Shown here: positions 1 through 64,000 of the stretch, piece after piece
How the letters are laid out: each line of letters begins with the position of its first letter
How positions within the stretch are numbered: the stretch's first letter is position 1
Source of the DNA: Veillonella seminalis
Lineage (GTDB): Bacteria > Bacillota > Negativicutes > Veillonellales > Veillonellaceae
Assembly: GCF_003992065.1 (NCBI RefSeq)
Contig: NZ_RQUZ01000007.1
Location: 1-64,000, forward strand
Length of the DNA stretch: 64,000 nt
Reading direction: 5' to 3'
Position numbers and translations under genes: made by a program
Notes under the pieces: model-generated
Told to the model about the DNA's origin: nothing
What the model saw: only the letters and a program-made list of their open reading frames with translations
Databases searched by the model: none

Positions 1-173
1 ATTTATTTGGTTGGTTTCAACGTTGTTGAAACCCGCACTCTGGCTATGTTCATTTCGTTAAAAATGATTACCTTACATTGTTCAGTTTTCAAAGATCTGC
101 TCGCTTAATCATCATTGCACTTCATGCATTTCAAATTTTCGATTCAGTCGCCGTCATCTCTGACGGTTTTTAT
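1..173 (-). other. Leader of a leftward rRNA operon (16S gene off-window)
   Basis: Read on the minus strand, this stretch follows a strong promoter and contains TCTTTGAAAACTGAACAATG (complement of about 76-95), a sequence typical of Firmicute rRNA leaders and spacers. It also holds two perfect hairpins: CCGTCA/TGACGG at 151-166, right at the expected transcript start, and GGTTTCAAC/GTTGAAACC at 13-33. There is no convincing ORF. I infer that a 16S rRNA gene begins just left of base 1; no mature rRNA sequence is visible here, so the identity is inference from promoter strength and leader motifs. Confidence 0.7.
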
Positions 174-202
174 ATTGTAGCATCTTTAGTTTTTTATGTC
201 AA
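174..202 (-). promoter_or_regulatory. rRNA operon promoter, proximal
   Basis: On the minus strand: -35 TTGACA (197-202), 17-base spacer, -10 TACAAT (174-179). This is a near-consensus vegetative promoter pointing left into the rRNA leader. Confidence 0.8.
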
Positions 203-294
203 CAACTTTTTTACAAGTTATTTACAAGTTTTAAACATTGATACCACTCACAACACGCTGCCGCGTTGTGTTATCGTCAACTGACGACTTGACT

Positions 295-324
295 ATTCTA
301 ACAAAAATTCGGCGAGGCCGTCAA
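295..324 (-). promoter_or_regulatory. rRNA operon promoter, distal
   Basis: On the minus strand: -35 TTGACG (319-324), 18-base spacer, -10 TAGAAT (295-300). It lies about 120 bases upstream of the proximal promoter, a tandem arrangement common for rRNA operons. A perfect dyad TCGTCA-AC-TGACGA (274-287) sits at its expected start site. Confidence 0.65.
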
Positions 325-400
325 CCCCTATTTTTAACTTTTTTTAGAAATTTGCGAGAAATTTATTTTGATGTATATTCGGCATATTTCTCTATTCACA

Positions 401-492
401 TTATATGCTCTTATATGCACTTATATATGGCATGAGTTATATATGCTTTATATGCTCATACACTCTACATACTCATATACTCTATGTATGCT
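401..492. repeat. AT-rich short-period repeat tract
   Basis: Degenerate repeats of TTATATGC (401, 411, and variants near 421, 437, 449) followed by ACTCATA / ACTCTA units to about 492. No ORF, and no stem clearly tied to a gene. It lies upstream of the rRNA promoters, between them and the terminator of the binding-protein gene. It could act as an AT-rich upstream activating region, or simply be a low-complexity spacer. Confidence 0.5.
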
Positions 493-534
493 ATCTCCCT
501 GCGAGGACAATATAAAGGCCCCCCCTGTGAATAC

Positions 535-572
535 AATATAAAAGGAGAGCCATGCCAAAGGACGGCTCTCCT
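535..572 (-). terminator. Terminator of the ABC importer operon
   Basis: Stem AGGAGAGCC (543-551) / GGCTCTCCT (564-572) with a 12-base loop. On the minus strand it is followed by TTTTATATTG. It sits 78 bases past the stop codon of the substrate-binding protein gene. Confidence 0.8.
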
Positions 573-649
573 CATAAATAACTACACCTGTACTTTCATC
601 AATATAGTCTTCATTGCTATATGTCAATTAATAGCTTAATAATGTAATC

Positions 650-1654
650 TTACTGAATCGTAATACCATGAATTTCTTCAGCTAAACGTTTCAACGCTTC
701 TACTGTACGAACACCCGGTGTAATTTCAGATAGTTTTACGCGAATAAAGTGATTGTTCTTAATCGCATTAATATCCTGTAACTGCGGATTGCTCTTTAAT
801 TTTTGGATTTTTGCTTGGAAGTCATCATCATTACGAATGGAAGTTCCGTAATCGGCGATAATGATATAATCTGGATTAGCTGCAATTACAGTTTCCCAAG
901 AACCTTTTGCCCAAGTCTTGTCGACCCCTAAACCACTCATAACATTGTCGGCACCGATAAGTTTAAGGATGTTAGTCGTATACCCTTCAAAAGCAGTAAA
1001 CGGTTGACCATCTTCCGAGTCATAGATAAATACGCGTTTGCGCGGTAAGTCTTTAATTTTACCTTGAACACCGGCTAACAAATCACGCTGTGATTTAACC
1101 CATGCTTCAGCTTTATCTTCTACGCCAAAGATTTTACCTAACATCAACATATCATTGAAGTTCGTTTCCAAATCAGCCTTAGTGGACAACATGGATTCAG
1201 GCACCCAAAGATTTACTTTTTGCGAGATTAGCTTTTCAGCCGGAATAGCTCGTTTGCTGAAGGAGTCAGGCCAACCGGTAGCAAAATCAGGTTTAGCTGC
1301 CATAAATACTTCATAGGCTGGCCACTTTTCTGCCAACACAGGCACTTTATCGTACTGTGCCTGTAATGGCGGATAGATTTCTTCCTCTTTAAAAGCAGTA
1401 CCTACCATCTTATTTTCCAAGCCTAATTGCAACATCATTTCTGTTGTAGCCTGAGACATAGATACGGCACGTTTCGGCGATTCGGTCACTTTAAAATCTG
1501 TTGTTACACCATCATAAGTGCCTTGCCAACTGATGGCTTTACCTGCTCCTGCTGCTGCATCACTTACTTTATCACTACCGCAACCGGCAATACCGAGCAC
1601 TCCTACTGCCACTGTCAATAAAGCTAACGCTTTCCACTTCTTTGTAAATTTCAC
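650..1654 (-). CDS. Lipoprotein substrate-binding protein of an iron/cobalamin-type ABC importer
   Basis: Outer-face binding protein of the Peripla_BP_2 (FecB/BtuF-like) family that hands its ligand to the FecCD-type permease encoded just upstream in the transcript. I start it at the GTG at 1654, because AAAGGAAG lies at the right distance before it. This gives 334 residues with a basic N-terminus, hydrophobic helix and lipobox IAGC (Cys25). An upstream in-frame ATG at 1690 has no comparable ribosome site. The mature part has the two-lobed helical binding-protein layout (PKRAVSMSQATTEMMLQLG early, APDYII-like NPDYIIIADYG late). The ligand cannot be read from sequence; ferric siderophore, haem or cobalamin are all possible. 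It is the last gene of a three-gene operon ending at the 535-572 terminator. Confidence 0.85.
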   Translation of the reverse strand: MKFTKKWKALALLTVAVGVLGIAGCGSDKVSDAAAGAGKAISWQGTYDGVTTDFKVTESPKRAVSMSQATTEMMLQLGLENKMVGTAFKEEEIYPPLQAQYDKVPVLAEKWPAYEVFMAAKPDFATGWPDSFSKRAIPAEKLISQKVNLWVPESMLSTKADLETNFNDMLMLGKIFGVEDKAEAWVKSQRDLLAGVQGKIKDLPRKRVFIYDSEDGQPFTAFEGYTTNILKLIGADNVMSGLGVDKTWAKGSWETVIAANPDYIIIADYGTSIRNDDDFQAKIQKLKSNPQLQDINAIKNNHFIRVKLSEITPGVRTVEALKRLAEEIHGITIQ

Positions 1655-1711
1655 AATTACACTTCCTTTCAAAAAACCAATAAAAAACAATGAACATGCA
1701 ACGCATGCTGA

Positions 1712-2467
1712 TTAATAATATAGATACAATATGCCGTCATGATGCTCACTATGGAACGGAACCTCAAACACCGATGACAACTGATCGACTTGCATCACCT
1801 TTGCCGGCTCACCGTAGTCCACAACCCGCCCGTTTTGCATGAGAATTACATAATCACAATAACGAGCCACTAAGTTTAAATCATGCAGCACTACAACTGT
1901 AGTCCCCTCAAATTGTTTTAAAATCTCCATAAGAGCAATTTTATATTTCATATCCAAATGATTGGTCGGCTCATCCAGCAATAATACTTCCGGTTGCTGT
2001 ACCAATGCTTTGGCAATAAATACGCGTTGCCGTTCACCACCTGACAGATCACTTAAGCTAGTCTCCGCATAATGCGCGATACCTATTTGTTTCATCACAT
2101 CGGCCACCATTTGATGGTCGGTGGTATTATAATTGCCGAATTGCGGTTTATACGGATAGCGCCCCATTAACACCAAATCTTTTACTAAAAAATCCTCCAC
2201 CATGTTGCTTCGCAATTGCGACAACATGGCCACTTTTTGCGCATAGGCCCGCGCCGAATACTCTTCAATATACTTATCATCTAATCGAATAATCCCATGT
2301 GAAGGTTTTAAGCGTCCCAAATGAGCCAACAAAGTGGACTTGCCGCAACCGTTTGGACCGATGATACCTATAATTTTATTTTTGGGCAACATTAAGGAAA
2401 TATGTTGCAACGTATCAGTCGTGCCATAACGAAATGATAAGTCTGAAATTGTAAAACTAGTTTTCAT
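1712..2467 (-). CDS. ABC importer ATPase, FecE/BtuD-like
   Basis: ATP-binding subunit (251 residues) powering the importer formed with the neighbouring permease. Visible motifs in order: Walker A GPNGCGKST (37-45), signature LSGGERQ (141-147), Walker B VLLLDEP (161-167), followed by the D-loop and a switch histidine in VVVLHDLN. The length is usual for the FepC/FecE family. Its start overlaps the end of the permease gene by 11 bases, so the two are probably translationally coupled. Acts at the cytoplasmic face of the inner membrane. Confidence 0.9.
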   Translation of the reverse strand: MKTSFTISDLSFRYGTTDTLQHISLMLPKNKIIGIIGPNGCGKSTLLAHLGRLKPSHGIIRLDDKYIEEYSARAYAQKVAMLSQLRSNMVEDFLVKDLVLMGRYPYKPQFGNYNTTDHQMVADVMKQIGIAHYAETSLSDLSGGERQRVFIAKALVQQPEVLLLDEPTNHLDMKYKIALMEILKQFEGTTVVVLHDLNLVARYCDYVILMQNGRVVDYGEPAKVMQVDQLSSVFEVPFHSEHHDGILYLYY

Positions 2468-3524
2468 ATCGATACCGTTTCATAATAATCCAAATAAATA
2501 TAGGCGCCCCCAATAATGACGTTAAGACACCAATCGGAATTTCCTCCGGACTGTACAATGCCCGTGAAAACACATCAGCCCAAATCATTACAATCCCACC
2601 TATCAGGGTAGAACAGATGATGGTATGCCCATGTTTAGGGCCACCCATAATTCGAGCTAAATGTGGAATAATAAGCCCCACAAAACCTACTATGCCTACT
2701 TTGGCAACCAAGGTAGCAATGACAAAAGATGAACTTAACACAATGCCAAGCTGAATCTTTTTAATAGACAACCCCATTTGACTCGCTTCATTATTCCCCA
2801 ACAATAAAATATCCAAATCATGGCGGAAAATAAAAATAGCCACTAAATACAATCCAACTACAACGGTCGAAAATGGCAAATCATTCCACTGAATACCGGC
2901 AAAACTGCCGAGCATCCAAAACATAGCGCTACGCACCTGTGCTTCATGCTTGGCACCGTAAATAATAATCATGGTTAAGGCGGAAAAAATACCGCTCATC
3001 CCCATACCGATTAAAATCAACTTAATAGGACTATTGCTTTTACCGACACAAATGAGCACCATTACAATTGATAAAGCAGCCCCGAAAAAAGCAAACAGGG
3101 GCACATTAAAACTGCCCAAAAAAGCCAAACCACCGGTAATAATCGCAAACACGGCGCCGGCACTGGCACCGGATGAAACACCAAGTACATACGGATCGGC
3201 TAATGCATTACGAGTTACTGTCTGCATCAATAAACCAACTAAAGCTAAACCGATACCCGTTATTATGGAATAAATCAAACGAGGTGCTCTGATCTCCCAT
3301 AACATGGTATTCGTCATGTCAGAGATAACAACACCGGAAGCTTGAGCTGCGTGCAAACTATCACCGGAAACCAAGCCAAATTGATTTAGTACAGTCAACA
3401 TATTTTGCCAAATGCTTGCAAGAACCGTTTGTAAAGGAATATATATAGCACCAAACTGAAATGCCAAAATAAATGACACAATAAGAAGTATCGCCAAAAG
3501 CCCTACTTTAACTAAAAATTTCAT
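2457..3524 (-). CDS. ABC importer permease, FecCD/BtuC family
   Basis: Integral membrane subunit with about ten predicted helices and the conserved FecCD signatures (region RAPRLI, then VTRNALADPYVLGVSSGASAG split over residues roughly 85-130, and GFVGLIIPHLAR near the C-terminus, which contacts the ATPase). I choose the ATG at 3524 (355 residues) because AAAAGG lies just upstream; the longer reading from 3569 adds 15 residues without a ribosome site. It is the first gene of the operon permease-ATPase-binding protein. Its substrate is the same uncertain iron-chelate or corrinoid as the binding protein. Confidence 0.9.
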   Translation of the reverse strand: MKFLVKVGLLAILLIVSFILAFQFGAIYIPLQTVLASIWQNMLTVLNQFGLVSGDSLHAAQASGVVISDMTNTMLWEIRAPRLIYSIITGIGLALVGLLMQTVTRNALADPYVLGVSSGASAGAVFAIITGGLAFLGSFNVPLFAFFGAALSIVMVLICVGKSNSPIKLILIGMGMSGIFSALTMIIIYGAKHEAQVRSAMFWMLGSFAGIQWNDLPFSTVVVGLYLVAIFIFRHDLDILLLGNNEASQMGLSIKKIQLGIVLSSSFVIATLVAKVGIVGFVGLIIPHLARIMGGPKHGHTIICSTLIGGIVMIWADVFSRALYSPEEIPIGVLTSLLGAPIFIWIIMKRYRYEN

Positions 3525-3585
3525 TGCGATGACCTTTTTATATAAAATTAGAAAATAAATATGCATCAAATTAATTTTTTTAGAT

Positions 3586-3605
3586 ATTATACCTAATTTG
3601 ATAAT
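3586..3605 (-). promoter_or_regulatory. Possible promoter with Fur-like half-site for the ABC importer
   Basis: A perfect -10 TATAAT (complement of 3586-3591) lies about 62 bases before the permease start. No good -35 is visible. A TGATAAT half-site (3599-3605) sits in the spacer region, as in Fur boxes, but the partner half is not recognisable. Iron control is therefore only a suggestion. Confidence 0.35.
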
Positions 3606-3652
3606 AACAAAACATACTCAAGTTAACAAATAACCAAATGGAATATGTATGC

Positions 3653-3712
3653 ATAAAAAAAGAGACGTTAATTATTTTATAGCAATTAAAGCCATATACC
3701 ATTAACGTCTCT
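3653..3712 (-). terminator. Terminator of the small secreted protein gene
   Basis: Perfect 12-base stem AGAGACGTTAAT (3661-3672) / ATTAACGTCTCT (3701-3712), followed on the minus strand by a run of eight T. The 28-base loop is long. It lies 14 bases past the stop codon of the gene at 3726. Confidence 0.85.
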
Positions 3713-3725
3713 GGTGTTCCATATA

Positions 3726-4115
3726 TTATTTATTTTCCCACAGCAAATGGTACAATTCTTCACCCATACTGTCAGGCGGAATCGAATCTACGGAAGTGTC
3801 AAAATAATATTCATCTTCAGCATACGGTGTTCCGTCAGAATAAAACGGTTTCACATCCAATGTTTGTATGGTGAAATTATTTCGATTCAAACGAACGCGT
3901 TCTAAGTAATACTCGCCATTCGGATTATTTACGCGAATCCATACCACTGCTTCTTTGTCATCTTTGACCACCGAGCTGTTATCTACAGAGTATTGCTCCC
4001 CATCATAGCTTTCCCCCAAATAATACCAGTCCGCTGCATTTACCTCAAATATGCCACCGAAATTTAATGCCCCTAACACACCTAATGCAAAAATTGCACT
4101 CTTCCAAAGTTTCAT
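3726..4115 (-). CDS. Small secreted protein, adhesin-E-like
   Basis: 129 residues from the ATG at 4115, which has AAGGGGTGGAG just upstream; an earlier in-frame start lacks one. Residues 1-27 form a classical signal peptide ending near NAADW, so the product should be exported. The mature part opens with WYYLGESYDGEQYSVD, then a VVWIRV strand and a C-terminal segment with IPPDSMGEEL. This pattern resembles the surface-adhesin protein E domain (one short beta-rich domain of about 100 residues). The resemblance is from memory and moderate. Monocistronic, with its own terminator. Function unknown; an envelope or periplasmic role is inferred only from the signal peptide. Confidence 0.6.
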   Translation of the reverse strand: MKLWKSAIFALGVLGALNFGGIFEVNAADWYYLGESYDGEQYSVDNSSVVKDDKEAVVWIRVNNPNGEYYLERVRLNRNNFTIQTLDVKPFYSDGTPYAEDEYYFDTSVDSIPPDSMGEELYHLLWENK

Positions 4116-4261
4116 ACACTCCACCCCTTTTTTCAAAAAACTATACACTAACAAAGAACCAAAATTATTCTCTACTCAATATAATATAGTAAAAAATCAA
4201 CTCTATCAACTATTTTTATAAATTTTATCTTAAAAAGTGATCGCACATAATGTGTAGTTAT

Positions 4262-4316
4262 AAAAAAAGAAGCCATAACTGCTATAAAGCTTAATGCTTT
4301 ATATAGTTACAGCCTC
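4262..4316 (-). terminator. Terminator of the 69-residue protein gene
   Basis: Long imperfect stem of about 20 base pairs (roughly 4269-4290 with 4296-4316; GCTATAAAGC pairs with GCTTTATAT) followed by seven T on the minus strand. Lies about 50 bases past the gene at 4369. Confidence 0.8.
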
Positions 4317-4368
4317 TTAATCCTGCTAATTGTTATGTTTCTTAATAGTCAGCAATTATTTACCACTA

Positions 4369-4578
4369 TTATTTCTTTAAACCTAATTCTTCTTCCTGTA
4401 CATTCATTCGTTTAATTTCTTTTTTCAAAAGTTTGTCGTAAACAACATTACCGGTATCAACTTTTACAGCTTCTTCTTCCGGCTGTTTTTCACCCAAATT
4501 CAAAGAATCTTTAATATCGTTTAAACGTTCAGTTTTCTTTTCTAATAAATGTTCTTCTACTTTTTTAATTTCAGACAT
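4369..4578 (-). CDS. Small charged hypothetical protein
   Basis: 69 residues from the ATG at 4578, preceded by GGGGGGCG seven bases upstream. I do not recognise a family. The composition is very rich in Lys, Glu and Asp, with no Cys, no hydrophobic segment and no signal, so it should be a soluble cytoplasmic protein. Heptad-like spacing (VEEHLLEKKTERLNDIKDSL) suggests helices or a short coiled coil. A good ribosome site and a dedicated terminator argue that it is really expressed. Confidence 0.55.
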   Translation of the reverse strand: MSEIKKVEEHLLEKKTERLNDIKDSLNLGEKQPEEEAVKVDTGNVVYDKLLKKEIKRMNVQEEELGLKK

Positions 4579-4680
4579 AAGAACGCCCCCCCATTTCATT
4601 AATAAAAAAGTATACTCGCTACCATAATAATAGCAACTTCTTCTATTTTTTTCAATATAAAAAATGTTATTTATTATCTC

Positions 4681-5946
4681 TTATGAATTAGATTTTTCAT
4701 AACCCAATTGAATCAATGTCAATGTCATTTCATAAGATTTGTAAAATGAGTTTATTGGCAAAAATTCAAACCTAGAATGAAAATTATGAGCACCGGTGAA
4801 ATAATTAGGCGTCAATATACCTTTTGTCGAAATAAAAGATCCATCTGTACCACCGCGCATAGCAATAGTTTTAGGTGTAATCCCTAAACGCGCCATAGCT
4901 TCATACACCTAATCGATTGCTTTTTTATTTTCATCCGTAATCGCCTCCGCTATATTGCCGTAAACATCACTTATTTCACAAGAAACCGTTGCTCGAGGAT
5001 ATTGCTGTTGAAGTTTTGCCGTATTTTTTCGATCAACTCTTTTTTTGCTTCGTATTTTACCTTATCATGGTCTCTGATATTCAGGGTCACAATGGCTGTT
5101 GATTGATTGGATTGAACACCTTTGCACCAAATATAACCTTCTTTGCCTTCAGTACATTCCGGAGTTTCCTCTCTATTAAACATATTAATAAAATCCACTG
5201 CCAGCAATGTGGGATTAACCAAAACACCTTTAGCACTCATAGGGTGGGCACTCACTCCATGAATTGTTACCGTAGCGGTTCCGGCATTAAATGTTTCATA
5301 CACAATTTCTCCCAATTCACACGAATCAATCGTATAAGCAAAATCAACCGGAAACTTTTTGTAGTCTATATTTTTGGCACCAATTAATCCCACTTCTTCA
5401 TCGGGCACAAATGCCACATATATATCACCATGATAGCGTGAAGGCTCTTTTATTAATGTATTCAAAGCAGTCATTATATTAGCAATAGCTGATTTATTAT
5501 CTGCCCCCAAAACACTGGTTCCATCAGAAACAATGATATCCTGTCCTTCATACCGGGGCAATTCCGGATGTTCCGTCCGCTTCATTATAATACCGAGTGC
5601 TTCATTCAGGATAATGTCCCCACCATCATAATTACGTATAATTTGCGGATGCACTTCAGGTGATAAGCTCACATCCACCGTATCTACGTGTGCACAAAAA
5701 CCGATTACCGGCACAGTCCCGCAAAACCATCAGGTAAATGAGCAGGCAAGCGTCCCGTGAGGACTGCTTTGCTACTGACATGTAAGTCCGTTAAGCCAAG
5801 CTCTTCACACTCTTCACGCAATAAATGAATCATATCCCATTGTGATTCTGTACTAGGTATTTGCTTACCGCCATTACCTTTACTTTGCGAAGGCACCTGA
5901 GCATATTTAAAAAACGTTCCACCAATTCATTTCTTTTTTCTGACAT
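4681..5946 (-). pseudogene. pepT: Peptidase T (tripeptide aminopeptidase), multiply broken
   Basis: The remains of an M20B zinc aminopeptidase gene. The start is ATG at 5946 after an excellent AAGGAGGT. Reading through the lesions gives the PepT order: N-terminal segment with PSTESQW, then PVIGFCAHVDT (metal ligand His and catalytic Asp), GADNKSA, VPDEEVG, VSAHPMSAKG and, near the C-terminus, RGGTDGS and GAHNFHS. Three single-base losses shift the frame: near 5905-5912 (run of A after TTTTTT), near 5715-5722 (GCGGGACTG) and in the A6 run at 5024-5029. An in-frame TAG at 4909-4911 interrupts the last quarter. All catalytic motifs survive in pieces, so the decay looks recent. No active enzyme is expected. 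Confidence 0.9.
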
Positions 5947-6094
5947 GAAATACCTCCTTAAAATATTTATCCCGAAGATACATAGTCAACCGTAAATTTC
6001 TTTTAGGATTTAAGTCATCAGTATATTAGTACTATACTATCAACCCGCCCAAATAGTGTCAACTGCATTACACATTTATCTTCTCTTACACAAC

Positions 6095-6142
6095 AAAAAC
6101 CGCAACTATCAGTGATATAAATATCATCTAATGTTGCGGTTT
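6095..6142 (-). terminator. Terminator of the MFS transporter gene
   Basis: Stem AAACCGCAAC (6097-6106) / GTTGCGGTTT (6133-6142), followed by T5 on the minus strand, 23 bases after the MFS stop codon. Confidence 0.85.
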
Positions 6143-6164
6143 ATTGATTTTGACTATTATAATT

Positions 6165-7435
6165 TTACGCCACGCGTTGATAGAAACGTTTCACATAGAA
6201 GTGATAAATAAACAATCCTATCAAAGCAATAGCTGCATTAAGTTGATACATCAGTTCAAAGCCAACCCAGCCTATGACTAAACTCAAAATAGCGGAGCCC
6301 AAACCTACGCCGATATCCAACGATAAAAAGTACGTTGCATTGGCTGCACCGGCACGTTCAGCGGCAGCAGCTTGCACGCCCAATGTCTGAAACGCCGGAC
6401 TGATAGCACCGTAACCCAAGCCGATAATCGGAGCCGACGCAATAATCCACCAAGGCGTCGTGGCAAAGCTCAAAATGATGATACCGATGCCATAGAGAAT
6501 AAATCCCGGATAAATTAATATATTCGCCCCTAAATGATCAAAAGCATGACCTACCCATGGTCGGGTTACCACTATGGTCAAAGCAAACAAGACGAAGAAT
6601 ATGCTGGCCATTGTGCCCTCGCCCATATTAGTCATCATAATCGGTACAAAGACCAATACACCGGAATAGGTAAAACTGATAAAAACACCGATAACAGCCC
6701 ATGGCAAGGTAGTACGTTCAAAGAAACGATCAAAATTCCATGGTCGCTTTTTAGCCAATTGCGGCAACGCCAAGGAATCGTCTAACTGTTTGCGATTTGC
6801 CACATAAAAACTTAATAAGGCACAAAGACTTAAAAAGATAAAATAACCGTTCTTATCCCATAAATCAAGAATCGTCAGGCCGAGGAACGGCCCGATAACC
6901 ATGGCCACATTCACGAATACCGAAAAATATCCGATGCCCTCCCCTTTACGATGTTTTGGCAATACCAAAACGGCCACGGCTGCCACGGCCGTTGTACCGA
7001 TAGCAAAAATCATGCCGTGAAGCAAACGTAAAAAGAATATGAGATCCATGGACGTAGTAAAATTAAACGCAATCATGATCAGCAAAAAATACCCGTCGTA
7101 GAAAATAATACTTTGCGCTTATCAAAGCCATCAATAATTTCACCGGCGAACGGACGGCAAAGAATTGTACCGATTTGAAAGTATGTCATAGCCATACCAG
7201 CCTGAAAGGCCGTACCACCATATACACCGGTAATAATCAAAGGCAATCCGGCAATTAATATATACTGACTCATATAAAACAGACAGCTGCTCAAACCGCA
7301 GCCCAGAAATTCGGCGGACCAAATTTTACCTTGTTCAGGTTCTGCCACTTCATTAGCCCCTATTGTATGGTCGTCATTATATTCCCCATCATTACCCCTA
7401 CGGTATGCATCATCTTTTTGCTCGTCGTATACCAT
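6165..7435 (-). pseudogene. MFS transporter with one frameshift
   Basis: A major facilitator superfamily permease of about 420 residues when the frame is repaired. It starts at ATG 7435 with AAAGGAG seven bases before it. The first open part has a hydrophilic N-terminus of about 45 residues, then helices 1-2 and the MFS loop signature region GFDKRKVLF; the second part carries the remaining helices. The two are separated by a single-base loss in a T6 run (complement of 7084-7089): one more T would restore GIFLLIMI. Substrate unknown; the family layout resembles drug or metabolite exporters. The single lesion in a homopolymer could be a true null mutation, a phase-variable tract or a sequencing error. 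Confidence 0.8.
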
Positions 7436-7519
7436 AGACGACTCCTTTCTCTTTTTATTAAATCCTACACCAGCCAACATTAATTATTATTGACTCTGAA
7501 AACTTCAATATATATTACC

Positions 7520-7536
7520 GTGATTCTTTATATCAC
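7520..7536. promoter_or_regulatory. Dyad upstream of the MFS gene
   Basis: GTGAT-7 bases-ATCAC, 85 bases upstream of the MFS start. It could be an operator for a dimeric repressor. No regulator gene is adjacent. The rest of the 7436-7680 gap holds no ORF with a ribosome site. Confidence 0.25.
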
Positions 7537-7680
7537 AACATTTTGTACCATTACTCTTATAATATCTTATTATCCGTTGGATCAATCCCATCACATGAAT
7601 GAAATGAAAGATATATCGATTAATAGGTTAAATACAAACAATCTAAAAGTACAATATAAAACATACAATATAAAAACCAC

Positions 7681-7714
7681 AAAGAAAACACAGTAGCCTC
7701 GAAAGACTACTGTG
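7681..7714 (-). terminator. Terminator of the ruvC-to-secF run
   Basis: Stem CACAGTAG (7689-7696) / CTACTGTG (7707-7714) with a 10-base loop, followed on the minus strand by TTTTCTTT. It is about 100 bases beyond secF. The intervening 7718-7817 has no other recognisable element. Confidence 0.7.
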
Positions 7715-7817
7715 CTTTTAAACTGCGTATTTAATTATACTACTATTCGAACGTTACTGCCATAGTAATTATTCAAAGCACAACTACTTTGACAATACAT
7801 TTAGCAGCAGCTCTTAA

Positions 7818-8720
7818 TTAAGCCTTAGCTGTTGCGTTACGAATATCTTTCTTATTGCGACATTTCCAAATAGCCCATAAAGAGGTAGCTACGCAAATGG
7901 AAGAGTATGCACCGCTTACGAAACCGACGATCATGCAAAGAGCAAAGTTTTTAGTCGTATCGCCACCGAAGAAGTACAAAGAACAACAAGCAAACAATAC
8001 GGTTGTCAATGTATAGCAACTGCGATGAATACTTTGCGCAATACTTGCATTCGCCAAATCGGCAAATGTATCGGAACGTTTATGAGTATGCGTGTTTTCA
8101 CGAATACGGTCAAAGATAACTACCGATTCATTCATGGAGTAACCGATAACCGTCAAAATAGCGGCCAAGAAGGACGCATCAATTTCCAACTGGAAGAAGG
8201 AAAATACGCCAAGTACCATAATCAAATCATGGAAAATAGCAGCTAAGGAAGAGAAAGCGATTCGATATTCAAAGCGGAAAGAAATGTACGCTGCCAAAAC
8301 AACGAACGCAATGGCCAAGTTAATAAGCGCATGTTCCGTAACTTCAGAGCCGATAACAGCCCCTACGGATTCCACACGTTTAACTTCATTATGGCCTACA
8401 TTTTTATTTAAGCTTTCCACAATGGCTGCGCTTTCATTAGCATCGAGATTACGGGTACGAATAATAACATCCTTGCCGGACGTTTCGTTACTTTCCCCGG
8501 ATAACTGAATGATGGCATTTTCCAAGTTGAACTGTTTCAAATCTTCACGTACTTGAGCTACCTGTACAGGTTGATCAAACATAACTTCTACGATTGTACC
8601 GCCGGTATAGTCGATACCGAAGTTAAAGCCACGCACAAAAATAGATACAAGACTGGCAATTACCAAGATAGAAGACAAAGTGAACCACCAACGATGGTGT
8701 TTAATAACGTCAAAACGCAT
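7818..8720 (-). CDS. secF: Protein translocase subunit SecF
   Basis: 300 residues. SecF works with SecD as a proton-driven accessory that completes export of proteins emerging from SecYEG. Visible: N-terminal helix, the conserved FNFGIDYTGGT segment at about residues 32-42, a soluble periplasmic domain, then a cluster of five helices (region SVGAVIGSEV onward) with the RND-like intramembrane motifs. Length is normal. Its ATG shares one base with the secD stop (TAATG), so the two are translationally coupled. Confidence 0.96.
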   Translation of the reverse strand: MRFDVIKHHRWWFTLSSILVIASLVSIFVRGFNFGIDYTGGTIVEVMFDQPVQVAQVREDLKQFNLENAIIQLSGESNETSGKDVIIRTRNLDANESAAIVESLNKNVGHNEVKRVESVGAVIGSEVTEHALINLAIAFVVLAAYISFRFEYRIAFSSLAAIFHDLIMVLGVFSFFQLEIDASFLAAILTVIGYSMNESVVIFDRIRENTHTHKRSDTFADLANASIAQSIHRSCYTLTTVLFACCSLYFFGGDTTKNFALCMIVGFVSGAYSSICVATSLWAIWKCRNKKDIRNATAKA

Positions 8721-9976
8721 TATTTTTTGCCTCCTTTCTTGTAAAGTTCCATAGTCGCGGTTGGCGACACATTAGCACCATACCAGAATGGATGATTGGT
8801 CAAATTACATTCAATCAACATCCTGAGTAAATAACGGCTTACGAATACGGCGGTAACCATACTGATGGCAACACCGAGACCAAGTGTGATAGCGAAACCG
8901 CGCACCGGACCTGAGCCGAGGATGAACAAGATTGCTGCCGTAATCATAACAGACATGTTCGCATCGACGATTGTCGCAAGAGCACGGCGGAAACCGGATT
9001 CCATAGACATGCGCAATGTTTTACCGATTTGAACTTCTTCTTTAAAACGTTCAAAGATAAGAATGTTCGCATCGACCGCGACACCCATGGAGAGGATAAT
9101 ACCGGCAATGCCCGGCAGCGTTAAGGTAGCCTGCAAGAAATGCAATACTGCCAATAACAGCAATACATAGATTAATAAGGCTGTAGTGGCTACGAAACCG
9201 GATACACGGTAAAGTACCAACATGAACGCTACGATAAGTCCGATACCTACGGCAAAAGCTGTTACCGATTTATCTTTGGAGTCCTGACCGAGCGTAGGAC
9301 CTACGGTACGAACTTCCAATACATTAACTTTTACAGGCAACGCACCGGAACGCAGCAAGATAGCAAGATTTTTAGCTTCATCTAATGTCTTACTGCCTGT
9401 AATTACCGCTTTACCGCCGGTAATCGGTTCATTAACTACCGGATTAGTCAACTGTTCGCCGTCAAGATAAATACCGATGTGACGACCTACGTTCTGAGTT
9501 GTCAAATCGGCAAATTTCTTAGCTCCTTCATCGGTAAACTCAATAGCTACCATGAACTGCTTGTTCTGACCGATTTGTTCTTTCGCATCTTTTAAATCAT
9601 TACCGGTTAAATGAACTACGCCGTTTTCATCCTTGAATTCCATAACCGCTGTTTTACCAATGGTTTTAATGGCTTGATCAGGATCTTTAACACCCGGTAA
9701 TTCAATAATAATACGTTTTTTACCTTCACGCTGAATTAATGGTTCAGCCAAACCCATTTCATTGATACGACGTTCAAGAATCTGTCTGGCTCGTTCTACC
9801 GCATCATCAGTTACTTTATTCTCGCCTGCATCTTCAGCTTCAAGAACAATGTGAGTACCACCTTGTAAGTCAAGACCTTGTTTTATCGATTGTGCCAAAG
9901 GCCCGATAAAATAAATAAAGGCCGCAAAAATCAAGGCAATAACCGCAAGAAACTTTGCAAGTGCCTTCCCGTTCAA
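8720..9976 (-). CDS. secD: Protein translocase subunit SecD
   Basis: 418 residues, the short Firmicute-type SecD. Helix 1 is followed by the signature GLDLQGGTHIVLE (about 35-47), the P1 periplasmic domain, and a C-terminal block of five helices containing GVAVDANILIFERFKEE. The start is TTG at 9976: it is preceded by AAGGAGGGGG and no ATG lies nearby. It lies between the folate-repair gene fau and secF in the same transcript, while yajC, another Sec accessory, is one gene further upstream. Confidence 0.95.
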   Translation of the reverse strand: MNGKALAKFLAVIALIFAAFIYFIGPLAQSIKQGLDLQGGTHIVLEAEDAGENKVTDDAVERARQILERRINEMGLAEPLIQREGKKRIIIELPGVKDPDQAIKTIGKTAVMEFKDENGVVHLTGNDLKDAKEQIGQNKQFMVAIEFTDEGAKKFADLTTQNVGRHIGIYLDGEQLTNPVVNEPITGGKAVITGSKTLDEAKNLAILLRSGALPVKVNVLEVRTVGPTLGQDSKDKSVTAFAVGIGLIVAFMLVLYRVSGFVATTALLIYVLLLLAVLHFLQATLTLPGIAGIILSMGVAVDANILIFERFKEEVQIGKTLRMSMESGFRRALATIVDANMSVMITAAILFILGSGPVRGFAITLGLGVAISMVTAVFVSRYLLRMLIECNLTNHPFWYGANVSPTATMELYKKGGKK

Positions 9977-10028
9977 AAAAATTCCCCCTCCTTAAATCGC
10001 CAGGGCTTATAAAATGATTGCAGAAAAA

Positions 10029-10592
10029 TTATATAAATGTAAGAACGCGCTCGTCGGTAATCAAACCGCCGAGTCGTTTATCATGTACTTCCATAGGAAT
10101 TGTATCAGGCACAACTTGTATATCCCAAGCAACGCCCCATAAGCGTTCCCTGGCAACCTGCGCCAAAAACCGATCATAATAACCGGCTCCCATCCCCATG
10201 CGTCCCCCTTTTGTGTCAAAGGCTACACCAGGTACCAAGATTAAATCCAAGTCGGTCGGTGCAGCACATTCATAAGGTTCATTAGGAATGCGTATATGGA
10301 GAACACCCGTTTTTACATCGTCAAGGCGACGTAAACGTGCCGCCACCATTTCGGTCTTGGACACGCAAACCGGCACATATACCGTTTTGCCGTCCGCTAA
10401 CGCCTGTGTAACTAAGGCATCAAGATTTGCTTCTTTCGGCATAGCTAAATAGGCCATAACGGATTGAGCTTTTTGATACGCCTCCGATTCAACAATGCGT
10501 TTGCACAAAGCATTAGCCCGCATTTTGCATTCTTCTTCAGACATGGCTTGGCGCCTTGCTTTAAAAGCAAGGCGCATTGTGTGCTTATCCAT
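10029..10592 (-). CDS. fau: 5-formyltetrahydrofolate cyclo-ligase
   Basis: 187 residues from the ATG at 10592. Converts 5-formyl-THF to 5,10-methenyl-THF with ATP, returning a stored or inhibitory folate to one-carbon metabolism. The N-terminus has the substrate-anchoring Lys/Arg-rich helix (MRLAFKARRQAM), the middle VMAYLAMPKE, and the C-terminus the family signature GGRMGMGAGYYDRFL. The start is one base after the yajC stop, so expression is probably by coupling; an earlier in-frame ATG at 10619 would overlap yajC. An unrelated metabolic gene inside a Sec operon. Confidence 0.92.
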   Translation of the reverse strand: MDKHTMRLAFKARRQAMSEEECKMRANALCKRIVESEAYQKAQSVMAYLAMPKEANLDALVTQALADGKTVYVPVCVSKTEMVAARLRRLDDVKTGVLHIRIPNEPYECAAPTDLDLILVPGVAFDTKGGRMGMGAGYYDRFLAQVARERLWGVAWDIQVVPDTIPMEVHDKRLGGLITDERVLTFI

Positions 10593-10593
10593 A

Positions 10594-10875
10594 TTATTTT
10601 TCATCTTTGCCAAGCACATGAGCTACGCTGGAACGAGCCAATTTGATTTCAACTTTTTCTGCGATTTGAAGCATAATTGCATCGTCAGTCAAAGCATTAA
10701 TCGTACCGTAAATACCACCGATAGTTACGATTTTCTGACCTTTTTTCAAACTGTTCAAAAGTTCGTTACGAGCTTTCTGTTGCTTTTTCTGCGGACGATA
10801 TAAAAGGAAATAAAAAATTACAACCATTAATAATATCGGCCAACCGGCTTGAAATAACTGTTCTAAATCTGCCAC
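10594..10875 (-). CDS. yajC: Preprotein translocase subunit YajC
   Basis: 93 residues: one N-terminal membrane helix (about 14-30, ending LLYRPQKKQQK) followed by a small basic cytoplasmic domain with GQKIVTIGGIYGTI, the YajC hallmark. YajC associates with SecDF in the inner membrane. Start is GTG at 10875 with GGAGGTG upstream. Lies between tgt and fau, as in many genomes where tgt-yajC-secDF is conserved. Confidence 0.95.
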   Translation of the reverse strand: MADLEQLFQAGWPILLMVVIFYFLLYRPQKKQQKARNELLNSLKKGQKIVTIGGIYGTINALTDDAIMLQIAEKVEIKLARSSVAHVLGKDEK

Positions 10876-10926
10876 TGTCTGTTCACCTCCATAAAAACAT
10901 GTATATCTTTCAACGTCCTGTGTCCC

Positions 10927-12075
<1,149 letters not shown>

Positions 12076-12091
12076 TTATAACACAAATCAG

Positions 12092-13114
12092 TTAACGAAT
12101 AAACATAGCATCGCCAAAGCTAAAGAAGCGATATCGTTCTTTAACAGCCTCTTGATAAGCGGCTAAACAATGCTCTCTGCCCGCCAAAGCACTGATAAGC
12201 ATGAGCAAAGTGGATTGCGGTAAATGAAAATTCGTTATAAGCGCATCAACCATCTTATATTCATAACCCGGATAGATGAAGATTTGCGTCCAATCGTGAC
12301 CGGCTTTTAAAACGCCGTTCTTCGTGGCTGATTCCAATGTTCGTACCGAAGTCGTTCCTACGGCTACGATACGTTTGCCGGCTGCTTTGGCATCATTAAT
12401 AATTTTAGCGGTTTCCGCTGTTACCACGTAATACTCACTGTGCATTTCATGGTCTTCAATCGTTTCTTCGGAAACCGGACGGAATGTGCCAAGTCCTACA
12501 TGTAAAGTAACAAAGGCCAAAGTAACGCCCTTAGCTTTTATGCGTTCCAATAATTCCGACGTAAAATGAAGTCCCGCAGTCGGAGCCGCAGCGGATCCTT
12601 TTTCACGAGCATAGACCGTCTGATACCGATCCTTATCTTCCAATTTTTCATGAATGTATGGCGGCAACGGCATTTCCCCGATTTCTTGGATAATATCATC
12701 AAAAACGCCTTGAGCCGTGAATTCAATAATTCGACCGCCAAAGCTGGTTTTATCAATAACTTTACCGGTTAAACGATCATCAAATACCAGTTCCTGACCA
12801 ATCGGACATTTCTTGCCCGGTTTAACCAAACATTCCCATTTATTTTCACCGCATGGCGTTAAAAGCAAAACTTCAACTTTGCCGCCGCTGCCTCGACGAT
12901 GTCCGTATAAACGAGCGGGAATGACTTTAGTATCGTTAAAAACTAAAACATCATTGTCGGTTAATTCATCAACAATATCGTAAAAATGTTCCTTGTGAGC
13001 CACTTCACCGGTCACCTTATCAAGAAGCATAAGGCGCGATGTATCTCGCGGTTCTACCGGATACTGAGCAATCAGTTCTTCCGGCAATTCATAATCAAAA
13101 TCTGTTACCTTCAT
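12092..13114 (-). CDS. queA: S-adenosylmethionine:tRNA ribosyltransferase-isomerase
   Basis: Builds epoxyqueuosine by transferring the ribosyl part of SAM onto preQ1-tRNA. 340 residues from the ATG at 13114, which has AAGGAAG seven bases upstream; the open frame extends 24 codons further without a usable site. Recognisable segments: [14 protein letters not shown] at the N-terminus, [30 protein letters not shown] and the C-terminal [13 protein letters not shown]. Paired with tgt in the operon; the later step QueG/QueH is not in this window. Confidence 0.96.
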
Positions 13115-13231
13115 GGTAAAACTTCCTTCTTTCAAACTTAGTTTAATGCGTTTTATTTGTGCTGACACGTATTTGCACTTGCACATATTTATGCCGACAC
13201 GTATCTGTGATTACACGTATTTAATATTTTA

Positions 13232-14698
13232 TCAATACGCTTTATCGATAGTAACACCCGTATAATAGTGCATTAAAATCGTCTTGTAATAATCCTTAGC
13301 CGAGGCAGGTGCCTTAGCGGCCATGCCTTCAGCCCCCCACTGGGACAAGCCCAAACCGTGCCCCCAACCGTAGCCGCGAATCGAAACCGTATCGGTCGCT
13401 TTTTTAAATGTATGATAGGCTTTCGGATTTTTAAAACTATCGGCTGTAGACGGTGCATTTACATTGACGTAAAAATCAAATAAAGTTGATTTCAAACCGA
13501 AAATCTTCTTAATCGTATCGCCGGTCAAGGTAATTGTCTTTTTATCTCCCACAAAGTCAGCGGTCAAAACACGACCGGACACACCGCGATCCGTAAATTT
13601 CATTGGTCGTGCGCGTAACGTACTGAGCTTAATTTCTTTAAGAGTGCCTACATCTTTGCCGGCGGCCTTCAATTTAGTCTCCATTTCGGCACGTGTAAGC
13701 TTAACGGTCCAGGCAAAACTGTCACCGCTCTGTGCGTAATCGGTATAATCTTTAACACCGCGCAAATACGGTAAATTACTGCCCCATACATTTTCACTGT
13801 TTTCCGTATAACCGCCCGCATTTGAATGGAACACGGCCAAAATCGGTTCACCTTTATATTGGATAACCATACCTTTCGTGTCATCCACGGCTTTATTAGT
13901 ACTGCTATATTCAGCGGCCTGGCCCCGATATGATTGGAAATTTGAATCCACCTCGGTATCATACGCTTTAGCCGCACTTTGTTTCATATTATATAAAGCA
14001 TAAGTACGAGCTGCCACCGCCTGTGCTTTTATGGCTTCTTGCGGCCAGCTTGGGGATACTTCAACAGGTACTACCCCGTATAAATAGTCTTCCATAGTCA
14101 CTTCGTTAATCAGCATCATACCGCCCGTTGCGGTAGGTACAATTTTAATGGCACCGCGATACGGTTTATTATTAATCGTAATCGTCCCCTCCGTATTGCC
14201 CTGCCAAGCTCTGACATAAGCAACGCTGTCGATAACTTTACCGTTCACCGTAACCTTATTGTTTTTAACGCCCATAGTGACGGTCTCATTGGCAGCAAAC
14301 TTAGCAACCGGTGATTTATTACTCGTATAGACAGCCACCTGACCGTTACCGGCCACCGGCCAGGCATTGCTTCTGGTAGCCAATAATATGCGAATAGCCG
14401 GGACATTGGATTCTTGCGGTGTATAAAAAGCAGGTGCTTTCCCCGCCTTGGCAGCCACCGCCGTTGAATCCTTTGCTGAATTTACTGTCTTTTTATCATT
14501 CTTGCTTTCAGCTTTAGTCGTGATGGTCGTCGTTGGTTTACTGTCTTTTGCCGGCTTAGTAACAGTTGTTATTGCAGCTTTGCTGTCAGCACCTTCTTTG
14601 GTAACCGCAATCGGCGCCCCCCATACAGGCACTATAGACGACATGAGACAACTAAACACGGTAAGTAACAAAACACGATTTACAGCTTTTAATTTCAT
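13232..14698 (-). CDS. SpoIID/LytB-domain cell wall protein
   Basis: 488 residues. A signal peptide (1-28, ending VWGAP) is followed by a low-complexity Lys/Thr/Ala linker to about residue 90, then the SpoIID domain. That domain shows [18 protein letters not shown] (the Glu corresponds to the catalytic residue of SpoIID lytic transglycosylases), [19 protein letters not shown] and the C-terminal [15 protein letters not shown]. In spore formers SpoIID cleaves denuded glycan; here a vegetative envelope role is inferred. It overlaps ruvB by 4 bases (ATGA) and precedes queA, a placement also known in other Negativicutes and clostridia. Confidence 0.88.
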
Positions 14699-15744
14699 AT
14701 ATCCCCCTGATTGGCAGCATTGGCATTTGGATTAATAATACCCAAATGGTCGTAAGCTAACTGCGTAGCCATGCGCCCGCGACTGGTTCTGATTAAAAAA
14801 CCCAATTGCATTAAATACGGTTCATACACATCTTCGATGGTATCCCGTTCTTCACTGGTGGCCGCCGCTATCGTATCGATACCGACCGGACCGCCGTTAA
14901 ATTTCTCTATAATCGTTCGTAAAATAACGCGGTCTACCCGATCGAGCCCCAACTGATCAATATCAAGACGTTGCAAGGCATCATCGGCAATCACATTCGT
15001 AATTTCACCATTACCGAGCACCTGTGCCACATCACGTACCCGCTTCAACAAGCGGTTGGCAATACGCGGAGTCCCACGGGAACGGCGAGCAATTTCAGCT
15101 GCACCGGTAGCGGTAATCTTAGTATTCAAAACTTCGGCTGCCCGTTTAACAATAAATTCCAATTCATCTTGTTTGTAATATTCCAAATGATTGATAATGC
15201 CAAAACGATCGCGTAACGGACCCGATAAAGCACCAGCTTTGGTCGTGGCACCAACCAAGGTAAACGGTCTTAAATCGATGCGCACGGAACGGGCACTCGG
15301 CCCCTTGCCGACGATAATATCTAAGGAAAAGTCTTCCATAGCGGAATAGAGCACTTCTTCAACCGTACGGGATAAACGATGAATTTCATCGATAAACAAA
15401 ACATCATGATCCTGCAAATTACTGAGCAACGCCGCCAAATCACCGGCACGCTCAATAGCGGGGCCCGATGTAATTCTGAAATTAACACCCATCTCATTGG
15501 CAATAATACCGGCTAACGTCGTTTTACCAAGGCCCGGCGGTCCGTATAACAAGACATGATCAAGCGCTTCTTGGCGCTCTTTAGCTGCCTGAATATACAC
15601 TTTTAAGTTATTTTTTACATCCGTTTGGCCGATATATTCATGCAAATACCTTGGTCGTAAAGAAAATTGCCAAGTGTCGCCACTTTGCTCTTCCTTACCG
15701 ACTACGCGCATTTGACTGTCAACCACACGTATTTCTTCTTTCAT
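14695..15744 (-). CDS. ruvB: Holliday junction branch migration helicase RuvB
   Basis: 349 residues. Hexameric AAA+ motor that, with RuvA, drives branch migration of Holliday junctions. Motifs: N-terminal [11 protein letters not shown], Walker [10 protein letters not shown], Walker [10 protein letters not shown], sensor 1 LVGATTKAG, arginine finger region GPLRDRFG, and the C-terminal winged helix ([20 protein letters not shown]). Two bases after ruvA; overlaps the SpoIID gene by 4 bases. Confidence 0.97.
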
Positions 15745-15746
15745 GA

Positions 15747-16355
15747 CTACCTACCTTTTCCCAATTCAGACAATACATCGCGCAACAGCGTTGCTACATC
15801 GCGTTCACCATTATCCAATCGAGTGAGTATATCAATAAATTCCGACTCGCGATAGCCTAACGCCATTAAAGCTTCGGCCACTTCACCCTGTACACCGGTC
15901 TGTGAAACCGGTACCGCAGTATTAGCCACTGTCTGAGCAGACGGCGCGGTCGTAAATTTACCGATTTTATCTTTTAATTCAAGCACCAAACGCTCTGCCG
16001 ACTTTTTACCGATTCCCGGCAACTTGGTAAGCGTACTCAATTCGCCGTTCATAATCGCCACTTTAATACCGTCAACCGATAAGCCGGATAAAATACCGAG
16101 CCCTACTTTAGGCCCGATACCGGATACAGAAATAAGTAAGATAAACAAATCATATTCATCCTGAGTGCCGAAGCCATACAATTGAATCGCATCTTCACGA
16201 ACACTCATATATGTATATAGTAATGCTTCCTGTCCTTCCGTCAAGGCATCACGGGTAGTACCGGATATATATACGCGATAGCCTACGCCATGTACATCGA
16301 TAAAACAGGAGCCTTGAAAAATTTGATTAACGATACCACGAAGAAAACCAATCAT
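15747..16355 (-). CDS. ruvA: Holliday junction DNA helicase subunit RuvA
   Basis: 202 residues. Tetrameric junction-binding subunit that loads RuvB. N-terminal OB fold ([22 protein letters not shown]), the helix-hairpin-helix pair ([15 protein letters not shown] and [19 protein letters not shown]), a flexible linker and the small C-terminal RuvB-contacting domain ([12 protein letters not shown]). Good AGGAGG before the ATG. Confidence 0.97.
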
Positions 16356-16393
16356 GGATTATTGCCTCCTAAAAAACTGTTTATATATTCACA

Positions 16394-16894
16394 CTACAAC
16401 TGCAGACGTCGTTTTAAATCATCACCATGCGAGCTGTGCGCCGTGCATATGGCAATAGCCAATGCATCCGCCGTATCATCGGGTTTTATTTTCTCACGAA
16501 TCCCCAACATATTCATGGTCATATAAATAACCTGCTCCTTAGTGGCGCGGCCATAACCGACCACAGCTTGCTTAACCTGCAACGGCGTATATTCATAAAT
16601 AGGAATCCGCCGTTGACTGGCTGCCAGCAAAATAACCCCGCGAGCCTGTCCGACGGCAATGGCGGTCGTTACATTGCGATTAAAAAACAATTGTTCCACG
16701 CCAAACTTATCCGGTTGATATTCTTCCAAGATATCACTTAAATCATTAAACAGTATTTCAAGTCGCATAGCATCCGTGTCCTGTGGCGTAGTTGTAATAC
16801 ACCCATACGCGACGGGTTGCAATCGACTGCCTTCTACATCAATGATGCCATAGCCGCAAATAGCCGTACCCGGGTCTATACCTATAATTCGCAT
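16394..16894 (-). CDS. ruvC: Holliday junction resolvase RuvC
   Basis: 166 residues. Dimeric endonuclease that cuts Holliday junctions. RNase H-like fold with catalytic acids visible: Asp7 in IGIDPGTAICGYG, Glu in KFGVEQLFF, and the C-terminal pair in PDDTADALAIA. First gene of the ruvC-ruvA-ruvB-spoIID-queA-tgt-yajC-fau-secDF run, with a clear promoter 33 bases upstream and AAGGAG before the ATG. Confidence 0.97.
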   Translation of the reverse strand: MRIIGIDPGTAICGYGIIDVEGSRLQPVAYGCITTTPQDTDAMRLEILFNDLSDILEEYQPDKFGVEQLFFNRNVTTAIAVGQARGVILLAASQRRIPIYEYTPLQVKQAVVGYGRATKEQVIYMTMNMLGIREKIKPDDTADALAIAICTAHSSHGDDLKRRLQL

Positions 16895-16926
16895 AACATT
16901 CTCCTTCTCAATATATCTATCTTTTT

Positions 16927-16955
16927 ATTATAGCATTTATAGAACTATAGACCAA
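16927..16955 (-). promoter_or_regulatory. Promoter of the ruvC operon
   Basis: Minus strand: -35 TTGGTC (16950-16955), 17-base spacer, perfect -10 TATAAT (16927-16932), just upstream of ruvC. The rest of the 16956-17038 gap shows no terminator for the preceding gene. Confidence 0.7.
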
Positions 16956-17038
16956 ACAGATTAGCGAATTAATTATTTCATCAGTCCGTACTTAATACGC
17001 TCAGCCAGCACGGTTAAAGCAGCGACTTACTTACTTTA

Positions 17039-17764
17039 TTACATGCGTTCTTTAACTTTAGATACAAAAGCTTCAAACAAAGCATACATATCTTCGTGTT
17101 CACGCCACATATTTTCAGGATGCCATTGTACACCCACAACCGACGCATCGCTGTTTTCAATGCCTTCCACAATCCCATCAAGGCTTGTGGCCGTAGCTCT
17201 TAAAGTCGGCGCTACATCGCGAATTGCCTGATGATGTCGAGAATTAACCAGCGTATTTAGTCCTAAAACAGCATGTAAAAAACTGTCTTTAGCCAAGGTT
17301 ATACTATGAGTCGGATATCCGCCGGGAGCTTCTTGTGAATGTTTAATATAGGAATTTTCACACTGCGTTTCAATATCCTGATATAAATTGCCGCCTAATG
17401 CCACATTAATAATCTGAGCCCCTTTGCAAATACCGAGTACCGGTTTACGCACCTTCACGGCCGCCTGAATCAACTCACGTTCAAATACATCTCGTTTATA
17501 ATTGACCATGCCGATTTCACGATGCGGTTCTTCGCCGAATAAATGAGGATCTACATCAGGCCCGCCATGGATAATGAGTCCGTCATACAATTCAAAATAA
17601 TCTTCACCGATAGCGTTTGGCACATCCGGCAATATAAACGGAATACAACCCAATACACTCAGTACCTCCACCAGATCACGCGATACATACGGTGCTCTTC
17701 GTAAATTGGTGCTGTTGGTAACATCCATAAAAGTGTCGGCCGTAATAGCAATACGTGGTTTCAT
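17039..17764 (-). CDS. Class I glutamine amidotransferase-like hydrolase (peptidase C26, PuuD-like)
   Basis: 241 residues. Family members hydrolyse gamma-glutamyl bonds, for example gamma-glutamyl-GABA in putrescine breakdown. The nucleophile Cys113 lies in VLGICKGAQIINVALGG, and the His and Glu of the triad lie in GVQWHPE near residue 215. An oxyanion strand GLIIHGGPD is also present. No other polyamine genes are nearby, so the true substrate is uncertain. Monocistronic or loosely connected; a weak TTGACT-like -35 lies upstream but no good -10. Confidence 0.85.
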   Translation of the reverse strand: MKPRIAITADTFMDVTNSTNLRRAPYVSRDLVEVLSVLGCIPFILPDVPNAIGEDYFELYDGLIIHGGPDVDPHLFGEEPHREIGMVNYKRDVFERELIQAAVKVRKPVLGICKGAQIINVALGGNLYQDIETQCENSYIKHSQEAPGGYPTHSITLAKDSFLHAVLGLNTLVNSRHHQAIRDVAPTLRATATSLDGIVEGIENSDASVVGVQWHPENMWREHEDMYALFEAFVSKVKERM

Positions 17765-17878
17765 AGCAGTCCCTCATTTCTAAATACCTAACTTTGGGCA
17801 AACAGGTAAATCAAGTCAACTTATTTACCAAGCGGCTTTAAAGCCTGCCGTCCGTAAAACGTTCATTACATACATTAT

Positions 17879-17930
17879 ACAAAAAAGGCCTATGAAATTT
17901 CCATATCTTCTTATGGTTTCCATAGACCTT
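17879..17930 (-). terminator. Terminator of the ylxM-ffh-trmD operon
   Basis: Stem AAGGCCTATG (17885-17894) / CATAGACCTT (17921-17930) with one wobble pair and an inner CCATA/TATGG stem, followed by six T on the minus strand. The stem overlaps the last six codons and the stop of trmD. Confidence 0.85.
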
Positions 17931-18732
17931 GTTTTTCTAATTCTTTTATTGCCCGTTTTTCATCATCGGTGAGTTCCCGTTCCAATAAGTCCGGACGCAA
18001 ACGTCGGGTACGCAATAAGGCCTGCTGTAATCGCCATGCGGCTATGTTTTTGTGATGACCGCTACGCAATACCTCGGGAACTTCCCAGTCTCTGAAAACC
18101 GGCGGTTTCGTATATTGCGGACCTTCTAAAATAGGTCGGTAAAACGAATCCTCCATAGCCCCCGAAGCGGCTCCCAACACACCGGGAATCATACGCGCTA
18201 CCGCATCGGCCACAATCATAGCCGGCAGTTCACCGCCGGTGAGCACAAAATCGCCGATAGAGATTGTCTCATCAATCAAGTGTTCTTCCACACGATAATC
18301 AACACCTTCGTAATGACCGCAAATCAGCACTAACTGATCATAAGCAGCCAACTCACGCGCTTTTGCCTGATTAAAAGTCGTGCCCGTAGGTCCCAAAAAA
18401 ATTATCCGTTTTTGAAGCTCTTTAGCCGGTTTGACATCTACAGCTTCAACGGATAATTTGTCCGTTTCACTTCCATCAACCGATTCAACAGTTTTTGCTG
18501 TTTTAGCCAATACATGCTCCACAGCTTCAAAAATGGGCGGTGCCATCATGAGCATACCGGCCCCGCCGCCATAAGGCGTATCATCCACTTGATTATGCTT
18601 ATTATGAGCAAAATCGCGCGGATTTGTCACTTCCATAGCGAGACGTTCAGCTGCCATAGCCCGTTTAATTATGGAATGATTAAAAAAAGCAGCAAAGAAC
18701 TCAGGGAATAAAGAAATAATGTCAATTCTCAT
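17911..18732 (-). CDS. trmD: tRNA (guanine-N1)-methyltransferase TrmD
   Basis: 273 residues. SPOUT-class enzyme making m1G37 next to the anticodon, which prevents frameshifting. Motifs: N-terminal [23 protein letters not shown], the SAM knot [11 protein letters not shown] and [15 protein letters not shown]. It is about 30 residues longer than common TrmD (roughly 240-250): an acidic insert spans about residues 78-106, between the GGGAGMLMM helix and IIFLGPTG. Last gene of the ylxM-ffh-rpsP-khpA-ylqD-rimM-trmD operon. Confidence 0.96.
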
Positions 18733-18790
18733 GGTATCACATTATCCTTTCCGGCCCGAAGGCCACTTCACCCAAGTCTCGGCTGCTCTA

Positions 18791-19288
18791 TTAAATCCAT
18801 TCAGGCGGATCGGCAATAATCTTACCGCCTTCAATATCAATGTCTAAAATTACATGTTCCAAAACAGGTAATAATAAATCAGGCTGACCTTCTTGTTTTA
18901 CTACATACACATCATTGGCCCCCGGCTGCAATACATCAGACACAGTCCCTAAGACATTGCCCTTCGTATCTTCAACGGTCAGACCGATGATATCAAAAAT
19001 ATAGTAACGGCCCTCCGGCAATTCCACCAATTCGTCACGAGGAACTTGGATTTCCTTGCGAGCCATCAATTCGGCGGCATTACGATCAGGCACTTCTTTA
19101 AAGGTGGCCAAAATAAATTGCTTATGATAACGAGCGGATGTGATATGGTATTCTTTACCATCAATGTAGCAGGCATCCATCGTTAAAAACCGATCGGGAA
19201 AATCGGTTTGCGGCATTATACGAAGATCACCCCGCACACCGTGCGGGGCAACGATAACACCTATGGTAATCAGCTCATTCCGATCCAT
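18791..19288 (-). CDS. rimM: Ribosome maturation factor RimM
   Basis: 165 residues. Assists 30S head assembly by binding S19. N-terminal RimM barrel (GVIVAPHGVRGDLRIMPQTDFPDRF), then the PRC-barrel with YYIFDIIGLTVED and the C-terminal LLLPVLEHVILDIDIEGG. The ATG overlaps the ylqD stop codon (TAATG). Conserved between rpsP and trmD. Confidence 0.95.
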   Translation of the reverse strand: MDRNELITIGVIVAPHGVRGDLRIMPQTDFPDRFLTMDACYIDGKEYHITSARYHKQFILATFKEVPDRNAAELMARKEIQVPRDELVELPEGRYYIFDIIGLTVEDTKGNVLGTVSDVLQPGANDVYVVKQEGQPDLLLPVLEHVILDIDIEGGKIIADPPEWI

Positions 19289-19695
19289 TACTGGCGGAAG
19301 GCAACAATTTTGCCATCTTCGAGCAAAATTTCAGAACCCATTAAAGCATCGAGGTCATCCCCAACTTTAACTGTAATGGTCTGTTCCATAGTGCCCTGAC
19401 TAATTTCAGAACCAAGTTCAAGCTTTTCCGCATCCTTTAATTTGGCTGCTACGTCCGCCTTAAAGTTTAAACGTTTCTGCTTTTCTTCTTCAATCTGCTG
19501 GCGTAGTTGAATAAGACCTTGTGCATCGATTTTAGCTTGTTCACTAAGTAAACGTTTAGCTTGAAATTCGATTTGCTGTAAGTCTTGATCAACAAGATCT
19601 AAACGCTGCTGAAGATCGGCAATAAGCTTAGCTTTGAGCCCTTCTGTAACTTTTGATTTAATCGCTACAGGAACGCGTACCGTCATTTCTTCCAT
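19288..19695 (-). CDS. ylqD: YlqD family protein
   Basis: 135 residues. A Firmicute family of unknown function found in the rpsP-trmD operon. The central part (about 25-75) is a long Gln/Lys/Glu-rich helix likely to form a coiled coil (LQQRLDLVDQDLQQIEFQ), and the C-terminus is a small beta domain (ITVKVGDDLDALMGSEILLE). Position between khpA and rimM and the family pattern support the name. A link to translation or envelope function is not shown by the sequence. Confidence 0.8.
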   Translation of the reverse strand: MEEMTVRVPVAIKSKVTEGLKAKLIADLQQRLDLVDQDLQQIEFQAKRLLSEQAKIDAQGLIQLRQQIEEEKQKRLNFKADVAAKLKDAEKLELGSEISQGTMEQTITVKVGDDLDALMGSEILLEDGKIVAFRQ

Positions 19696-19708
19696 GTTTT
19701 CTCACCCT

Positions 19709-19939
19709 TTAGACAATATCAACGGATATCTTTTTGTTTTCTTTGATAGCTGCTGCTTTTGCGACAGCTCGGATTGCTTTAGCAATTCTGCCCTGCTTTC
19801 CAATAACCTTACCCATGTCTTCCGGAGCAACGTGAACTTCATAGACTTCCACATCACCTTTTACGGTCACGGTAACAGAAACGGCTTCAGGCTGCTTAAC
19901 CAATGACTTCGCAATTAATGTAATTAATTCTTTCATCAC
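19709..19939 (-). CDS. khpA: KH-domain RNA-binding protein KhpA
   Basis: 76 residues, a single KH domain (YlqC). The GxxG loop is visible as GKVIGKQGRIAKAIR, the core RNA-binding element. In Firmicutes KhpA partners with KhpB/EloR and affects RNA binding and cell elongation. Lies directly after rpsP. Confidence 0.93.
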   Translation of the reverse strand: MMKELITLIAKSLVKQPEAVSVTVTVKGDVEVYEVHVAPEDMGKVIGKQGRIAKAIRAVAKAAAIKENKKISVDIV

Positions 19940-19957
19940 AGTATGCCTCTCTATGAA

Positions 19958-20221
19958 TTACTTCTTAGCATCAGCAAATTTCTGCATAACACCGTGCTGT
20001 TTGAAAAGGGAACGAACAGTGTCGGTAGGTTGTGCACCATTACCTAACCAAGTCAAAGCTTTTTCTTCATCAATGTTGATAACAGCCGGGGTCTTAGTAG
20101 CATCGTACTGACCGATAGTGTCTACCGGACGACCTTCACGAGGAGCACGGGAATCGGCTACAACGATACGATAGAACGGAGCTTTTTTAGCGCCCAAGCG
20201 AGTTAAACGAATTTTTAACAT
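19958..20221 (-). CDS. rpsP: 30S ribosomal protein S16
   Basis: 87 residues with the typical S16 opening [20 protein letters not shown] followed by [18 protein letters not shown] and [15 protein letters not shown]. Strong AAGGAGGTG upstream of the ATG. Part of the ffh-rpsP-khpA-ylqD-rimM-trmD block. Confidence 0.98.
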
Positions 20222-20257
20222 GTATACTTCACCTCCTTGTCAGAATATCTTCTATGA

Positions 20258-21616
20258 TCAACCCATAAACGGTAAGTTTGGCAGTTTAGGTAACATACCT
20301 TTTTTACCTTTACGCATAGATCCCATTTTTTTCATCATCTTCTGAGCTTCTTCAAATTGCTTAATCAAGCGATTTACATCCTGCACACGTGTACCGGAGC
20401 CCATGGCGATGCGTTTACGACGTGAGCCGTTCAATATTTTAGGATTCGTCTTTTCTTGCGGTGTCATCGATTGAATGATAGCCTCAATACGACGAATTTC
20501 TTTGCTGTCTAAATCTATATCTTTTAACTGATCTTTAACTTTACCCATGCCCGGAATCAATCCCAACAGATCTTGGAACTTACCCATTTTACGGACTTGG
20601 TTCATTTGTTTCAAGAAGTCATCCAAAGTGAATTCATTGCGCCGCATTTTGTCGGCCAATTCCTTCACTTCTTCCTCGTTTACCAGTTCCTTGGTTTTTT
20701 CAATCAAAGTACCCAAATCACCGAGGTCGAGGATACGGGATGCCATACCTTCCGGTCTGAATTCTTCGAGACCGTCCATTTTTTCACTGGTCCCCATGAA
20801 TTTAATCGGACGACCGGTTACGGATTTAATAGATAATGCGGCACCGCCTTTGGCGTCACCGTCAAGTTTCGTCATTACTACGCCGTCAATGCCGAGACGT
20901 TCGTTAAATGTCTGTGCCGTCTGTACCGCATCCTGACCGATCATGGCATCCACAACGAGGAGGATTTCATGAGGTCGTACGGATTGTTTGATATTGACTA
21001 ATTCCGTCATGAGGGTTTCGTCAATCGCCAAACGACCGGCCGTATCGATAATAACTACATCTTTAAGCATAGACGTGCTCGCCGCAATGGCGTCACGAGC
21101 TATATTTACAGGATTCGCCCCCGGCGTTTCATCGGCAAACACAGGAATATCTATCTGTTTACCAACGACCTGCAACTGCTTGATAGCGGCCGGACGATAT
21201 ACGTCAGCTGCCACCAACATAGGATGCTTACCTTTTTTACGCAAATAAACGGCTAATTTACCGGCAGTTGTTGTTTTACCGGCCCCTTGCAAACCAACGA
21301 GCATAATAATTGTCGGTGGTTTGGACGCAATCGCGATACCGCTCTGAACGCCGCCCAATAATTCGGTCAATTCGTCTTTAACAATTTTAATAACCGTTTG
21401 TACCGGGTTCAACGTACCGAATATTTCTTGACCAATGGCTTTTTCTTTAATGCTATTGATGAAGTCTTTAACTACGGCTAAGTTTACGTCCGCTTCAATC
21501 AAGGCTAAACGCACTTGACGCAGGGCTTGTTTCAGATCATCTTCGTCAATTTTGCCTTTACCTTTTAGGGATTTAAAAGCCTCTTCTAGTTTCTGGGTTA
21601 AATTGTCAAAAGCCAT
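20258..21616 (-). CDS. ffh: Signal recognition particle protein Ffh
   Basis: 452 residues from ATG 21616, which has GGAGGGG just upstream; the frame opens 7 codons earlier without a site. GTPase that binds signal peptides and SRP RNA and targets membrane proteins to SecYEG with FtsY. N domain first, then the G domain with GLQGAGKTTT (P loop), DTAGR and TKLDGDAKGGAAL, then the Met-rich M domain (MKKMGSMRKGKKGMLP at the end). It starts one base after the ylxM stop. The SRP RNA gene is not recognisable in this window. Confidence 0.97.
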   Translation of the reverse strand: MAFDNLTQKLEEAFKSLKGKGKIDEDDLKQALRQVRLALIEADVNLAVVKDFINSIKEKAIGQEIFGTLNPVQTVIKIVKDELTELLGGVQSGIAIASKPPTIIMLVGLQGAGKTTTAGKLAVYLRKKGKHPMLVAADVYRPAAIKQLQVVGKQIDIPVFADETPGANPVNIARDAIAASTSMLKDVVIIDTAGRLAIDETLMTELVNIKQSVRPHEILLVVDAMIGQDAVQTAQTFNERLGIDGVVMTKLDGDAKGGAALSIKSVTGRPIKFMGTSEKMDGLEEFRPEGMASRILDLGDLGTLIEKTKELVNEEEVKELADKMRRNEFTLDDFLKQMNQVRKMGKFQDLLGLIPGMGKVKDQLKDIDLDSKEIRRIEAIIQSMTPQEKTNPKILNGSRRKRIAMGSGTRVQDVNRLIKQFEEAQKMMKKMGSMRKGKKGMLPKLPNLPFMG

Positions 21617-21617
21617 C

Positions 21618-21968
21618 CTACCCCTCCATCTGTGCAACTAATTGATATAATGTATTTGTAGAAGTGCGAAACTCATCGTTTGCGGCACTTGCTTTTAATC
21701 TGTCTAATTCATTGCGCATGGCACTCATCAAACGTTCCCGTTCTTCATACTGAGCTACCAGGTGCAGCTTGCTTTCATACATTTCCAACAATTGTCTGGC
21801 GCGTTGCATATTGTCATATACGGCTTGACGCGATACGCCCATTTCTTCAGCAATTTCGGCCAATGACATATCGTCTTCATGGTGCAACACCAAACATTGA
21901 CGCTGACGCTCCGTCAAAAGAGCGCCATAGAAGTCCAACAGCAAGCTAATCAAAACGCGTTCTTCCAT
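21618..21968 (-). CDS. ylxM: YlxM-like helix-turn-helix protein (UPF0122)
   Basis: 116 residues. Sigma-70 region 4-like helix-turn-helix: LLLDFYGALLTERQRQCLVLHHEDDMSL split around residue 10-37, then AEIAEEMGVSRQAVYDNMQRA. The family is almost always encoded directly before ffh and is thought to modulate SRP activity or its expression. First gene of the operon, with a near-consensus promoter about 50 bases upstream. Confidence 0.92.
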   Translation of the reverse strand: MEERVLISLLLDFYGALLTERQRQCLVLHHEDDMSLAEIAEEMGVSRQAVYDNMQRARQLLEMYESKLHLVAQYEERERLMSAMRNELDRLKASAANDEFRTSTNTLYQLVAQMEG

Positions 21969-22014
21969 GTCAACTCACTCCTTCACGGTGTCAAGCTAAA
22001 AAACTTTACACGTT

Positions 22015-22043
22015 ATTTTAACAAAAGCAGTATACCCTGTCAA
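22015..22043 (-). promoter_or_regulatory. Promoter of the ylxM-ffh-trmD operon
   Basis: Minus strand: -35 TTGACA (22038-22043), 17-base spacer, -10 TAAAAT (22015-22020), 47 bases before the ylxM start. Confidence 0.8.
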
Positions 22044-22083
22044 GGACTTTTCCTTAACATCTGAAATTTATTGTTAATAACAG

Positions 22084-22115
22084 AAAAACACCACGATGCT
22101 CGCTTCATCGTGGTG
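22084..22115 (-). terminator. Strong hairpin terminator upstream of ylxM
   Basis: Perfect stem CACCACGATG (22089-22098) / CATCGTGGTG (22106-22115), loop of seven, with T5 on the minus strand and T4 on the plus strand, so it could work both ways. No minus-strand ORF ends near it; the next gene, copA, has its own terminator at 22428-22460. It therefore probably ends a separate non-coding transcript. Confidence 0.8.
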
Positions 22116-22427
22116 CTTTTCTTTCTCGGTAGTGAATATTGAATTTTTACCTTTATTAGCGTACAATTTGCAGCGCTCGCTAATAAGGAGATTAGAAAAT
22201 CAACTGAAAAACTGCTCGCTTCAGTCCCCCAGCTTCGTTCTCTACGGATAGTATATACCCACTTCCCGTATAAGTAAAATTGCCTCTTTTTATATCTGTT
22301 ATTACTAAAAGAAATAATGTATTTAATTAAGTAGAACCTTAATCTATATTGATAAATAACGTTGTTTCAGACTTGTCATCTTCTTTTATGTTAACTGAAG
22401 GTCCAAAAAGATTGTTAACAAACAATG
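22116..22427 (-). other. ORF-free segment between two terminators; possible non-coding RNA
   Basis: About 310 bases with no ORF and no recognised RNA family. On the minus strand it shows a hairpin TTATTAGCG (22153-22161) / CGCTAATAA (22178-22186), a short ACTGA/TCAGT hairpin (22203-22225), and GAAGCGAGCA occurring twice, once here (complement of about 22214-22223) and once in the terminator loop region. A distinct GC-richer patch (22205-22270) stands out from AT-rich flanks. No convincing promoter was found. It could also be remnant sequence. Confidence 0.35.
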
Positions 22428-22460
22428 AAAAATCGAGGTTAACGTTAATTAACCTCGATT
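22428..22460 (-). terminator. Terminator of the csoR-copA operon
   Basis: Perfect 12-base stem AATCGAGGTTAA (22431-22442) / TTAACCTCGATT (22449-22460), followed on the minus strand by TTTTTC. About 135 bases past the copA stop codon; the gap between holds only AT-rich sequence with repeated AACTCA-like words. Confidence 0.8.
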
Positions 22461-22594
22461 CAACAAGTTTAGCCTTTATGTAATTCAGCTTATAGTTAAC
22501 TTATATGTGACTCATACTCAGTTTATATATAACTCAGATACAACTCACAGCCGATTAACTTAAATTTCATTGACTCAATTCAACTATCCTGCAA

Positions 22595-24763
22595 TCAATT
22601 AAGTTTAGCTCTTTTTAACCGAAGGGCATTCGTAACAACCGTAACGGAACTGAAAGCCATTGCCGTACCGGCTACGATTGGTGTTAACATGCCGATAGCG
22701 GCCAATGGAATACCAAGACTGTTGAAAATAAGAGCCCAGAAGAGGTTCTGACGAATATTCGTCATAGTCTTGCGGCTTAGAGTTACGGACTGAACCAACG
22801 TGTTCAAATCATTACGAACAAGTACGATATCAGCTGCTTCAACAGCAATATCAGTACCGTTACCGATGGCAAAACCAATATCAGCCAAGGTCAAAGCAGG
22901 TGCGTCATTAATGCCGTCACCAACCATACCTACTACTTTACCGGCTTTACGTAATTCATCAATCTTACCGGATTTATCCTGCGGCAATACTTCCGCCATA
23001 ACATGTTTAATACCAACTTTATCGGCAATGTATTGAGCGGTACGACGGTTATCACCGGTGAGCATCCAAACTTCAATGCCACGATCTTGTAAGGTTTTAA
23101 TAACTTCCGGAACTTCCGGACGCACTTCATCTTCTACAGCCCACAAAGCTCTGATTTCACCGCCTACGGCTAAGAGCGATACGGAAGCGCCGCGTTCTTC
23201 TTCGGCAAGCACGGCTTTTTCAATCGTTTCATTCATATAACCTAAGGACTGCATCCAACGGCTGTGACCTAATTGAACCATCTGATTATCTACCACAGCT
23301 TCGAGGCCATGGCCTGGAACTTCTTTAAAACCGGTAACGTTCGGCAATACACCATTCCCCAATTCATTAGTACCGTAAGCTGCCATAGCTTTGGCAATAG
23401 GGTGAGTAGTCAAACCTTCGATAGCGGTCATGATACCCGTATTTTCTTTGGCATCACCGGCGAAGTTAACGGTTTTACTTACCATCAAAGTACCCTTAGT
23501 GATAGTACCGGTTTTATCCAATACGATGGCATCTAATTTGCCGGCACGTTCAAGGAATTCGGCACTCTTAATCAAAATGCCGTGTTCAGCACCCAAACCG
23601 GAACCTACCATGATAGAGGTTGGCGTTGCCAAACCTAACGCACATGGGCAAGCGATAACCAATACGGCTGTACCATGCATAAGAGCTACGCCCCAAGTGG
23701 CATCAAAACCAAAGTACCATACTAAGGAAGTTAATACAGCTAAAGCAATAACGGTCGGTACGAAGTAAGCGGCTACTACGTCGGCTACACGTTGAATGGA
23801 AGCTTTAGAAGTCTGCGCTGCTTCTACGACTTTAATAATCTGAGACAACATGGTATCGGAACCGATTTTTTCGGCACGCATTGTGAATACACCGGTTTCG
23901 TTAACGGTTGCACCGATAACTTTGCTGTCAACTGTTTTTTCAACCGGCAAGCTTTCACCGGTCAACAAGGATTCGTTAACAGCCGATTGACCTTCAATGA
24001 CAACACCGTCTACCGGAACTTTTTCACCGGCACGAACTTGAAGAATATCGCCGACCTGAACTTCAGCGGTAGGAACGTCTACCCATTGGCCGTCACGCTG
24101 CACATGAGAAATACTTGGTGTTAAACCCATCAATTTTTCAAGAGCTTCAGATGTACGACCTTTAGCCACTTCTTCAAGAACCTTACCTAATAAGATAAAG
24201 GTAATCAACCAAGCGGACGTTTCAAAGTATAAATCGTGGCTGCCCACAGACATATTGTAAATGCTGAATAAGTAAGCTACCGTAGTACCTAAGGCAACCA
24301 ACACATCCATAGTCAAGGAACCGCTCTTAATAGCACTCCAAGCACCTTTATAGAACACGAGGCCCGGACCGAACTGAGCAACAGTTGCCAATACAAGTTC
24401 TACCCACGCCGGTAACATAGGCCATCCGAAGAAATGGCTGCCCATCATGCTGACCATCATTGGGATAGCCATAACAGCGGCAATAATCATACGATACAAT
24501 TGAGGTTTGTAATTTACTTTTTCAAGTTTTTGAACCCCTTCTTCAGCCAAGGTAGCACCAAAACCGATACCGGTGATAGCTTTAATTACGTCATCAGGGG
24601 TTACCTTGCTGTCATCCGTATAGGTAACACTGCCTTTACGGGTTAAAAGGTTAACCTTTACATCAGCCACACCATCCATACGGCTGACTACTTTTTCAAC
24701 ACGACCGACACAGGCTGCACAGTGCATGCCGGTAATGTCAAATTCATTACTCTTTTGACTCAT
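22595..24763 (-). CDS. copA: Copper-exporting P1B-type ATPase CopA
   Basis: 722 residues from ATG 24763 (an in-frame GTG three codons earlier is less well placed behind AAAGGA). Pumps Cu(I) out of the cytoplasm. One N-terminal heavy-metal domain with GMHCAAC (Cys15, Cys18), eight expected helices, actuator TGES (268-271), the intramembrane CPC metal site (372-374), phosphorylation site DKTGT (416-420), HP motif THPIAKA and the hinge [10 protein letters not shown]. The CPC plus MxxSS-type C-terminal helix marks the copper subgroup. Downstream of csoR, the copper sensor, in one operon. Confidence 0.94.
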
Positions 24764-24858
24764 ATATAACACATCCTTTGTTCTCTGTCTCTAATACTGC
24801 ATCTTCTTATCAGAAAATGGCGTTACAATCCATTTATTAATACTATAATTCATATATA

Positions 24859-25128
24859 TTATTTATGTAACGATTTATATACGCCCATCAATTCGGTAAT
24901 GGCATCATCTTCCTTGCCCTTTTTAATGGCGTCCACTACACATGAGCGGGAATGACTTTCTAACATTAGAAGACCAACTTGATATAAAGCCGCTCTTACG
25001 GCACCAATCTGTTGTAACACTTCCACACAATAACGATGATCGTCAATCATCTTTTCGATGCCCTCGACCTGGCCTTTAATACGACGTAAACGACGACTTA
25101 ATTTTTCCATTTCCATATCTGTCAGCAT
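24859..25128 (-). CDS. csoR: Copper-sensing repressor CsoR
   Basis: 89 residues, all-helical DUF156/CsoR family. The Cu(I) ligands of CsoR are all present as Cys34, His59 and Cys63 (in RYCVEVL and ESHSRSCV), which separates it from formaldehyde (FrmR) or nickel (RcnR) relatives. Apo-CsoR represses and copper releases it. AAGGAGG precedes the ATG. A perfect CsoR-type operator lies in its own leader, so autoregulation with copA is expected. Confidence 0.92.
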   Translation of the reverse strand: MLTDMEMEKLSRRLRRIKGQVEGIEKMIDDHRYCVEVLQQIGAVRAALYQVGLLMLESHSRSCVVDAIKKGKEDDAITELMGVYKSLHK

Positions 25129-25213
25129 CTTAATTCCTCCTTACCTCTATCTGAACAGTTACTCTTAAGTAGCTGTACTAACGGAATTCATCGGGGATTT
25201 TTATCTCCTCTCG

Positions 25214-25232
25214 GATACCCCATGGGGGTATC
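25214..25232. promoter_or_regulatory. CsoR operator in the csoR-copA leader
   Basis: Perfect 8-3-8 palindrome GATACCCC-ATG-GGGGTATC, matching the known CsoR operator type (TACCC...GGGGTA). It lies just downstream of the expected transcription start of csoR-copA, suited to repression. Confidence 0.85.
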
Positions 25233-25245
25233 TCATCTGTATATT

Positions 25246-25274
25246 ATGTTAAACCTTCTCATTAAAAACGTCAA
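25246..25274 (-). promoter_or_regulatory. Promoter of csoR-copA
   Basis: Minus strand: -35 TTGACG (25269-25274), 17-base spacer, -10 TAACAT (25246-25251). The operator follows within about 20 bases. A GGGGGTAT half-site (25278-25285) lies immediately upstream of the -35. Confidence 0.7.
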
Positions 25275-25346
25275 CAAGGGGGTATTGTTAAATCGGCGAA
25301 AATTACGTATCATAAAATAAACGAAAAACATTTGCCCGAATAAGGC

Positions 25347-25375
25347 TTTACAAGCGGTCTATACGCCGCTACACT
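25347..25375 (+). promoter_or_regulatory. Promoter of the IMPACT-family gene
   Basis: Plus strand: -35 TTTACA (25347-25352), 17-base spacer, -10 TACACT (25370-25375), 69 bases before the start codon. Divergent from the csoR promoter. Confidence 0.65.
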
Positions 25376-25443
25376 ATATTGAAAAACATTGTTTTGATAA
25401 ACTCTATCAATCTTTTTTAAAGATTTTCTAACAGGGGGTATAT

Positions 25444-26076
25444 ATGAAATCCTATATTACGGTCGCCAAAGAGCATCGTATTGAATATATTGTCGAAAAA
25501 TCCCGCTTTATCGCCACCGCTATTCCCTGCGAAACAGAAGAAGAAGCACAGGCCGGTATTGCCCGCATCAATAAAGAGTTTTGGGATGCCACACATAACT
25601 GCACGGCCTACGCCTTAGGTCCCGGTCAAGAACAGCAACGCTCCTCGGATAACGGTGAACCGTCCGGTACGGCCGGCAAACCGATGCTCGAAGTTTTGAA
25701 AAAAACAGGCATCACCAACACCTTAATCGTGGTGACTCGTTATTTCGGCGGTATTAAACTCGGTGCCGGCGGACTCATCAGAACTTATTCGCACAGTGCG
25801 GCGGAAGTTATTCACGACGCGCCGAAAACCTTATATGCACCACGACAAATCGTGTCACTTACTATCAACTACAGCTATTACGGTGCTATCGAGCGCTTCT
25901 TGCAGGAACAGAACTTTCACTACGAATCAGAATTTGCAGAACAAGTAAAACTATTGATTTACGTTGATCCCGATGAAGTCGCAGCCCTCGAAACAACCAT
26001 GACCAACCTAACTAACGGTCAACAGGCTTGGGAACTGTTGGAAGCCAAAATGGTGGCTCTACCCTACACCGAATAA
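25444..26076 (+). CDS. yigZ: IMPACT/YigZ family protein
   Basis: 210 residues. N-terminal UPF0029/IMPACT domain with EYIVEKSRFIA, ATHNCTAYALG and the signature DNGEPSGTAGKPML, then TRYFGGIKLGAGGLIRTY, followed by a C-terminal DUF1949 ferredoxin-like domain (from about residue 140). Bacterial members are of uncertain function; the eukaryotic homologue regulates translation via GCN1. Start ATG 25444 follows CAGGGGGT, which is both ribosome site and a GGGGGTAT half-site. First of the few plus-strand genes here. Confidence 0.9.
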   Translation: MKSYITVAKEHRIEYIVEKSRFIATAIPCETEEEAQAGIARINKEFWDATHNCTAYALGPGQEQQRSSDNGEPSGTAGKPMLEVLKKTGITNTLIVVTRYFGGIKLGAGGLIRTYSHSAAEVIHDAPKTLYAPRQIVSLTINYSYYGAIERFLQEQNFHYESEFAEQVKLLIYVDPDEVAALETTMTNLTNGQQAWELLEAKMVALPYTE

Positions 26077-26121
26077 GCTGATATAACTATATACTCACCG
26101 GAATAGCCTTGCTTAACACAA

Positions 26122-26136
26122 TACCCACCGGGGGTA
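26122..26136. promoter_or_regulatory. CsoR-type operator between yigZ and the LysR gene
   Basis: TACCC-ACCGG-GGGTA, 15 bases, the same dyad type as the csoR operator but less perfect. It lies 46 bases past the yigZ stop and about 170 bases upstream of the LysR start. Confidence 0.5.
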
Positions 26137-26184
26137 CTATATATGGCATTTATTACTCGTTTAAACAAGCTTATGTAGCTTTTA

Positions 26185-26198
26185 TACCCACTGGGGTA
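26185..26198. promoter_or_regulatory. CsoR-type operator abutting the LysR promoter
   Basis: TACCC-ACTG-GGGTA, ending one base before the -35 of the LysR promoter. Together with the site at 26122-26136 it suggests copper or a related signal could control this promoter; this is inference from motif similarity. Confidence 0.55.
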
Positions 26199-26227
26199 CT
26201 GACAAATATATCGTACCATAGTACAAT
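26199..26227 (+). promoter_or_regulatory. Promoter of the LysR gene
   Basis: Plus strand: -35 CTGACA (26199-26204), 17-base spacer, -10 TACAAT (26222-26227), 80 bases before the start codon. Confidence 0.65.
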
Positions 26228-26306
26228 ATATATTAAACATATAGTAAAGTAGTACGCCCAAAACTACATGTCATGACAATCTAACTTGGAAACAGGGAGG
26301 ATTCTC

Positions 26307-27197
26307 ATGGACACATCATATTATTACAATTTCATTATCTTGGTACAAACAGGCAATATGACTCAGGCTGCCAACATTTTACACATCACACAACCGGCCC
26401 TGAGCAAACAGCTTAAATATTTGGAAGCCGAATTCGGTACGCCCCTCCTGCACATAAAACGCGGTCAACGAGGGGCTAATTTTCGTCTCACTGAAGCAGG
26501 TCGCATCTTCTATGAAAAAGCACAGCAACTTTGTGCCATTGAAGAAGCTGCTTACGAAGATGTAAAACGCTTAAATTCGGCCGTAGAAGGAACACTCCGC
26601 ATCAGCTCGTCCGCATCACGTTCAACCGGACTAATACAGCAATATTTACAGGCTTTTTCACAAAAGCACCCGTCCGTACGCTACGAGATTTACGAAGGTC
26701 TCATGAGTGACGTCACGGAATCACTATTGAACGGACGCACGGAAATCGGTCTTTGCAACTCGCAAATGGTGGATACCAGTCGCTTTGATATCCTCTTTAC
26801 CCAACCGGAATCACTCTACGCAGTCTTTCGCAATGATGTTTTTTGGAACAGTCAGGAAAAAGAAAGTCTTACGTGGGATGAGATTGCTCGTTGCCCACTG
26901 AGCCTATCCGGCGGATCGGTACGCATGCTCATGCAAAGTGCCAGTCGCCTTTTCAATAACCTGAATGTCATTTCCGTCACAACGACCAAAAGCTCAGCCA
27001 TTGAATGGGCTCAACTCGGTCGCTCGGTGGCTATCATACCGATGGATACGCAGGAAAAAGTACATGGTCGCAAAATATCACGTATTCGCCTGCCCGAATT
27101 GTCTACCGGTTTTCACAAAAGTTTTATTATCGTGAAAGGTCATACGCCTTCCCTTGTGAGCAAACAATTCTTAGAGTTCTACCAAGGAATGATGTAA
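26307..27197 (+). CDS. LysR-family transcriptional regulator
   Basis: 296 residues from ATG 26307, behind GGGAGG; an in-frame TTG seven codons earlier overlaps that site. N-terminal winged helix-turn-helix (about 1-60) with NMTQAANILHITQPALSKQL, then a linker helix and the periplasmic-binding-like effector domain (about 90-296, ISSSASRSTGLIQQY at its start). Unlike the usual arrangement there is no divergently transcribed target gene. Its own upstream region carries two CsoR-type dyads. The likely effector is unknown. Confidence 0.88.
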   Translation: MDTSYYYNFIILVQTGNMTQAANILHITQPALSKQLKYLEAEFGTPLLHIKRGQRGANFRLTEAGRIFYEKAQQLCAIEEAAYEDVKRLNSAVEGTLRISSSASRSTGLIQQYLQAFSQKHPSVRYEIYEGLMSDVTESLLNGRTEIGLCNSQMVDTSRFDILFTQPESLYAVFRNDVFWNSQEKESLTWDEIARCPLSLSGGSVRMLMQSASRLFNNLNVISVTTTKSSAIEWAQLGRSVAIIPMDTQEKVHGRKISRIRLPELSTGFHKSFIIVKGHTPSLVSKQFLEFYQGMM

Positions 27198-27251
27198 ATA
27201 AATTAAAAAATGTAAAATTCCATAAATCTTTATATTTCTATATTTATAAAA

Positions 27252-27280
27252 TTGAATATTGTCATATTTTATGATACACT
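27252..27280 (+). promoter_or_regulatory. Promoter before the CPYC protein gene
   Basis: Plus strand: -35 TTGAAT (27252-27257), 17-base spacer, -10 TACACT (27275-27280). The expected start falls inside the hairpin that follows. Confidence 0.6.
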
Positions 27281-27282
27281 AA

Positions 27283-27314
27283 GGGTAGTGGTACAGTAAC
27301 CACTACCCCTTTTT
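27283..27314 (+). terminator. Terminator-like hairpin between the LysR gene and the CPYC gene
   Basis: Perfect 10-base stem GGGTAGTGGT (27283-27292) / ACCACTACCC (27299-27308) then CTTTTT. Most simply the terminator of the LysR gene. It begins two bases after the -10 of the promoter above, so a transcript from that promoter would start within the left arm. Confidence 0.75.
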
Positions 27315-27352
27315 AATATTTCATTTTGTTAATACGAAAAGGATAGATAACT

Positions 27353-27628
27353 ATGAAAGAAATTTTAGGATTCCACTTAAATGGTTGCCCTTATTGCAAA
27401 AACGCATTCAAAGCCATCGACGAATTGAAAGCTGAAAATCCACAATACAAAGATATTAAAATTAACTGGGTAGAAGATCAGGATGCTCATGAATTATTCA
27501 AAACTCATCCGTATGAATACTATCCAAACCTTTGGTTCGACTTGGATAAACAGTATGAAGCTCATCCGGGCGAAACTTACGAAGAAACTAAGAGCTTGAT
27601 CAAAGCTGTCTTCGACAAAGCTTTATAA
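27353..27628 (+). CDS. Glutaredoxin/thioredoxin-fold protein with CPYC motif
   Basis: 91 residues. The redox motif CPYC (Cys12, Cys15) follows a first strand EILGFHLNG, as in glutaredoxins. The remainder is short for thioredoxin but normal for glutaredoxin-like proteins, and the cis-Pro region may be YYPNLWFD. It should reduce disulfides or handle thiol-bound substrates in the cytoplasm; the partner is unknown. AAAAGGAT precedes the ATG, and it is monocistronic between two hairpins. Confidence 0.8.
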   Translation: MKEILGFHLNGCPYCKNAFKAIDELKAENPQYKDIKINWVEDQDAHELFKTHPYEYYPNLWFDLDKQYEAHPGETYEETKSLIKAVFDKAL

Positions 27629-27668
27629 TCCTAAACCTATAACAACATATCGTTTAGTAAGCAAAATA

Positions 27669-27709
27669 AAAGAGTTCATCGGGTCATACGACTCAGTGAA
27701 CTCTTTTTT
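27669..27709. terminator. Bidirectional terminator between the CPYC gene and cycA
   Basis: Stem AAAGAGTTCA (27669-27678) / TGAACTCTTT (27697-27706) with an inner GGGTC/GACTC stem. T7 follows on the plus strand and an A-rich run precedes it, so it can serve both convergent genes. Confidence 0.85.
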
Positions 27710-27785
27710 GTGCCTTATCAGGCCGTTTTATTTAATTATAATAAATTACTTTTCCCTATAGCTTCTTTGTACCCTATCCTGACAA

Positions 27786-29144
27786 CTAGGCAATTTCCTT
27801 CTTCAATTGATAAATCAAGAGCAGCATAATGAACCATACCGGCGTTACGAATAAAGCAACTCTCGTAGCCGGGTTAAAGGCCAAAGTTACGATAACAAAA
27901 GCAAAGAACGCCAATACCAAATAGTTCAAGAATGGGAACAACGGCATTTTAAAAATACTCTTAGCCGCCAAATCAGGACGTTTACGGATAAACTTCATGT
28001 GACAAATGGTGATGATACCCCAAATGTACAAGAAGCAGAATGTTGCCACACTCGATATAATAACGAATACACCTTCGGCCACAACATACTGTAAAGCAAC
28101 AACCAAACAGATTACCAATACGGATAAGAACAAAGCATTGGCCGGTACCTGTTTGCTCGTCAAAATTTCAAGAATACCCGGTGCATGATTGCGCTTGGCT
28201 AACGAATAGAGTAAGCGACTGGTACTGAACACACCGCTGTTACAAGCAGACGCTGCCGATGTAAGGACTACAAAATTAACCATAGATGCCGCCCCCACAA
28301 TGCCGACCGCCAAGAAAACTTCAACGAACGGACTGCGGTCCGGATTTACGGAATCCCATGGGAAAATGCTCATGATAACGCCAAGTGCTCCCACGTAGAA
28401 CAAAATAATACGTACCGGAATACTGTTAATGGATTTAGGAATAACCTTCTGAGGATTTTCCGTTTCACCGGCTGTTAAGCCTACCAGTTCAATACCCGCA
28501 AAGGCAAACACAACCATTTGGAATGATTGGATAAAGCCGTCCATCCCTTTCGGGAACCAACCGCCATGACTCCATAAATTACTGAAACTGGCTACGCCTA
28601 CCGAAGTCGGTTGACCGGTCAATATAAAATACAAACCTAACACGATGAGGGCGATGATGGCAATGACTTTAATACAGGCAAACCAAAACTCCAACTCACC
28701 GAATAATTTTACCGTCAACAGATTCATGAGCAGTAAAATTATGAGGGTTATAAGGCTTGGTATCCACGCTTCAATGGACGGGAACCAATACTTAACATAA
28801 ATCCCTACGGCCGTGATATCGGCCATGGCTACGGAGATCCAACAGAACCAGTAGGTCCAGCCCGTAACAAAGGCTGTTTTCTCACCCATATAATCCTGCA
28901 CAAATTCAATAAACGTGTGGTACTCCGTGTTCGATAAGAGTAACTCTCCAAGGGCTCGCATCATCAAAAAACAAATGATACCGGTAATGATGTAGGCAAA
29001 TAAAATAGCCGGCCCCGTCAAGGCTATGGAATGGCCCGATCCCAAAAACAGACCTGTTCCGATAGCGCCCCCGATGGCAATCAACTGCACATGGCGGTTC
29101 TTAAGCCCCCTATTGAGGGTTTGCTCTTTTTCCAAGTCACTCAC
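27786..29144 (-). CDS. cycA: Amino acid permease, CycA-like (D-Ala/D-Ser/Gly)
   Basis: 452 residues with about twelve helices, amino acid/polyamine/organocation superfamily. The opening RHVQLIAIGGAIGTGLFLGSG is the family substrate/ion site. Several stretches agree closely with E. coli CycA as I remember it (TGWTYWFCW, FAGIELVGLTAGET, NFVVLTSAASACNSGVFSTSR, SIFKMPL), so the D-alanine, D-serine and glycine importer is the best guess, with other amino acids possible. It has its own promoter with an overlapping dyad, and shares a terminator with the convergent CPYC gene. Confidence 0.82.
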   Translation of the reverse strand: MSDLEKEQTLNRGLKNRHVQLIAIGGAIGTGLFLGSGHSIALTGPAILFAYIITGIICFLMMRALGELLLSNTEYHTFIEFVQDYMGEKTAFVTGWTYWFCWISVAMADITAVGIYVKYWFPSIEAWIPSLITLIILLLMNLLTVKLFGELEFWFACIKVIAIIALIVLGLYFILTGQPTSVGVASFSNLWSHGGWFPKGMDGFIQSFQMVVFAFAGIELVGLTAGETENPQKVIPKSINSIPVRIILFYVGALGVIMSIFPWDSVNPDRSPFVEVFLAVGIVGAASMVNFVVLTSAASACNSGVFSTSRLLYSLAKRNHAPGILEILTSKQVPANALFLSVLVICLVVALQYVVAEGVFVIISSVATFCFLYIWGIITICHMKFIRKRPDLAAKSIFKMPLFPFLNYLVLAFFAFVIVTLAFNPATRVALFVTPVWFIMLLLIYQLKKEIA

Positions 29145-29168
29145 TCCTCTACCTATAATTTTTGTATT

Positions 29169-29197
29169 TTTATATTATAGCAATTATAGAGTGTCAA
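29169..29197 (-). promoter_or_regulatory. Promoter of cycA
   Basis: Minus strand: -35 TTGACA (29192-29197), 17-base spacer, -10 TATAAA (29169-29174), 25 bases before the cycA start codon. Confidence 0.7.
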
Positions 29198-29211
29198 TTC
29201 TATAGAGAATT
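29196..29211. promoter_or_regulatory. Dyad overlapping the cycA -35
   Basis: Perfect AATTCT-ATAG-AGAATT. Its position touching the -35 element fits an operator for a repressor or activator of cycA; the protein is unknown. Confidence 0.45.
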
Positions 29212-29233
29212 ATGAAAAATACAATATACATGG

Positions 29234-29280
29234 AAAAACAAACGGCTGTTAATGCATATTTAAAAGCATTAACAGCCGTT
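29234..29280 (-). terminator. Terminator fused to the truncated DUF362 gene
   Basis: Perfect 15-base stem AACGGCTGTTAATGC (29241-29255) / GCATTAACAGCCGTT (29266-29280), then T-rich sequence on the minus strand. The right arm and loop are read as the last codons of the DUF362 fragment. Confidence 0.85.
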
Positions 29281-30148
29281 TTAAAATATCCGTTGAAGCT
29301 ACAATGCCGATATCCGAAATAGTAGGTTCGGCTGCCGAAACACCGGCACAGTCGCAGTCAACCGACATACGACGAAGAACATTTAAAAAGACAATATGCT
29401 TACCGAAATGATCAACGATAGCTTTACCGAAATCGGCCATGCGTTCCATGAAATGATCTTTCAAAGGCATTTCACCCCAAGCCGCACCGTCCGGTGGCAT
29501 TGCCCCTTCTAAATAGCCGTGAACCTGGCGTTTCCCTTCCTGCCCGGTAGCGCAACCGATGGCGATATTCTTTAATGATCCGCCGAATCCGCCCATGGCA
29601 TGGCCTTTGAAGTGAGTCAATACAACTAAGGAATCATAATTATCTAAATTCTTACCTACGGTAACTGATTGTAAATGTTTACCGCCGCGAACCGGATAAT
29701 CGACACCGCCGTCTTCATCAAGAATATCTACCGGACAAAAATCCCATCCGTTTACTTTTAAAGTTTCTCTATGACCTTCCGTAGTATAACGATCACCGCC
29801 ATACATAGTATTCGTTTCAACAATTACACTGTCAGGCACATGCTGTTGAAATGCCTTGACCATTTTAGGCGGTAAAATATTAGGTCCGTGTTTTTCACCG
29901 GTATGAAGTTTTACCCCTACTTTACCGTAAATACCTTCATTAATACGATCGTAAAGAGCAATCAAATGCTCTGCATCAATATGTTTAGTAAAATATACTT
30001 TTGCCTTAGAACCTGCACTATTTGTCGTTGCCATTGCTATGTCTCCCTGATTATCTGCCTTAGTAAAATTAAGAACATTCAGTATTAAAAGTCCACCGGC
30101 CGTTATGCCGGCTAATTAAAAAAAGTCACGTCGTGAAATCTTCCCCAT
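29249..30148 (-). pseudogene. Tat-exported DUF362-family iron-sulfur protein, broken at both ends
   Basis: The gene starts at ATG 30148 behind AAGGAGGG. The first codons give MGKISRRDFF, a twin-arginine motif, but codon 11 is TAA (30116-30118); the same frame then continues LAGITAGGLLIL, the expected hydrophobic core, into the DUF362 domain (VGVKLHTGE, GGSLKNIAIGC, CDCAGVSAAEP). A shorter product could start at ATG 30034 without a signal. At the other end the frame leaves the family after IVASTDIL and runs into a terminator stem, so the usual C-terminal part is missing. Members are often ferredoxin-like proteins of about 370 residues. I conclude a pseudogene; residual expression of the 261-residue fragment is possible. 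Confidence 0.8.
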
Positions 30149-30272
30149 AGTCCCTCCTTATTATCCCGGCGATAATAAGCTCTCACTTATTGCTCGTATC
30201 TATTGATCAAAATGTCTATTTCAATAGCCTATATGTACATCATAGCACTTGGAGCAGACTTCAAGTCAATAC

Positions 30273-30320
30273 AAAAAAAGAGCTTACTCAAATCTCATAT
30301 GAGATCTGAGTAAGCTCTTT
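30273..30320 (-). terminator. Terminator of thrS
   Basis: Perfect 14-base stem AAAGAGCTTACTCA (30277-30290) / TGAGTAAGCTCTTT (30307-30320) with an inner ATCTCATATGAGAT palindrome, followed by T7 on the minus strand. Confidence 0.88.
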
Positions 30321-30393
30321 AATTATAAAATTTAATCACCTGAAGCACGTTATATTCGCATCATAGCAATTTAAATATAGAGTTTTCGTAATC

Positions 30394-32304
30394 TTATTTA
30401 CGATCTTTTACTTCAGCTAAGATATCAGCCAAGAAGTCTTCCCATTTAACGGAACCTTTTTCACCTTCAACACGGCTGCGAACAGCTACAGTGCCTTCCT
30501 GTTCTTCTTTATCCCCTACTACGAGCATGTAAGGAACTTTTTCCATCTGAGCCTGGCGAATCTTGTAACCGATTTTTTCGTTACGATCATCAAGTTCTAC
30601 ACGAATGTAAGCTTTCTTGAAGGCTTTACGCAATTTTTCAGCATATTCAACATGTTTTTCGCTGATTGGTAAAATCTTAACCTGTACCGGAGCCAACCAA
30701 GTTGGGAATGCACCGGCATAATGTTCGATAAGGATACCGATGAAACGTTCCATGGAACCAAAGCAAGCACGGTGAATCATGATAGGTTGATGTTTCTGAC
30801 CGTCTTCACCGACATATTCCATATGGAAACGTTCAGGCAAGTTCATATCCAATTGGATAGTACCACACTGCCAAGTACGGCCGAGGGAATCGCGGATATG
30901 GAAGTCTAATTTAGGACCGTAGAAGGCACCGTCACCTTCGTTGATCTGGTAAGGGATTTGTTTTTCTTCGATAGCTTCACGAAGTGCATTAGTTGCTGCT
31001 TCCCAAATAGCATCATCGCCCATGGCATTGTCAGGTTTAGTACTCAATTCAACAGTGTAAGTTAAACCGAACTGGCTGTAAATACGGTCAAACAATTCAA
31101 TAACTTTAATCAATTCAGATTTAATCTGAGATGGCAACATGAATACATGCGCATCATCCTGAGTAAAGCTGCGAACACGGAACAAGCCATGTAACGCACC
31201 GGATAATTCATGACGGTGAACAAGACCAAGTTCAGCCATACGCATTGGGAAATCACGGTAAGAATGTAAATCATTTTGATATACCAGGATACTGCCCGGG
31301 CAGTTCATAGGTTTGATTGCATAATCTTCATCATCGATTACAGTAGTGTACATGTTTTCACGATAATGGAACCAGTGACCGGATTGTTCCCAAAGTTGAC
31401 GGTTCAAAATGATTGGGGTACGAATTTCTTCGTAATCGAAATCATGGTGAACTTCACGCCAGAAGTTTTCCAATTCGTTGCGAAGGGCCATACCTTTTGG
31501 TAAGAAGAATGGGAAGCCCGGGCCCTGTTCTTTAAGCACGAATAAGCCCAATTCTTTGCCCAATTTACGATGATCGCGACGAGCTGCTTCTTCAAGAAGA
31601 TGTAAGTATTCTTCAAGTTCTTCTTTCTTTTCAAAAGCAGTACCGTAAATACGTTGAAGCATTTTGTTCTTTTCATCACCGCGCCAGTAAGCACCTGCCA
31701 AGCTCTGCAATTTGAAAGCTTTTACTTTACCGGTGGATGCTACGTGAGGGCCGGCACAAAGGTCAACGAATTCGCCTTGACGATAAGTAGAGATTTCAGC
31801 GTCAGCCGGTAAATCTTCAATCAATTCTACTTTGTAGTTTTCATGTTTTTCTTTGAAGAATTTAAGAGCTTCATCGCGGGAGATAACTTCTTTTTCGATT
31901 GGGAAGTTAGCTTTTACGATTTTATTCATTTCCGCTTCGATTTTAGCCAAATCTTCAGGAACTAATACATGTTCCATATCGATATCATAATAGAAGCCGT
32001 TTTCAATAGCAGGTCCGATAGCTAATTGAGCATCCGGCCAAAGGCGTTTAATAGCCTGTGCCATAATATGAGAAGCACTGTGGCGCAAAGTATCCTTACC
32101 GCCCTGTTCGTTAAAAGTTAAGAAACTTACTTTAGAGCCGTCTTTTACTTCTTCACGTAAATCAGTTAATTCGCCGTCCACATCGGCTGCCAAAACTTTT
32201 TTAGCCAAGCTGTTGGATAATTCTTTAACAGCTTCCCCTAAAGTAGTGCCCGCTGCATAAGCGCGTTCACTGTTGTCAGGTAAAATGATTTTTACTTCAC
32301 TCAT
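30394..32304 (-). CDS. thrS: Threonyl-tRNA synthetase
   Basis: 636 residues. Charges tRNA-Thr. Domains in order: N-terminal TGS (about 1-62), the editing/SAD domain with HSASHIMAQAI and CAGPHVAST, class II catalytic core with MNCPGSILVYQ (zinc Cys), FRVRSFTQDDAHVF and HRACFGSMERFIGILIEH, then the anticodon-binding domain (VQVKILPISEKH onward). AAGGAGG precedes the ATG. A T-box leader upstream controls it by threonine availability. Confidence 0.98.
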   Translation of the reverse strand: MSEVKIILPDNSERAYAAGTTLGEAVKELSNSLAKKVLAADVDGELTDLREEVKDGSKVSFLTFNEQGGKDTLRHSASHIMAQAIKRLWPDAQLAIGPAIENGFYYDIDMEHVLVPEDLAKIEAEMNKIVKANFPIEKEVISRDEALKFFKEKHENYKVELIEDLPADAEISTYRQGEFVDLCAGPHVASTGKVKAFKLQSLAGAYWRGDEKNKMLQRIYGTAFEKKEELEEYLHLLEEAARRDHRKLGKELGLFVLKEQGPGFPFFLPKGMALRNELENFWREVHHDFDYEEIRTPIILNRQLWEQSGHWFHYRENMYTTVIDDEDYAIKPMNCPGSILVYQNDLHSYRDFPMRMAELGLVHRHELSGALHGLFRVRSFTQDDAHVFMLPSQIKSELIKVIELFDRIYSQFGLTYTVELSTKPDNAMGDDAIWEAATNALREAIEEKQIPYQINEGDGAFYGPKLDFHIRDSLGRTWQCGTIQLDMNLPERFHMEYVGEDGQKHQPIMIHRACFGSMERFIGILIEHYAGAFPTWLAPVQVKILPISEKHVEYAEKLRKAFKKAYIRVELDDRNEKIGYKIRQAQMEKVPYMLVVGDKEEQEGTVAVRSRVEGEKGSVKWEDFLADILAEVKDRK

Positions 32305-32363
32305 GGTTATTCCTCCTTAGAAATCAGCTACACCGGCGGGACACGCTGTAACTGCACGCATAT

Positions 32364-32403
32364 AAAAAAAGAGACCTCACTCCCGACAAGGGACGAAGGT
32401 CTC
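32364..32403 (-). terminator. Regulated terminator of the thrS T-box
   Basis: GAGACCT (32371-32377) pairs with AGGTCTC (32397-32403), with inner pairing around the CCCGACAAGGG loop, followed by T7 on the minus strand. Mutually exclusive with the T-box antiterminator. Confidence 0.88.
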
Positions 32404-32609
32404 GTGGTTCCACCCTAGTTAGTCATCCACTCGGATAACTCACTTTATTGTCGATAACGCATACTCGCGGATCAGCATACTGTAGTTCAGCCAATCGGTT
32501 TGAAGGGGGTAATACTTTATCATGTGTAAGACGGTCACAGCCAAGCCGTCTCTCTCTGGAACACAGTGGATTAAATATCATATCCTTCGCTCTACCTGTT
32601 TCATTTGAT
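32364..32609 (-). promoter_or_regulatory. T-box riboswitch upstream of thrS
   Basis: The minus-strand leader carries AGGGTGGAACCACG (complement of 32403-32416), the T-box antiterminator consensus, immediately before a terminator whose 5' arm overlaps it. About 190 bases upstream, the stem I region contains AGAGAGAGACGG and its pairing CCGTC. Uncharged tRNA-Thr should favour the antiterminator. I could not place the specifier codon with certainty; ACC and ACA both occur in the candidate region. Confidence 0.9.
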
Positions 32610-32615
32610 GTATTC

Positions 32616-32644
32616 ACTTTACACCATATTTTAGGTAATGTCAA
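32616..32644 (-). promoter_or_regulatory. Promoter of thrS
   Basis: Minus strand: -35 TTGACA (32639-32644), 17-base spacer, -10 TAAAGT (32616-32621), placing the start at the head of the T-box leader. Confidence 0.75.
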
Positions 32645-32723
32645 TACTAATTGTGTGCAATTTATAATAATTTTCAAAAATTTAATTTTACACAATTAAA
32701 ATTTAGTGATTTCGTATACAAAT

Positions 32724-32757
32724 AAAAAAGCCTATGTGGTCGGTGGCCACATAGGCT
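32724..32757 (-). terminator. Terminator of the alaS-to-DUF4911 operon
   Basis: Perfect 11-base stem AGCCTATGTGG (32729-32739) / CCACATAGGCT (32747-32757), T6 following on the minus strand. Confidence 0.85.
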
Positions 32758-32800
32758 TACATAGATTTCACTTTATGATTCTAACGTACGTATAAGAGTA

Positions 32801-33013
32801 TTAAACAGCCTCCACCAAGGTCAACTCAATAGGCAAACTGCTCAAAATTTCACGTACCAACGGTGCTGTATCGGGTGTACTGCGTACCATACAAATACCT
32901 TCAGTACGATCTACCGTAGTCATGACACCCAAATACTCATAACCTTCTAAAATGCGATTTACGTAATTGGTATGCTCCGGTGAAATCTTAAAATACACAT
33001 AGGAGTCTTCCAT
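32801..33013 (-). CDS. DUF4911 family protein
   Basis: 70 residues from ATG 33013, seven bases after GAGGGGG (a TTG one codon earlier is less likely). A small alpha-beta protein whose middle DRTEGICMVRSTPD and end LPIELTLVEA match what I recall of DUF4911, a short family in Firmicutes near peptidase U32 genes. No catalytic motif; function unknown. Last gene of the tRNA-modification operon, so a role alongside TrhP is possible but unproven. Confidence 0.7.
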   Translation of the reverse strand: MEDSYVYFKISPEHTNYVNRILEGYEYLGVMTTVDRTEGICMVRSTPDTAPLVREILSSLPIELTLVEAV

Positions 33014-33106
33014 CAATAATCCCCCTCGTTACAGACTTAAAGCCGAGAACGACTGAATGTACTGCCGCTAACGCAGTACAGTGACCCAAAACAGGCCGAC
33101 CCTATC

Positions 33107-34339
33107 TTACGCTTTAACCTTGCAACGACGACGCATCATGGCATACTGTTCAAGCGGTGTATCGATATAAAGACGTACTTTCATCTGCGGATGCGGTGCT
33201 ACCGTGATTTCGTTACCTTCTTCGTCAGTCATTTTTGTAATCACATGATGAACGAGTTCACCGTGCGGTTGACAAAATTCCACTTCATCGCCCACTTTAA
33301 AGTTGTTACGCTGTTCTAAGTAAGCGTAACCTTCTTCAGCATTATAACCTTCTACCAAACCGATAAAATCATGGGTCTGCGTATTACTGGATTCACCGTA
33401 GTTCTGAGCCGTTTCATCCGGTTTTTCCACGGAGAAACCTTCTGTATACGGACGATGAGAGATTTTTTCCAACTCTTCAATCCATTCCGGTTTTACTTCA
33501 TAATGCTCAGGATCTGCCAAATAGCTGTCTACTGCTTCACGATATACTTTAGTTACCGTAGCGGCATAGTGAACACTCTTCATGCGGCCTTCGATTTTTA
33601 AGCTGTCAACGCCGGCTTCTACCAAATCAGGGATATATTTTAACAAGCAAAGGTCTTTGGAGTTAAAAATATAGGTACCGTGCTGATCTTCTTCAATCGG
33701 ATAATATTCGCCCGGACGGTTTTCTTCCACCAAGGAATATTTCCAGCGGCAAGCCTGCGTACATTGACCGCGGTTGGCATCACGAGTTGTAAAATAGTTA
33801 CTCAAGAGGCAACGGCCGGAGTACGAAATACACATAGCGCCGTGTACGAAAGCTTCGATTTCAATGTCAGCCGCTTCTTTCATAGTCTTGATGTCCGCAA
33901 TACTTACTTCACGAGCCACAACTACACGGCTGGCCCCCTGTTCTTTCCAGAATTCAGTCGTCAAATAGTTGGTTGTATTGGCCTGCGTACTTACATGGCG
34001 TTCCAAATTAGGCGCCACACGTTTAGCCAATAAGAAAATCCCCAAATCGGCTACAATAATGGCATCCACATGAATGGATTCCAAGAATTTTAAGTAGTCT
34101 TCGAGGCCTACCAAATCTTCGTTGTGCGGAATAATATTACAAGTTACATAGATTTTTTTACCATGACTATGTGCAAATTCTACCGCTTCTTTTAATTCTT
34201 CATTGCTGAAGTTGGAGCTGCTGGCGCGCAAACCGAAAGATTGGCCTGCACAATAAACAGCATCGGCGCCATAACGAATGGCCATTTTTAATTTATCCAT
34301 ATTGCCGGCCGGCGACAATACTTCAATATGTCTGTTCAT
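33107..34339 (-). CDS. trhP: U32-family tRNA hydroxylation protein TrhP-like
   Basis: 410 residues. U32 'peptidases' of this type are now known to hydroxylate U34 of tRNA using prephenate-dependent chemistry. Visible: N-terminal ELLSPAG-like VLSPAGNMDKLKMAIRYGAD, the Cys-rich Fe-S region CISYSGRCLLSNYF followed by RGQCTQACRW, and a C-terminal beta domain. In Bacillus two such genes (yrrN, yrrO) follow yrrM; here there is only one, directly after the methyltransferase trmR with a 3-base gap. The pair would make 5-methoxyuridine at position 34. Confidence 0.85.
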   Translation of the reverse strand: MNRHIEVLSPAGNMDKLKMAIRYGADAVYCAGQSFGLRASSSNFSNEELKEAVEFAHSHGKKIYVTCNIIPHNEDLVGLEDYLKFLESIHVDAIIVADLGIFLLAKRVAPNLERHVSTQANTTNYLTTEFWKEQGASRVVVAREVSIADIKTMKEAADIEIEAFVHGAMCISYSGRCLLSNYFTTRDANRGQCTQACRWKYSLVEENRPGEYYPIEEDQHGTYIFNSKDLCLLKYIPDLVEAGVDSLKIEGRMKSVHYAATVTKVYREAVDSYLADPEHYEVKPEWIEELEKISHRPYTEGFSVEKPDETAQNYGESSNTQTHDFIGLVEGYNAEEGYAYLEQRNNFKVGDEVEFCQPHGELVHHVITKMTDEEGNEITVAPHPQMKVRLYIDTPLEQYAMMRRRCKVKA

Positions 34340-34342
34340 GTA

Positions 34343-34945
34343 TTACTTATTACCTTTCCATATACTGACACTCATACCATCTCCCAAAGGGTAAATGGTC
34401 GTATTAAATTTTGTTTTATCTTCAACCATGTCCAAATATTCTCGCAAGCGTTTGACAATAGTTTTATAACGATGCGGAGCTTCTTTATCCCCGCGCACAT
34501 AACCTCTAAATAGAACATTATCAGCCAAGATAACGGCCTGCGGTGCCAAATGCGGTTCAATGAGCTCAAGCTGCTTACCGTATTGCCCCTTTGGTCCGTC
34601 TAAAAATACCAAATCAAAGGTTCCTTCCAATTGAGTCAATACTTCATTAGCATCGCCCAAATGAAGGGTAATTTGATCTTTATACTTGGACTGTTTGATA
34701 TAATATTGAGCCATACTATGACGTTTTTCATCAAGCTCGACAGATACAACTTCCGCATCGGGTGCCGCATGCTTAGCCAAAAGCAGCGTGGAATAGCCGA
34801 TAGCTGTTCCCACTTCCAAAACCCGCGACGGCTGATACAAACCGATTAATTCTTCAAATAAATGAACTTCCGATTCACGCAAGATAGGTACTTTATTGAG
34901 CACCGCGTAAATCCGTTGCTCATTCAAAATTTCCTTCAATTCCAT
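34343..34945 (-). CDS. trmR: tRNA 5-hydroxyuridine methyltransferase TrmR-like
   Basis: 200 residues, O-methyltransferase family 3 (YrrM). SAM site VLEVGTAIGYSTLLLA, acidic residue in VSVELDEKR, metal-binding Asp region FDLVFLDGPKGQY and ILADNVLFRGYV. In Bacillus this enzyme methylates ho5U34 to mo5U34. The gene order mltG-trmR-trhP copies the yrrL-yrrM-yrrN/O order, which is why I prefer this to a small-molecule catechol methyltransferase. Confidence 0.87.
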   Translation of the reverse strand: MELKEILNEQRIYAVLNKVPILRESEVHLFEELIGLYQPSRVLEVGTAIGYSTLLLAKHAAPDAEVVSVELDEKRHSMAQYYIKQSKYKDQITLHLGDANEVLTQLEGTFDLVFLDGPKGQYGKQLELIEPHLAPQAVILADNVLFRGYVRGDKEAPHRYKTIVKRLREYLDMVEDKTKFNTTIYPLGDGMSVSIWKGNK

Positions 34946-34956
34946 AACTTACACCA

Positions 34957-35964
34957 CTATTCCCCATAAATAGATTCCACCACTTTTAAATGTTCTGCAT
35001 ATGTTTTAGTGAAGTGGTGATGACCCTCTTTATCTGCTACAAAGAATAAATAATCCGTACTTGGCGCATTAAGTACGGCTTCCATGGATTTCATACCCGG
35101 ATTGGCAATCGGTCCCGGTGGTAAGCCTGCATGAATATACGTATTATACGGACTTGGAATCTGCGTATCTTCAATAGACAGATGAGATTTAGGGTAGCCT
35201 AAAATATATTGGATGCTGGCACAGGATTGAAGTGGCATGCCGATTTGTAAACGTTTTAAAAATACAGCGGCAATAATCGGGCGATCTTCGTCAAACAAGG
35301 CTTCTTTTTCTACTAAAGAAGCTAAGGTAATAAATTCAAAAATCGTCATATGTTTAGCTGCAATTTGTTCACGAATTGCCGGTGTTAACTGCTTATTCAT
35401 TTCGCCGGCCATACGTTTTAAAATCTCCTGCGGCGTACTGCCTACAGGGATTTCATACGTGCTGGGGAACAAAAAACCTTCCACACGGTAGTCAACTTGT
35501 GCCGGTCCGTACATATATTGATACGGTACATAGGTCTTAGCCACTTCTAAAAAGGCTTCTTTAGGACCCAAACCGTCTTTTTCGAGTTCTGCGGCAATCT
35601 GCTGAATCGTATAGCCTTCCGGAATAGTGACTTTAATCGATTGCACCTTACCTTTTTGCAATAAAGAAATTACCTGACGCAAGCTGGCATTTTGCGGAAT
35701 CTGATAATATCCCTGTTGCAATTTATCCATTAAACCGGTCAGCCTTAATGCCATACGAAATGTAGTCGGTGAACTGATAATGCCTTTTTCATAGAGCATA
35801 TCACCGATTTCGGCGCCCGTTTGATCTTTATCAACAGTAAATACAACATTCTGTGGCGTACCGGCCACAGAGTTTGGTTTTAAATACACAGTAAGGATGG
35901 CGATGCAAAGGATAAGAACAACGGCTGCAACACCGATCCCTATCCACTTCACACGTCTACTCAT
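34957..35964 (-). CDS. mltG: Endolytic murein transglycosylase MltG
   Basis: 335 residues. One N-terminal membrane helix (about 7-28), a LysM-like subdomain (IPEGYTIQQIAAELEKDGLG) and the YceG catalytic domain with ITLASLVEKEA (catalytic Glu) and SPYNTYIHAGLPPGPIANPG. Cleaves nascent glycan strands in the membrane and limits their length. Lies at the yrrL position of the conserved operon. Confidence 0.95.
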   Translation of the reverse strand: MSRRVKWIGIGVAAVVLILCIAILTVYLKPNSVAGTPQNVVFTVDKDQTGAEIGDMLYEKGIISSPTTFRMALRLTGLMDKLQQGYYQIPQNASLRQVISLLQKGKVQSIKVTIPEGYTIQQIAAELEKDGLGPKEAFLEVAKTYVPYQYMYGPAQVDYRVEGFLFPSTYEIPVGSTPQEILKRMAGEMNKQLTPAIREQIAAKHMTIFEFITLASLVEKEALFDEDRPIIAAVFLKRLQIGMPLQSCASIQYILGYPKSHLSIEDTQIPSPYNTYIHAGLPPGPIANPGMKSMEAVLNAPSTDYLFFVADKEGHHHFTKTYAEHLKVVESIYGE

Positions 35965-36018
35965 AAATTAAAAACTCCTCATGAATCATGCTGTCAAAAT
36001 CTGATTATAAACATACGA

Positions 36019-36039
36019 AAGAGGGGCTTGGCCCCTCTT
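36019..36039 (-). terminator. Hairpin between the DUF1292 gene and mltG
   Basis: Strong 9-base stem AAGAGGGGC / GCCCCTCTT with a TTG loop. Only three T follow on the minus strand, so it may be a partial terminator or a processing/stability element that lowers mltG expression relative to upstream genes. Confidence 0.5.
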
Positions 36040-36059
36040 CCCTTTTACCCTATACCTGA

Positions 36060-36353
36060 TTATTCTTCGTCAAAGCTGTCTTCGTATATAGCCAATACTG
36101 CTTCAAACTCTTCTTCAGTCGGATCTACATACACGTCTTCGCCGTCTTCCGTATCAATACGAGTCACAATCGCTTGCGGCTCTTCATGACATTTGCACCC
36201 CGGTTCACAATCTTCCGATGGTAATTCAACTAATATGGCAAACCGTTTACCATCATAATTAATTTCTAAATCCGATTCATAATGAATTTCTTTGCCATCT
36301 TCATCAACAAACGTTACAATGGTCACTTCACCTTCATAACCTAAATCTACCAT
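36060..36353 (-). CDS. DUF1292 family protein (YrzB-like)
   Basis: 97 residues, strongly acidic. DUF1292 proteins are small beta proteins (TIVTFVDEDGKEIHYE near the N-terminus) of unknown function found after ruvX/yrrK in Firmicutes. This one has an inserted Cys cluster CEPGCKCHEE (about residues 52-61) that could bind metal. Good AAGGAGG before the ATG. Confidence 0.82.
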   Translation of the reverse strand: MVDLGYEGEVTIVTFVDEDGKEIHYESDLEINYDGKRFAILVELPSEDCEPGCKCHEEPQAIVTRIDTEDGEDVYVDPTEEEFEAVLAIYEDSFDEE

Positions 36354-36474
36354 GGTATCCTCCTTATGACTTCTGTTTCAATATTCCATACGGGAAGCCA
36401 TATGCCTCACCGTTACCGATAGAGTACCTGACCGTTGAGTTACACACTACAGTAAAACAATTGACCGATTAGCG

Positions 36475-36897
36475 TTATTTGGTCAAGCGACTGCGACTGT
36501 CCAAGTATCCTTGTAAAATAACAACCGCCGCCATTTTATCAATAACATCTTTACGCTTTTTACGACTCACATCAGCTGCAATCAGTGAACGCTCCGCCAT
36601 AACGGTTGATAAGCGTTCGTCCCAAAATGTAACCGGTACATCAATGACTTCCTGCATTTTGGCGACAAACTCTTCCGTCTTAAGCGCGCGATCACCCTTG
36701 GTGCCGTTCATATTTTTGGGCATACCCACCACGATTTCTTCTACTTCATACTCCGTAATCAGTTCCTGTAATCGCGAAAAATCCCGTTCCAAGGAAGTGC
36801 GCCGAATAGTTTCGATACCTTGAGCCGTCATGTACAAAGCGTCACTGCACGCCACGCCGATAGTACGACTGCCCACATCTAACGACATAATACGCAT
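36475..36897 (-). CDS. ruvX: Putative pre-16S rRNA nuclease / Holliday junction resolvase-like RuvX
   Basis: 140 residues, YqgF family with an RNase H fold. Asp7 in MSLDVGSRTIGVACSD, Glu in EIVVGMPKNMNG and the C-terminal pair DKMAAVVILQGYLD supply the expected acidic site. YqgF homologues process the 5' end of 16S rRNA. Its ATG overlaps the ireB stop (TAATG). Confidence 0.93.
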   Translation of the reverse strand: MRIMSLDVGSRTIGVACSDALYMTAQGIETIRRTSLERDFSRLQELITEYEVEEIVVGMPKNMNGTKGDRALKTEEFVAKMQEVIDVPVTFWDERLSTVMAERSLIAADVSRKKRKDVIDKMAAVVILQGYLDSRSRLTK

Positions 36898-37154
36898 TAT
36901 AATTTCTTAGCCTTTACATATTCATTAACCAATTCTTCAATGAGCTCATCACGATCCAAACGACGAATCATGCTGCGCGCATTGTTGTAACTGGTAATGT
37001 AGGTAGGCTCGCCGGAGATAAGAAAACCTACTATTTGTTCCACCGGATTATATCCCTTTTCCTGTAAAGCGTGATATACATCACGTAATACTTCACCGGC
37101 GGAAGGAACATCATTTACTTTCTGAAACATCATAGTTTCATCTGATACACTCAT
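36897..37154 (-). CDS. ireB: IreB family regulatory phosphoprotein
   Basis: 85 residues, UPF0297 (YrzL). In Enterococcus IreB is phosphorylated by the PASTA kinase IreK and tunes cephalosporin resistance. Typical stretches: ETMMFQK (the phosphorylated Thr region near residue 7), QEKGYNPVEQIVGFLISGEPTYI and ARSMIRRLDRDELIEELV. Conserved between alaS and ruvX. Confidence 0.93.
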   Translation of the reverse strand: MSVSDETMMFQKVNDVPSAGEVLRDVYHALQEKGYNPVEQIVGFLISGEPTYITSYNNARSMIRRLDRDELIEELVNEYVKAKKL

Positions 37155-37235
37155 GCTAAAGCCTCCTTTATAACAGTGATGCGTCTTAACCGATTAATTA
37201 AGCCCTCACCAACAGACTATTACTCTTGTATACTT

Positions 37236-39845
37236 CTATTTTACCATAGAAAGGATAGTTTCTTTACCTTTTTCTAAAGCAGTTTCTAAAGCACTTGGAT
37301 TTTTACCGCCCGCTTGTGCCATATCAGGACGTCCGCCACCGTTACCGCCGGCTGCCTGAGCAGTGGCTTTAACAATATTACCGGCATGGAAACCGGCTTT
37401 AACGGCATCTTTAGTAGCCATGCAGACGAAGTTTACTTTATCATCATTGGCCATACCCAATAATACGATACCGGAACCGATTTTATCGCGAACCATATCA
37501 GCCGTGCTGCGAAGTTCATCCATATCGGCTGCTTTTACATCGGCCACAACGGCTTTAAAGGAATCGGCATCAAAAGCTGTATTCAATACAGCGTCAAGAC
37601 CGCCGGACATCAATTCTTTACGAGCTGCTGCCAATTCATGTTCCAATTGTTTAGTTTCTTCAACGAGCTGTTGCGCACGAACTACGATATCTTCCGGTTT
37701 CGTTTTAAGAAGTGTTGCCACTTCACGAAGTTCAGCCTGTTCTTTTTGAGCTAACTGCAACGCTGCTTCGCCGGTTACTGCTTCGATACGACGTACGCCG
37801 GAACCGATACCGCCTTCCGACAAGATGCGGAATGTGCCGATAACGGCCGTATTTACTACATGGGAACCGCCACAAAGTTCGATACTGAAATCAGGTACCG
37901 TAACAACGCGTACGCGGTCGCCGTATTTTTCACCGAAAAGTGCCATGGCGCCTAATTTTTTAGCTTCATCCATGGACATTTCCTGAATGTTCAAGCTGAC
38001 AGCTTTTAAGATTTCACCGTTTACCAAATCGGTGATTTGTTTCAATTCTTCCGCCGTTACCGGGGAGAAATGAGTAAAGTCAAAACGCAAACGATCCGGC
38101 ATAACCAAAGAACCGGCCTGATTTACGTGATTGCCCAATACTTGTTTCAAAGCGGCATGCAACAAATGGGTAGCCGTATGGTTACGTGCCATAGCGAGAC
38201 GACGGGTCGTATCTACTTCGAATTGAACCGTATCGCCTACCTGTAAATTACCTTCTACAATAGTACCTACATGATAAGTAGTACCTTCCGGCAATTTCTT
38301 GGTTGTATGAACTTCCATTTTCCCCATAGGGCCAACGATGAAGCCTGTATCGCCTAACTGACCGCCCCCTTCAGCGTGGAACGGTGTAGTGCGTACAATG
38401 AGGGTTACTTCCATGCCGTCGGATGCATTATCAAGGCGAGTGGCACCTTCACCGAGCATAAGAATTTCAGAAGAAGTAGCCGATTCATCATCGCTCAATT
38501 TTTCATCGCGAAGGAAAGTAATGTCCGGTGTAGCCACTTTAGCATCTACATCTTCACGAGCCGCACGAGCGCGGGCACGCTGTTCCGCCATAGCGCTTTC
38601 AAAACCGGCCATATCGATAGTAAGACCTGCTTCGCCGGCAATTTCTTCCGTAAGTTCCCAAGGGAATCCGTAAGTATCATATAATTTGAATACTTCGGCA
38701 CCCGGAACATCCGTAGCGTCAGCTTCTTTTAATTCGTTAATCAAAGCACCGAGCATATCAAGGCCTTGAGCCAAAGTCTGATTGAAACGATCTTCTTCAT
38801 TAGCTACAACACGTTTAATGAAGTCGTGTTTTTCAATAAGACCCGGTACGCCGGAACCTAAAATATCGATAACCACGTCAACCAAATCGGTTAAGAAACG
38901 TCCTTCAATACCGAGTAAACGACCGTGACGTACGGCACGACGCAAGATACGACGCAATACATAACCGCGACCTTCATTGGACGGTAAAACGCCGTCGCTG
39001 ATGAGTACAGTAATAGCACGAGCGTGGTCGCCGATAACTTTAAGGGACACATCCGTATTGGCATCAGTGTGATACGTTACTTTGGCCATTTCAGCAGCTT
39101 TTTCAATGATAGGGAAAATTAAATCCGTTTCAAAGTTGCTTTCTTTATTCTGTAATACGGATGCCAAGCGTTCGAGGCCGGCACCGGTATCAATATTTTT
39201 CTTTTCGAGCGGTACATATTCACCGTCAGCGGTACGGTTAAATTGAGTGAATACGAGGTTCCAAATTTCAAGATAACGATCGCAATCGCAACCCGGTGCG
39301 CAATCAGGTTCGCCGCAACCGCGAGATTCGCCGAGATCGTAGAAAATTTCACTGTCAGGACCGCAAGGACCTTCCCCGATTTCCCAGAAGTTGTCTTCCA
39401 AACGGGTAATGTGGTCTTCCGGCATACCTACTTCTTTATGCCAAATATCATACGCTTCCTGATCATCAGGATATACGGTTACATATAAACGATTTTTGTC
39501 GAGTTTAATAACTTCGGTCAAAAATTCCCAAGCCCAATGGATGGCATCTTTTTTGAAATAATCGCCGAAAGAGAAGTTGCCGAGCATTTCAAAAAAAGTA
39601 TGATGACGCGCCGTGCGGCCTACGTTTTCAATATCGCCGGTACGAATACATTTCTGGCATGTGGTTACACGCGTACGAGGCGGTACCAATTTACCCGTAA
39701 AAAACGGTTTTAACGGTGCCATGCCGGCGCCGATTAATAACAAAGAAGGATCGTTTTCCGGAATAAGCGAAAAACTGTCTAAGATTAAATGTTGTTTACT
39801 TTCAAAAAATTTTAAATAAGCCTGACGCAGCTCATTACCCTTCAT
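37236..39845 (-). CDS. alaS: Alanyl-tRNA synthetase
   Basis: 869 residues, full length. Class II catalytic core at the N-terminus (SFSLIPENDPSLLLIGAGMAP, FFEMLGNFSFGDYFK), tRNA-recognition domain, editing domain with HTATHLLHAAL and the zinc site CGGSHV, then the C-Ala oligomerisation domain ending GGNGGGRPDMAQAGGK. An acidic Cys-rich insertion (GCGEPDCAPGCDC) lies near residue 175. No T-box is visible; the leader is only about 30 bases. Confidence 0.97.
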   Translation of the reverse strand: MKGNELRQAYLKFFESKQHLILDSFSLIPENDPSLLLIGAGMAPLKPFFTGKLVPPRTRVTTCQKCIRTGDIENVGRTARHHTFFEMLGNFSFGDYFKKDAIHWAWEFLTEVIKLDKNRLYVTVYPDDQEAYDIWHKEVGMPEDHITRLEDNFWEIGEGPCGPDSEIFYDLGESRGCGEPDCAPGCDCDRYLEIWNLVFTQFNRTADGEYVPLEKKNIDTGAGLERLASVLQNKESNFETDLIFPIIEKAAEMAKVTYHTDANTDVSLKVIGDHARAITVLISDGVLPSNEGRGYVLRRILRRAVRHGRLLGIEGRFLTDLVDVVIDILGSGVPGLIEKHDFIKRVVANEEDRFNQTLAQGLDMLGALINELKEADATDVPGAEVFKLYDTYGFPWELTEEIAGEAGLTIDMAGFESAMAEQRARARAAREDVDAKVATPDITFLRDEKLSDDESATSSEILMLGEGATRLDNASDGMEVTLIVRTTPFHAEGGGQLGDTGFIVGPMGKMEVHTTKKLPEGTTYHVGTIVEGNLQVGDTVQFEVDTTRRLAMARNHTATHLLHAALKQVLGNHVNQAGSLVMPDRLRFDFTHFSPVTAEELKQITDLVNGEILKAVSLNIQEMSMDEAKKLGAMALFGEKYGDRVRVVTVPDFSIELCGGSHVVNTAVIGTFRILSEGGIGSGVRRIEAVTGEAALQLAQKEQAELREVATLLKTKPEDIVVRAQQLVEETKQLEHELAAARKELMSGGLDAVLNTAFDADSFKAVVADVKAADMDELRSTADMVRDKIGSGIVLLGMANDDKVNFVCMATKDAVKAGFHAGNIVKATAQAAGGNGGGRPDMAQAGGKNPSALETALEKGKETILSMVK

Positions 39846-39881
39846 GAGTTTCAGCCTCCTAAATAAATATGAATTCTCTTT

Positions 39882-39911
39882 ATTATAAGCCTTATTGTCT
39901 ATATTTGTCTA
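39882..39911 (-). promoter_or_regulatory. Promoter of the alaS operon
   Basis: Minus strand: -35 TAGACA (39906-39911), 18-base spacer, -10 TATAAT (39882-39887), followed by AGGAGG and the alaS ATG. Confidence 0.6.
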
Positions 39912-39931
39912 TTTCAAATAACAAGGTTGTC

Positions 39932-40738
39932 TTATTTCTGCCCGCGAGCCACTGTAACCGCAAAGGTAACGGCATAACCGAGAATTGCCATAAGCACAAT
40001 CGTACCGCCCGGTGCCAAGTCATATTTGAAGGCCCCGATCAGTCCCAGGCTGACACTGCCCAAGGAATAAAGCTCACTGATAAGAAGCGTCTGGCCAAAA
40101 CCGCGGTGCCATAGATGGGCCGACGCCACGGGCACAATCATCAAGGCACCGATGAGCAAAATTCCCACAATCGTCATCCCCATAACGACCACCAAAGCCG
40201 TTAAAATGGCGAAGAGCATATTGATACGGCCCACCGCAATACCGGCAGTTACCGCAATCTGTTCGTCGAAAGCCGTAAAGAGTAATTTAGAATACATGAA
40301 GTACACCGTAACGGCCACCACCAAAGCTACAATGGCGATGGTTATAATGTCCGTACTCGTTACCGTTAAAATACTGCCGAAAAGAAAATTCAGAAGCCCT
40401 GTGCTCGGCATTTTTGTCATAGTAGCAAAAATAACGGCCAAGGCTAAACCGGTATAAAAGAACAAAGCCAAAATCATATCGGTATATTGGTTCTGACGGC
40501 GGCGCACCAACTCAATGCCGATAGCTGTAAGCACCGTCAAGGCAGCCGCCCCCAAAGGCGGATATACGGATAACAACGATGCCCCTGTAACACCCGCAAA
40601 GGCTACATGGCCGAGGCCTTCACTGAGTAGCGATTGCCGTTTGATAACAATAAAGGTACCGATTAAAGGACACATTAAAGCTACAATCAAACCGGCAATG
40701 AAAGCACGTTGCATAAATTCATAACTAAAAATCTCCAC
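39932..40738 (-). CDS. Metal ABC transporter permease (ZnuB/MntB family)
   Basis: 268 residues from GTG 40738, which lies six bases after AGGAGG; this overlaps the last codons of the ATPase gene, where a longer ATG reading would not have a site. Seven to eight helices of the ABC-3 family, with LSEGLGHVAFAGV (the conserved periplasmic-gate region) and GILLIGALMIVPVASA. Transports Zn(II) or Mn(II) with the adjacent ATPase. No binding-protein gene lies next to it. Confidence 0.88.
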   Translation of the reverse strand: MEIFSYEFMQRAFIAGLIVALMCPLIGTFIVIKRQSLLSEGLGHVAFAGVTGASLLSVYPPLGAAALTVLTAIGIELVRRRQNQYTDMILALFFYTGLALAVIFATMTKMPSTGLLNFLFGSILTVTSTDIITIAIVALVVAVTVYFMYSKLLFTAFDEQIAVTAGIAVGRINMLFAILTALVVVMGMTIVGILLIGALMIVPVASAHLWHRGFGQTLLISELYSLGSVSLGLIGAFKYDLAPGGTIVLMAILGYAVTFAVTVARGQK

Positions 40739-40740
40739 CG

Positions 40741-41451
40741 TTAACCTCCTATATGCCAAGCAAGCGGCGTGTTTTTATGACTCTTCAAAAAACCTTGGCT
40801 GTCGCCGTTATAACAAATATGGCGATCAATACAAATCACCTGGTCGGCCGCCTGACAAGCATCCACAATATCATGGGTAACCATAATAATCGTCATACCC
40901 TGATTGCACAAATTACGCAACAGTTGGAATATATGGGCACTGACTTGAAAATCAATACCACTCGTCGGTTCATCAAGAAGCAAATATTTAGGTCCTCTGG
41001 CCAGTGCTTGAGCAATCATAACTCGCTGTTGCTGACCGCCGCTTAAATCACCGATACGACGATGGGTAAATTCCGCCATGCCCACCTGAGCCAATGCCTG
41101 ATGAGCCTTAGCCTTGCGTTCACTGTGCCCCATCCCCTGAATACGGAGCCCCAATTCCACAATTTCACCGCACGTAGCCGGAAACTGAGCGGCATTTTTA
41201 TTATAAATTTGCGGCACCAAATGAAGAAGACCTTTCTGCTGTGCTTCCGCCACAGAATAACCGTCAATCGTAATCTGACCGTTCGCCGGCTTTAAAAGGC
41301 CTGCCACCAGACGTAAAAACGTTGTTTTGCCGGCTCCGTTGGGCCCTACTACCAAGGTAAAGTCACCTTCCGGAATTGTCAGCGACACATCACTTATAAT
41401 CGTCTCATCTTCATAATTGAACGCTACTTTATCTACAATAATTTGCCCCAT
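40741..41451 (-). CDS. Metal ABC transporter ATPase (ZnuC/MntA family)
   Basis: 236 residues. Walker [10 protein letters not shown], signature LSGGQQQR, Walker B YLLLDEP, and TMIIMVTHD for the switch His. The C-terminal Cys/His content fits the zinc/manganese importer subfamily, though the metal cannot be fixed from sequence. The upstream gap to the NlpC gene is 63 bases and is filled by that gene's terminator region, so its promoter must overlap it or transcription must read through. Confidence 0.87.
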   Translation of the reverse strand: MGQIIVDKVAFNYEDETIISDVSLTIPEGDFTLVVGPNGAGKTTFLRLVAGLLKPANGQITIDGYSVAEAQQKGLLHLVPQIYNKNAAQFPATCGEIVELGLRIQGMGHSERKAKAHQALAQVGMAEFTHRRIGDLSGGQQQRVMIAQALARGPKYLLLDEPTSGIDFQVSAHIFQLLRNLCNQGMTIIMVTHDIVDACQAADQVICIDRHICYNGDSQGFLKSHKNTPLAWHIGG

Positions 41452-41473
41452 CGTAAAACCTCACTTTATAGGC

Positions 41474-41500
41474 TAAAAGAGGAGACATGAGCCTCCTCTT
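41474..41500 (-). terminator. Terminator of the NlpC/P60 gene
   Basis: Stem AAGAGGAG (41477-41484) / CTCCTCTT (41493-41500), then TTTT on the minus strand, about 14 bases past the stop codon. Confidence 0.7.
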
Positions 41501-41514
41501 CAAAGTATCTTAAC

Positions 41515-42468
41515 TTACATTACGCGCTTAGCACCGATATAGCGTTCGCCCCAATAGCTGTCATTAATGTTAGCTATAGCTACGCCGCTGCTCGAAGTAG
41601 CACTGATAAATTTACCGTCACCAATGTAAATCCCGGAATGGGATACACCCTGCTCATAGGTTTGGAAGAATACCAAATCACCGGGTTGCAAATTATGTTT
41701 CCCGATTTTCTGGCCTACCAAATATTGTTCATCCGCACTACGCGGCAAGGTAATACCCGACTTAGCGAATACATAACGCACATAACCGGAGCAGTCAAAA
41801 CCTTGCGGTGTAGCACCGCCGAATACATACGGTACCCCACGATAACGTTCCGCTTCCGTTATAATCTCACGAACCGATTTTGGAACATCACCGGTTTTGG
41901 TGAAAATAAAATCCGGTGCAATAGGATCAAGTATACCGTCGGTCGGCGTCTTCGATTTTACAACAGCCGTATTTTTCTTAGCGACTGCTTCTACCTTAGC
42001 ATTGCTATTGGATTTATTACCGTTCTTGTTGCTTTTCACCTTAACCGATTTAGTCGTTTTAGCAGGCTTAGTCGCATCTGTTGCGGTTGCGGTAGATTTT
42101 TTCTCTAACGTAGCCTTACGACCGGCTGCCATTTCCGCTGCGATTTTATCATCAGACATACGACCTAAACCGGCAACCACATGTTCATCAAGGTCTTTGC
42201 CCATTAACTTTTTGTAAGTAACGGCATCCAACACGCCGTTAACCGGCAAATTATTATCCTTTTGATACAGGCGTACTGCCCATTTCGTATTGGCATCATA
42301 CTCACCGTTGAGTCGTGCATTATACCCGGCTGCAATCAACTTCTTCTGAATGGCCGGAATATCGCCGCCTTTAGCGCCATACGTATAACCGGTCGCACTT
42401 ACCAATTGCGTGCTGACCATTAACATTACTGCCGCTGTGATGGCGACTCTTCTTTTAATTGATTTCAT
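41515..42468 (-). CDS. Secreted NlpC/P60 peptidoglycan hydrolase with PG-binding domain
   Basis: 317 residues. Signal peptide (1-25), a peptidoglycan-binding type 1 domain (about 30-92, IPAIQKKLIAAGYNARLNG), a Lys/Ala/Thr/Asn-rich linker (about 105-185) and a C-terminal NlpC/P60 domain. Catalytic Cys226 in GFDCSGYVRYVF and His277 in GVSHSGIYIGDG are present, with the GDLVFF segment between. Should cut the stem peptide (gamma-D-Glu to diamino acid) in the periplasmic wall. Single gene, with a TATAAT-like -10 upstream near 42543-42548 but no clear -35. Confidence 0.92.
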   Translation of the reverse strand: MKSIKRRVAITAAVMLMVSTQLVSATGYTYGAKGGDIPAIQKKLIAAGYNARLNGEYDANTKWAVRLYQKDNNLPVNGVLDAVTYKKLMGKDLDEHVVAGLGRMSDDKIAAEMAAGRKATLEKKSTATATDATKPAKTTKSVKVKSNKNGNKSNSNAKVEAVAKKNTAVVKSKTPTDGILDPIAPDFIFTKTGDVPKSVREIITEAERYRGVPYVFGGATPQGFDCSGYVRYVFAKSGITLPRSADEQYLVGQKIGKHNLQPGDLVFFQTYEQGVSHSGIYIGDGKFISATSSSGVAIANINDSYWGERYIGAKRVM

Positions 42469-42596
42469 AGTACCATCCTCAAACTATTCTCTGAGTACCC
42501 ATACTTCAACAGATTCTCCTTACGTCAAAACTGTCTTCTTATAATTATACCACAAATAGGTTGCAGATGACTATTACCTAGCCTCAGACAGCTATA

Positions 42597-43580
42597 TTAT
42601 TTATTCATCGCGCCTCGATCGGATGTATTATTATACCCCCGAGGCTTATTATCTCCGTCAACATTATAGCCGCCGCGGATCCAATATAACGGCCGATGCT
42701 TAACTTCTTCAAACACACGGCCCACATATTCACCGATAATGCCCAACCCGATGAGTTGAACACCGCCCAAAAAGAAAATGGCTACTCCCAAAGTGGCCCA
42801 ACCGCTCACAGCAGAGTCGGTGAAAAAATGCACATATAAAATATGCAAAATCATCAGTAAGCTTAACAAACCGCAAAACAAACCGATGTAAAAAGCGGCA
42901 CGAAGCGGCACTTTTGAAAAAGCCGCGATACCGTCCAAAGCAAAGTGCAACATTTTGCGCACGCTAAACTTCGATTTGCCCGCAAAACGCGGCGGTGCCA
43001 CAAAATGGATCTCAGCTTGATTATAGCCGATATCACCTACAATACCGCGCAAAAAACGACCGTGCTCGCGAAAACGCAGCAAGGTATCCAATGCTTTACG
43101 ATTCATTAAACGAAAATCAGAACCGCCTTCCACGATTGGCACATTGGCCATTATATTCATCAGTTTGTAATAATATTTCGATGTAAATGATTTAGCCCAG
43201 CTCGCATCTTCCGTAGAGTCACGAATCGTACGAACTACATCGTGCCCTTCTTCCCAAAGCCGAACTAAATCCGGAATCAATTCCGGCGGATGTTGCATAT
43301 CACCGTCCATAGTAATGACCGCATCACCGGTAGCATAATCAAGACCGCAGGTCAAAGCCAATTGATGCCCGAAATTACGAGCCAACAAAAGGACTTTAAC
43401 ATTTTTATCTTCCTCAGCAATATGGCTGAGCATTGTTGCCGAATCATCGGACGAACCGTCGTCCACAAAAATTATCTCCTGGTCATAAGGTAGCGTGTTA
43501 AGCACTTCTTTGACCGAGTTGTAGAACTTCTTAATATTTGCCTCTTCGTTATACACGGGCACTACTACTGACAATAACAT
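42597..43580 (-). CDS. Family 2 glycosyltransferase, GtrB/DPM-like with two C-terminal helices
   Basis: 327 residues from ATG 43580 with GGAGG upstream; the frame opens 20 codons earlier without one. GT-A domain: VVVPVYNEEANI, VDDGSSDDS, DYATGDAVITMDGDMQHPPE (DxD), and SDFRLMNRKAL. Two membrane helices near residues 230 and 265, typical of polyprenyl-phosphate sugar transferases such as GtrB and ArnC. It would load a sugar onto undecaprenyl phosphate for later envelope modification. The sugar is unknown. Confidence 0.87.
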   Translation of the reverse strand: MLLSVVVPVYNEEANIKKFYNSVKEVLNTLPYDQEIIFVDDGSSDDSATMLSHIAEEDKNVKVLLLARNFGHQLALTCGLDYATGDAVITMDGDMQHPPELIPDLVRLWEEGHDVVRTIRDSTEDASWAKSFTSKYYYKLMNIMANVPIVEGGSDFRLMNRKALDTLLRFREHGRFLRGIVGDIGYNQAEIHFVAPPRFAGKSKFSVRKMLHFALDGIAAFSKVPLRAAFYIGLFCGLLSLLMILHILYVHFFTDSAVSGWATLGVAIFFLGGVQLIGLGIIGEYVGRVFEEVKHRPLYWIRGGYNVDGDNKPRGYNNTSDRGAMNK

Positions 43581-43658
43581 AGGCCGCCTCCGTTTCCTTA
43601 ATTGCGCCTTTATTGTACTAAAATTCAGAATACTTGGCAAATAAACAAAGTATAAATT

Positions 43659-43691
43659 AAAAAGTTGAACCCTGCCGAAGCAGAGTTCAAC
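43659..43691 (-). terminator. Terminator of the YqgF-like/yitT/lepB operon
   Basis: Stem GTTGAAC (43664-43670) / GTTCAAC (43685-43691) with inner CTGC/GCAG pairing around CGAA, then T5 on the minus strand. Confidence 0.8.
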
Positions 43692-43729
43692 CGATATTCT
43701 GCAAACTTATTTAAGCAAATGTTTCAAAC

Positions 43730-44326
43730 TTAAAAACTGAAATCATACACTACATGACCGATAACGTTTTTAATCGGAACCGGCCCGATAAAACGGCTGT
43801 CACTGGAATGATTTCGATTATCCCCCATAACAAACACATGACCTTCAGGTACAACTACCGGTGCGGTCTGACTATATTGCATAGTAGGCTCTTTTGTGTA
43901 CGGTTCTTCCAATTCCTTACCGTTACGCCATACATGGCCAGCTTTAAATTCCAAGGTATCGCCCGGTAAGCCGATAACACGTTTTACCCAAGCATCATGA
44001 CGTTCCGCCGATTTACTGAAAATAGACATATAATTGGATACTACATCCGTTACATCGTCTTCCCAGGTACGCTCACGATTGACACGGCTGTCGATGATAA
44101 CAATTTCACCGTACTGCGGCATATTACCGCGAATATGATCCCATTTGGATACCACCAAAAAATCACCGTTGTGTAACGTATCCTCCATGGATTCACCGGA
44201 TACCCGGGTAATCTGCCCCAAGAATAAATGCACTACAATCGCAATTGCCAAAGCAATAATAATGGCATATAACCATTCGCCGATTTCATGTATAATCTGT
44301 TTCCCTATTGACTTTTCTTCTGCCAT
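43730..44326 (-). CDS. lepB: Signal peptidase I
   Basis: 198 residues from ATG 44326 (GGAAGG upstream); the open frame runs 41 codons further but has no site and no membrane logic. One N-terminal helix (about 19-36), catalytic Ser46 in SGESMEDTL, catalytic Lys115 in WVKRVIGLPGD, and the C-terminal GDNRNHSSDSR. Cleaves signal peptides of Sec-exported proteins at the outer face of the inner membrane. Confidence 0.94.
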   Translation of the reverse strand: MAEEKSIGKQIIHEIGEWLYAIIIALAIAIVVHLFLGQITRVSGESMEDTLHNGDFLVVSKWDHIRGNMPQYGEIVIIDSRVNRERTWEDDVTDVVSNYMSIFSKSAERHDAWVKRVIGLPGDTLEFKAGHVWRNGKELEEPYTKEPTMQYSQTAPVVVPEGHVFVMGDNRNHSSDSRFIGPVPIKNVIGHVVYDFSF

Positions 44327-44466
44327 ACAACCTTCCGATTTTCTTACCGCACTCATTGTTTTAAAACTCAAACGGCAATATGGTAACAACCTGTTCAGCT
44401 CGTTAGCCAAGTTTGCCTTATGCGCCGAAAATCGGACTCCTTTCTTCAAAGAACTGTGCCCATGAT

Positions 44467-45339
44467 TTAGTGAATCGTCTTCTTACCGAATTGACCGCCA
44501 AATACATCATGCACGTCGGAAATAGTAATAAACGCATTTTCGTCATTTTCATATACCACATCTTTTAATTTGGTAATTTCTAAACGCGTCACTACTGAGT
44601 ATAGCACTTTTTTCGGTTGTTTTGAATACCCACCTTCGCCAAAAAGGACCGTTACCCCACGACCGAGTCGTTTGGTAAGTACTTCACTGATTTCATCCGG
44701 ATAGTCCGTAATAATCATAACGCCCTTGGATTCTTCAAGACCGGTAATGGTAATATCAATCATCTTATAGGCTACGAAGTACGCAATTAAGGAGTACATG
44801 GCACTGTTCCAACTGTATACGAAACCGGCTGCCCCCAAGATAAAGAGGTTAAAAAACATTACGATTTCGCCTACGGAAAAGCTGGTTTTCTTATCAAAAA
44901 TAATCGCTACAATTTCAGTTCCGTCCAAAGAACCGCCGTTACGAATAATGATACCTACGCCCAAACCAAGAATGATACCGCCGAAAATAGACGCCAAGAA
45001 CGGATCAATGGTAACCGGCGAAACATCATGCATGAATAGCGAAAATACGGAGATACACATTACCGAAAACAAGGTGGCAATGGTAAAGTTGCGCCCGATG
45101 AGGCGATAACCTACATAGAGAAACGGTATATTAATAACTACAACGAACAAACTGAATGATAAACCGGTCAACTCAGACGCCATCAATGATATACCGACAA
45201 CACCACCGTCGATGATGCTGTTTGGAACGAGAAATACATCCAAACCGAAGGTATAAATGATAGCCCCTATAATCATCCAAATGTAACGAACTGCCATATC
45301 TTTCCAAGTTAATTTTTGTATACGCTTACCTGCTGCCAT
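44467..45339 (-). CDS. YitT family membrane protein
   Basis: 290 residues. Five to six helices in the first 200 residues (DUF161 repeats: FLVPNSIIDGGVVGISLM and GLGVGIIIRNGGSLDGTEIVA) and a C-terminal soluble DUF2179 domain (RGVTVLFGEGGYSKQPKKVLY). A widespread Firmicute family of unknown transport or sensing role. Three bases downstream of the YqgF-like gene and upstream of lepB. Confidence 0.9.
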   Translation of the reverse strand: MAAGKRIQKLTWKDMAVRYIWMIIGAIIYTFGLDVFLVPNSIIDGGVVGISLMASELTGLSFSLFVVVINIPFLYVGYRLIGRNFTIATLFSVMCISVFSLFMHDVSPVTIDPFLASIFGGIILGLGVGIIIRNGGSLDGTEIVAIIFDKKTSFSVGEIVMFFNLFILGAAGFVYSWNSAMYSLIAYFVAYKMIDITITGLEESKGVMIITDYPDEISEVLTKRLGRGVTVLFGEGGYSKQPKKVLYSVVTRLEITKLKDVVYENDENAFITISDVHDVFGGQFGKKTIH

Positions 45340-45342
45340 TGT

Positions 45343-45828
45343 CTATCCCCTTTCTTTTTTACCCAAAATATATTGCTCACCGATTATCCAAGCCGTAAAA
45401 TCATCGACAGGTACCGGCGGATATAGCATCCCTTTAGGTACCAGCCGTTTCAAGCCGGTTGGCGGGTGAAACTCAAAATAACGTTTGCGCGCCGCTTCCG
45501 TCGTGTGGGCTTCTTCAGCCAACGAAACCGGCACCCCCTCGGTTTTGGCCAAGGTCTCCAAAATATGAAATACAAATTTATGATTCGTACCGTTGCCGCA
45601 AATTAATTCATTAACAGTCTTAAACTTATTAAGTAGAGCTTTTAAACCATCCGTTAATTCAGCGGTAGGCAAAATATCCTTAAATACCAACGTCGCCGCC
45701 GCGGCTGTCATAACGGCCACGCCGCTTTTCTCACGGCCCGGATCGACCGCCAATAATAAAGGTTCGGCAGCAGTGGCATTCAAAGTTTCATTCTGAACTT
45801 CATGTTTCAACTTTGTATCTTCCTGCAT
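45343..45828 (-). CDS. YqgF/RuvC-like RNase H-fold protein
   Basis: 161 residues. LLLAVDPGREKSGVAV resembles the first strand and Asp of the RuvC/YqgF fold (Asp29), ELICGNGTNHK the second strand, a Glu lies in LAEEAHTTEAARKRYFE, and a DDFTAW motif sits where RuvC has its C-terminal acids. It differs from the true RuvX in this window (36475-36897) and may be a second, divergent nuclease or a relative without activity. Good AAAGGAGG start. Operon with the YitT gene and lepB. Confidence 0.7.
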   Translation of the reverse strand: MQEDTKLKHEVQNETLNATAAEPLLLAVDPGREKSGVAVMTAAAATLVFKDILPTAELTDGLKALLNKFKTVNELICGNGTNHKFVFHILETLAKTEGVPVSLAEEAHTTEAARKRYFEFHPPTGLKRLVPKGMLYPPVPVDDFTAWIIGEQYILGKKERG

Positions 45829-45891
45829 CTCAATCCTCCTTTACTATTCACTCCGTTGGCCGATCAACCAACAGTACCTAAAAGTTTTCGC

Positions 45892-45928
45892 AAAAAATGC
45901 TGTCGGTAGCTAAGCTATCGGCAGCATT
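45892..45928 (-). terminator. Strong orphan terminator
   Basis: 15-base stem AATGCTGTCGGTAGC (45896-45910) / GCTATCGGCAGCATT (45914-45928) with a TAA loop and two wobble pairs, T6 following on the minus strand. It lies 270 bases past the DUF3084 gene, so it ends either a long 3' tail or a separate short transcript. Confidence 0.85.
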
Positions 45929-46197
45929 CTATCTGTTCCATCATAGTAATCAAATCGATAACTCAGTTTATAAGCAATCCGACCATTACAATGTCTCGCA
46001 TAAACTAAGGCTTTATTGCAAAAAAACATCATTGCTTTTCAAACGAATCTTTTCGATATAATTTATTATACCATATAAGTAACAAGGCTTAGTTACTAAT
46101 TCTTATATAATCTATGCTTTTTTAGCATAATTAAAATCATTGAATCTCAAATTGCATTAATTTTATATACTATCAACACAACTCATTAATCCATAAA
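45929..46197 (-). other. Intergenic region with a doubtful 40-codon ORF
   Basis: Between DUF3084 and the orphan terminator. On the minus strand an ORF 46032-45910 encodes 40 residues (starts MMFFCNKALVYARH, ends in MLPIA inside the terminator stem) but has no ribosome site. A TATAAT-like box (near 46069-46074) and a dyad AGTAAC/GTTACT (about 46077-46096) lie upstream. The rest is AT-rich. I cannot tell a small gene from chance. Confidence 0.3.
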
Positions 46198-47388
46198 TTA
46201 CTCTTCAGCTGTTCGAACCGGTTCAATACGCAATTCTATTTGAATAGGACCGGTCGTATAGATATCTTCAACAGCAACCGCTTTCAAGCGAACCGGACCG
46301 CTTAAACGACTCAACTGACGAATAGCATCAAACAATTCGTCCCCCGGCAAAGATCCTACGTCACCGCTCAAAGGATCAGGTAAAATACCTTTTGCTTTGG
46401 CTTGAGCGTTTACATCTTTTAAGAAGGAAAGAACAGTAAATTGAGCATTGTCGCCGCCTTGAACATCAGCCGACCAAATCACATCGCCCTTATCATAAAC
46501 CTTTTGATACGGATACGCATGAATTTCAGCCAAAGCCGCTTCACCGTAAATAATATTGGCTGCTGCCGTAACACGAATTGTCATCGGTTCCGTAGCACTG
46601 GCAACCTGTTTGGCCACTTCATCCAAATTACTGCGACTTACATAAATTACAGCACGGTTTTCATCAATGCCGAGGCGACGTAAAATCAAGCCGTTAGTAT
46701 CATTTAAAATACTGCTGATTGCTTTGGCACTTTCCTCTTCCGACAACCCCGGACGAACTAAAGCACCGCTTAAAACTTCGCCGACACGGAACAGAACGGT
46801 CCCTTCACGTACATGGGTAATCCCATCTTCCAGCCGCTTAGTGGTAACTCGCAAATCTTCAATATGTTGTTCCAATTCCTGACGAGTATTTTCAAGGCTT
46901 TTAATATCTTTCGCCGATTGTGCCAAACGAGCATCAGCCTGACGATACGCATCCTGTACGGAAACCAGTTCTTCACTCATGGCATTACGAGCTGCCCGTG
47001 CTTCTTCCAACTCAGCCTGGGTAGCCTGTACGTCCTGACGCATTGAGTTTAACGCAACCGTCTTCTCACTCAATTCTTTCTTACCTGCTTCTAATTCTTT
47101 ATTCTTAGCCGCTACATCACTATTAAGTTGATTCATTTCCGCTCTCAATTGTTCCATCCCAAAAAGAGCAATGCGGACATTTTCCGAAGCAATAGCCAAC
47201 ACGCCTAATGTAAATGCAGAAATTAAAATCCCTGTAACAATTGTCATAATAATAGATGTATGTTTAGGTCTGAGGCCGAAAATGGACATACGACGCTTAC
47301 CGATTTTCGTACCTAATTTATCGCCAATGAAAGCAATGGCGCCGCCCATGATAGCAATAATTAAGATTATATTTAAACCGACCAACAT
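46198..47388 (-). CDS. DUF3084 membrane-anchored coiled-coil protein
   Basis: 396 residues. Two N-terminal helices (about 3-22 and 44-68) around FGLRPKHTSIIMT, then a long coiled coil (about 85-190, AKNKELEAGKKELSEKTVALNS split across heptads), and a C-terminal globular part. DUF3084 is common in Negativicutes and cyanobacteria; its position after the LPS export genes suggests an envelope role, but none is shown. AAAGGAG precedes the ATG. Confidence 0.85.
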   Translation of the reverse strand: MLVGLNIILIIAIMGGAIAFIGDKLGTKIGKRRMSIFGLRPKHTSIIMTIVTGILISAFTLGVLAIASENVRIALFGMEQLRAEMNQLNSDVAAKNKELEAGKKELSEKTVALNSMRQDVQATQAELEEARAARNAMSEELVSVQDAYRQADARLAQSAKDIKSLENTRQELEQHIEDLRVTTKRLEDGITHVREGTVLFRVGEVLSGALVRPGLSEEESAKAISSILNDTNGLILRRLGIDENRAVIYVSRSNLDEVAKQVASATEPMTIRVTAAANIIYGEAALAEIHAYPYQKVYDKGDVIWSADVQGGDNAQFTVLSFLKDVNAQAKAKGILPDPLSGDVGSLPGDELFDAIRQLSRLSGPVRLKAVAVEDIYTTGPIQIELRIEPVRTAEE

Positions 47389-47634
47389 GTCGAGCGCACT
47401 CCTTTCTGTCTTATAATCAAATCTGTTGTTGTATACTCAACCTTTATTTTATATAACGGTCTGCTACTTATTTAATTACATTTGCTAATGAGAAACTGAA
47501 ACTTATAGGTTCCGTTTCTATTGTACTCTATTTTCAAGAAAAGAAAAAGTAAAGTCCATGAAAAAAATCGTCATTTTATAGTCTCGGGATTATCCGACAA
47601 TAATCGGCAATAAACATGGTCTGTCATCACCTTA

Positions 47635-47673
47635 TAAAAAATGACCTTGGCAAGCAGAGCTACCAAGGTCATT
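47635..47673 (-). terminator. Terminator of the LPS cluster
   Basis: Perfect 11-base stem AATGACCTTGG (47640-47650) / CCAAGGTCATT (47663-47673), T6 on the minus strand, 15 bases past lptF/G. No recognisable gene in 47389-47634; a weak TTGAGT/TATAAG pair near the DUF3084 gene may be its promoter. Confidence 0.88.
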
Positions 47674-47687
47674 TATCGTTATAAAAC

Positions 47688-48779
47688 TTATTTAGAAACT
47701 TTCCAGTTGAGCCATAAGCCCGCTATAATCCCCAACGTATCGGGAATAACTGCCGCTACAAGCGGCGGTAAGGCTCCGCCTTTACCGAGAGCGCCCGTGA
47801 ATGTCATAATCCCGTAATACACGAAGATAATGATAACACTGAGACCGAAACCGATGGATGAGCTGGAGCGTTGCTTCTGAAGCCCTAAAGGAGCTCCCAC
47901 CAAAGCGAATACAAAGCTGGCAATCGGAATGGTAAAGCGTTGATACATTTCCATTTCCCACTTCGTAGCCGTTACATAACTTGCATTTAACGCTTTTATT
48001 TGCTGACGCAATTCTTTAATCGTCATTTCTTGCGGATCACGCTGTTCCTGCGAAATCTGATCCGGATCTTTAGCTATCGGCAATACCTGGTCTTTAAAAC
48101 GCATAGTACGTTCCACACCGTTGCCGTCAGCAGCCAAATCATAGATAACACCGTTGTGCATTACCCAATAGGTACCGTTCCAGGTAGCCGTATCGGCATG
48201 CTCAATCTGTGTGACTTCACCATTCGTGAAAAGCTGGGCCGTAACACCGTTAATGAGCTTAGTCGTTGAATCATATCGTTTGGCATACATAAGGGTACTG
48301 ATATTGTCCCCTTCCATCGTTTTCAAAACAATATGCTCTTGAGCCGGCGGTTCTGCCTGTTTTTTAATCTCATTTCGAATAATATTCTGATACGCATGGT
48401 TTGACGCCGGGACTACATATTCGTTGAAGGCAATAGCGCCGATAGAAATAAAAAACGCCGCAATATATACCGGCATGGCCAAGCGCAAAAAGCTCATGCC
48501 ACCGGCACGCATTACGATAATCTCACTAGTACCGCTCAAACGACCGAACGCCAAAAGTGAAGCCAAGAGTACCGCCATCGGGAACGTAAGCACCACAATA
48601 CTCGGCAAAGCCAAAATAAAGGCTCTCGTTACCGACCATAAGGATGCCCCGTATTCTGTAATGTATTGTGCAATACGGAATAAGGTACCGGTCCCTACGA
48701 AGATACTGGTAAACGCGAAAATACCGAAGAGAAAGGGGCCTATAAAGCTTTTTAAAATATATTTATCTAATATTCGCAT
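47688..48779 (-). CDS. lptG: LPS export permease, LptF/LptG family
   Basis: 363 residues. N-terminal three helices (LDKYILKSFIGPFLFGIFAF), a periplasmic beta-jellyroll-like domain in the middle (about 110-260) and three C-terminal helices, the LptF/LptG (YjgP/YjgQ) plan. It would form the membrane part of the LptB2FG exporter that extracts LPS from the inner membrane. Only one such gene is present here; LptF and LptG are normally two proteins. Assignment to G rather than F is arbitrary. Confidence 0.88.
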   Translation of the reverse strand: MRILDKYILKSFIGPFLFGIFAFTSIFVGTGTLFRIAQYITEYGASLWSVTRAFILALPSIVVLTFPMAVLLASLLAFGRLSGTSEIIVMRAGGMSFLRLAMPVYIAAFFISIGAIAFNEYVVPASNHAYQNIIRNEIKKQAEPPAQEHIVLKTMEGDNISTLMYAKRYDSTTKLINGVTAQLFTNGEVTQIEHADTATWNGTYWVMHNGVIYDLAADGNGVERTMRFKDQVLPIAKDPDQISQEQRDPQEMTIKELRQQIKALNASYVTATKWEMEMYQRFTIPIASFVFALVGAPLGLQKQRSSSSIGFGLSVIIIFVYYGIMTFTGALGKGGALPPLVAAVIPDTLGIIAGLWLNWKVSK

Positions 48780-48798
48780 GTTCTTATATCACCAGCCC

Positions 48799-49518
48799 CT
48801 ACATGTTAAAACTGTCACCTAAATAATGTTTACGCGCCACCGGACTGTTGGCAACTTCATCGGCCGAACCTTCTAAAAGAATCTTGCCATTGCTCAAAAT
48901 ATATGCTCGGTCAACGATGCCCAATGTTTCACGCACATTATGGTCCGTAATCAATACACCGATGCCACGGGCCTTCAAATGACGAATAATCGACTGAATA
49001 TCGGCCACGGCAATCGGATCAACGCCGGCAAACGGTTCATCCAATAAGATAAAACGCGGTGCCAACGCAATACAACGAGCAATTTCAACACGACGACGTT
49101 CACCGCCGGATAATTGCATACCCGTGCGATGACGCACATGTTCAATATGGAACTCTTGTAGTAAGGACTCCACCGTTTCTGCAATCTCCGCCTTCGATTT
49201 AGTCGTTGTTTCCAACATGGCGCGGATATTGTCTTCCACAGAAAGGGAGCGAAATACGGATGCTTCCTGCGGCAAATAACCGATCCCCTGATCGGCTCGT
49301 TTATACATGGGCATCTTCGTAATATCTTTCTCCCCGATAGTGATTGTCCCTTTATTCGGTTTTTCGATTCCTACTATCATATAGAAGGTAGTTGTCTTAC
49401 CGGCCCCGTTAGGACCCAGCAACCCCACAACTTCGCCTTCTTCTACGCGAACGCTGACACCATCCACAACATTGCGTCCCTTATAGGTTTTTACTAAATC
49501 TCGGGTTTCAATAAACAT
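48799..49518 (-). CDS. lptB: LPS export ABC ATPase LptB
   Basis: 239 residues. Walker [10 protein letters not shown], signature LSGGERRR, Walker [14 protein letters not shown], and [15 protein letters not shown], very close to the LptB subfamily. Powers LPS extraction with LptF/G. Between lptA and lptF/G, both overlapping or nearly so. Confidence 0.95.
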
Positions 49519-49530
49519 TCAAACGACTCC

Positions 49531-50244
49531 TTACTGCTGAGGCGTAATAATCAAAGTACTGCGCCCACCTACAGTTTGTACTGAATTATCCTGCATTTCT
49601 AATTTTAATTCCGGTGCATTAAGTACATTACCGTTTTGTACGGCATGTGCATTACCGGTTAAATAAGCGACACCGTCATTCTGCCCCGGAGTCTGCGTAT
49701 ACACTGCATTATCGGCGCTGGCATCCAAATTATGTTTAGCACTGTGCAAAGTTACATTACCTTCGGCGGTAGCGCGAATCTGGTTAAGCCAGCCTTGCAC
49801 ATAATCACCGGTCAATACGGCATCATCCATAACAAGTTTGGCATTGCCGCGCGACGTACCATACTCGGTTGTCGTGTTATACGTAACGGTATCACCGAAT
49901 ACCTGTTTAGTGTCTTTTTGTAAACGTACATTACCGGTAGCTTGCAACTGCTCATTGTTAGTACTGTGCAATGTCTGAGCCGATAAGGATGTATCGGTAC
50001 CAATCATGCTGACACCACCGGTTAAATCAGCTTCCTGTGTCTTCGTGTTGTACCAACCTGCCTTGCCGGTCATCGTTTTATCTTCATTGATGATTACCAC
50101 ATTGCCGTTAGCTTTGGCAATCCCGCTGTTACCGTCATATTCCAAGGTGTCGGCGGTAATGGACATATTGGATGCAGCCGCCCAAACCGGCACGGCAAAC
50201 CCTGCCACGATGGCTGCTACAGCCATAACTTTTGACAATTTCAT
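49531..50244 (-). CDS. lptA: LptA/OstA-like periplasmic LPS transport protein
   Basis: 237 residues. Signal peptide (1-22, VPVWAAA), then repeated OstA beta-jellyroll strands (ADTLEYDGNSGIAKANGNVV, GNVRLQKDTKQV, GNVTLHSAKHNL). LptA filaments bridge inner and outer membranes for LPS. Longer than E. coli LptA (about 185), with extra repeats. Between lptC and lptB. Confidence 0.88.
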   Translation of the reverse strand: MKLSKVMAVAAIVAGFAVPVWAAASNMSITADTLEYDGNSGIAKANGNVVIINEDKTMTGKAGWYNTKTQEADLTGGVSMIGTDTSLSAQTLHSTNNEQLQATGNVRLQKDTKQVFGDTVTYNTTTEYGTSRGNAKLVMDDAVLTGDYVQGWLNQIRATAEGNVTLHSAKHNLDASADNAVYTQTPGQNDGVAYLTGNAHAVQNGNVLNAPELKLEMQDNSVQTVGGRSTLIITPQQ

Positions 50245-50260
50245 GTGTGAAATCCTCCCA

Positions 50261-50800
50261 TCACTTCTTTACTAATTTAGCATGACCCTTAGCCATGACT
50301 TTATTCAATACTACATCGGCTTCCAATTGATCGCCGGTTACCACAGCATCATTATTACTGAAGGTAAACGGTGTTTCAGATGTCAATTTTTTCGTCTTAT
50401 TATCAAAAGAAATCGCTTCTGTGGTCAATTCCGTATCGCCACCGTCAGTACCTTTTACACCGCCGGCTAACTGCATTTTATTATGGTCACCCGTCATATA
50501 ACCGCGCGGAGCCGTTACGACCAAAGTTTTATTGCCGTCATAAAAGGTACCTTTCATATTGGTCAGATAAATTTCTTTGGTTTTAGGATTCACTTTAATC
50601 TGTTCCGCCGAAACGGCCCAAGCTGTTTTGCCGTCTTGTTCTTCTGTGATGGTTGAGCCTTCAAAGGTCACTAAATTCCCCTTCGGTTGCGTCGGATCTT
50701 CCGGCGTTTCCGTATCACTGATTATAAATATCCAGATAAACGCCCCCACCAAAGCCAGTACGATAGCTATGCCTAAAATCGTTTTCTTATTTTTTAGCAT
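50261..50800 (-). CDS. lptC: LPS export protein LptC
   Basis: 179 residues. One N-terminal membrane helix (about 8-28) and a periplasmic OstA-type domain (TFEGSTITEEQDGKTAWAV, GVKGTDGGDTELTT). Receives LPS from LptB2FG and passes it to LptA. The start overlaps the end of the acyltransferase gene by 14 bases. Confidence 0.87.
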   Translation of the reverse strand: MLKNKKTILGIAIVLALVGAFIWIFIISDTETPEDPTQPKGNLVTFEGSTITEEQDGKTAWAVSAEQIKVNPKTKEIYLTNMKGTFYDGNKTLVVTAPRGYMTGDHNKMQLAGGVKGTDGGDTELTTEAISFDNKTKKLTSETPFTFSNNDAVVTGDQLEADVVLNKVMAKGHAKLVKK

Positions 50801-51722
50801 GAACTGCGTCCCTCACCTTCAGTTTTTCCTCAATATCCACAATCTCATTTAATTTGGTATTCCAACGATGTTGGAACCACAACCATTCGGTAGGGTGCTG
50901 TCTGATAAAATCTTCCGTAACTCGTACGGTTGCTTCCGTCAGACGATAAATATCTTCCGCTTCATTCCCCGTATCTTCGTAGTAAAGCGGCGGTAATATT
51001 TCCACTACATGACCTACACCATTCGGTTTACGATATGTAAAAACAGGTACCACCGGTGCCTTAAACTTCTGAGCAAAGGTAGCCGGGCCGGTAACAGCCG
51101 ACGACTCCTGGCCCAAAAATTCAACCGGCAAGCCCTGAATATAACCGTCCTGATCGGCTAAGAAGCCAAGCAGTTTTTTCTGTTTCATCGCTTTAACGGC
51201 ACGAATCATTTCAGAACCGCCGCGAGCAAACACTTCAAGCCCTACCATTTCACGATATTCATTGAGTAATCGCGTAACTTGAGCATTCGGCTGTTTTTTA
51301 ACAATTGTCGTAGACGGATAACCGCAAGCAGCCAATGCTGCGCCCATCCATTCCCAGTTGCCCACATGAGCCGTCAAAATAACGACCCCGCGTTGTTCAG
51401 CCAATGCTTTATCCAAATATTCCAAACCGTGCAATTCAATATGCTCGGCAATAAATTCCTTAGTTAAGTTAGGCATGTACAAAATTTCAAAAGCGGAACG
51501 GCCTAAATTTTTGAATAATTCACATAAAATTCGGTTTGCTTCCTCTTCCGAAACGTTCATACCTTTCATGACATTATAAATGCCGCGTTTCTTTTGTTTT
51601 TTGCCAAACAGCGAATATAAAGGCCCGATTGTTGCCCCTATCCGAAGTATCGTGCGATACGACAATTTACAAGTCAACGCACTTAAGCCTTTTAACAGTT
51701 TATATTGCCACTCATTTGACAT
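50787..51722 (-). CDS. Lipid A acyltransferase, LpxL/HtrB family
   Basis: 311 residues. Lysophospholipid acyltransferase fold with the catalytic HX4E motif as HVGNWEWMG, an N-terminal membrane segment, and the C-terminal RHPTEWLWFQHRWN typical of the LpxL/LpxM family. Adds secondary acyl chains to lipid A. A second member begins at the right edge of the window. The chain length and acceptor position are unknown. Confidence 0.9.
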   Translation of the reverse strand: MSNEWQYKLLKGLSALTCKLSYRTILRIGATIGPLYSLFGKKQKKRGIYNVMKGMNVSEEEANRILCELFKNLGRSAFEILYMPNLTKEFIAEHIELHGLEYLDKALAEQRGVVILTAHVGNWEWMGAALAACGYPSTTIVKKQPNAQVTRLLNEYREMVGLEVFARGGSEMIRAVKAMKQKKLLGFLADQDGYIQGLPVEFLGQESSAVTGPATFAQKFKAPVVPVFTYRKPNGVGHVVEILPPLYYEDTGNEAEDIYRLTEATVRVTEDFIRQHPTEWLWFQHRWNTKLNEIVDIEEKLKVRDAVHAKK

Positions 51723-51742
51723 ACCGTACGTACCTCCTTTCG

Positions 51743-52264
51743 CTATTGTCCCTGACTATATATTTCATTCTTATAATCTTCAACCAATTCATCCCAACGG
51801 CCGTTTTCTTTAAAAATATGCTCAATAGCTTCACGAACGGCTCCATGACCGCCCAATTTTGAAGCTATAAATTTAGCAACAGCTTTTACTTCCGCTACAC
51901 CGTTAGCCGGTGCCATAGGATACCCCACAGTGTGAAGTGCGCCCAAATCATTTAAATCATCGCCCATGTAGGCCATTTCTGAAGTTGAAATCCCCAACTC
52001 TTCGGCTAACTCATTGATAGCAGCCGTCTTATTATGACAGGCCATGCGGACAAAATCAAATTTTAATTCTTCCGTGCGACGCTCTACCATTTTAGAATAA
52101 CGTCCCGTAATAACGGCTAATTTCAAACCGCCTCGCCGTGCTAAAGCAAGGCCCAAGCCGTCTTGGGAATTAAAGACTTTAATTTCATCTCCGGCAGCGG
52201 TATAAATAATACCGCCTTCGGTCATGACGCCATCTACATCTAATATTAAACAGCGTACTTTCAT
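51743..52264 (-). CDS. kdsC: 3-deoxy-D-manno-octulosonate 8-phosphate phosphatase KdsC
   Basis: 173 residues from ATG 52264 (17 codons inside the longest frame, with GAGG upstream and TAATG overlap with kdsD). HAD phosphatase: DVDGVMTEGG (Asp9, Asp11), VITGRYSKMVERR, and MGDDLNDLGAL. Produces Kdo from Kdo-8-phosphate, after KdsA. Confidence 0.95.
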   Translation of the reverse strand: MKVRCLILDVDGVMTEGGIIYTAAGDEIKVFNSQDGLGLALARRGGLKLAVITGRYSKMVERRTEELKFDFVRMACHNKTAAINELAEELGISTSEMAYMGDDLNDLGALHTVGYPMAPANGVAEVKAVAKFIASKLGGHGAVREAIEHIFKENGRWDELVEDYKNEIYSQGQ

Positions 52265-53235
52265 TATACAATACCTCGACGCAACAAGTCTGTAATATGT
52301 ACAATACCTAAACATTGTTTATTTTCATCAACCACCGGTAATACCGTAATTGGTCGCGGCTGATTTTTTTCCATTAAGTGAAGCGCTTCCGCAGCGAGCT
52401 TATCTTTGGTAATGGTACGCGGCATAGTAGTCATCATGTCTTCCACCGGCCATTCCAAGAAATTGCTGCCCGCATCAAGACCGCGACGAATGTCACCATC
52501 CGTAACCAATCCGATTAATTGGCCTTCTTCATCAACCACATTGGTAGCACCGAGACCTTTTTCCGTCATGACAAATAAAGCATCACGCACGCTGGCCCCT
52601 TTATAAACTACCGGATTATCTTCACCGCTGTGCATAATATTTTCAACGGTTAAGAGTAATTTGCGCCCCAAAGAGCCACCCGGATGGAAAATAGCAAAGT
52701 TTTCCGGCGTAAATTTATGTCGATCCAAGAGACATACGGCTAACGCGTCACCCAAAGCCAACGCTACCGTTGTACTGGTCGTCGGAGCCAAACCGAGCGG
52801 ACAAGCTTCCCGTTCTACTTCAACCAATAAAACAATGTCCGAATTTTTGGCCAAGGTGGAGTTATGTTTGCCTACTACACTGATTAACTTTGCTCCGATG
52901 CGCCGTAATGAAGGCAATAAACTAATCACTTCGCCGGTTTCACCGCTATTGGAAAAAGCCAGTACGATATCTTCCGAGGTAACCATACCGAGATCTCCGT
53001 GAACACCTTCACCGGGATGCAGAAACAAAGCCGGTGTGCCCGTGGATGCCAAAGTAGCCGCCACTTTACGGGCAATGTGACCGGATTTGCCCATACCGGT
53101 GCAAACCACGCGTCCATGAGAATTTAAAATCATATTCACCGCATCGATGAAATTACCGTCTAAAGTTGTGATTAATTTTTCAATAGCCTGTGCTTCTTCG
53201 TGAAGCACTTGAGCCGCTTGCTCCAAAACGTTCAT
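52264..53235 (-). CDS. kdsD: Arabinose-5-phosphate isomerase KdsD
   Basis: 323 residues from ATG 53235, which follows GAGGGGATGG; an in-frame TTG 27 bases upstream lies inside that site. SIS isomerase domain (GRVVCTGMGKSGHIARKVAATLAS, HPGEGVHGDLGM) followed by two CBS domains (about 205-320). First committed step of Kdo synthesis (Ru5P to A5P). Overlaps kdsC by one base. Confidence 0.95.
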   Translation of the reverse strand: MNVLEQAAQVLHEEAQAIEKLITTLDGNFIDAVNMILNSHGRVVCTGMGKSGHIARKVAATLASTGTPALFLHPGEGVHGDLGMVTSEDIVLAFSNSGETGEVISLLPSLRRIGAKLISVVGKHNSTLAKNSDIVLLVEVEREACPLGLAPTTSTTVALALGDALAVCLLDRHKFTPENFAIFHPGGSLGRKLLLTVENIMHSGEDNPVVYKGASVRDALFVMTEKGLGATNVVDEEGQLIGLVTDGDIRRGLDAGSNFLEWPVEDMMTTMPRTITKDKLAAEALHLMEKNQPRPITVLPVVDENKQCLGIVHITDLLRRGIV

Positions 53236-53278
53236 GGATGTTCCATCCCCTCTATTCGTCAATTCGTCAATTCGTTAA

Positions 53279-54097
53279 TTAACCTTTAACAATTTTGTCA
53301 ATTGCTACTAAATCGCGCAACATAGCTTCTAAATCATCCAAACGAACCATGTTGGGACCATCGGATAATGCTTCTTCCGGATTGTCATGAACTTCCATGA
53401 AGAAACCGTCAACACCGGCACCGGCAGCTGCACGTGCTAAATTAGGCACAAATTCACGCTGACCGGATGAGCTGGTGCCGGCACCGCCAGGCAATTGTAC
53501 GCTATGCGTAGCATCAAAAATAACAGGGTAACCAAAGCTGCGCATAATCGGGAAGGAACGCATATCAACAACAAGATTGTTGTAGCCGAAAGTAGCTCCG
53601 CGTTCCGTGAGCATCAAATTCTGATTGCCCGCTTCTTCCACTTTTTTAACAACATTGCTCATATCTTTCGGAGCCAAGAATTGACCTTTTTTAATGCTTA
53701 CGGCTTTACCGGTTTTAGCGGCACCGTATACGAGGTCGGTCTGACGGCATAAGAAAGCCGGAATTTGCAAGATATCAAGAACTTCGGCAGCCGGTTCAAT
53801 CTGTTCAATCGAATGAATGTCGCTGATGATTGGAACCTGTAATTCTTTTTTAATATGAGCTAAGATTTTAAGCCCTTCCACAAGACCCGGGCCGCGGAAA
53901 GAATTAAAGCTGGAGCGATTTGCTTTGTCAAACGAAGCTTTAAAGATATACGGAATGCCGACGCGTTCACAAATTTCTTTGGCACGACGACCGATATTCA
54001 GCGTACGTTCCGGATCTTCAATTACACAAGGGCCGGCCATCAAAAAGAGACCTTTGCCGCCACCGAGGGTTAAGTTGCCTACTTTAACTTCTTTCAT
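53279..54097 (-). CDS. kdsA: Kdo-8-phosphate synthase
   Basis: 272 residues. Condenses A5P with phosphoenolpyruvate. TIM-barrel motifs: LMAGPCVIEDPE, FKASFDKANRSS, DILQIPAFLCRQTDL, FGYNNLVVDMR, and TGSVQLPGG-like THSVQLPGGAGTSSGQR. Good AAGGAG. In the Kdo block between kdsB and kdsD. Confidence 0.96.
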   Translation of the reverse strand: MKEVKVGNLTLGGGKGLFLMAGPCVIEDPERTLNIGRRAKEICERVGIPYIFKASFDKANRSSFNSFRGPGLVEGLKILAHIKKELQVPIISDIHSIEQIEPAAEVLDILQIPAFLCRQTDLVYGAAKTGKAVSIKKGQFLAPKDMSNVVKKVEEAGNQNLMLTERGATFGYNNLVVDMRSFPIMRSFGYPVIFDATHSVQLPGGAGTSSSGQREFVPNLARAAAGAGVDGFFMEVHDNPEEALSDGPNMVRLDDLEAMLRDLVAIDKIVKG

Positions 54098-54162
54098 GAA
54101 TATCTCCTTATATAATACACGTTGAACTTAAAATTTATATGTAAAAACCGACGATTTCACGA

Positions 54163-54894
54163 TTATTCAGCCTGTTTTTTAAAAATTTCATTAACAGCTG
54201 CCAAATCTTCCGGCGTATCAACACCGATAAAACGGGCATCGGTTTTTATAACTTGAATTGTTACCCCATTCTCCAGAGCTCGCAACTGTTCCAACGATTC
54301 GGTCAGTTCTGCCGGTGTCGGTGCCATTTTGGCAAACTCCAGAAGGAACTCACGGGTGTATGCATAAATGCCGATATGTTTAAGCGGTGCATTCACAAAG
54401 GCATTGCGAGGATACGGAATCAAGGAACGGGAAAAATACATAGCCTGCCCTTTTAGATTACAGATAACTTTTACAGCCGACGGTTCATTATACTCCGCTT
54501 CGTTAAGCGGTGCCCCGACAGTAGCCATCTTAAGAGCTTCATCCGTGCGGAACAAAGCGCCCAAACTATCGATTAAATCCGGTGCAATCAACGGTTCATC
54601 GCCCTGTACATTAATAATTACATCAATATCGGGTCTGGCCTCAGCTACTTCGGCCAATCGATCGGTACCGGTTAGATGATCAACCTTCGTCATAATGGCC
54701 GTGCCGCCAAATGCCTGTACCACATCAAATACACGGGCATCATCGGTGGCTACAATGACTTCATCGGGTACGGCTGCTTTTGCCACTTGTTCGTACACAC
54801 GTTGAATCATCGGTTTACCGGCAATATCCGCCAATGGTTTGCCCGGCAAACGCGTTGATGCATATCGTGCCGGAATGACGCAAGCTATTTTCAT
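54163..54894 (-). CDS. kdsB: CMP-Kdo synthetase
   Basis: 243 residues. Nucleotidyltransferase of the GT-A-like fold: CVIPARYASTRLPGKPL, EVIVATDD, QGDEPLI, and KHIGIYAYTREFL. Activates Kdo with CTP for WaaA. ATG overlaps the lpxK stop (ATGA). Confidence 0.97.
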   Translation of the reverse strand: MKIACVIPARYASTRLPGKPLADIAGKPMIQRVYEQVAKAAVPDEVIVATDDARVFDVVQAFGGTAIMTKVDHLTGTDRLAEVAEARPDIDVIINVQGDEPLIAPDLIDSLGALFRTDEALKMATVGAPLNEAEYNEPSAVKVICNLKGQAMYFSRSLIPYPRNAFVNAPLKHIGIYAYTREFLLEFAKMAPTPAELTESLEQLRALENGVTIQVIKTDARFIGVDTPEDLAAVNEIFKKQAE

Positions 54895-56027
54895 AACGTA
54901 TCCTTCTTTCCTAAACCTTTAATGTATGCTTTAAACTCTTCTTCGCCCTTGATAAATTCAATACCGATAGGGATAACAAATACAGGAATTTTTAAATCAT
55001 GAACGGCTTGCATTTGACTTAATTTAACGGCATCCTTTTCTGTCGTTACGATAGCCGTAGCACCTTTGGCAAAAGCCGTACACCACATTTTTACCACATC
55101 ATCGGTAGTATATTCGTGATGATCACCGAAATCAAGACTATCTAAGACTTCATATCCTAACGCGGTCAAGGTATGACGGAAAGATTCAGGACGACCGATA
55201 CCGCTCACCGTCAAAAATTTATGCTGAACAACACCTGCCGCAGATGCTTGCGGATCTTCATTGCGTTCCCAAGAATCTAAAGTTTGCAGCCCCAACGGTT
55301 TGTGAATTGTCTCCATAATCGGCACATTCGGAGCCAATTGTTCAAGACGATGTTTAATCCCGAATAAAATATCAGCCGGCACCTGATCTGTTTTAGTCAA
55401 TACAAACAAATCAGCTCGACGTAAACCGTCTAACGGTTCCCGCAAAAGGCCGCGCGGCAACACATGTTCGTAGCCGAACGGGTTGGCCGCATCAATCAGT
55501 ACGATATCTAAATCACGAGCCAATTTACGATGCTGAAAGCCATCGTCCAATACAAGTATATCACTGCCAAGCGTAGTTGTCGCCAATTGAGCGGAGGCCA
55601 CTCGTTCACGACCGATAACTACACTGGTATGCCCCAAGCCTTTGCCTAAGAGCCATGCTTCGTCACCGCTCACGGCAGGGGTTACTTCCAAACGGCCGCG
55701 GTGCGATACAACGATGGTATCCTGGTTGTCCTCAGCGCGGTAACCGCGACTAAGTACAGCCGGTGCCTTATTTAACGCTTCCAAAAATTGACAGATGTAG
55801 CGCACCATCGGCGTTTTACCCGTACCGCCGGCCGTAATATTGCCGACGCTGATAACGGGTACAGTCGCTCGCGTTACGCCTTCATATTTATCAAATTTTT
55901 GATTACGATAGGTCGCACCTTGGGCATATACCAGGCTTAGTAAACCGAGACCGCCTCTGGCTACATCAGCCAACGGCCCTTTTGCCCGGCCGCTCACCAA
56001 CTCTTTAAACAGTTGTTCCCCTTTCAT
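54891..56027 (-). CDS. lpxK: Tetraacyldisaccharide 4'-kinase LpxK
   Basis: 378 residues. Phosphorylates the 4' position of the lipid A disaccharide. N-terminal membrane-associated segment, Walker A in SVGNITAGGTGKTPMV, Walker B region VLDDGFQHRKLARDLDIVLID, and a C-terminal sensor domain (GDHHEYT, TTEKDAVK). Between waaA and kdsB. Confidence 0.94.
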   Translation of the reverse strand: MKGEQLFKELVSGRAKGPLADVARGGLGLLSLVYAQGATYRNQKFDKYEGVTRATVPVISVGNITAGGTGKTPMVRYICQFLEALNKAPAVLSRGYRAEDNQDTIVVSHRGRLEVTPAVSGDEAWLLGKGLGHTSVVIGRERVASAQLATTTLGSDILVLDDGFQHRKLARDLDIVLIDAANPFGYEHVLPRGLLREPLDGLRRADLFVLTKTDQVPADILFGIKHRLEQLAPNVPIMETIHKPLGLQTLDSWERNEDPQASAAGVVQHKFLTVSGIGRPESFRHTLTALGYEVLDSLDFGDHHEYTTDDVVKMWCTAFAKGATAIVTTEKDAVKLSQMQAVHDLKIPVFVIPIGIEFIKGEEEFKAYIKGLGKKDTL

Positions 56028-56059
56028 GAGCTCTTACCTCCTTTACCGTAAACCGCTAT

Positions 56060-57364
56060 TTACGGAATGATGTGATAACTTTCAAATAATTTACGCAACT
56101 CTTCCGTATTGCGCTGAGTAGCTCCGCGATTTTCATAAATAATGTCCAGGCAATTTTTTCCCATCGTATCACGAAGTTCTTTATTTTTGCACAACATAAG
56201 CATTGTATCTGTTAACGTTTTGCCATCCTTAACCATGAGACAGGCTTTACGTGAACTTAAGAGTGAATAAATTTCTTTAAAATTGAACATATGCGGCCCA
56301 ACCAGAATCGGTTTACCGTGAGCCGCCGGTTCCAAAATATTATGACCACCTGTTCGTACCAGCGAACCGCCTACAAATATAATATCGCCTAAACTGTAAA
56401 GACGTCCCAATTCGCCGATGGTATCGAGTACTACTACCGGCGTCTTTTCATGTACCGGTCCGGTCATTTCACTGCGACAAATAGATTTTAAGCCAAACTT
56501 CTCGGCCAGTGCTTTCACATCATTGCCGCGCATAATCTCACGTGGTGCAATTAATAAACGAGCTTCCGGATAAGCTTTCAAAATTTCATTAAAAGCATTC
56601 AAAACGGCATCTTCTTCACCACGATGAGTACTGCCTGCTACAATGATCGGATGGTTACGGCCAAAACCGAATTCATCCTGCAGCTTAAGTTTCTCCTCAT
56701 CCGTTACCTGTGCATACGTCTGATCGTATTTTGTATTACCCGTTACGGTAATGCGTTCTTTGGCTGCCCCCAGATACTCAATATATTCCGCATCCAATTT
56801 AGATTGCATGCAGAAATATTGAATCGAAGCGAGCATTTCTTTAGTAAACGAACGAATCATCCAATAGCGTTTCATACTGCGATCGCTGATACGCCCATTT
56901 ACCATCATCACTGGAATTTTTTCATTTTCCGCAATGCGCAAGAAGTTCGGCCAAATTTCAGTTTCAACCAATAAAATCGTAATCGGTTTAATGATATCAA
57001 GAATACGACGTGTCAAAAACGGCAAATCCAAAGGGAAAAAGATAATCCCTTCTGCTTCCGGAATAATGCGATACGCCATGGCATGACCGGTTGCGGTAAC
57101 AACAGATACAACTACAACCGCTTCCGGAAATTTTTTCTTAATATCTTTAACAATCGGACTGGTTGCTACGATTTCACCAACCGAAGCGGCATGCACCCAA
57201 ATGGCACGACGCCCTTCAATTTTACGCATCAAGGTGTCGGGCATGAAACCGGCACTCTGCCGAATACGCTCGTAGAACCCTTCTTCAAACGCCAGGCGAT
57301 AGAGGATGACCGGTATCAAACCAATCCAATATATAATTAGTAATATGTTGTATACCCAATACAT
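56060..57364 (-). CDS. waaA: 3-deoxy-D-manno-octulosonic acid transferase
   Basis: 434 residues. N-terminal anchor helix (about 4-22), GT-B glycosyltransferase with IWVHAASVGE (the conserved Kdo transferase motif), VETEIWPNF, AGSTHRGEE, GGSLVRTGGHNILEPAAHGK. Adds one or more Kdo units to lipid IVA. The number of Kdo residues added cannot be read from sequence. Confidence 0.95.
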   Translation of the reverse strand: MYWVYNILLIIYWIGLIPVILYRLAFEEGFYERIRQSAGFMPDTLMRKIEGRRAIWVHAASVGEIVATSPIVKDIKKKFPEAVVVVSVVTATGHAMAYRIIPEAEGIIFFPLDLPFLTRRILDIIKPITILLVETEIWPNFLRIAENEKIPVMMVNGRISDRSMKRYWMIRSFTKEMLASIQYFCMQSKLDAEYIEYLGAAKERITVTGNTKYDQTYAQVTDEEKLKLQDEFGFGRNHPIIVAGSTHRGEEDAVLNAFNEILKAYPEARLLIAPREIMRGNDVKALAEKFGLKSICRSEMTGPVHEKTPVVVLDTIGELGRLYSLGDIIFVGGSLVRTGGHNILEPAAHGKPILVGPHMFNFKEIYSLLSSRKACLMVKDGKTLTDTMLMLCKNKELRDTMGKNCLDIIYENRGATQRNTEELRKLFESYHIIP

Positions 57365-57366
57365 CC

Positions 57367-59097
57367 TTAGTGTCCTTTACTAGCAAATTGCACCGAATAT
57401 AAATGTTGATAAAGACCGTTTTGAGCGAGTAAATCTTCATGAGTCCCCATTTCTTCAATATGGCCCTGACGCAAGACAATAATCTGATCCGCATTCTTGA
57501 TGGTACTGAGGCGGTGAGCAATAACAAAAGCCGTGCGGCCCTTCATCAAACGCTCCAACGCTTCCTGTACTAACTTTTCGCTTTCCGTATCAAGTGCGGA
57601 TGTAGCTTCATCTAAGATCAAAATCTTAGGATTCTTCAAAATAGCACGGGCAATAGCGATACGTTGTCGCTGACCGCCCGATAAAGAACTGCCGCGTTCA
57701 CCCACCATAGTATCGAAACCATGCGGTAATTTTTCAATAAATTCCAACGCATTGGCCGCTTTAGCTGCCGCGTACACTTCTTCTTCCGTACCGTCTAAAC
57801 GGCCGTATAAAATATTATCACGAATTGTCGAGTTAAATAACATCGTTTCCTGAGGCACCAAACCTACTTGTTCTCGCAACGAATTAAATGTCACATCGCG
57901 TACATCGATACCATCAATGCGCAATGTCCCCGAAGTTACATCATAAAAGCGCGGTAACAAATTGGCAATCGTTGTTTTACCGGCACCTGACGGACCTACA
58001 ATGGCCACAACGCGGCCGGCCGGCACCGTAAGCGATACATCATTTAAAGCCATTTTTTCACCGTCATAGGAGAACGACACATGATCGAACTCAACCTGCC
58101 CTGCTAAATCAGGTAAGGCAACGGCATCTTTTTTCTCTTTAACTTCCGGTTCCGTATCCAAAATCTCAAACACACGGTCGCCGGCAGCCATAGCTTTTTG
58201 AATATTGCCGTATACTTGACTTAATCGCTTAACCGGGTTGGACAAGTTAATCGCATAAATCAAGAAAGCGATTAAAGACCCGGCGGAAATCGCACCGGTA
58301 ACTACGGAATAACCGCCGTACCAGAGAATTACCGTTACCGCAATAGCGGCGGAAAATTCAACGAGCGGGCTCAACAAAGCGGATAACTTGGTAGCTTTCA
58401 TAGCAGCCAGAAAATTGCGCTTATTTTCCTTTTCAAAACGTACAACTTCGTAATCTTCACGGGCAAAGGAGCGAACAACGCGAATCCCGGAAATAACTTC
58501 CTGCAAAAGCGACGTAATATCCGCTATACGGCCCTGTACTTCATGACCGGCAGAGCGTAAACGTTTGCCGAAAATATTGATAAGGCCAAGCACAATCGGC
58601 ACGATAATCAGTGTTACCAAGGTGAGCTTCCAGTCGATAAGAATCATAGAAACCAAAGACCCCACCAACGTAACCCCTTCGGTAATGAAGGAAATCAGAT
58701 TATCGACGATAGCCGTCTGTAAAGCCCCGACGTCATTTGTTAAATTACTCATGACTACGCCCGTCTTACGACGATCAAAATACGCTTGATCAAGACGTTG
58801 TAAATGTTTAAACAGGGCTTCGCGAATGTCGATGATAACGCGCTGACCGATATAGCTCATAGTGTAAGTCTGGCCGTAGGTGGCAAAGCCACGCACTAAG
58901 AATACCAATAAAATAGCAACCACGATGAGATTTAACATGGCCATATCTTTGGCTTGAAGCACGTCATCCACAACGTTTTTAATAAGCCAAGGCACTACTA
59001 AATAAGCAGCTGCCGCTAAAATCATACAAACAAGACCGAATACCAAGCGTCCGATATATGGTTTGATGTATACTAATAATCGTTTATAACTTCCCAT
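57367..59097 (-). CDS. msbA: Lipid A export ABC transporter MsbA
   Basis: 576 residues, a half-size exporter: six helices in the first 320 residues, then ABC domain with Walker A GPSGAGKTT, signature LSGGQRQR and Walker B ILILDEATSALD. Flips core-lipid A across the inner membrane. Starts inside the end of lpxB (14-base overlap) and precedes waaA. General lipid/drug exporter is the alternative, but the position inside the lipid A cluster favours MsbA. Confidence 0.92.
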   Translation of the reverse strand: MGSYKRLLVYIKPYIGRLVFGLVCMILAAAAYLVVPWLIKNVVDDVLQAKDMAMLNLIVVAILLVFLVRGFATYGQTYTMSYIGQRVIIDIREALFKHLQRLDQAYFDRRKTGVVMSNLTNDVGALQTAIVDNLISFITEGVTLVGSLVSMILIDWKLTLVTLIIVPIVLGLINIFGKRLRSAGHEVQGRIADITSLLQEVISGIRVVRSFAREDYEVVRFEKENKRNFLAAMKATKLSALLSPLVEFSAAIAVTVILWYGGYSVVTGAISAGSLIAFLIYAINLSNPVKRLSQVYGNIQKAMAAGDRVFEILDTEPEVKEKKDAVALPDLAGQVEFDHVSFSYDGEKMALNDVSLTVPAGRVVAIVGPSGAGKTTIANLLPRFYDVTSGTLRIDGIDVRDVTFNSLREQVGLVPQETMLFNSTIRDNILYGRLDGTEEEVYAAAKAANALEFIEKLPHGFDTMVGERGSSLSGGQRQRIAIARAILKNPKILILDEATSALDTESEKLVQEALERLMKGRTAFVIAHRLSTIKNADQIIVLRQGHIEEMGTHEDLLAQNGLYQHLYSVQFASKGH

Positions 59098-60250
59098 TCA
59101 TATCCTCCGAAACCTTATGACTCTCGCCGGCCACGGATGCTACCAATTGGGCCACCCGCTCCACTGCCCCGGCTCCGCCCAACGCTTCTTTAACGTGGTG
59201 CAAATCTTCAATCATGGTATTTCGTCTAGCCGAATCATCCAGCAGCGAATTCAATTGTGCTGCAATATTCACAGGTGTTACCTCGCCCTGCAATAATTCG
59301 GGAATCACTTCACGGCCCGCCACAATATTCGGCAAGCCCACATGAGTTAAATTAACCAATAATTTGCCAAGCATAAATGTTACCGGCGATAAACGGTACA
59401 GCAAAATGGTAGGCAACCCCATTAAAGCTGTTTCAAGCGTTGCCGTTCCCGACGCCGCCAAACATAAATCACAGCTTTGCATCAAGTCATAAGTATGATC
59501 TTCCGTTATGGTAACCGGCACCTTATATTTGACAATAATCGCATCTAATTCTTCTTTATCAATCGTATGCGCACGCGGCAAGTAAAATGCCAAATTGCTA
59601 TGCTTTTGCATAACAAGCTCCGCACCTGCCAACATGCGGTCCAAAAGTCCCATTACTTCCTGCTTGCGACTTCCCGGCATGAGTAATATCCGTTTAGTAT
59701 CAGCCGGCATATTGAAATAGGCTGTGCTTTCTTCATAGCTCATAGTCGGCTTCACAATATCTACCAACGGATTCCCCACAAATTCCACATCAACGCCAAA
59801 CTCGCGATAGGCTTCCGCTTCAAACGGAAATATGGAGGCTACTTTCGTCACGGTTTTAGCAATATCTTTACCGCGACTGCGATGCCATGCCCAAATAGTA
59901 GGCGCAATATAATATACAACCGGAATTCCCAGGTCATGAGCCACTTTAGCCAGTTTCATATTAAAACCGGGATAATCTACACAGACCAACACATCCGGCT
60001 TTTCCCGTATCATAATTTCTTTTAAATAAGTTCTTAGTTTGAAAAAAGAAGGCAATGCCTTAACAATTTCCACAATGCCGATATAGCCGAGTTGTTTAAT
60101 ATCATAAACAATCTCAACACCGGCCGCAGCCATGAGCGAACCGCCCATACCGAGCATGGTTACTTCGGGATATAATTTTTTTAACGCACCGGCCACACTG
60201 GCTGCATGCGTATCGCCCGATGCTTCTCCGGCGGAAAACATGACTTTCAT
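59084..60250 (-). CDS. lpxB: Lipid A disaccharide synthase LpxB
   Basis: 388 residues from ATG 60250 (GGAGG upstream). GT-B fold with FSAGEASGDTHA, GMGGSLMAAAGV, VCVDYPGFNMKLAK, MPGSRKQEV and SGTATLETALMG. Joins lipid X to UDP-diacylglucosamine. Immediately after lpxI in the operon. Confidence 0.96.
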   Translation of the reverse strand: MKVMFSAGEASGDTHAASVAGALKKLYPEVTMLGMGGSLMAAAGVEIVYDIKQLGYIGIVEIVKALPSFFKLRTYLKEIMIREKPDVLVCVDYPGFNMKLAKVAHDLGIPVVYYIAPTIWAWHRSRGKDIAKTVTKVASIFPFEAEAYREFGVDVEFVGNPLVDIVKPTMSYEESTAYFNMPADTKRILLMPGSRKQEVMGLLDRMLAGAELVMQKHSNLAFYLPRAHTIDKEELDAIIVKYKVPVTITEDHTYDLMQSCDLCLAASGTATLETALMGLPTILLYRLSPVTFMLGKLLVNLTHVGLPNIVAGREVIPELLQGEVTPVNIAAQLNSLLDDSARRNTMIEDLHHVKEALGGAGAVERVAQLVASVAGESHKVSEDMNGKL

Positions 60251-60270
60251 CAGAACCTCCAAGATATTAA

Positions 60271-61092
60271 TTATTCTTCATCGGGACCGTCAACGGCACA
60301 GATGATTAATCCTTTTTCATTGGCCAGCTTAAGAACTTCTTCCTGTTCTACAAAGATTGTTCGCTCCGCTTCCATAGCCAAAATTTTACAATCACTGTCG
60401 AGCATGGATTTGATTGTCGTAAGGCCTACGGCCGGCACATCAAAGCGTACATCCTGGCGCGGCTTGGCCGTTTTTACAACCACCGCATTACCGCGTCCCA
60501 AGGCACCGCCACGCTTAATGCAGGCATCAGTACCTTCAATCGCTTCTATCGCCATGACCGCCATGTCTTTAACCACTACGGTCTGACCGATATCAAGTCC
60601 GCCCATTTGTTTTGCCACATCAAAACCGAAGAGGATATCCGCCATTTGTTCCTTGGACGGTTTGGCTTTCGTCAAAACGCCCGCCTTAGGCATAAGCGGT
60701 TTCATATAAACGGTCTGGTCTACTACGTTAATACCTTCTTTATGCAACTCTTCCACAATAGTCAGCATAATGGTATCATCTTTGCGATTACGCAATTTCG
60801 TCAACAACCGAATAGTGCGTAAATCCGGCATTACCAACCCTTTAAATAAAATCTCTTTTGTTACTTTGCCCAGCATAGTAACTTCCGTGATGCCTTCTTT
60901 ATGAAGTGTTTTAAAGATTTTATCAATTTTAGCCACATTAATTTCATAAAACGCATCAGCTTCCGCTCTAAGTGCCGGTTCCGTGTCGGGAATAACAGCA
61001 ATAACGACTACTTCATAGCCTTCCGATTGCGCTGCTCGTAAAAATTCTACCGGCAATTTACCTACGCCGGCCAGTAATCCGACTTTTGCCAT
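60271..61092 (-). CDS. lpxI: UDP-2,3-diacylglucosamine pyrophosphatase LpxI
   Basis: 273 residues from ATG 61092 (GGGAGG upstream). DUF1009 family, the alternative to LpxH: VGLLAGVGKLPVEFL at the N-terminus, then the C-terminal domain with GQTVVVKDMAVMAIEAIEGTD and KTAKPRQDVRFDVPAVGL. Splits UDP-diacyl-GlcN to lipid X. The choice of LpxI rather than LpxH is typical of alphaproteobacteria and also of Negativicutes. Confidence 0.93.
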   Translation of the reverse strand: MAKVGLLAGVGKLPVEFLRAAQSEGYEVVVIAVIPDTEPALRAEADAFYEINVAKIDKIFKTLHKEGITEVTMLGKVTKEILFKGLVMPDLRTIRLLTKLRNRKDDTIMLTIVEELHKEGINVVDQTVYMKPLMPKAGVLTKAKPSKEQMADILFGFDVAKQMGGLDIGQTVVVKDMAVMAIEAIEGTDACIKRGGALGRGNAVVVKTAKPRQDVRFDVPAVGLTTIKSMLDSDCKILAMEAERTIFVEQEEVLKLANEKGLIICAVDGPDEE

Positions 61093-61159
61093 CGTTTCCT
61101 CCCAGTTTTTTATAGACATAATATATTATATTATATCAAATTTCACCTTATTTTTGAAC

Positions 61160-61219
61160 AAAAAGAGCCTTCCCTTTCAGGGTCAAACCACTCTTTTGAC
61201 CCGTCAAGGCAAGACTCTT
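61160..61219 (-). terminator. Hairpin between lpxA and lpxI
   Basis: Nested stems: AAGAG/CTCTT outside and GGGTCAAA/TTTTGACCC inside, with T5 on the minus strand. It lies just after lpxA, inside the cluster, so it may set lower expression of lpxI onward, or those genes have their own promoter. Confidence 0.7.
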
Positions 61220-61224
61220 ACTTT

Positions 61225-62037
61225 TTAATCACGACGAAGGCGCATAATGCCGCGGTCTGCATTGCGTAAGAAACGCAATAGGTTTTCAATTTCTACGGAA
61301 GAGTTTAATTGCATTTCCATTTCTTCAATCGCTCTGGATAAGCTGAAACCGGAACGATAAATAATGCGGAAAGCCTGTTTTAAATCATGACGTACTTCTT
61401 CAGAAATTCCGGCACGGGATAAACCTACCGAATTAAGGCCGATTACACGAGCAGGCTGGCCGTCGGCAATTACGTATGGCGGAATATCCTGTACTACTTT
61501 AGCCATACCGCCAACCATAGCATTACGACCGATTTTTACGAATTGATGAATTCCGGCGATACCACCGATAACAACACGATCTTCAACAATTACATGGCCC
61601 GCAAGCCCTGCACAATTACTCATAATTACATTATTGCCTACAATACAGTTATGAGCAACATGAGTGCATGCCTGGAACAGACAGTTATTGCCTACACGAG
61701 TTTCTTCGCCTTCACCGGTTGCACGACTGATGGTAACACATTCGCGAATGACTGTTTCATCACCGATATTACAAAAACTTTTTTCCCCTTTGAACTTCAA
61801 ATCCTGCGGTTCCAAACCGACAGCGGCGCCGGGGTAAATTTCACAACGTTGTCCAATGGTAGTCCATCCGCCTACTACTACATTGGCGCCTATTTTGGTG
61901 CCGTCACCGATGGTTACATTTTCCCCAATCACGGCACCGGGGCCTATAATTACCCCTTTGCCGATTTTGGCGTCCGGATGTACCACCGCTGTGCTATGTA
62001 TATTAGAGGTAGCATTTTCCATGCCTACTACTATCAT
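61225..62037 (-). CDS. lpxA: UDP-N-acetylglucosamine acyltransferase LpxA
   Basis: 270 residues. Left-handed beta helix of hexapeptide repeats (IGKGVIIGPGAVIGENVTIG) over the first 190 residues with the active-site motif CTHVAHNC, then a C-terminal helical domain (RAGISEEVRHDLKQAFR). Transfers a 3-hydroxyacyl chain from ACP to UDP-GlcNAc, first step of lipid A. ATG 62037 has AAGGAG eight bases upstream. Confidence 0.96.
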   Translation of the reverse strand: MIVVGMENATSNIHSTAVVHPDAKIGKGVIIGPGAVIGENVTIGDGTKIGANVVVGGWTTIGQRCEIYPGAAVGLEPQDLKFKGEKSFCNIGDETVIRECVTISRATGEGEETRVGNNCLFQACTHVAHNCIVGNNVIMSNCAGLAGHVIVEDRVVIGGIAGIHQFVKIGRNAMVGGMAKVVQDIPPYVIADGQPARVIGLNSVGLSRAGISEEVRHDLKQAFRIIYRSGFSLSRAIEEMEMQLNSSVEIENLLRFLRNADRGIMRLRRD

Positions 62038-62181
62038 CTATGTCACTCCTTGCTCTGTTGAGATTGCGACTATTACGCTATATGCTTGCTTTATTAATTA
62101 CATAATCGTAATAAAACAAAATTTGTGAACTTTCATTTTAAAGGATTTTACAATCATTAACAGAGAAATTTTATAATATTC

Positions 62182-62214
62182 AAGAGAAAATGTACCAGTA
62201 TCACATTTTCTCTT
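62182..62214 (-). terminator. Perfect hairpin after fabZ
   Basis: 12-base perfect stem AAGAGAAAATGT (62182-62193) / ACATTTTCTCTT (62203-62214). The T-rich side is on the plus strand and the minus strand continues TTGAATATT, so it is a weak terminator or a stability element between fabZ and lpxA. Confidence 0.5.
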
Positions 62215-62228
62215 AAGTTTTTAGAATA

Positions 62229-62660
62229 TTACTTTCTCACAAGTGCAAACATGTATTCGCCACTGGCTACTAATTTATCGCCAACGTAAGCTTTACCTTC
62301 TACCTTACCCATTTTGCCTTTGATTTTTACAACTTCCGCTTCCATACGAACTTGATCGCCCGGTTTTACAGGATGACGGAAACGTACTTTATCAATGCCC
62401 GTAAACATAGGTGTAAGACCGCGATTTTCTTCAGGATATAAAAGCGCAATACCGCCTACCTGAGCAATCGCTTCAGTCAACAATACACCCGGCATTACAG
62501 GATTTCCCGGGAAATGGCCTTGGAAGAACAACTCATTCATAGTTGCATTTTTAATGCCTACGGCACGTTTCATAGGTTCCAATTCAATAATACGATCAAC
62601 CAATAATAGCGGGTATCGATGCGGTAAAATTTCCATAATGTCTTCAACTGTAAGAATCAT
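62229..62660 (-). CDS. fabZ: 3-hydroxyacyl-ACP dehydratase FabZ
   Basis: 143 residues, hot-dog fold. Catalytic His49 in [11 protein letters not shown] and Glu63 in LTEAIAQ. Dehydrates hydroxyacyl-ACP in fatty acid synthesis, competing with LpxA for the same substrate. The lpxC-fabZ-lpxA order is a classic lipid A arrangement. One base after lpxC. Confidence 0.96.
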
Positions 62661-62661
62661 C

Positions 62662-63495
62662 TTAATCCTCCTTCATTTCTTGCAAAATTTCACGGGCTAA
62701 GCGCGAATTTAATTCATGACTCGACTTTAACGCAATAATATGGCCTTTAATAGGACCTAGGAGAAATAAGTCCCCAAGAATATCCAAAATTTTATGCCGA
62801 ACCAATTCATCATCAAAACGCGGAACCGATAAACATTTGGTATCATCATATACCAAAACATTATCTACATTGCCGCCCTTAGCCAATCCCATGGCTTGTA
62901 ATTGCTTTAATTCACTCATAAAACCAATGGTGCGAGCCGGTGAAATTTCACGTTCAAACACGTCAGAATCTATATCAATATCCACTTGTTGTATTCCCAG
63001 CAGCGGATGATTGTTGACAGAAGTAAAAGTTACACGTAAACCGTCATACGGTACGATTAAAATATAGCGGTCGCCGTCATACACAGTATGAGCTTGTTTT
63101 ACCGCATATACGCTACGTTCTGCGTCTAATTCTTTAACGCCTGCTGTCTGCATCAGATCTACAAACACAGCAGCACTGCCGTCTCCGATAGGAGGTTCCG
63201 GCGAATTCAATTCTACATAGCAATTATCTATGCTTAAACCATAAAAAGCCGCCAATAAATGTTCTACCGTAAACACTTTGGCTTCACCCGATTCCAAGGT
63301 GGTAGCCCGGTTCGTATTGGTAACATTGGACGGAGTTGCTTTTACTGAAGGATTCCCCGGTAAATCGGTGCGCACAAACACAATCCCTGTATCAGCTGCT
63401 GCCGGCCGTAATGTCATGGTCACCGGCAGACCGCTATGGAGTCCTGTGCCTTCATAGGCAATTTCTTTAACGAGGGTCTTTTGTTTAAGTACCAT
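62662..63495 (-). CDS. lpxC: UDP-3-O-acyl-N-acetylglucosamine deacetylase LpxC
   Basis: 277 residues from ATG 63495, which has AAAGGAGGAG upstream; the frame opens 22 codons earlier without a site. Zinc deacetylase and committed step of lipid A synthesis. Zinc ligand His79 in [12 protein letters not shown], and the second region [11 protein letters not shown] supplies a His and Asp. The N-terminal domain carries GTGLHSG. First gene of the LPS operon. Confidence 0.96.
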
Positions 63496-63533
63496 CAGAC
63501 TCCTCCTTTCCTTGTCATAACCTGGGAACGATA

Positions 63534-63580
63534 AGAGTGACCCTTTTATTCTGTTGCACATACATTGCTAAGGTCACTCT
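63534..63580 (-). other. Hairpin in the lpxC leader
   Basis: AGAGTGACC (63534-63542) / GGTCACTCT (63572-63580), a perfect 9-base stem with a 29-base loop, near the start of the expected lpxC transcript. No T run follows, so it is not a terminator; it may affect lpxC message stability. Confidence 0.4.
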
Positions 63581-63598
63581 CATAATACACTGTCTTTT

Positions 63599-63628
63599 AT
63601 TATATACTATTCTCAAAAGACATGGCAA
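63599..63628 (-). promoter_or_regulatory. Promoter of the lpxC operon
   Basis: Minus strand: -35 TTGCCA (63623-63628), 18-base spacer, perfect -10 TATAAT (63599-63604), just beyond the end of the upstream acyltransferase gene. Confidence 0.65.
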
Positions 63629-63636
63629 GTACGGCC

Positions 63637-64000
63637 TCAGTCTTTCATTGGGTCCGGTGGTACTTCCATTTTACCGCTATAATAACGACGTGTCCATTTC
63701 CAACGATTGTGGAGCCAGAACCAGTCTTCCGGATAGCGTCTGATATAGTCTTCTATCCATTCATTTAAACGAGTCAAAGTAACCGCCGTATCGCGTTTCT
63801 TATCATCCGTATGTTCCGCATAAAACGGCGGATGAACGGTTACAATATATTTTTCTTGGAACTCATCATAACGAATCGTTACCGGTATAATCGGTACATC
63901 CTGCATACGCCCCATCACGGCAGGACCTACCGGTGTTAATGTTTCATAACCGAAGAACGGAACCAACTGGCCTTGAGCGGCCGGATCCTGATCCATAATT
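63637..64000 (-). CDS. Lipid A acyltransferase, LpxL/HtrB family (5' part outside the window)
   Basis: C-terminal 121 codons only. The frame is open through the window edge. MDQDPAAQGQL corresponds to the DQD region after the catalytic segment, then VGPAVMGRMQDVPIIPVTIR and the C-terminal RRYPEDWFWLHNRWKW that the family shares with the gene at 50787. Should acylate lipid A. It ends just before the lpxC promoter. Confidence 0.85.
   Translation of the reverse strand, partial: IMDQDPAAQGQLVPFFGYETLTPVGPAVMGRMQDVPIIPVTIRYDEFQEKYIVTVHPPFYAEHTDDKKRDTAVTLTRLNEWIEDYIRRYPEDWFWLHNRWKWTRRYYSGKMEVPPDPMKD

Follow-up and report, generated by a model that had tools for sequence, protein, structure and literature searches.

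Genes and predicted operators at the copA-lysR locus

We analyzed a 64,000-nucleotide stretch of DNA (the window) in which copA and csoR, on the minus strand, are followed by yigZ, lysR and a small thioredoxin-like gene on the plus strand. copA (22595-24760) encodes a copper-type P1B ATPase with one HMA domain (TIGR01511, 592 bits against a cut-off of 397; PF00403). The csoR product (24859-25128) belongs to the DUF156 family (PF02583, 95.7 bits against a cut-off of 22.8), and no NCBIfam model reached its own cut-off (RicR, 74.6 against 175). Its best solved relative is the CsoR structure 4m1p. Aligned to this structure, the protein reads Cys-x24-His-x3-Cys with a Tyr before the first Cys, and we take these C-H-C residues to be copper ligands. 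The gene thus encodes a putative Cu-sensing DUF156 repressor, CsoR. yigZ (25444-26076) falls in the IMPACT/YigZ family (TIGR00257, 187.4 bits against 167.95). The lysR gene (26307-27197; PF00126, PF03466) encodes a protein for which none of the best 25 NCBIfam models reached its cut-off, and a search for its function returned distant relatives only. The LysR protein is 92-96% identical in V. ratti, V. intestinalis and two further Veillonella isolates. The thioredoxin/glutaredoxin-like gene (27353-27628, plus strand, CPYC motif) adjoins lysR in the genus and had no Pfam or NCBIfam match. Between these two genes lies a terminator-like hairpin (27283-27308) with TACCC and GGGTA in its stem.

A tblastn comparison found copA, yigZ and lysR together in 15 of 18 chosen lysR-bearing loci. 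Among the loci with this grouping are those of V. parvula, V. atypica and V. caviae, one of the two loci of group g2, and loci in four genomes of a different family (f3); it is missing from L087, L135 and L092, the last of which lies near a contig end. This wide distribution marks LysR as an old neighbor of copA. Of the 18 loci, those of the window's genus and of G008, a genome of another genus, are the only ones with csoR between copA and yigZ. The gene was either inserted here or lost elsewhere.

A perfect 19-bp dyad, GATACCCC-ATG-GGGGTATC (25214-25232), is the predicted csoR operator. It has the TAC-X9-GTA spacing given for published CsoR operators in the parts of PMC3902906 consulted. The same TAC/GTA repeat flanking G/C tracts defines the type 2 operators of CsoR in S. 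lividans, B. subtilis, L. monocytogenes and S. aureus. All seven genomes of the genus have the X9 spacing at csoR, three of them with a weaker right arm, GAGTA; no such dyad was recognised at csoR in G008, where the gene has the same place. The dyad is near promoter-like hexamers for csoR (TTGACG-17-TAACAT, 25246-25274, minus strand). csoR and copA are also the core targets in the CsoR meta-regulon of gut Firmicutes, as described in the portion of PMC4938975 available to us.

The earlier note had extended this control to yigZ, on the basis of two GGGGGTAT half-sites. One (25278-25285) is flanked by the -35-like boxes of csoR and yigZ, which stand back to back (that of yigZ belongs to TTGTTA-17-TATCAT, 25285-25313, plus strand). 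GGGGTA is kept here in 8/8 csoR-yigZ gaps (seven genus genomes and G008), always 2-4 bases after GTCAA, the csoR -35-like box read on the plus strand, and such strong conservation means that the G-tract may have a role. We considered the surrounding AACAA-GGGGGTA-TTGTT repeat as a type 1 site, the class that RcnR uses according to the same portion of PMC3902906. We rejected it because its arms are parts of the two -35-like boxes, which leaves only the G-tract informative. The other half-site (25434-25441, plus strand) is at the yigZ ribosome-binding site and is also a usable Shine-Dalgarno sequence. GGGGTAT directly precedes the yigZ frame in all eight csoR-linked genomes (the start codon is uncertain in G004), and the motif is of the AGGAGGTGA type in most of the Veillonella sensu stricto loci displayed. 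Neither half-site is part of a complete TAC/GTA (type 2) dyad, and a half-site construct showed no detectable CsoR binding in the results seen from PMC3902906. Control of yigZ by CsoR is thus unsupported as proposed, though the conservation of the half-sites makes it conceivable.

Inverted repeats upstream of lysR

Two further dyads lie in the 233-bp gap between yigZ and lysR, 62.5 bp apart. The distal one, TACCCACCGGGGGTA (26122-26136), has X9 spacing and is inside a promoter-like TTAACA-16-TACTAT (26113-26140). The proximal one, TACCCACTGGGGTA (26185-26198), has X8 spacing and abuts the -35 hexamer of the promoter-like CTGACA-17-TACAAT (26199-26227, plus strand). All five sequence features described in the earlier note were found where it had placed them. 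It was right that the proximal dyad stands beside the lysR -35, but no base separates the two, where the note had counted one; TACAAT follows 17 bp further. Both dyads have the TAC/GTA inverted repeat, the proximal one with the G/C tracts of a CsoR type 2 operator, and the X9 spacing of that class is seen in the distal dyad only. In the part of PMC4938975 at hand, nearly half of the promoters in the gut Firmicutes meta-regulon carry two sites, as lysR does, but with spacing classes of 26, 36-38, 51 or 56 bp, none of which fits the 62.5 bp at lysR.

The pattern TACCC-N3..5-GGGTA occurs at exactly three places in the window's own 2.25-Mb genome (25216, 26122 and 26185), all of them in this 1-kb region. 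A backward-read control pattern occurs at four places in the same genome, and hence the dyad is not over-represented and the evidence lies in its clustering, not its number. At the control rate, the probability of at least two dyads in the yigZ-lysR gap is about 9e-8. The looser pattern TACCYN{3,4}GGGGTA has four other places in the genome (contigs C3, C9, C17 and C19). The similar genome-wide counts, and the restriction of the distal dyad to one species, are what one would expect of chance or non-regulatory repeats such as hairpins. Against this stand the clustering and the conservation of the proximal dyad, and we consider such an origin highly improbable. We also looked for structured elements: no intrinsic terminator was called at the lysR dyads, and Rfam gave no match up to E 1 in 24700-27800.

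The earlier note proposed a search for the same dyads in related genomes, and this showed conservation of the proximal dyad and its spacing. A full-length lysR orthologue is present in six of the seven sampled genomes of the genus. Five of these six (G000, which is the window's own genome, G001, G002, G005 and G006) retain the proximal dyad, which has X8 spacing in all five and always touches the -35 hexamer, which reads [CA]TGACA and stands 17 bp before TACAAT. The promoter elements TGACA and CATAGTACAAT are kept in 6/6. Within the proximal dyads TACC and GGGGTA are constant and mainly the core varies; in G003 the dyad has decayed, with loss of the GTA arm. Among the seven genomes the distal dyad was seen in no species but the window's. 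In the 230 bp before lysR, no such dyad was found in group g2 (6/6 loci) or in Veillonella sensu stricto (13/13 loci), and the lysR dyads were found only in the window's genus.

The LysR orthologues of G004 and G008 are truncated. Each retains just the HTH and the linker, some 95 aa counted from the Met (L104:4320-4670 on contig C4 of G004; L105:6707-7051 on contig C1 of G008). They have the same syntenic place in two genera and end at about the same point, and this could reflect either a shared truncation or a DNA-binding-only LysR.

LysR-type regulators often bind next to their own promoters, and the proximal dyad touches the lysR -35 hexamer. On these grounds the dyad could be an autoregulatory site of LysR, or the site of an unrelated regulator. 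However, the g2 LysR proteins are 73-74% identical to this one and nearly identical in the HTH stretch, yet their genes lack the dyad, as do those of Veillonella sensu stricto. The same motif also occurs at csoR and before the P1B ATPase gene described below. Moreover, a better LysR candidate lies downstream, between the lysR promoter and lysR: a GTAGT-N9-ACTAC inverted repeat (26249-26267). We judge this origin of the proximal dyad improbable. The downstream repeat, TAGTACGCCCA, precedes lysR in all seven genus genomes, and one extra copy occurs, in the window's genome only (G000:C2:91354). It is a possible LysR autoregulatory site; the search with TAGTACGCCCA revealed no LysR regulon beyond the gene's own promoter and this extra copy. 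We also examined TACGCCCA, before lysR in Veillonella sensu stricto, as a shared LysR site. It was set aside, as it coincides there in part with the start of a small ORF on the minus strand, and so only its conservation in the window's genus counts.

A second DUF156 paralogue and its predicted sites

Six of the seven genus genomes encode two DUF156 paralogues besides CsoR, and G004 has CsoR only. One of them, here called B, is encoded beside a P1B ATPase gene (G000:C11:76426-76659 in the window's genome; in G002 a contig break falls between the two genes). B has the C-H-C set, but the residue before its first Cys is Pro, not the Tyr of CsoR. Its solved relatives include CsoRs first, then InrS. 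B shares the DUF156 family with the nickel/cobalt sensors InrS and RcnR, and B-class sites stand near nickel-type transporter genes in three of the genomes described below. The B-linked ATPase exceeds the curated cut-offs of two models, one for the cadmium family and one for the copper family, and because of the latter the inducer of B could even be copper. The ATPase gene is preceded by two tandem dyads 33-36 bp apart, giving 12 sites in six genomes, all X8.

Two other observations concern the surroundings of these paralogues. The third DUF156 protein (L043, G000:C13:43643-43876) has a His-rich N-terminal extension, and its gene adjoins an ORF that, judged by its letters, looks OsmC-like; that locus showed no dyads of this class. 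At L102:8328-12001, upstream of a MerR-B-ATPase cluster, ORFs look nitrogenase-like and NifH-like, again by their letters.

We compared the lysR dyads with the csoR operators and the B-linked sites. The proximal lysR dyads are X8 (5/5) and the csoR operators X9 (7/7), a difference with a Fisher p of 0.001 when relatedness is ignored; the sites are related by descent, and such counts are not independent. A leave-one-out score of arms and length, trained on a small set of partly identical sites that share descent, placed all 19 csoR and B sites in their own class. On this score, four of the five proximal lysR sites favor B by 5.6 to 8.9 nats, and the G002 proximal dyad and the distal dyad are neutral (-0.34). 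Measured against the B class (TACCYATRGGGGTA), the proximal dyads agree in part: the X8 spacing in 5/5, the TACC[CT]A left arm in 4/5, and the full core in 1/5 (V. ratti). The G002 dyad, TACCCCATGGGGTA, equals the core of the window's csoR operator minus one G.

Veillonella sensu stricto (14 genomes sampled, gene context read in G015, G017, G020, G023, G024 and G026) offers a view of B largely on its own. Thirteen of the 14 genomes have no DUF156 protein other than B; G023 also has CsoR. TACCYATRGGGGTA accounts for 25 of 54 wider-pattern places, in 12 of the 14. Three genomes, G015, G017 (V. parvula SKV38) and G020, carry an X8 site upstream of a gene for a nickel-type solute-binding protein and an X9 site about 380-400 bp before NikBC-type permease genes; an X9 site with this same spacing is also present in four more genomes. 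The G017 permeases pass the NCBIfam cut-offs for nickel transporter permeases, and the G017 solute-binding proteins match nickel models below the cut-offs. G023 and G024 have tandem X8 sites before a full ATPase gene, whose product is 59-62% identical to the ATPase of the window's genome. Another X8 site of G017 precedes an ORF weakly similar to this ATPase (35% over 66 residues; no Pfam match), and in G026 the sole pattern place is inside a gene. The V. ratti (G006) lysR dyad, TACCCATGGGGGTA, is letter-for-letter the same as the sites that precede the solute-binding genes in G015 and G020, as one ATPase site of G024 and as a site of G022.

The predicted B sites before nickel-type ABC transporter genes are at 3781 and 9487 in L169 (V. 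parvula SKV38), 5380 and 11139 in L176, and 4914 and 10629 in L177. V. parvula SKV38 also has what appears to be a remnant of this ATPase gene: a pair of adjoining fragments (L170:3231-3604) that resemble the B-linked ATPase at 84% over 58 residues and at 66% over 70.

The nickel-type neighbors weakly suggest a transition metal as the inducer of B. X9 sites also occur in genomes whose sole DUF156 protein is B. This suggests that X9 is tolerated by B, and length alone is therefore indecisive.

Predicted control of lysR

Together, our analyses support the prediction that the dyads before lysR are operators of the CsoR (DUF156) family. To this extent the earlier note's suggestion of a CsoR-class signal at lysR holds, as operators of this type are conserved and touch the promoter. 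It had put copper first among such signals; on that reading copper's own CsoR would bind both lysR dyads, and copper would derepress csoR-copA and lysR together. lysR lies two genes from csoR, in the old copA-yigZ-lysR neighborhood, and the G/C tracts of its dyads resemble those at csoR, above all in G002. The distal dyad has the X9 spacing of csoR's operator. The proximal dyads speak in part against copper's CsoR as their reader, with X8 spacing in all five and B-like arms in four of five. G004 and G008, which have CsoR but not B, also lack the lysR dyad, although both have a truncated LysR, which makes the absence in G004 weak evidence. We regard control by CsoR and copper alone as somewhat unlikely.

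Control by B, alone or with CsoR, is the better hypothesis, given the X8 spacing and the identity of the V. ratti dyad to B-class sites in Veillonella sensu stricto. In addition, the only genus genome that lacks B (G004, with its truncated LysR) also lacks the lysR dyad. Counting against B are the X9 sites before permease genes in B-only genomes, and the presence of B without a lysR dyad in G003 and at the 13 Veillonella sensu stricto loci; group g2 lacks both dyad and B. With the match of the ATPase to the copper-family model, these points make CsoR, or both proteins, possible readers. On balance we lean, with modest confidence, toward DUF156 repressor operators read most likely by B, with CsoR as a possible second reader and with lysR freed by the inducer.

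In the mechanism we propose, B (or a CsoR-family repressor) would bind the proximal dyad against the -35 hexamer, where it would block RNA polymerase. Binding of the inducer would release the repressor and allow transcription of lysR, a sign of regulation suggested by the family, and LysR would then act on its targets. CsoR may also read these sites, the distal X9 dyad in particular. A more elaborate version seems unlikely to us. In it, two CsoR-family paralogues that respond to different inducers would have separate targets in one genome, set by the length and arms of the dyads, and would converge on lysR, with B on the proximal X8 dyad and CsoR on the distal X9 dyad of the window's species. 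If it were true, the LysR beside copA would combine the copper signal with that of another metal, perhaps of the nickel type.

Among the open-licence papers listed we found no CsoR-LysR link of this kind. LysR appeared only within a reference title in the portion of PMC4938975 covered, and the Veillonella and CsoR matches listed included none on CsoR operators, judging from titles and the starts of abstracts. The kind of system is known; a LysR gene as its target was not seen among the papers listed. CsoR-family repressors are known chiefly from efflux genes, as with the characterized type 2 operators, whereas the predicted operator conserved here stands at a LysR gene and would set up a sensor-to-regulator cascade. 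The presence of X8 and X9 sites in one genome also lends itself to testing how paralogous repressors of the DUF156 family discriminate between sites.
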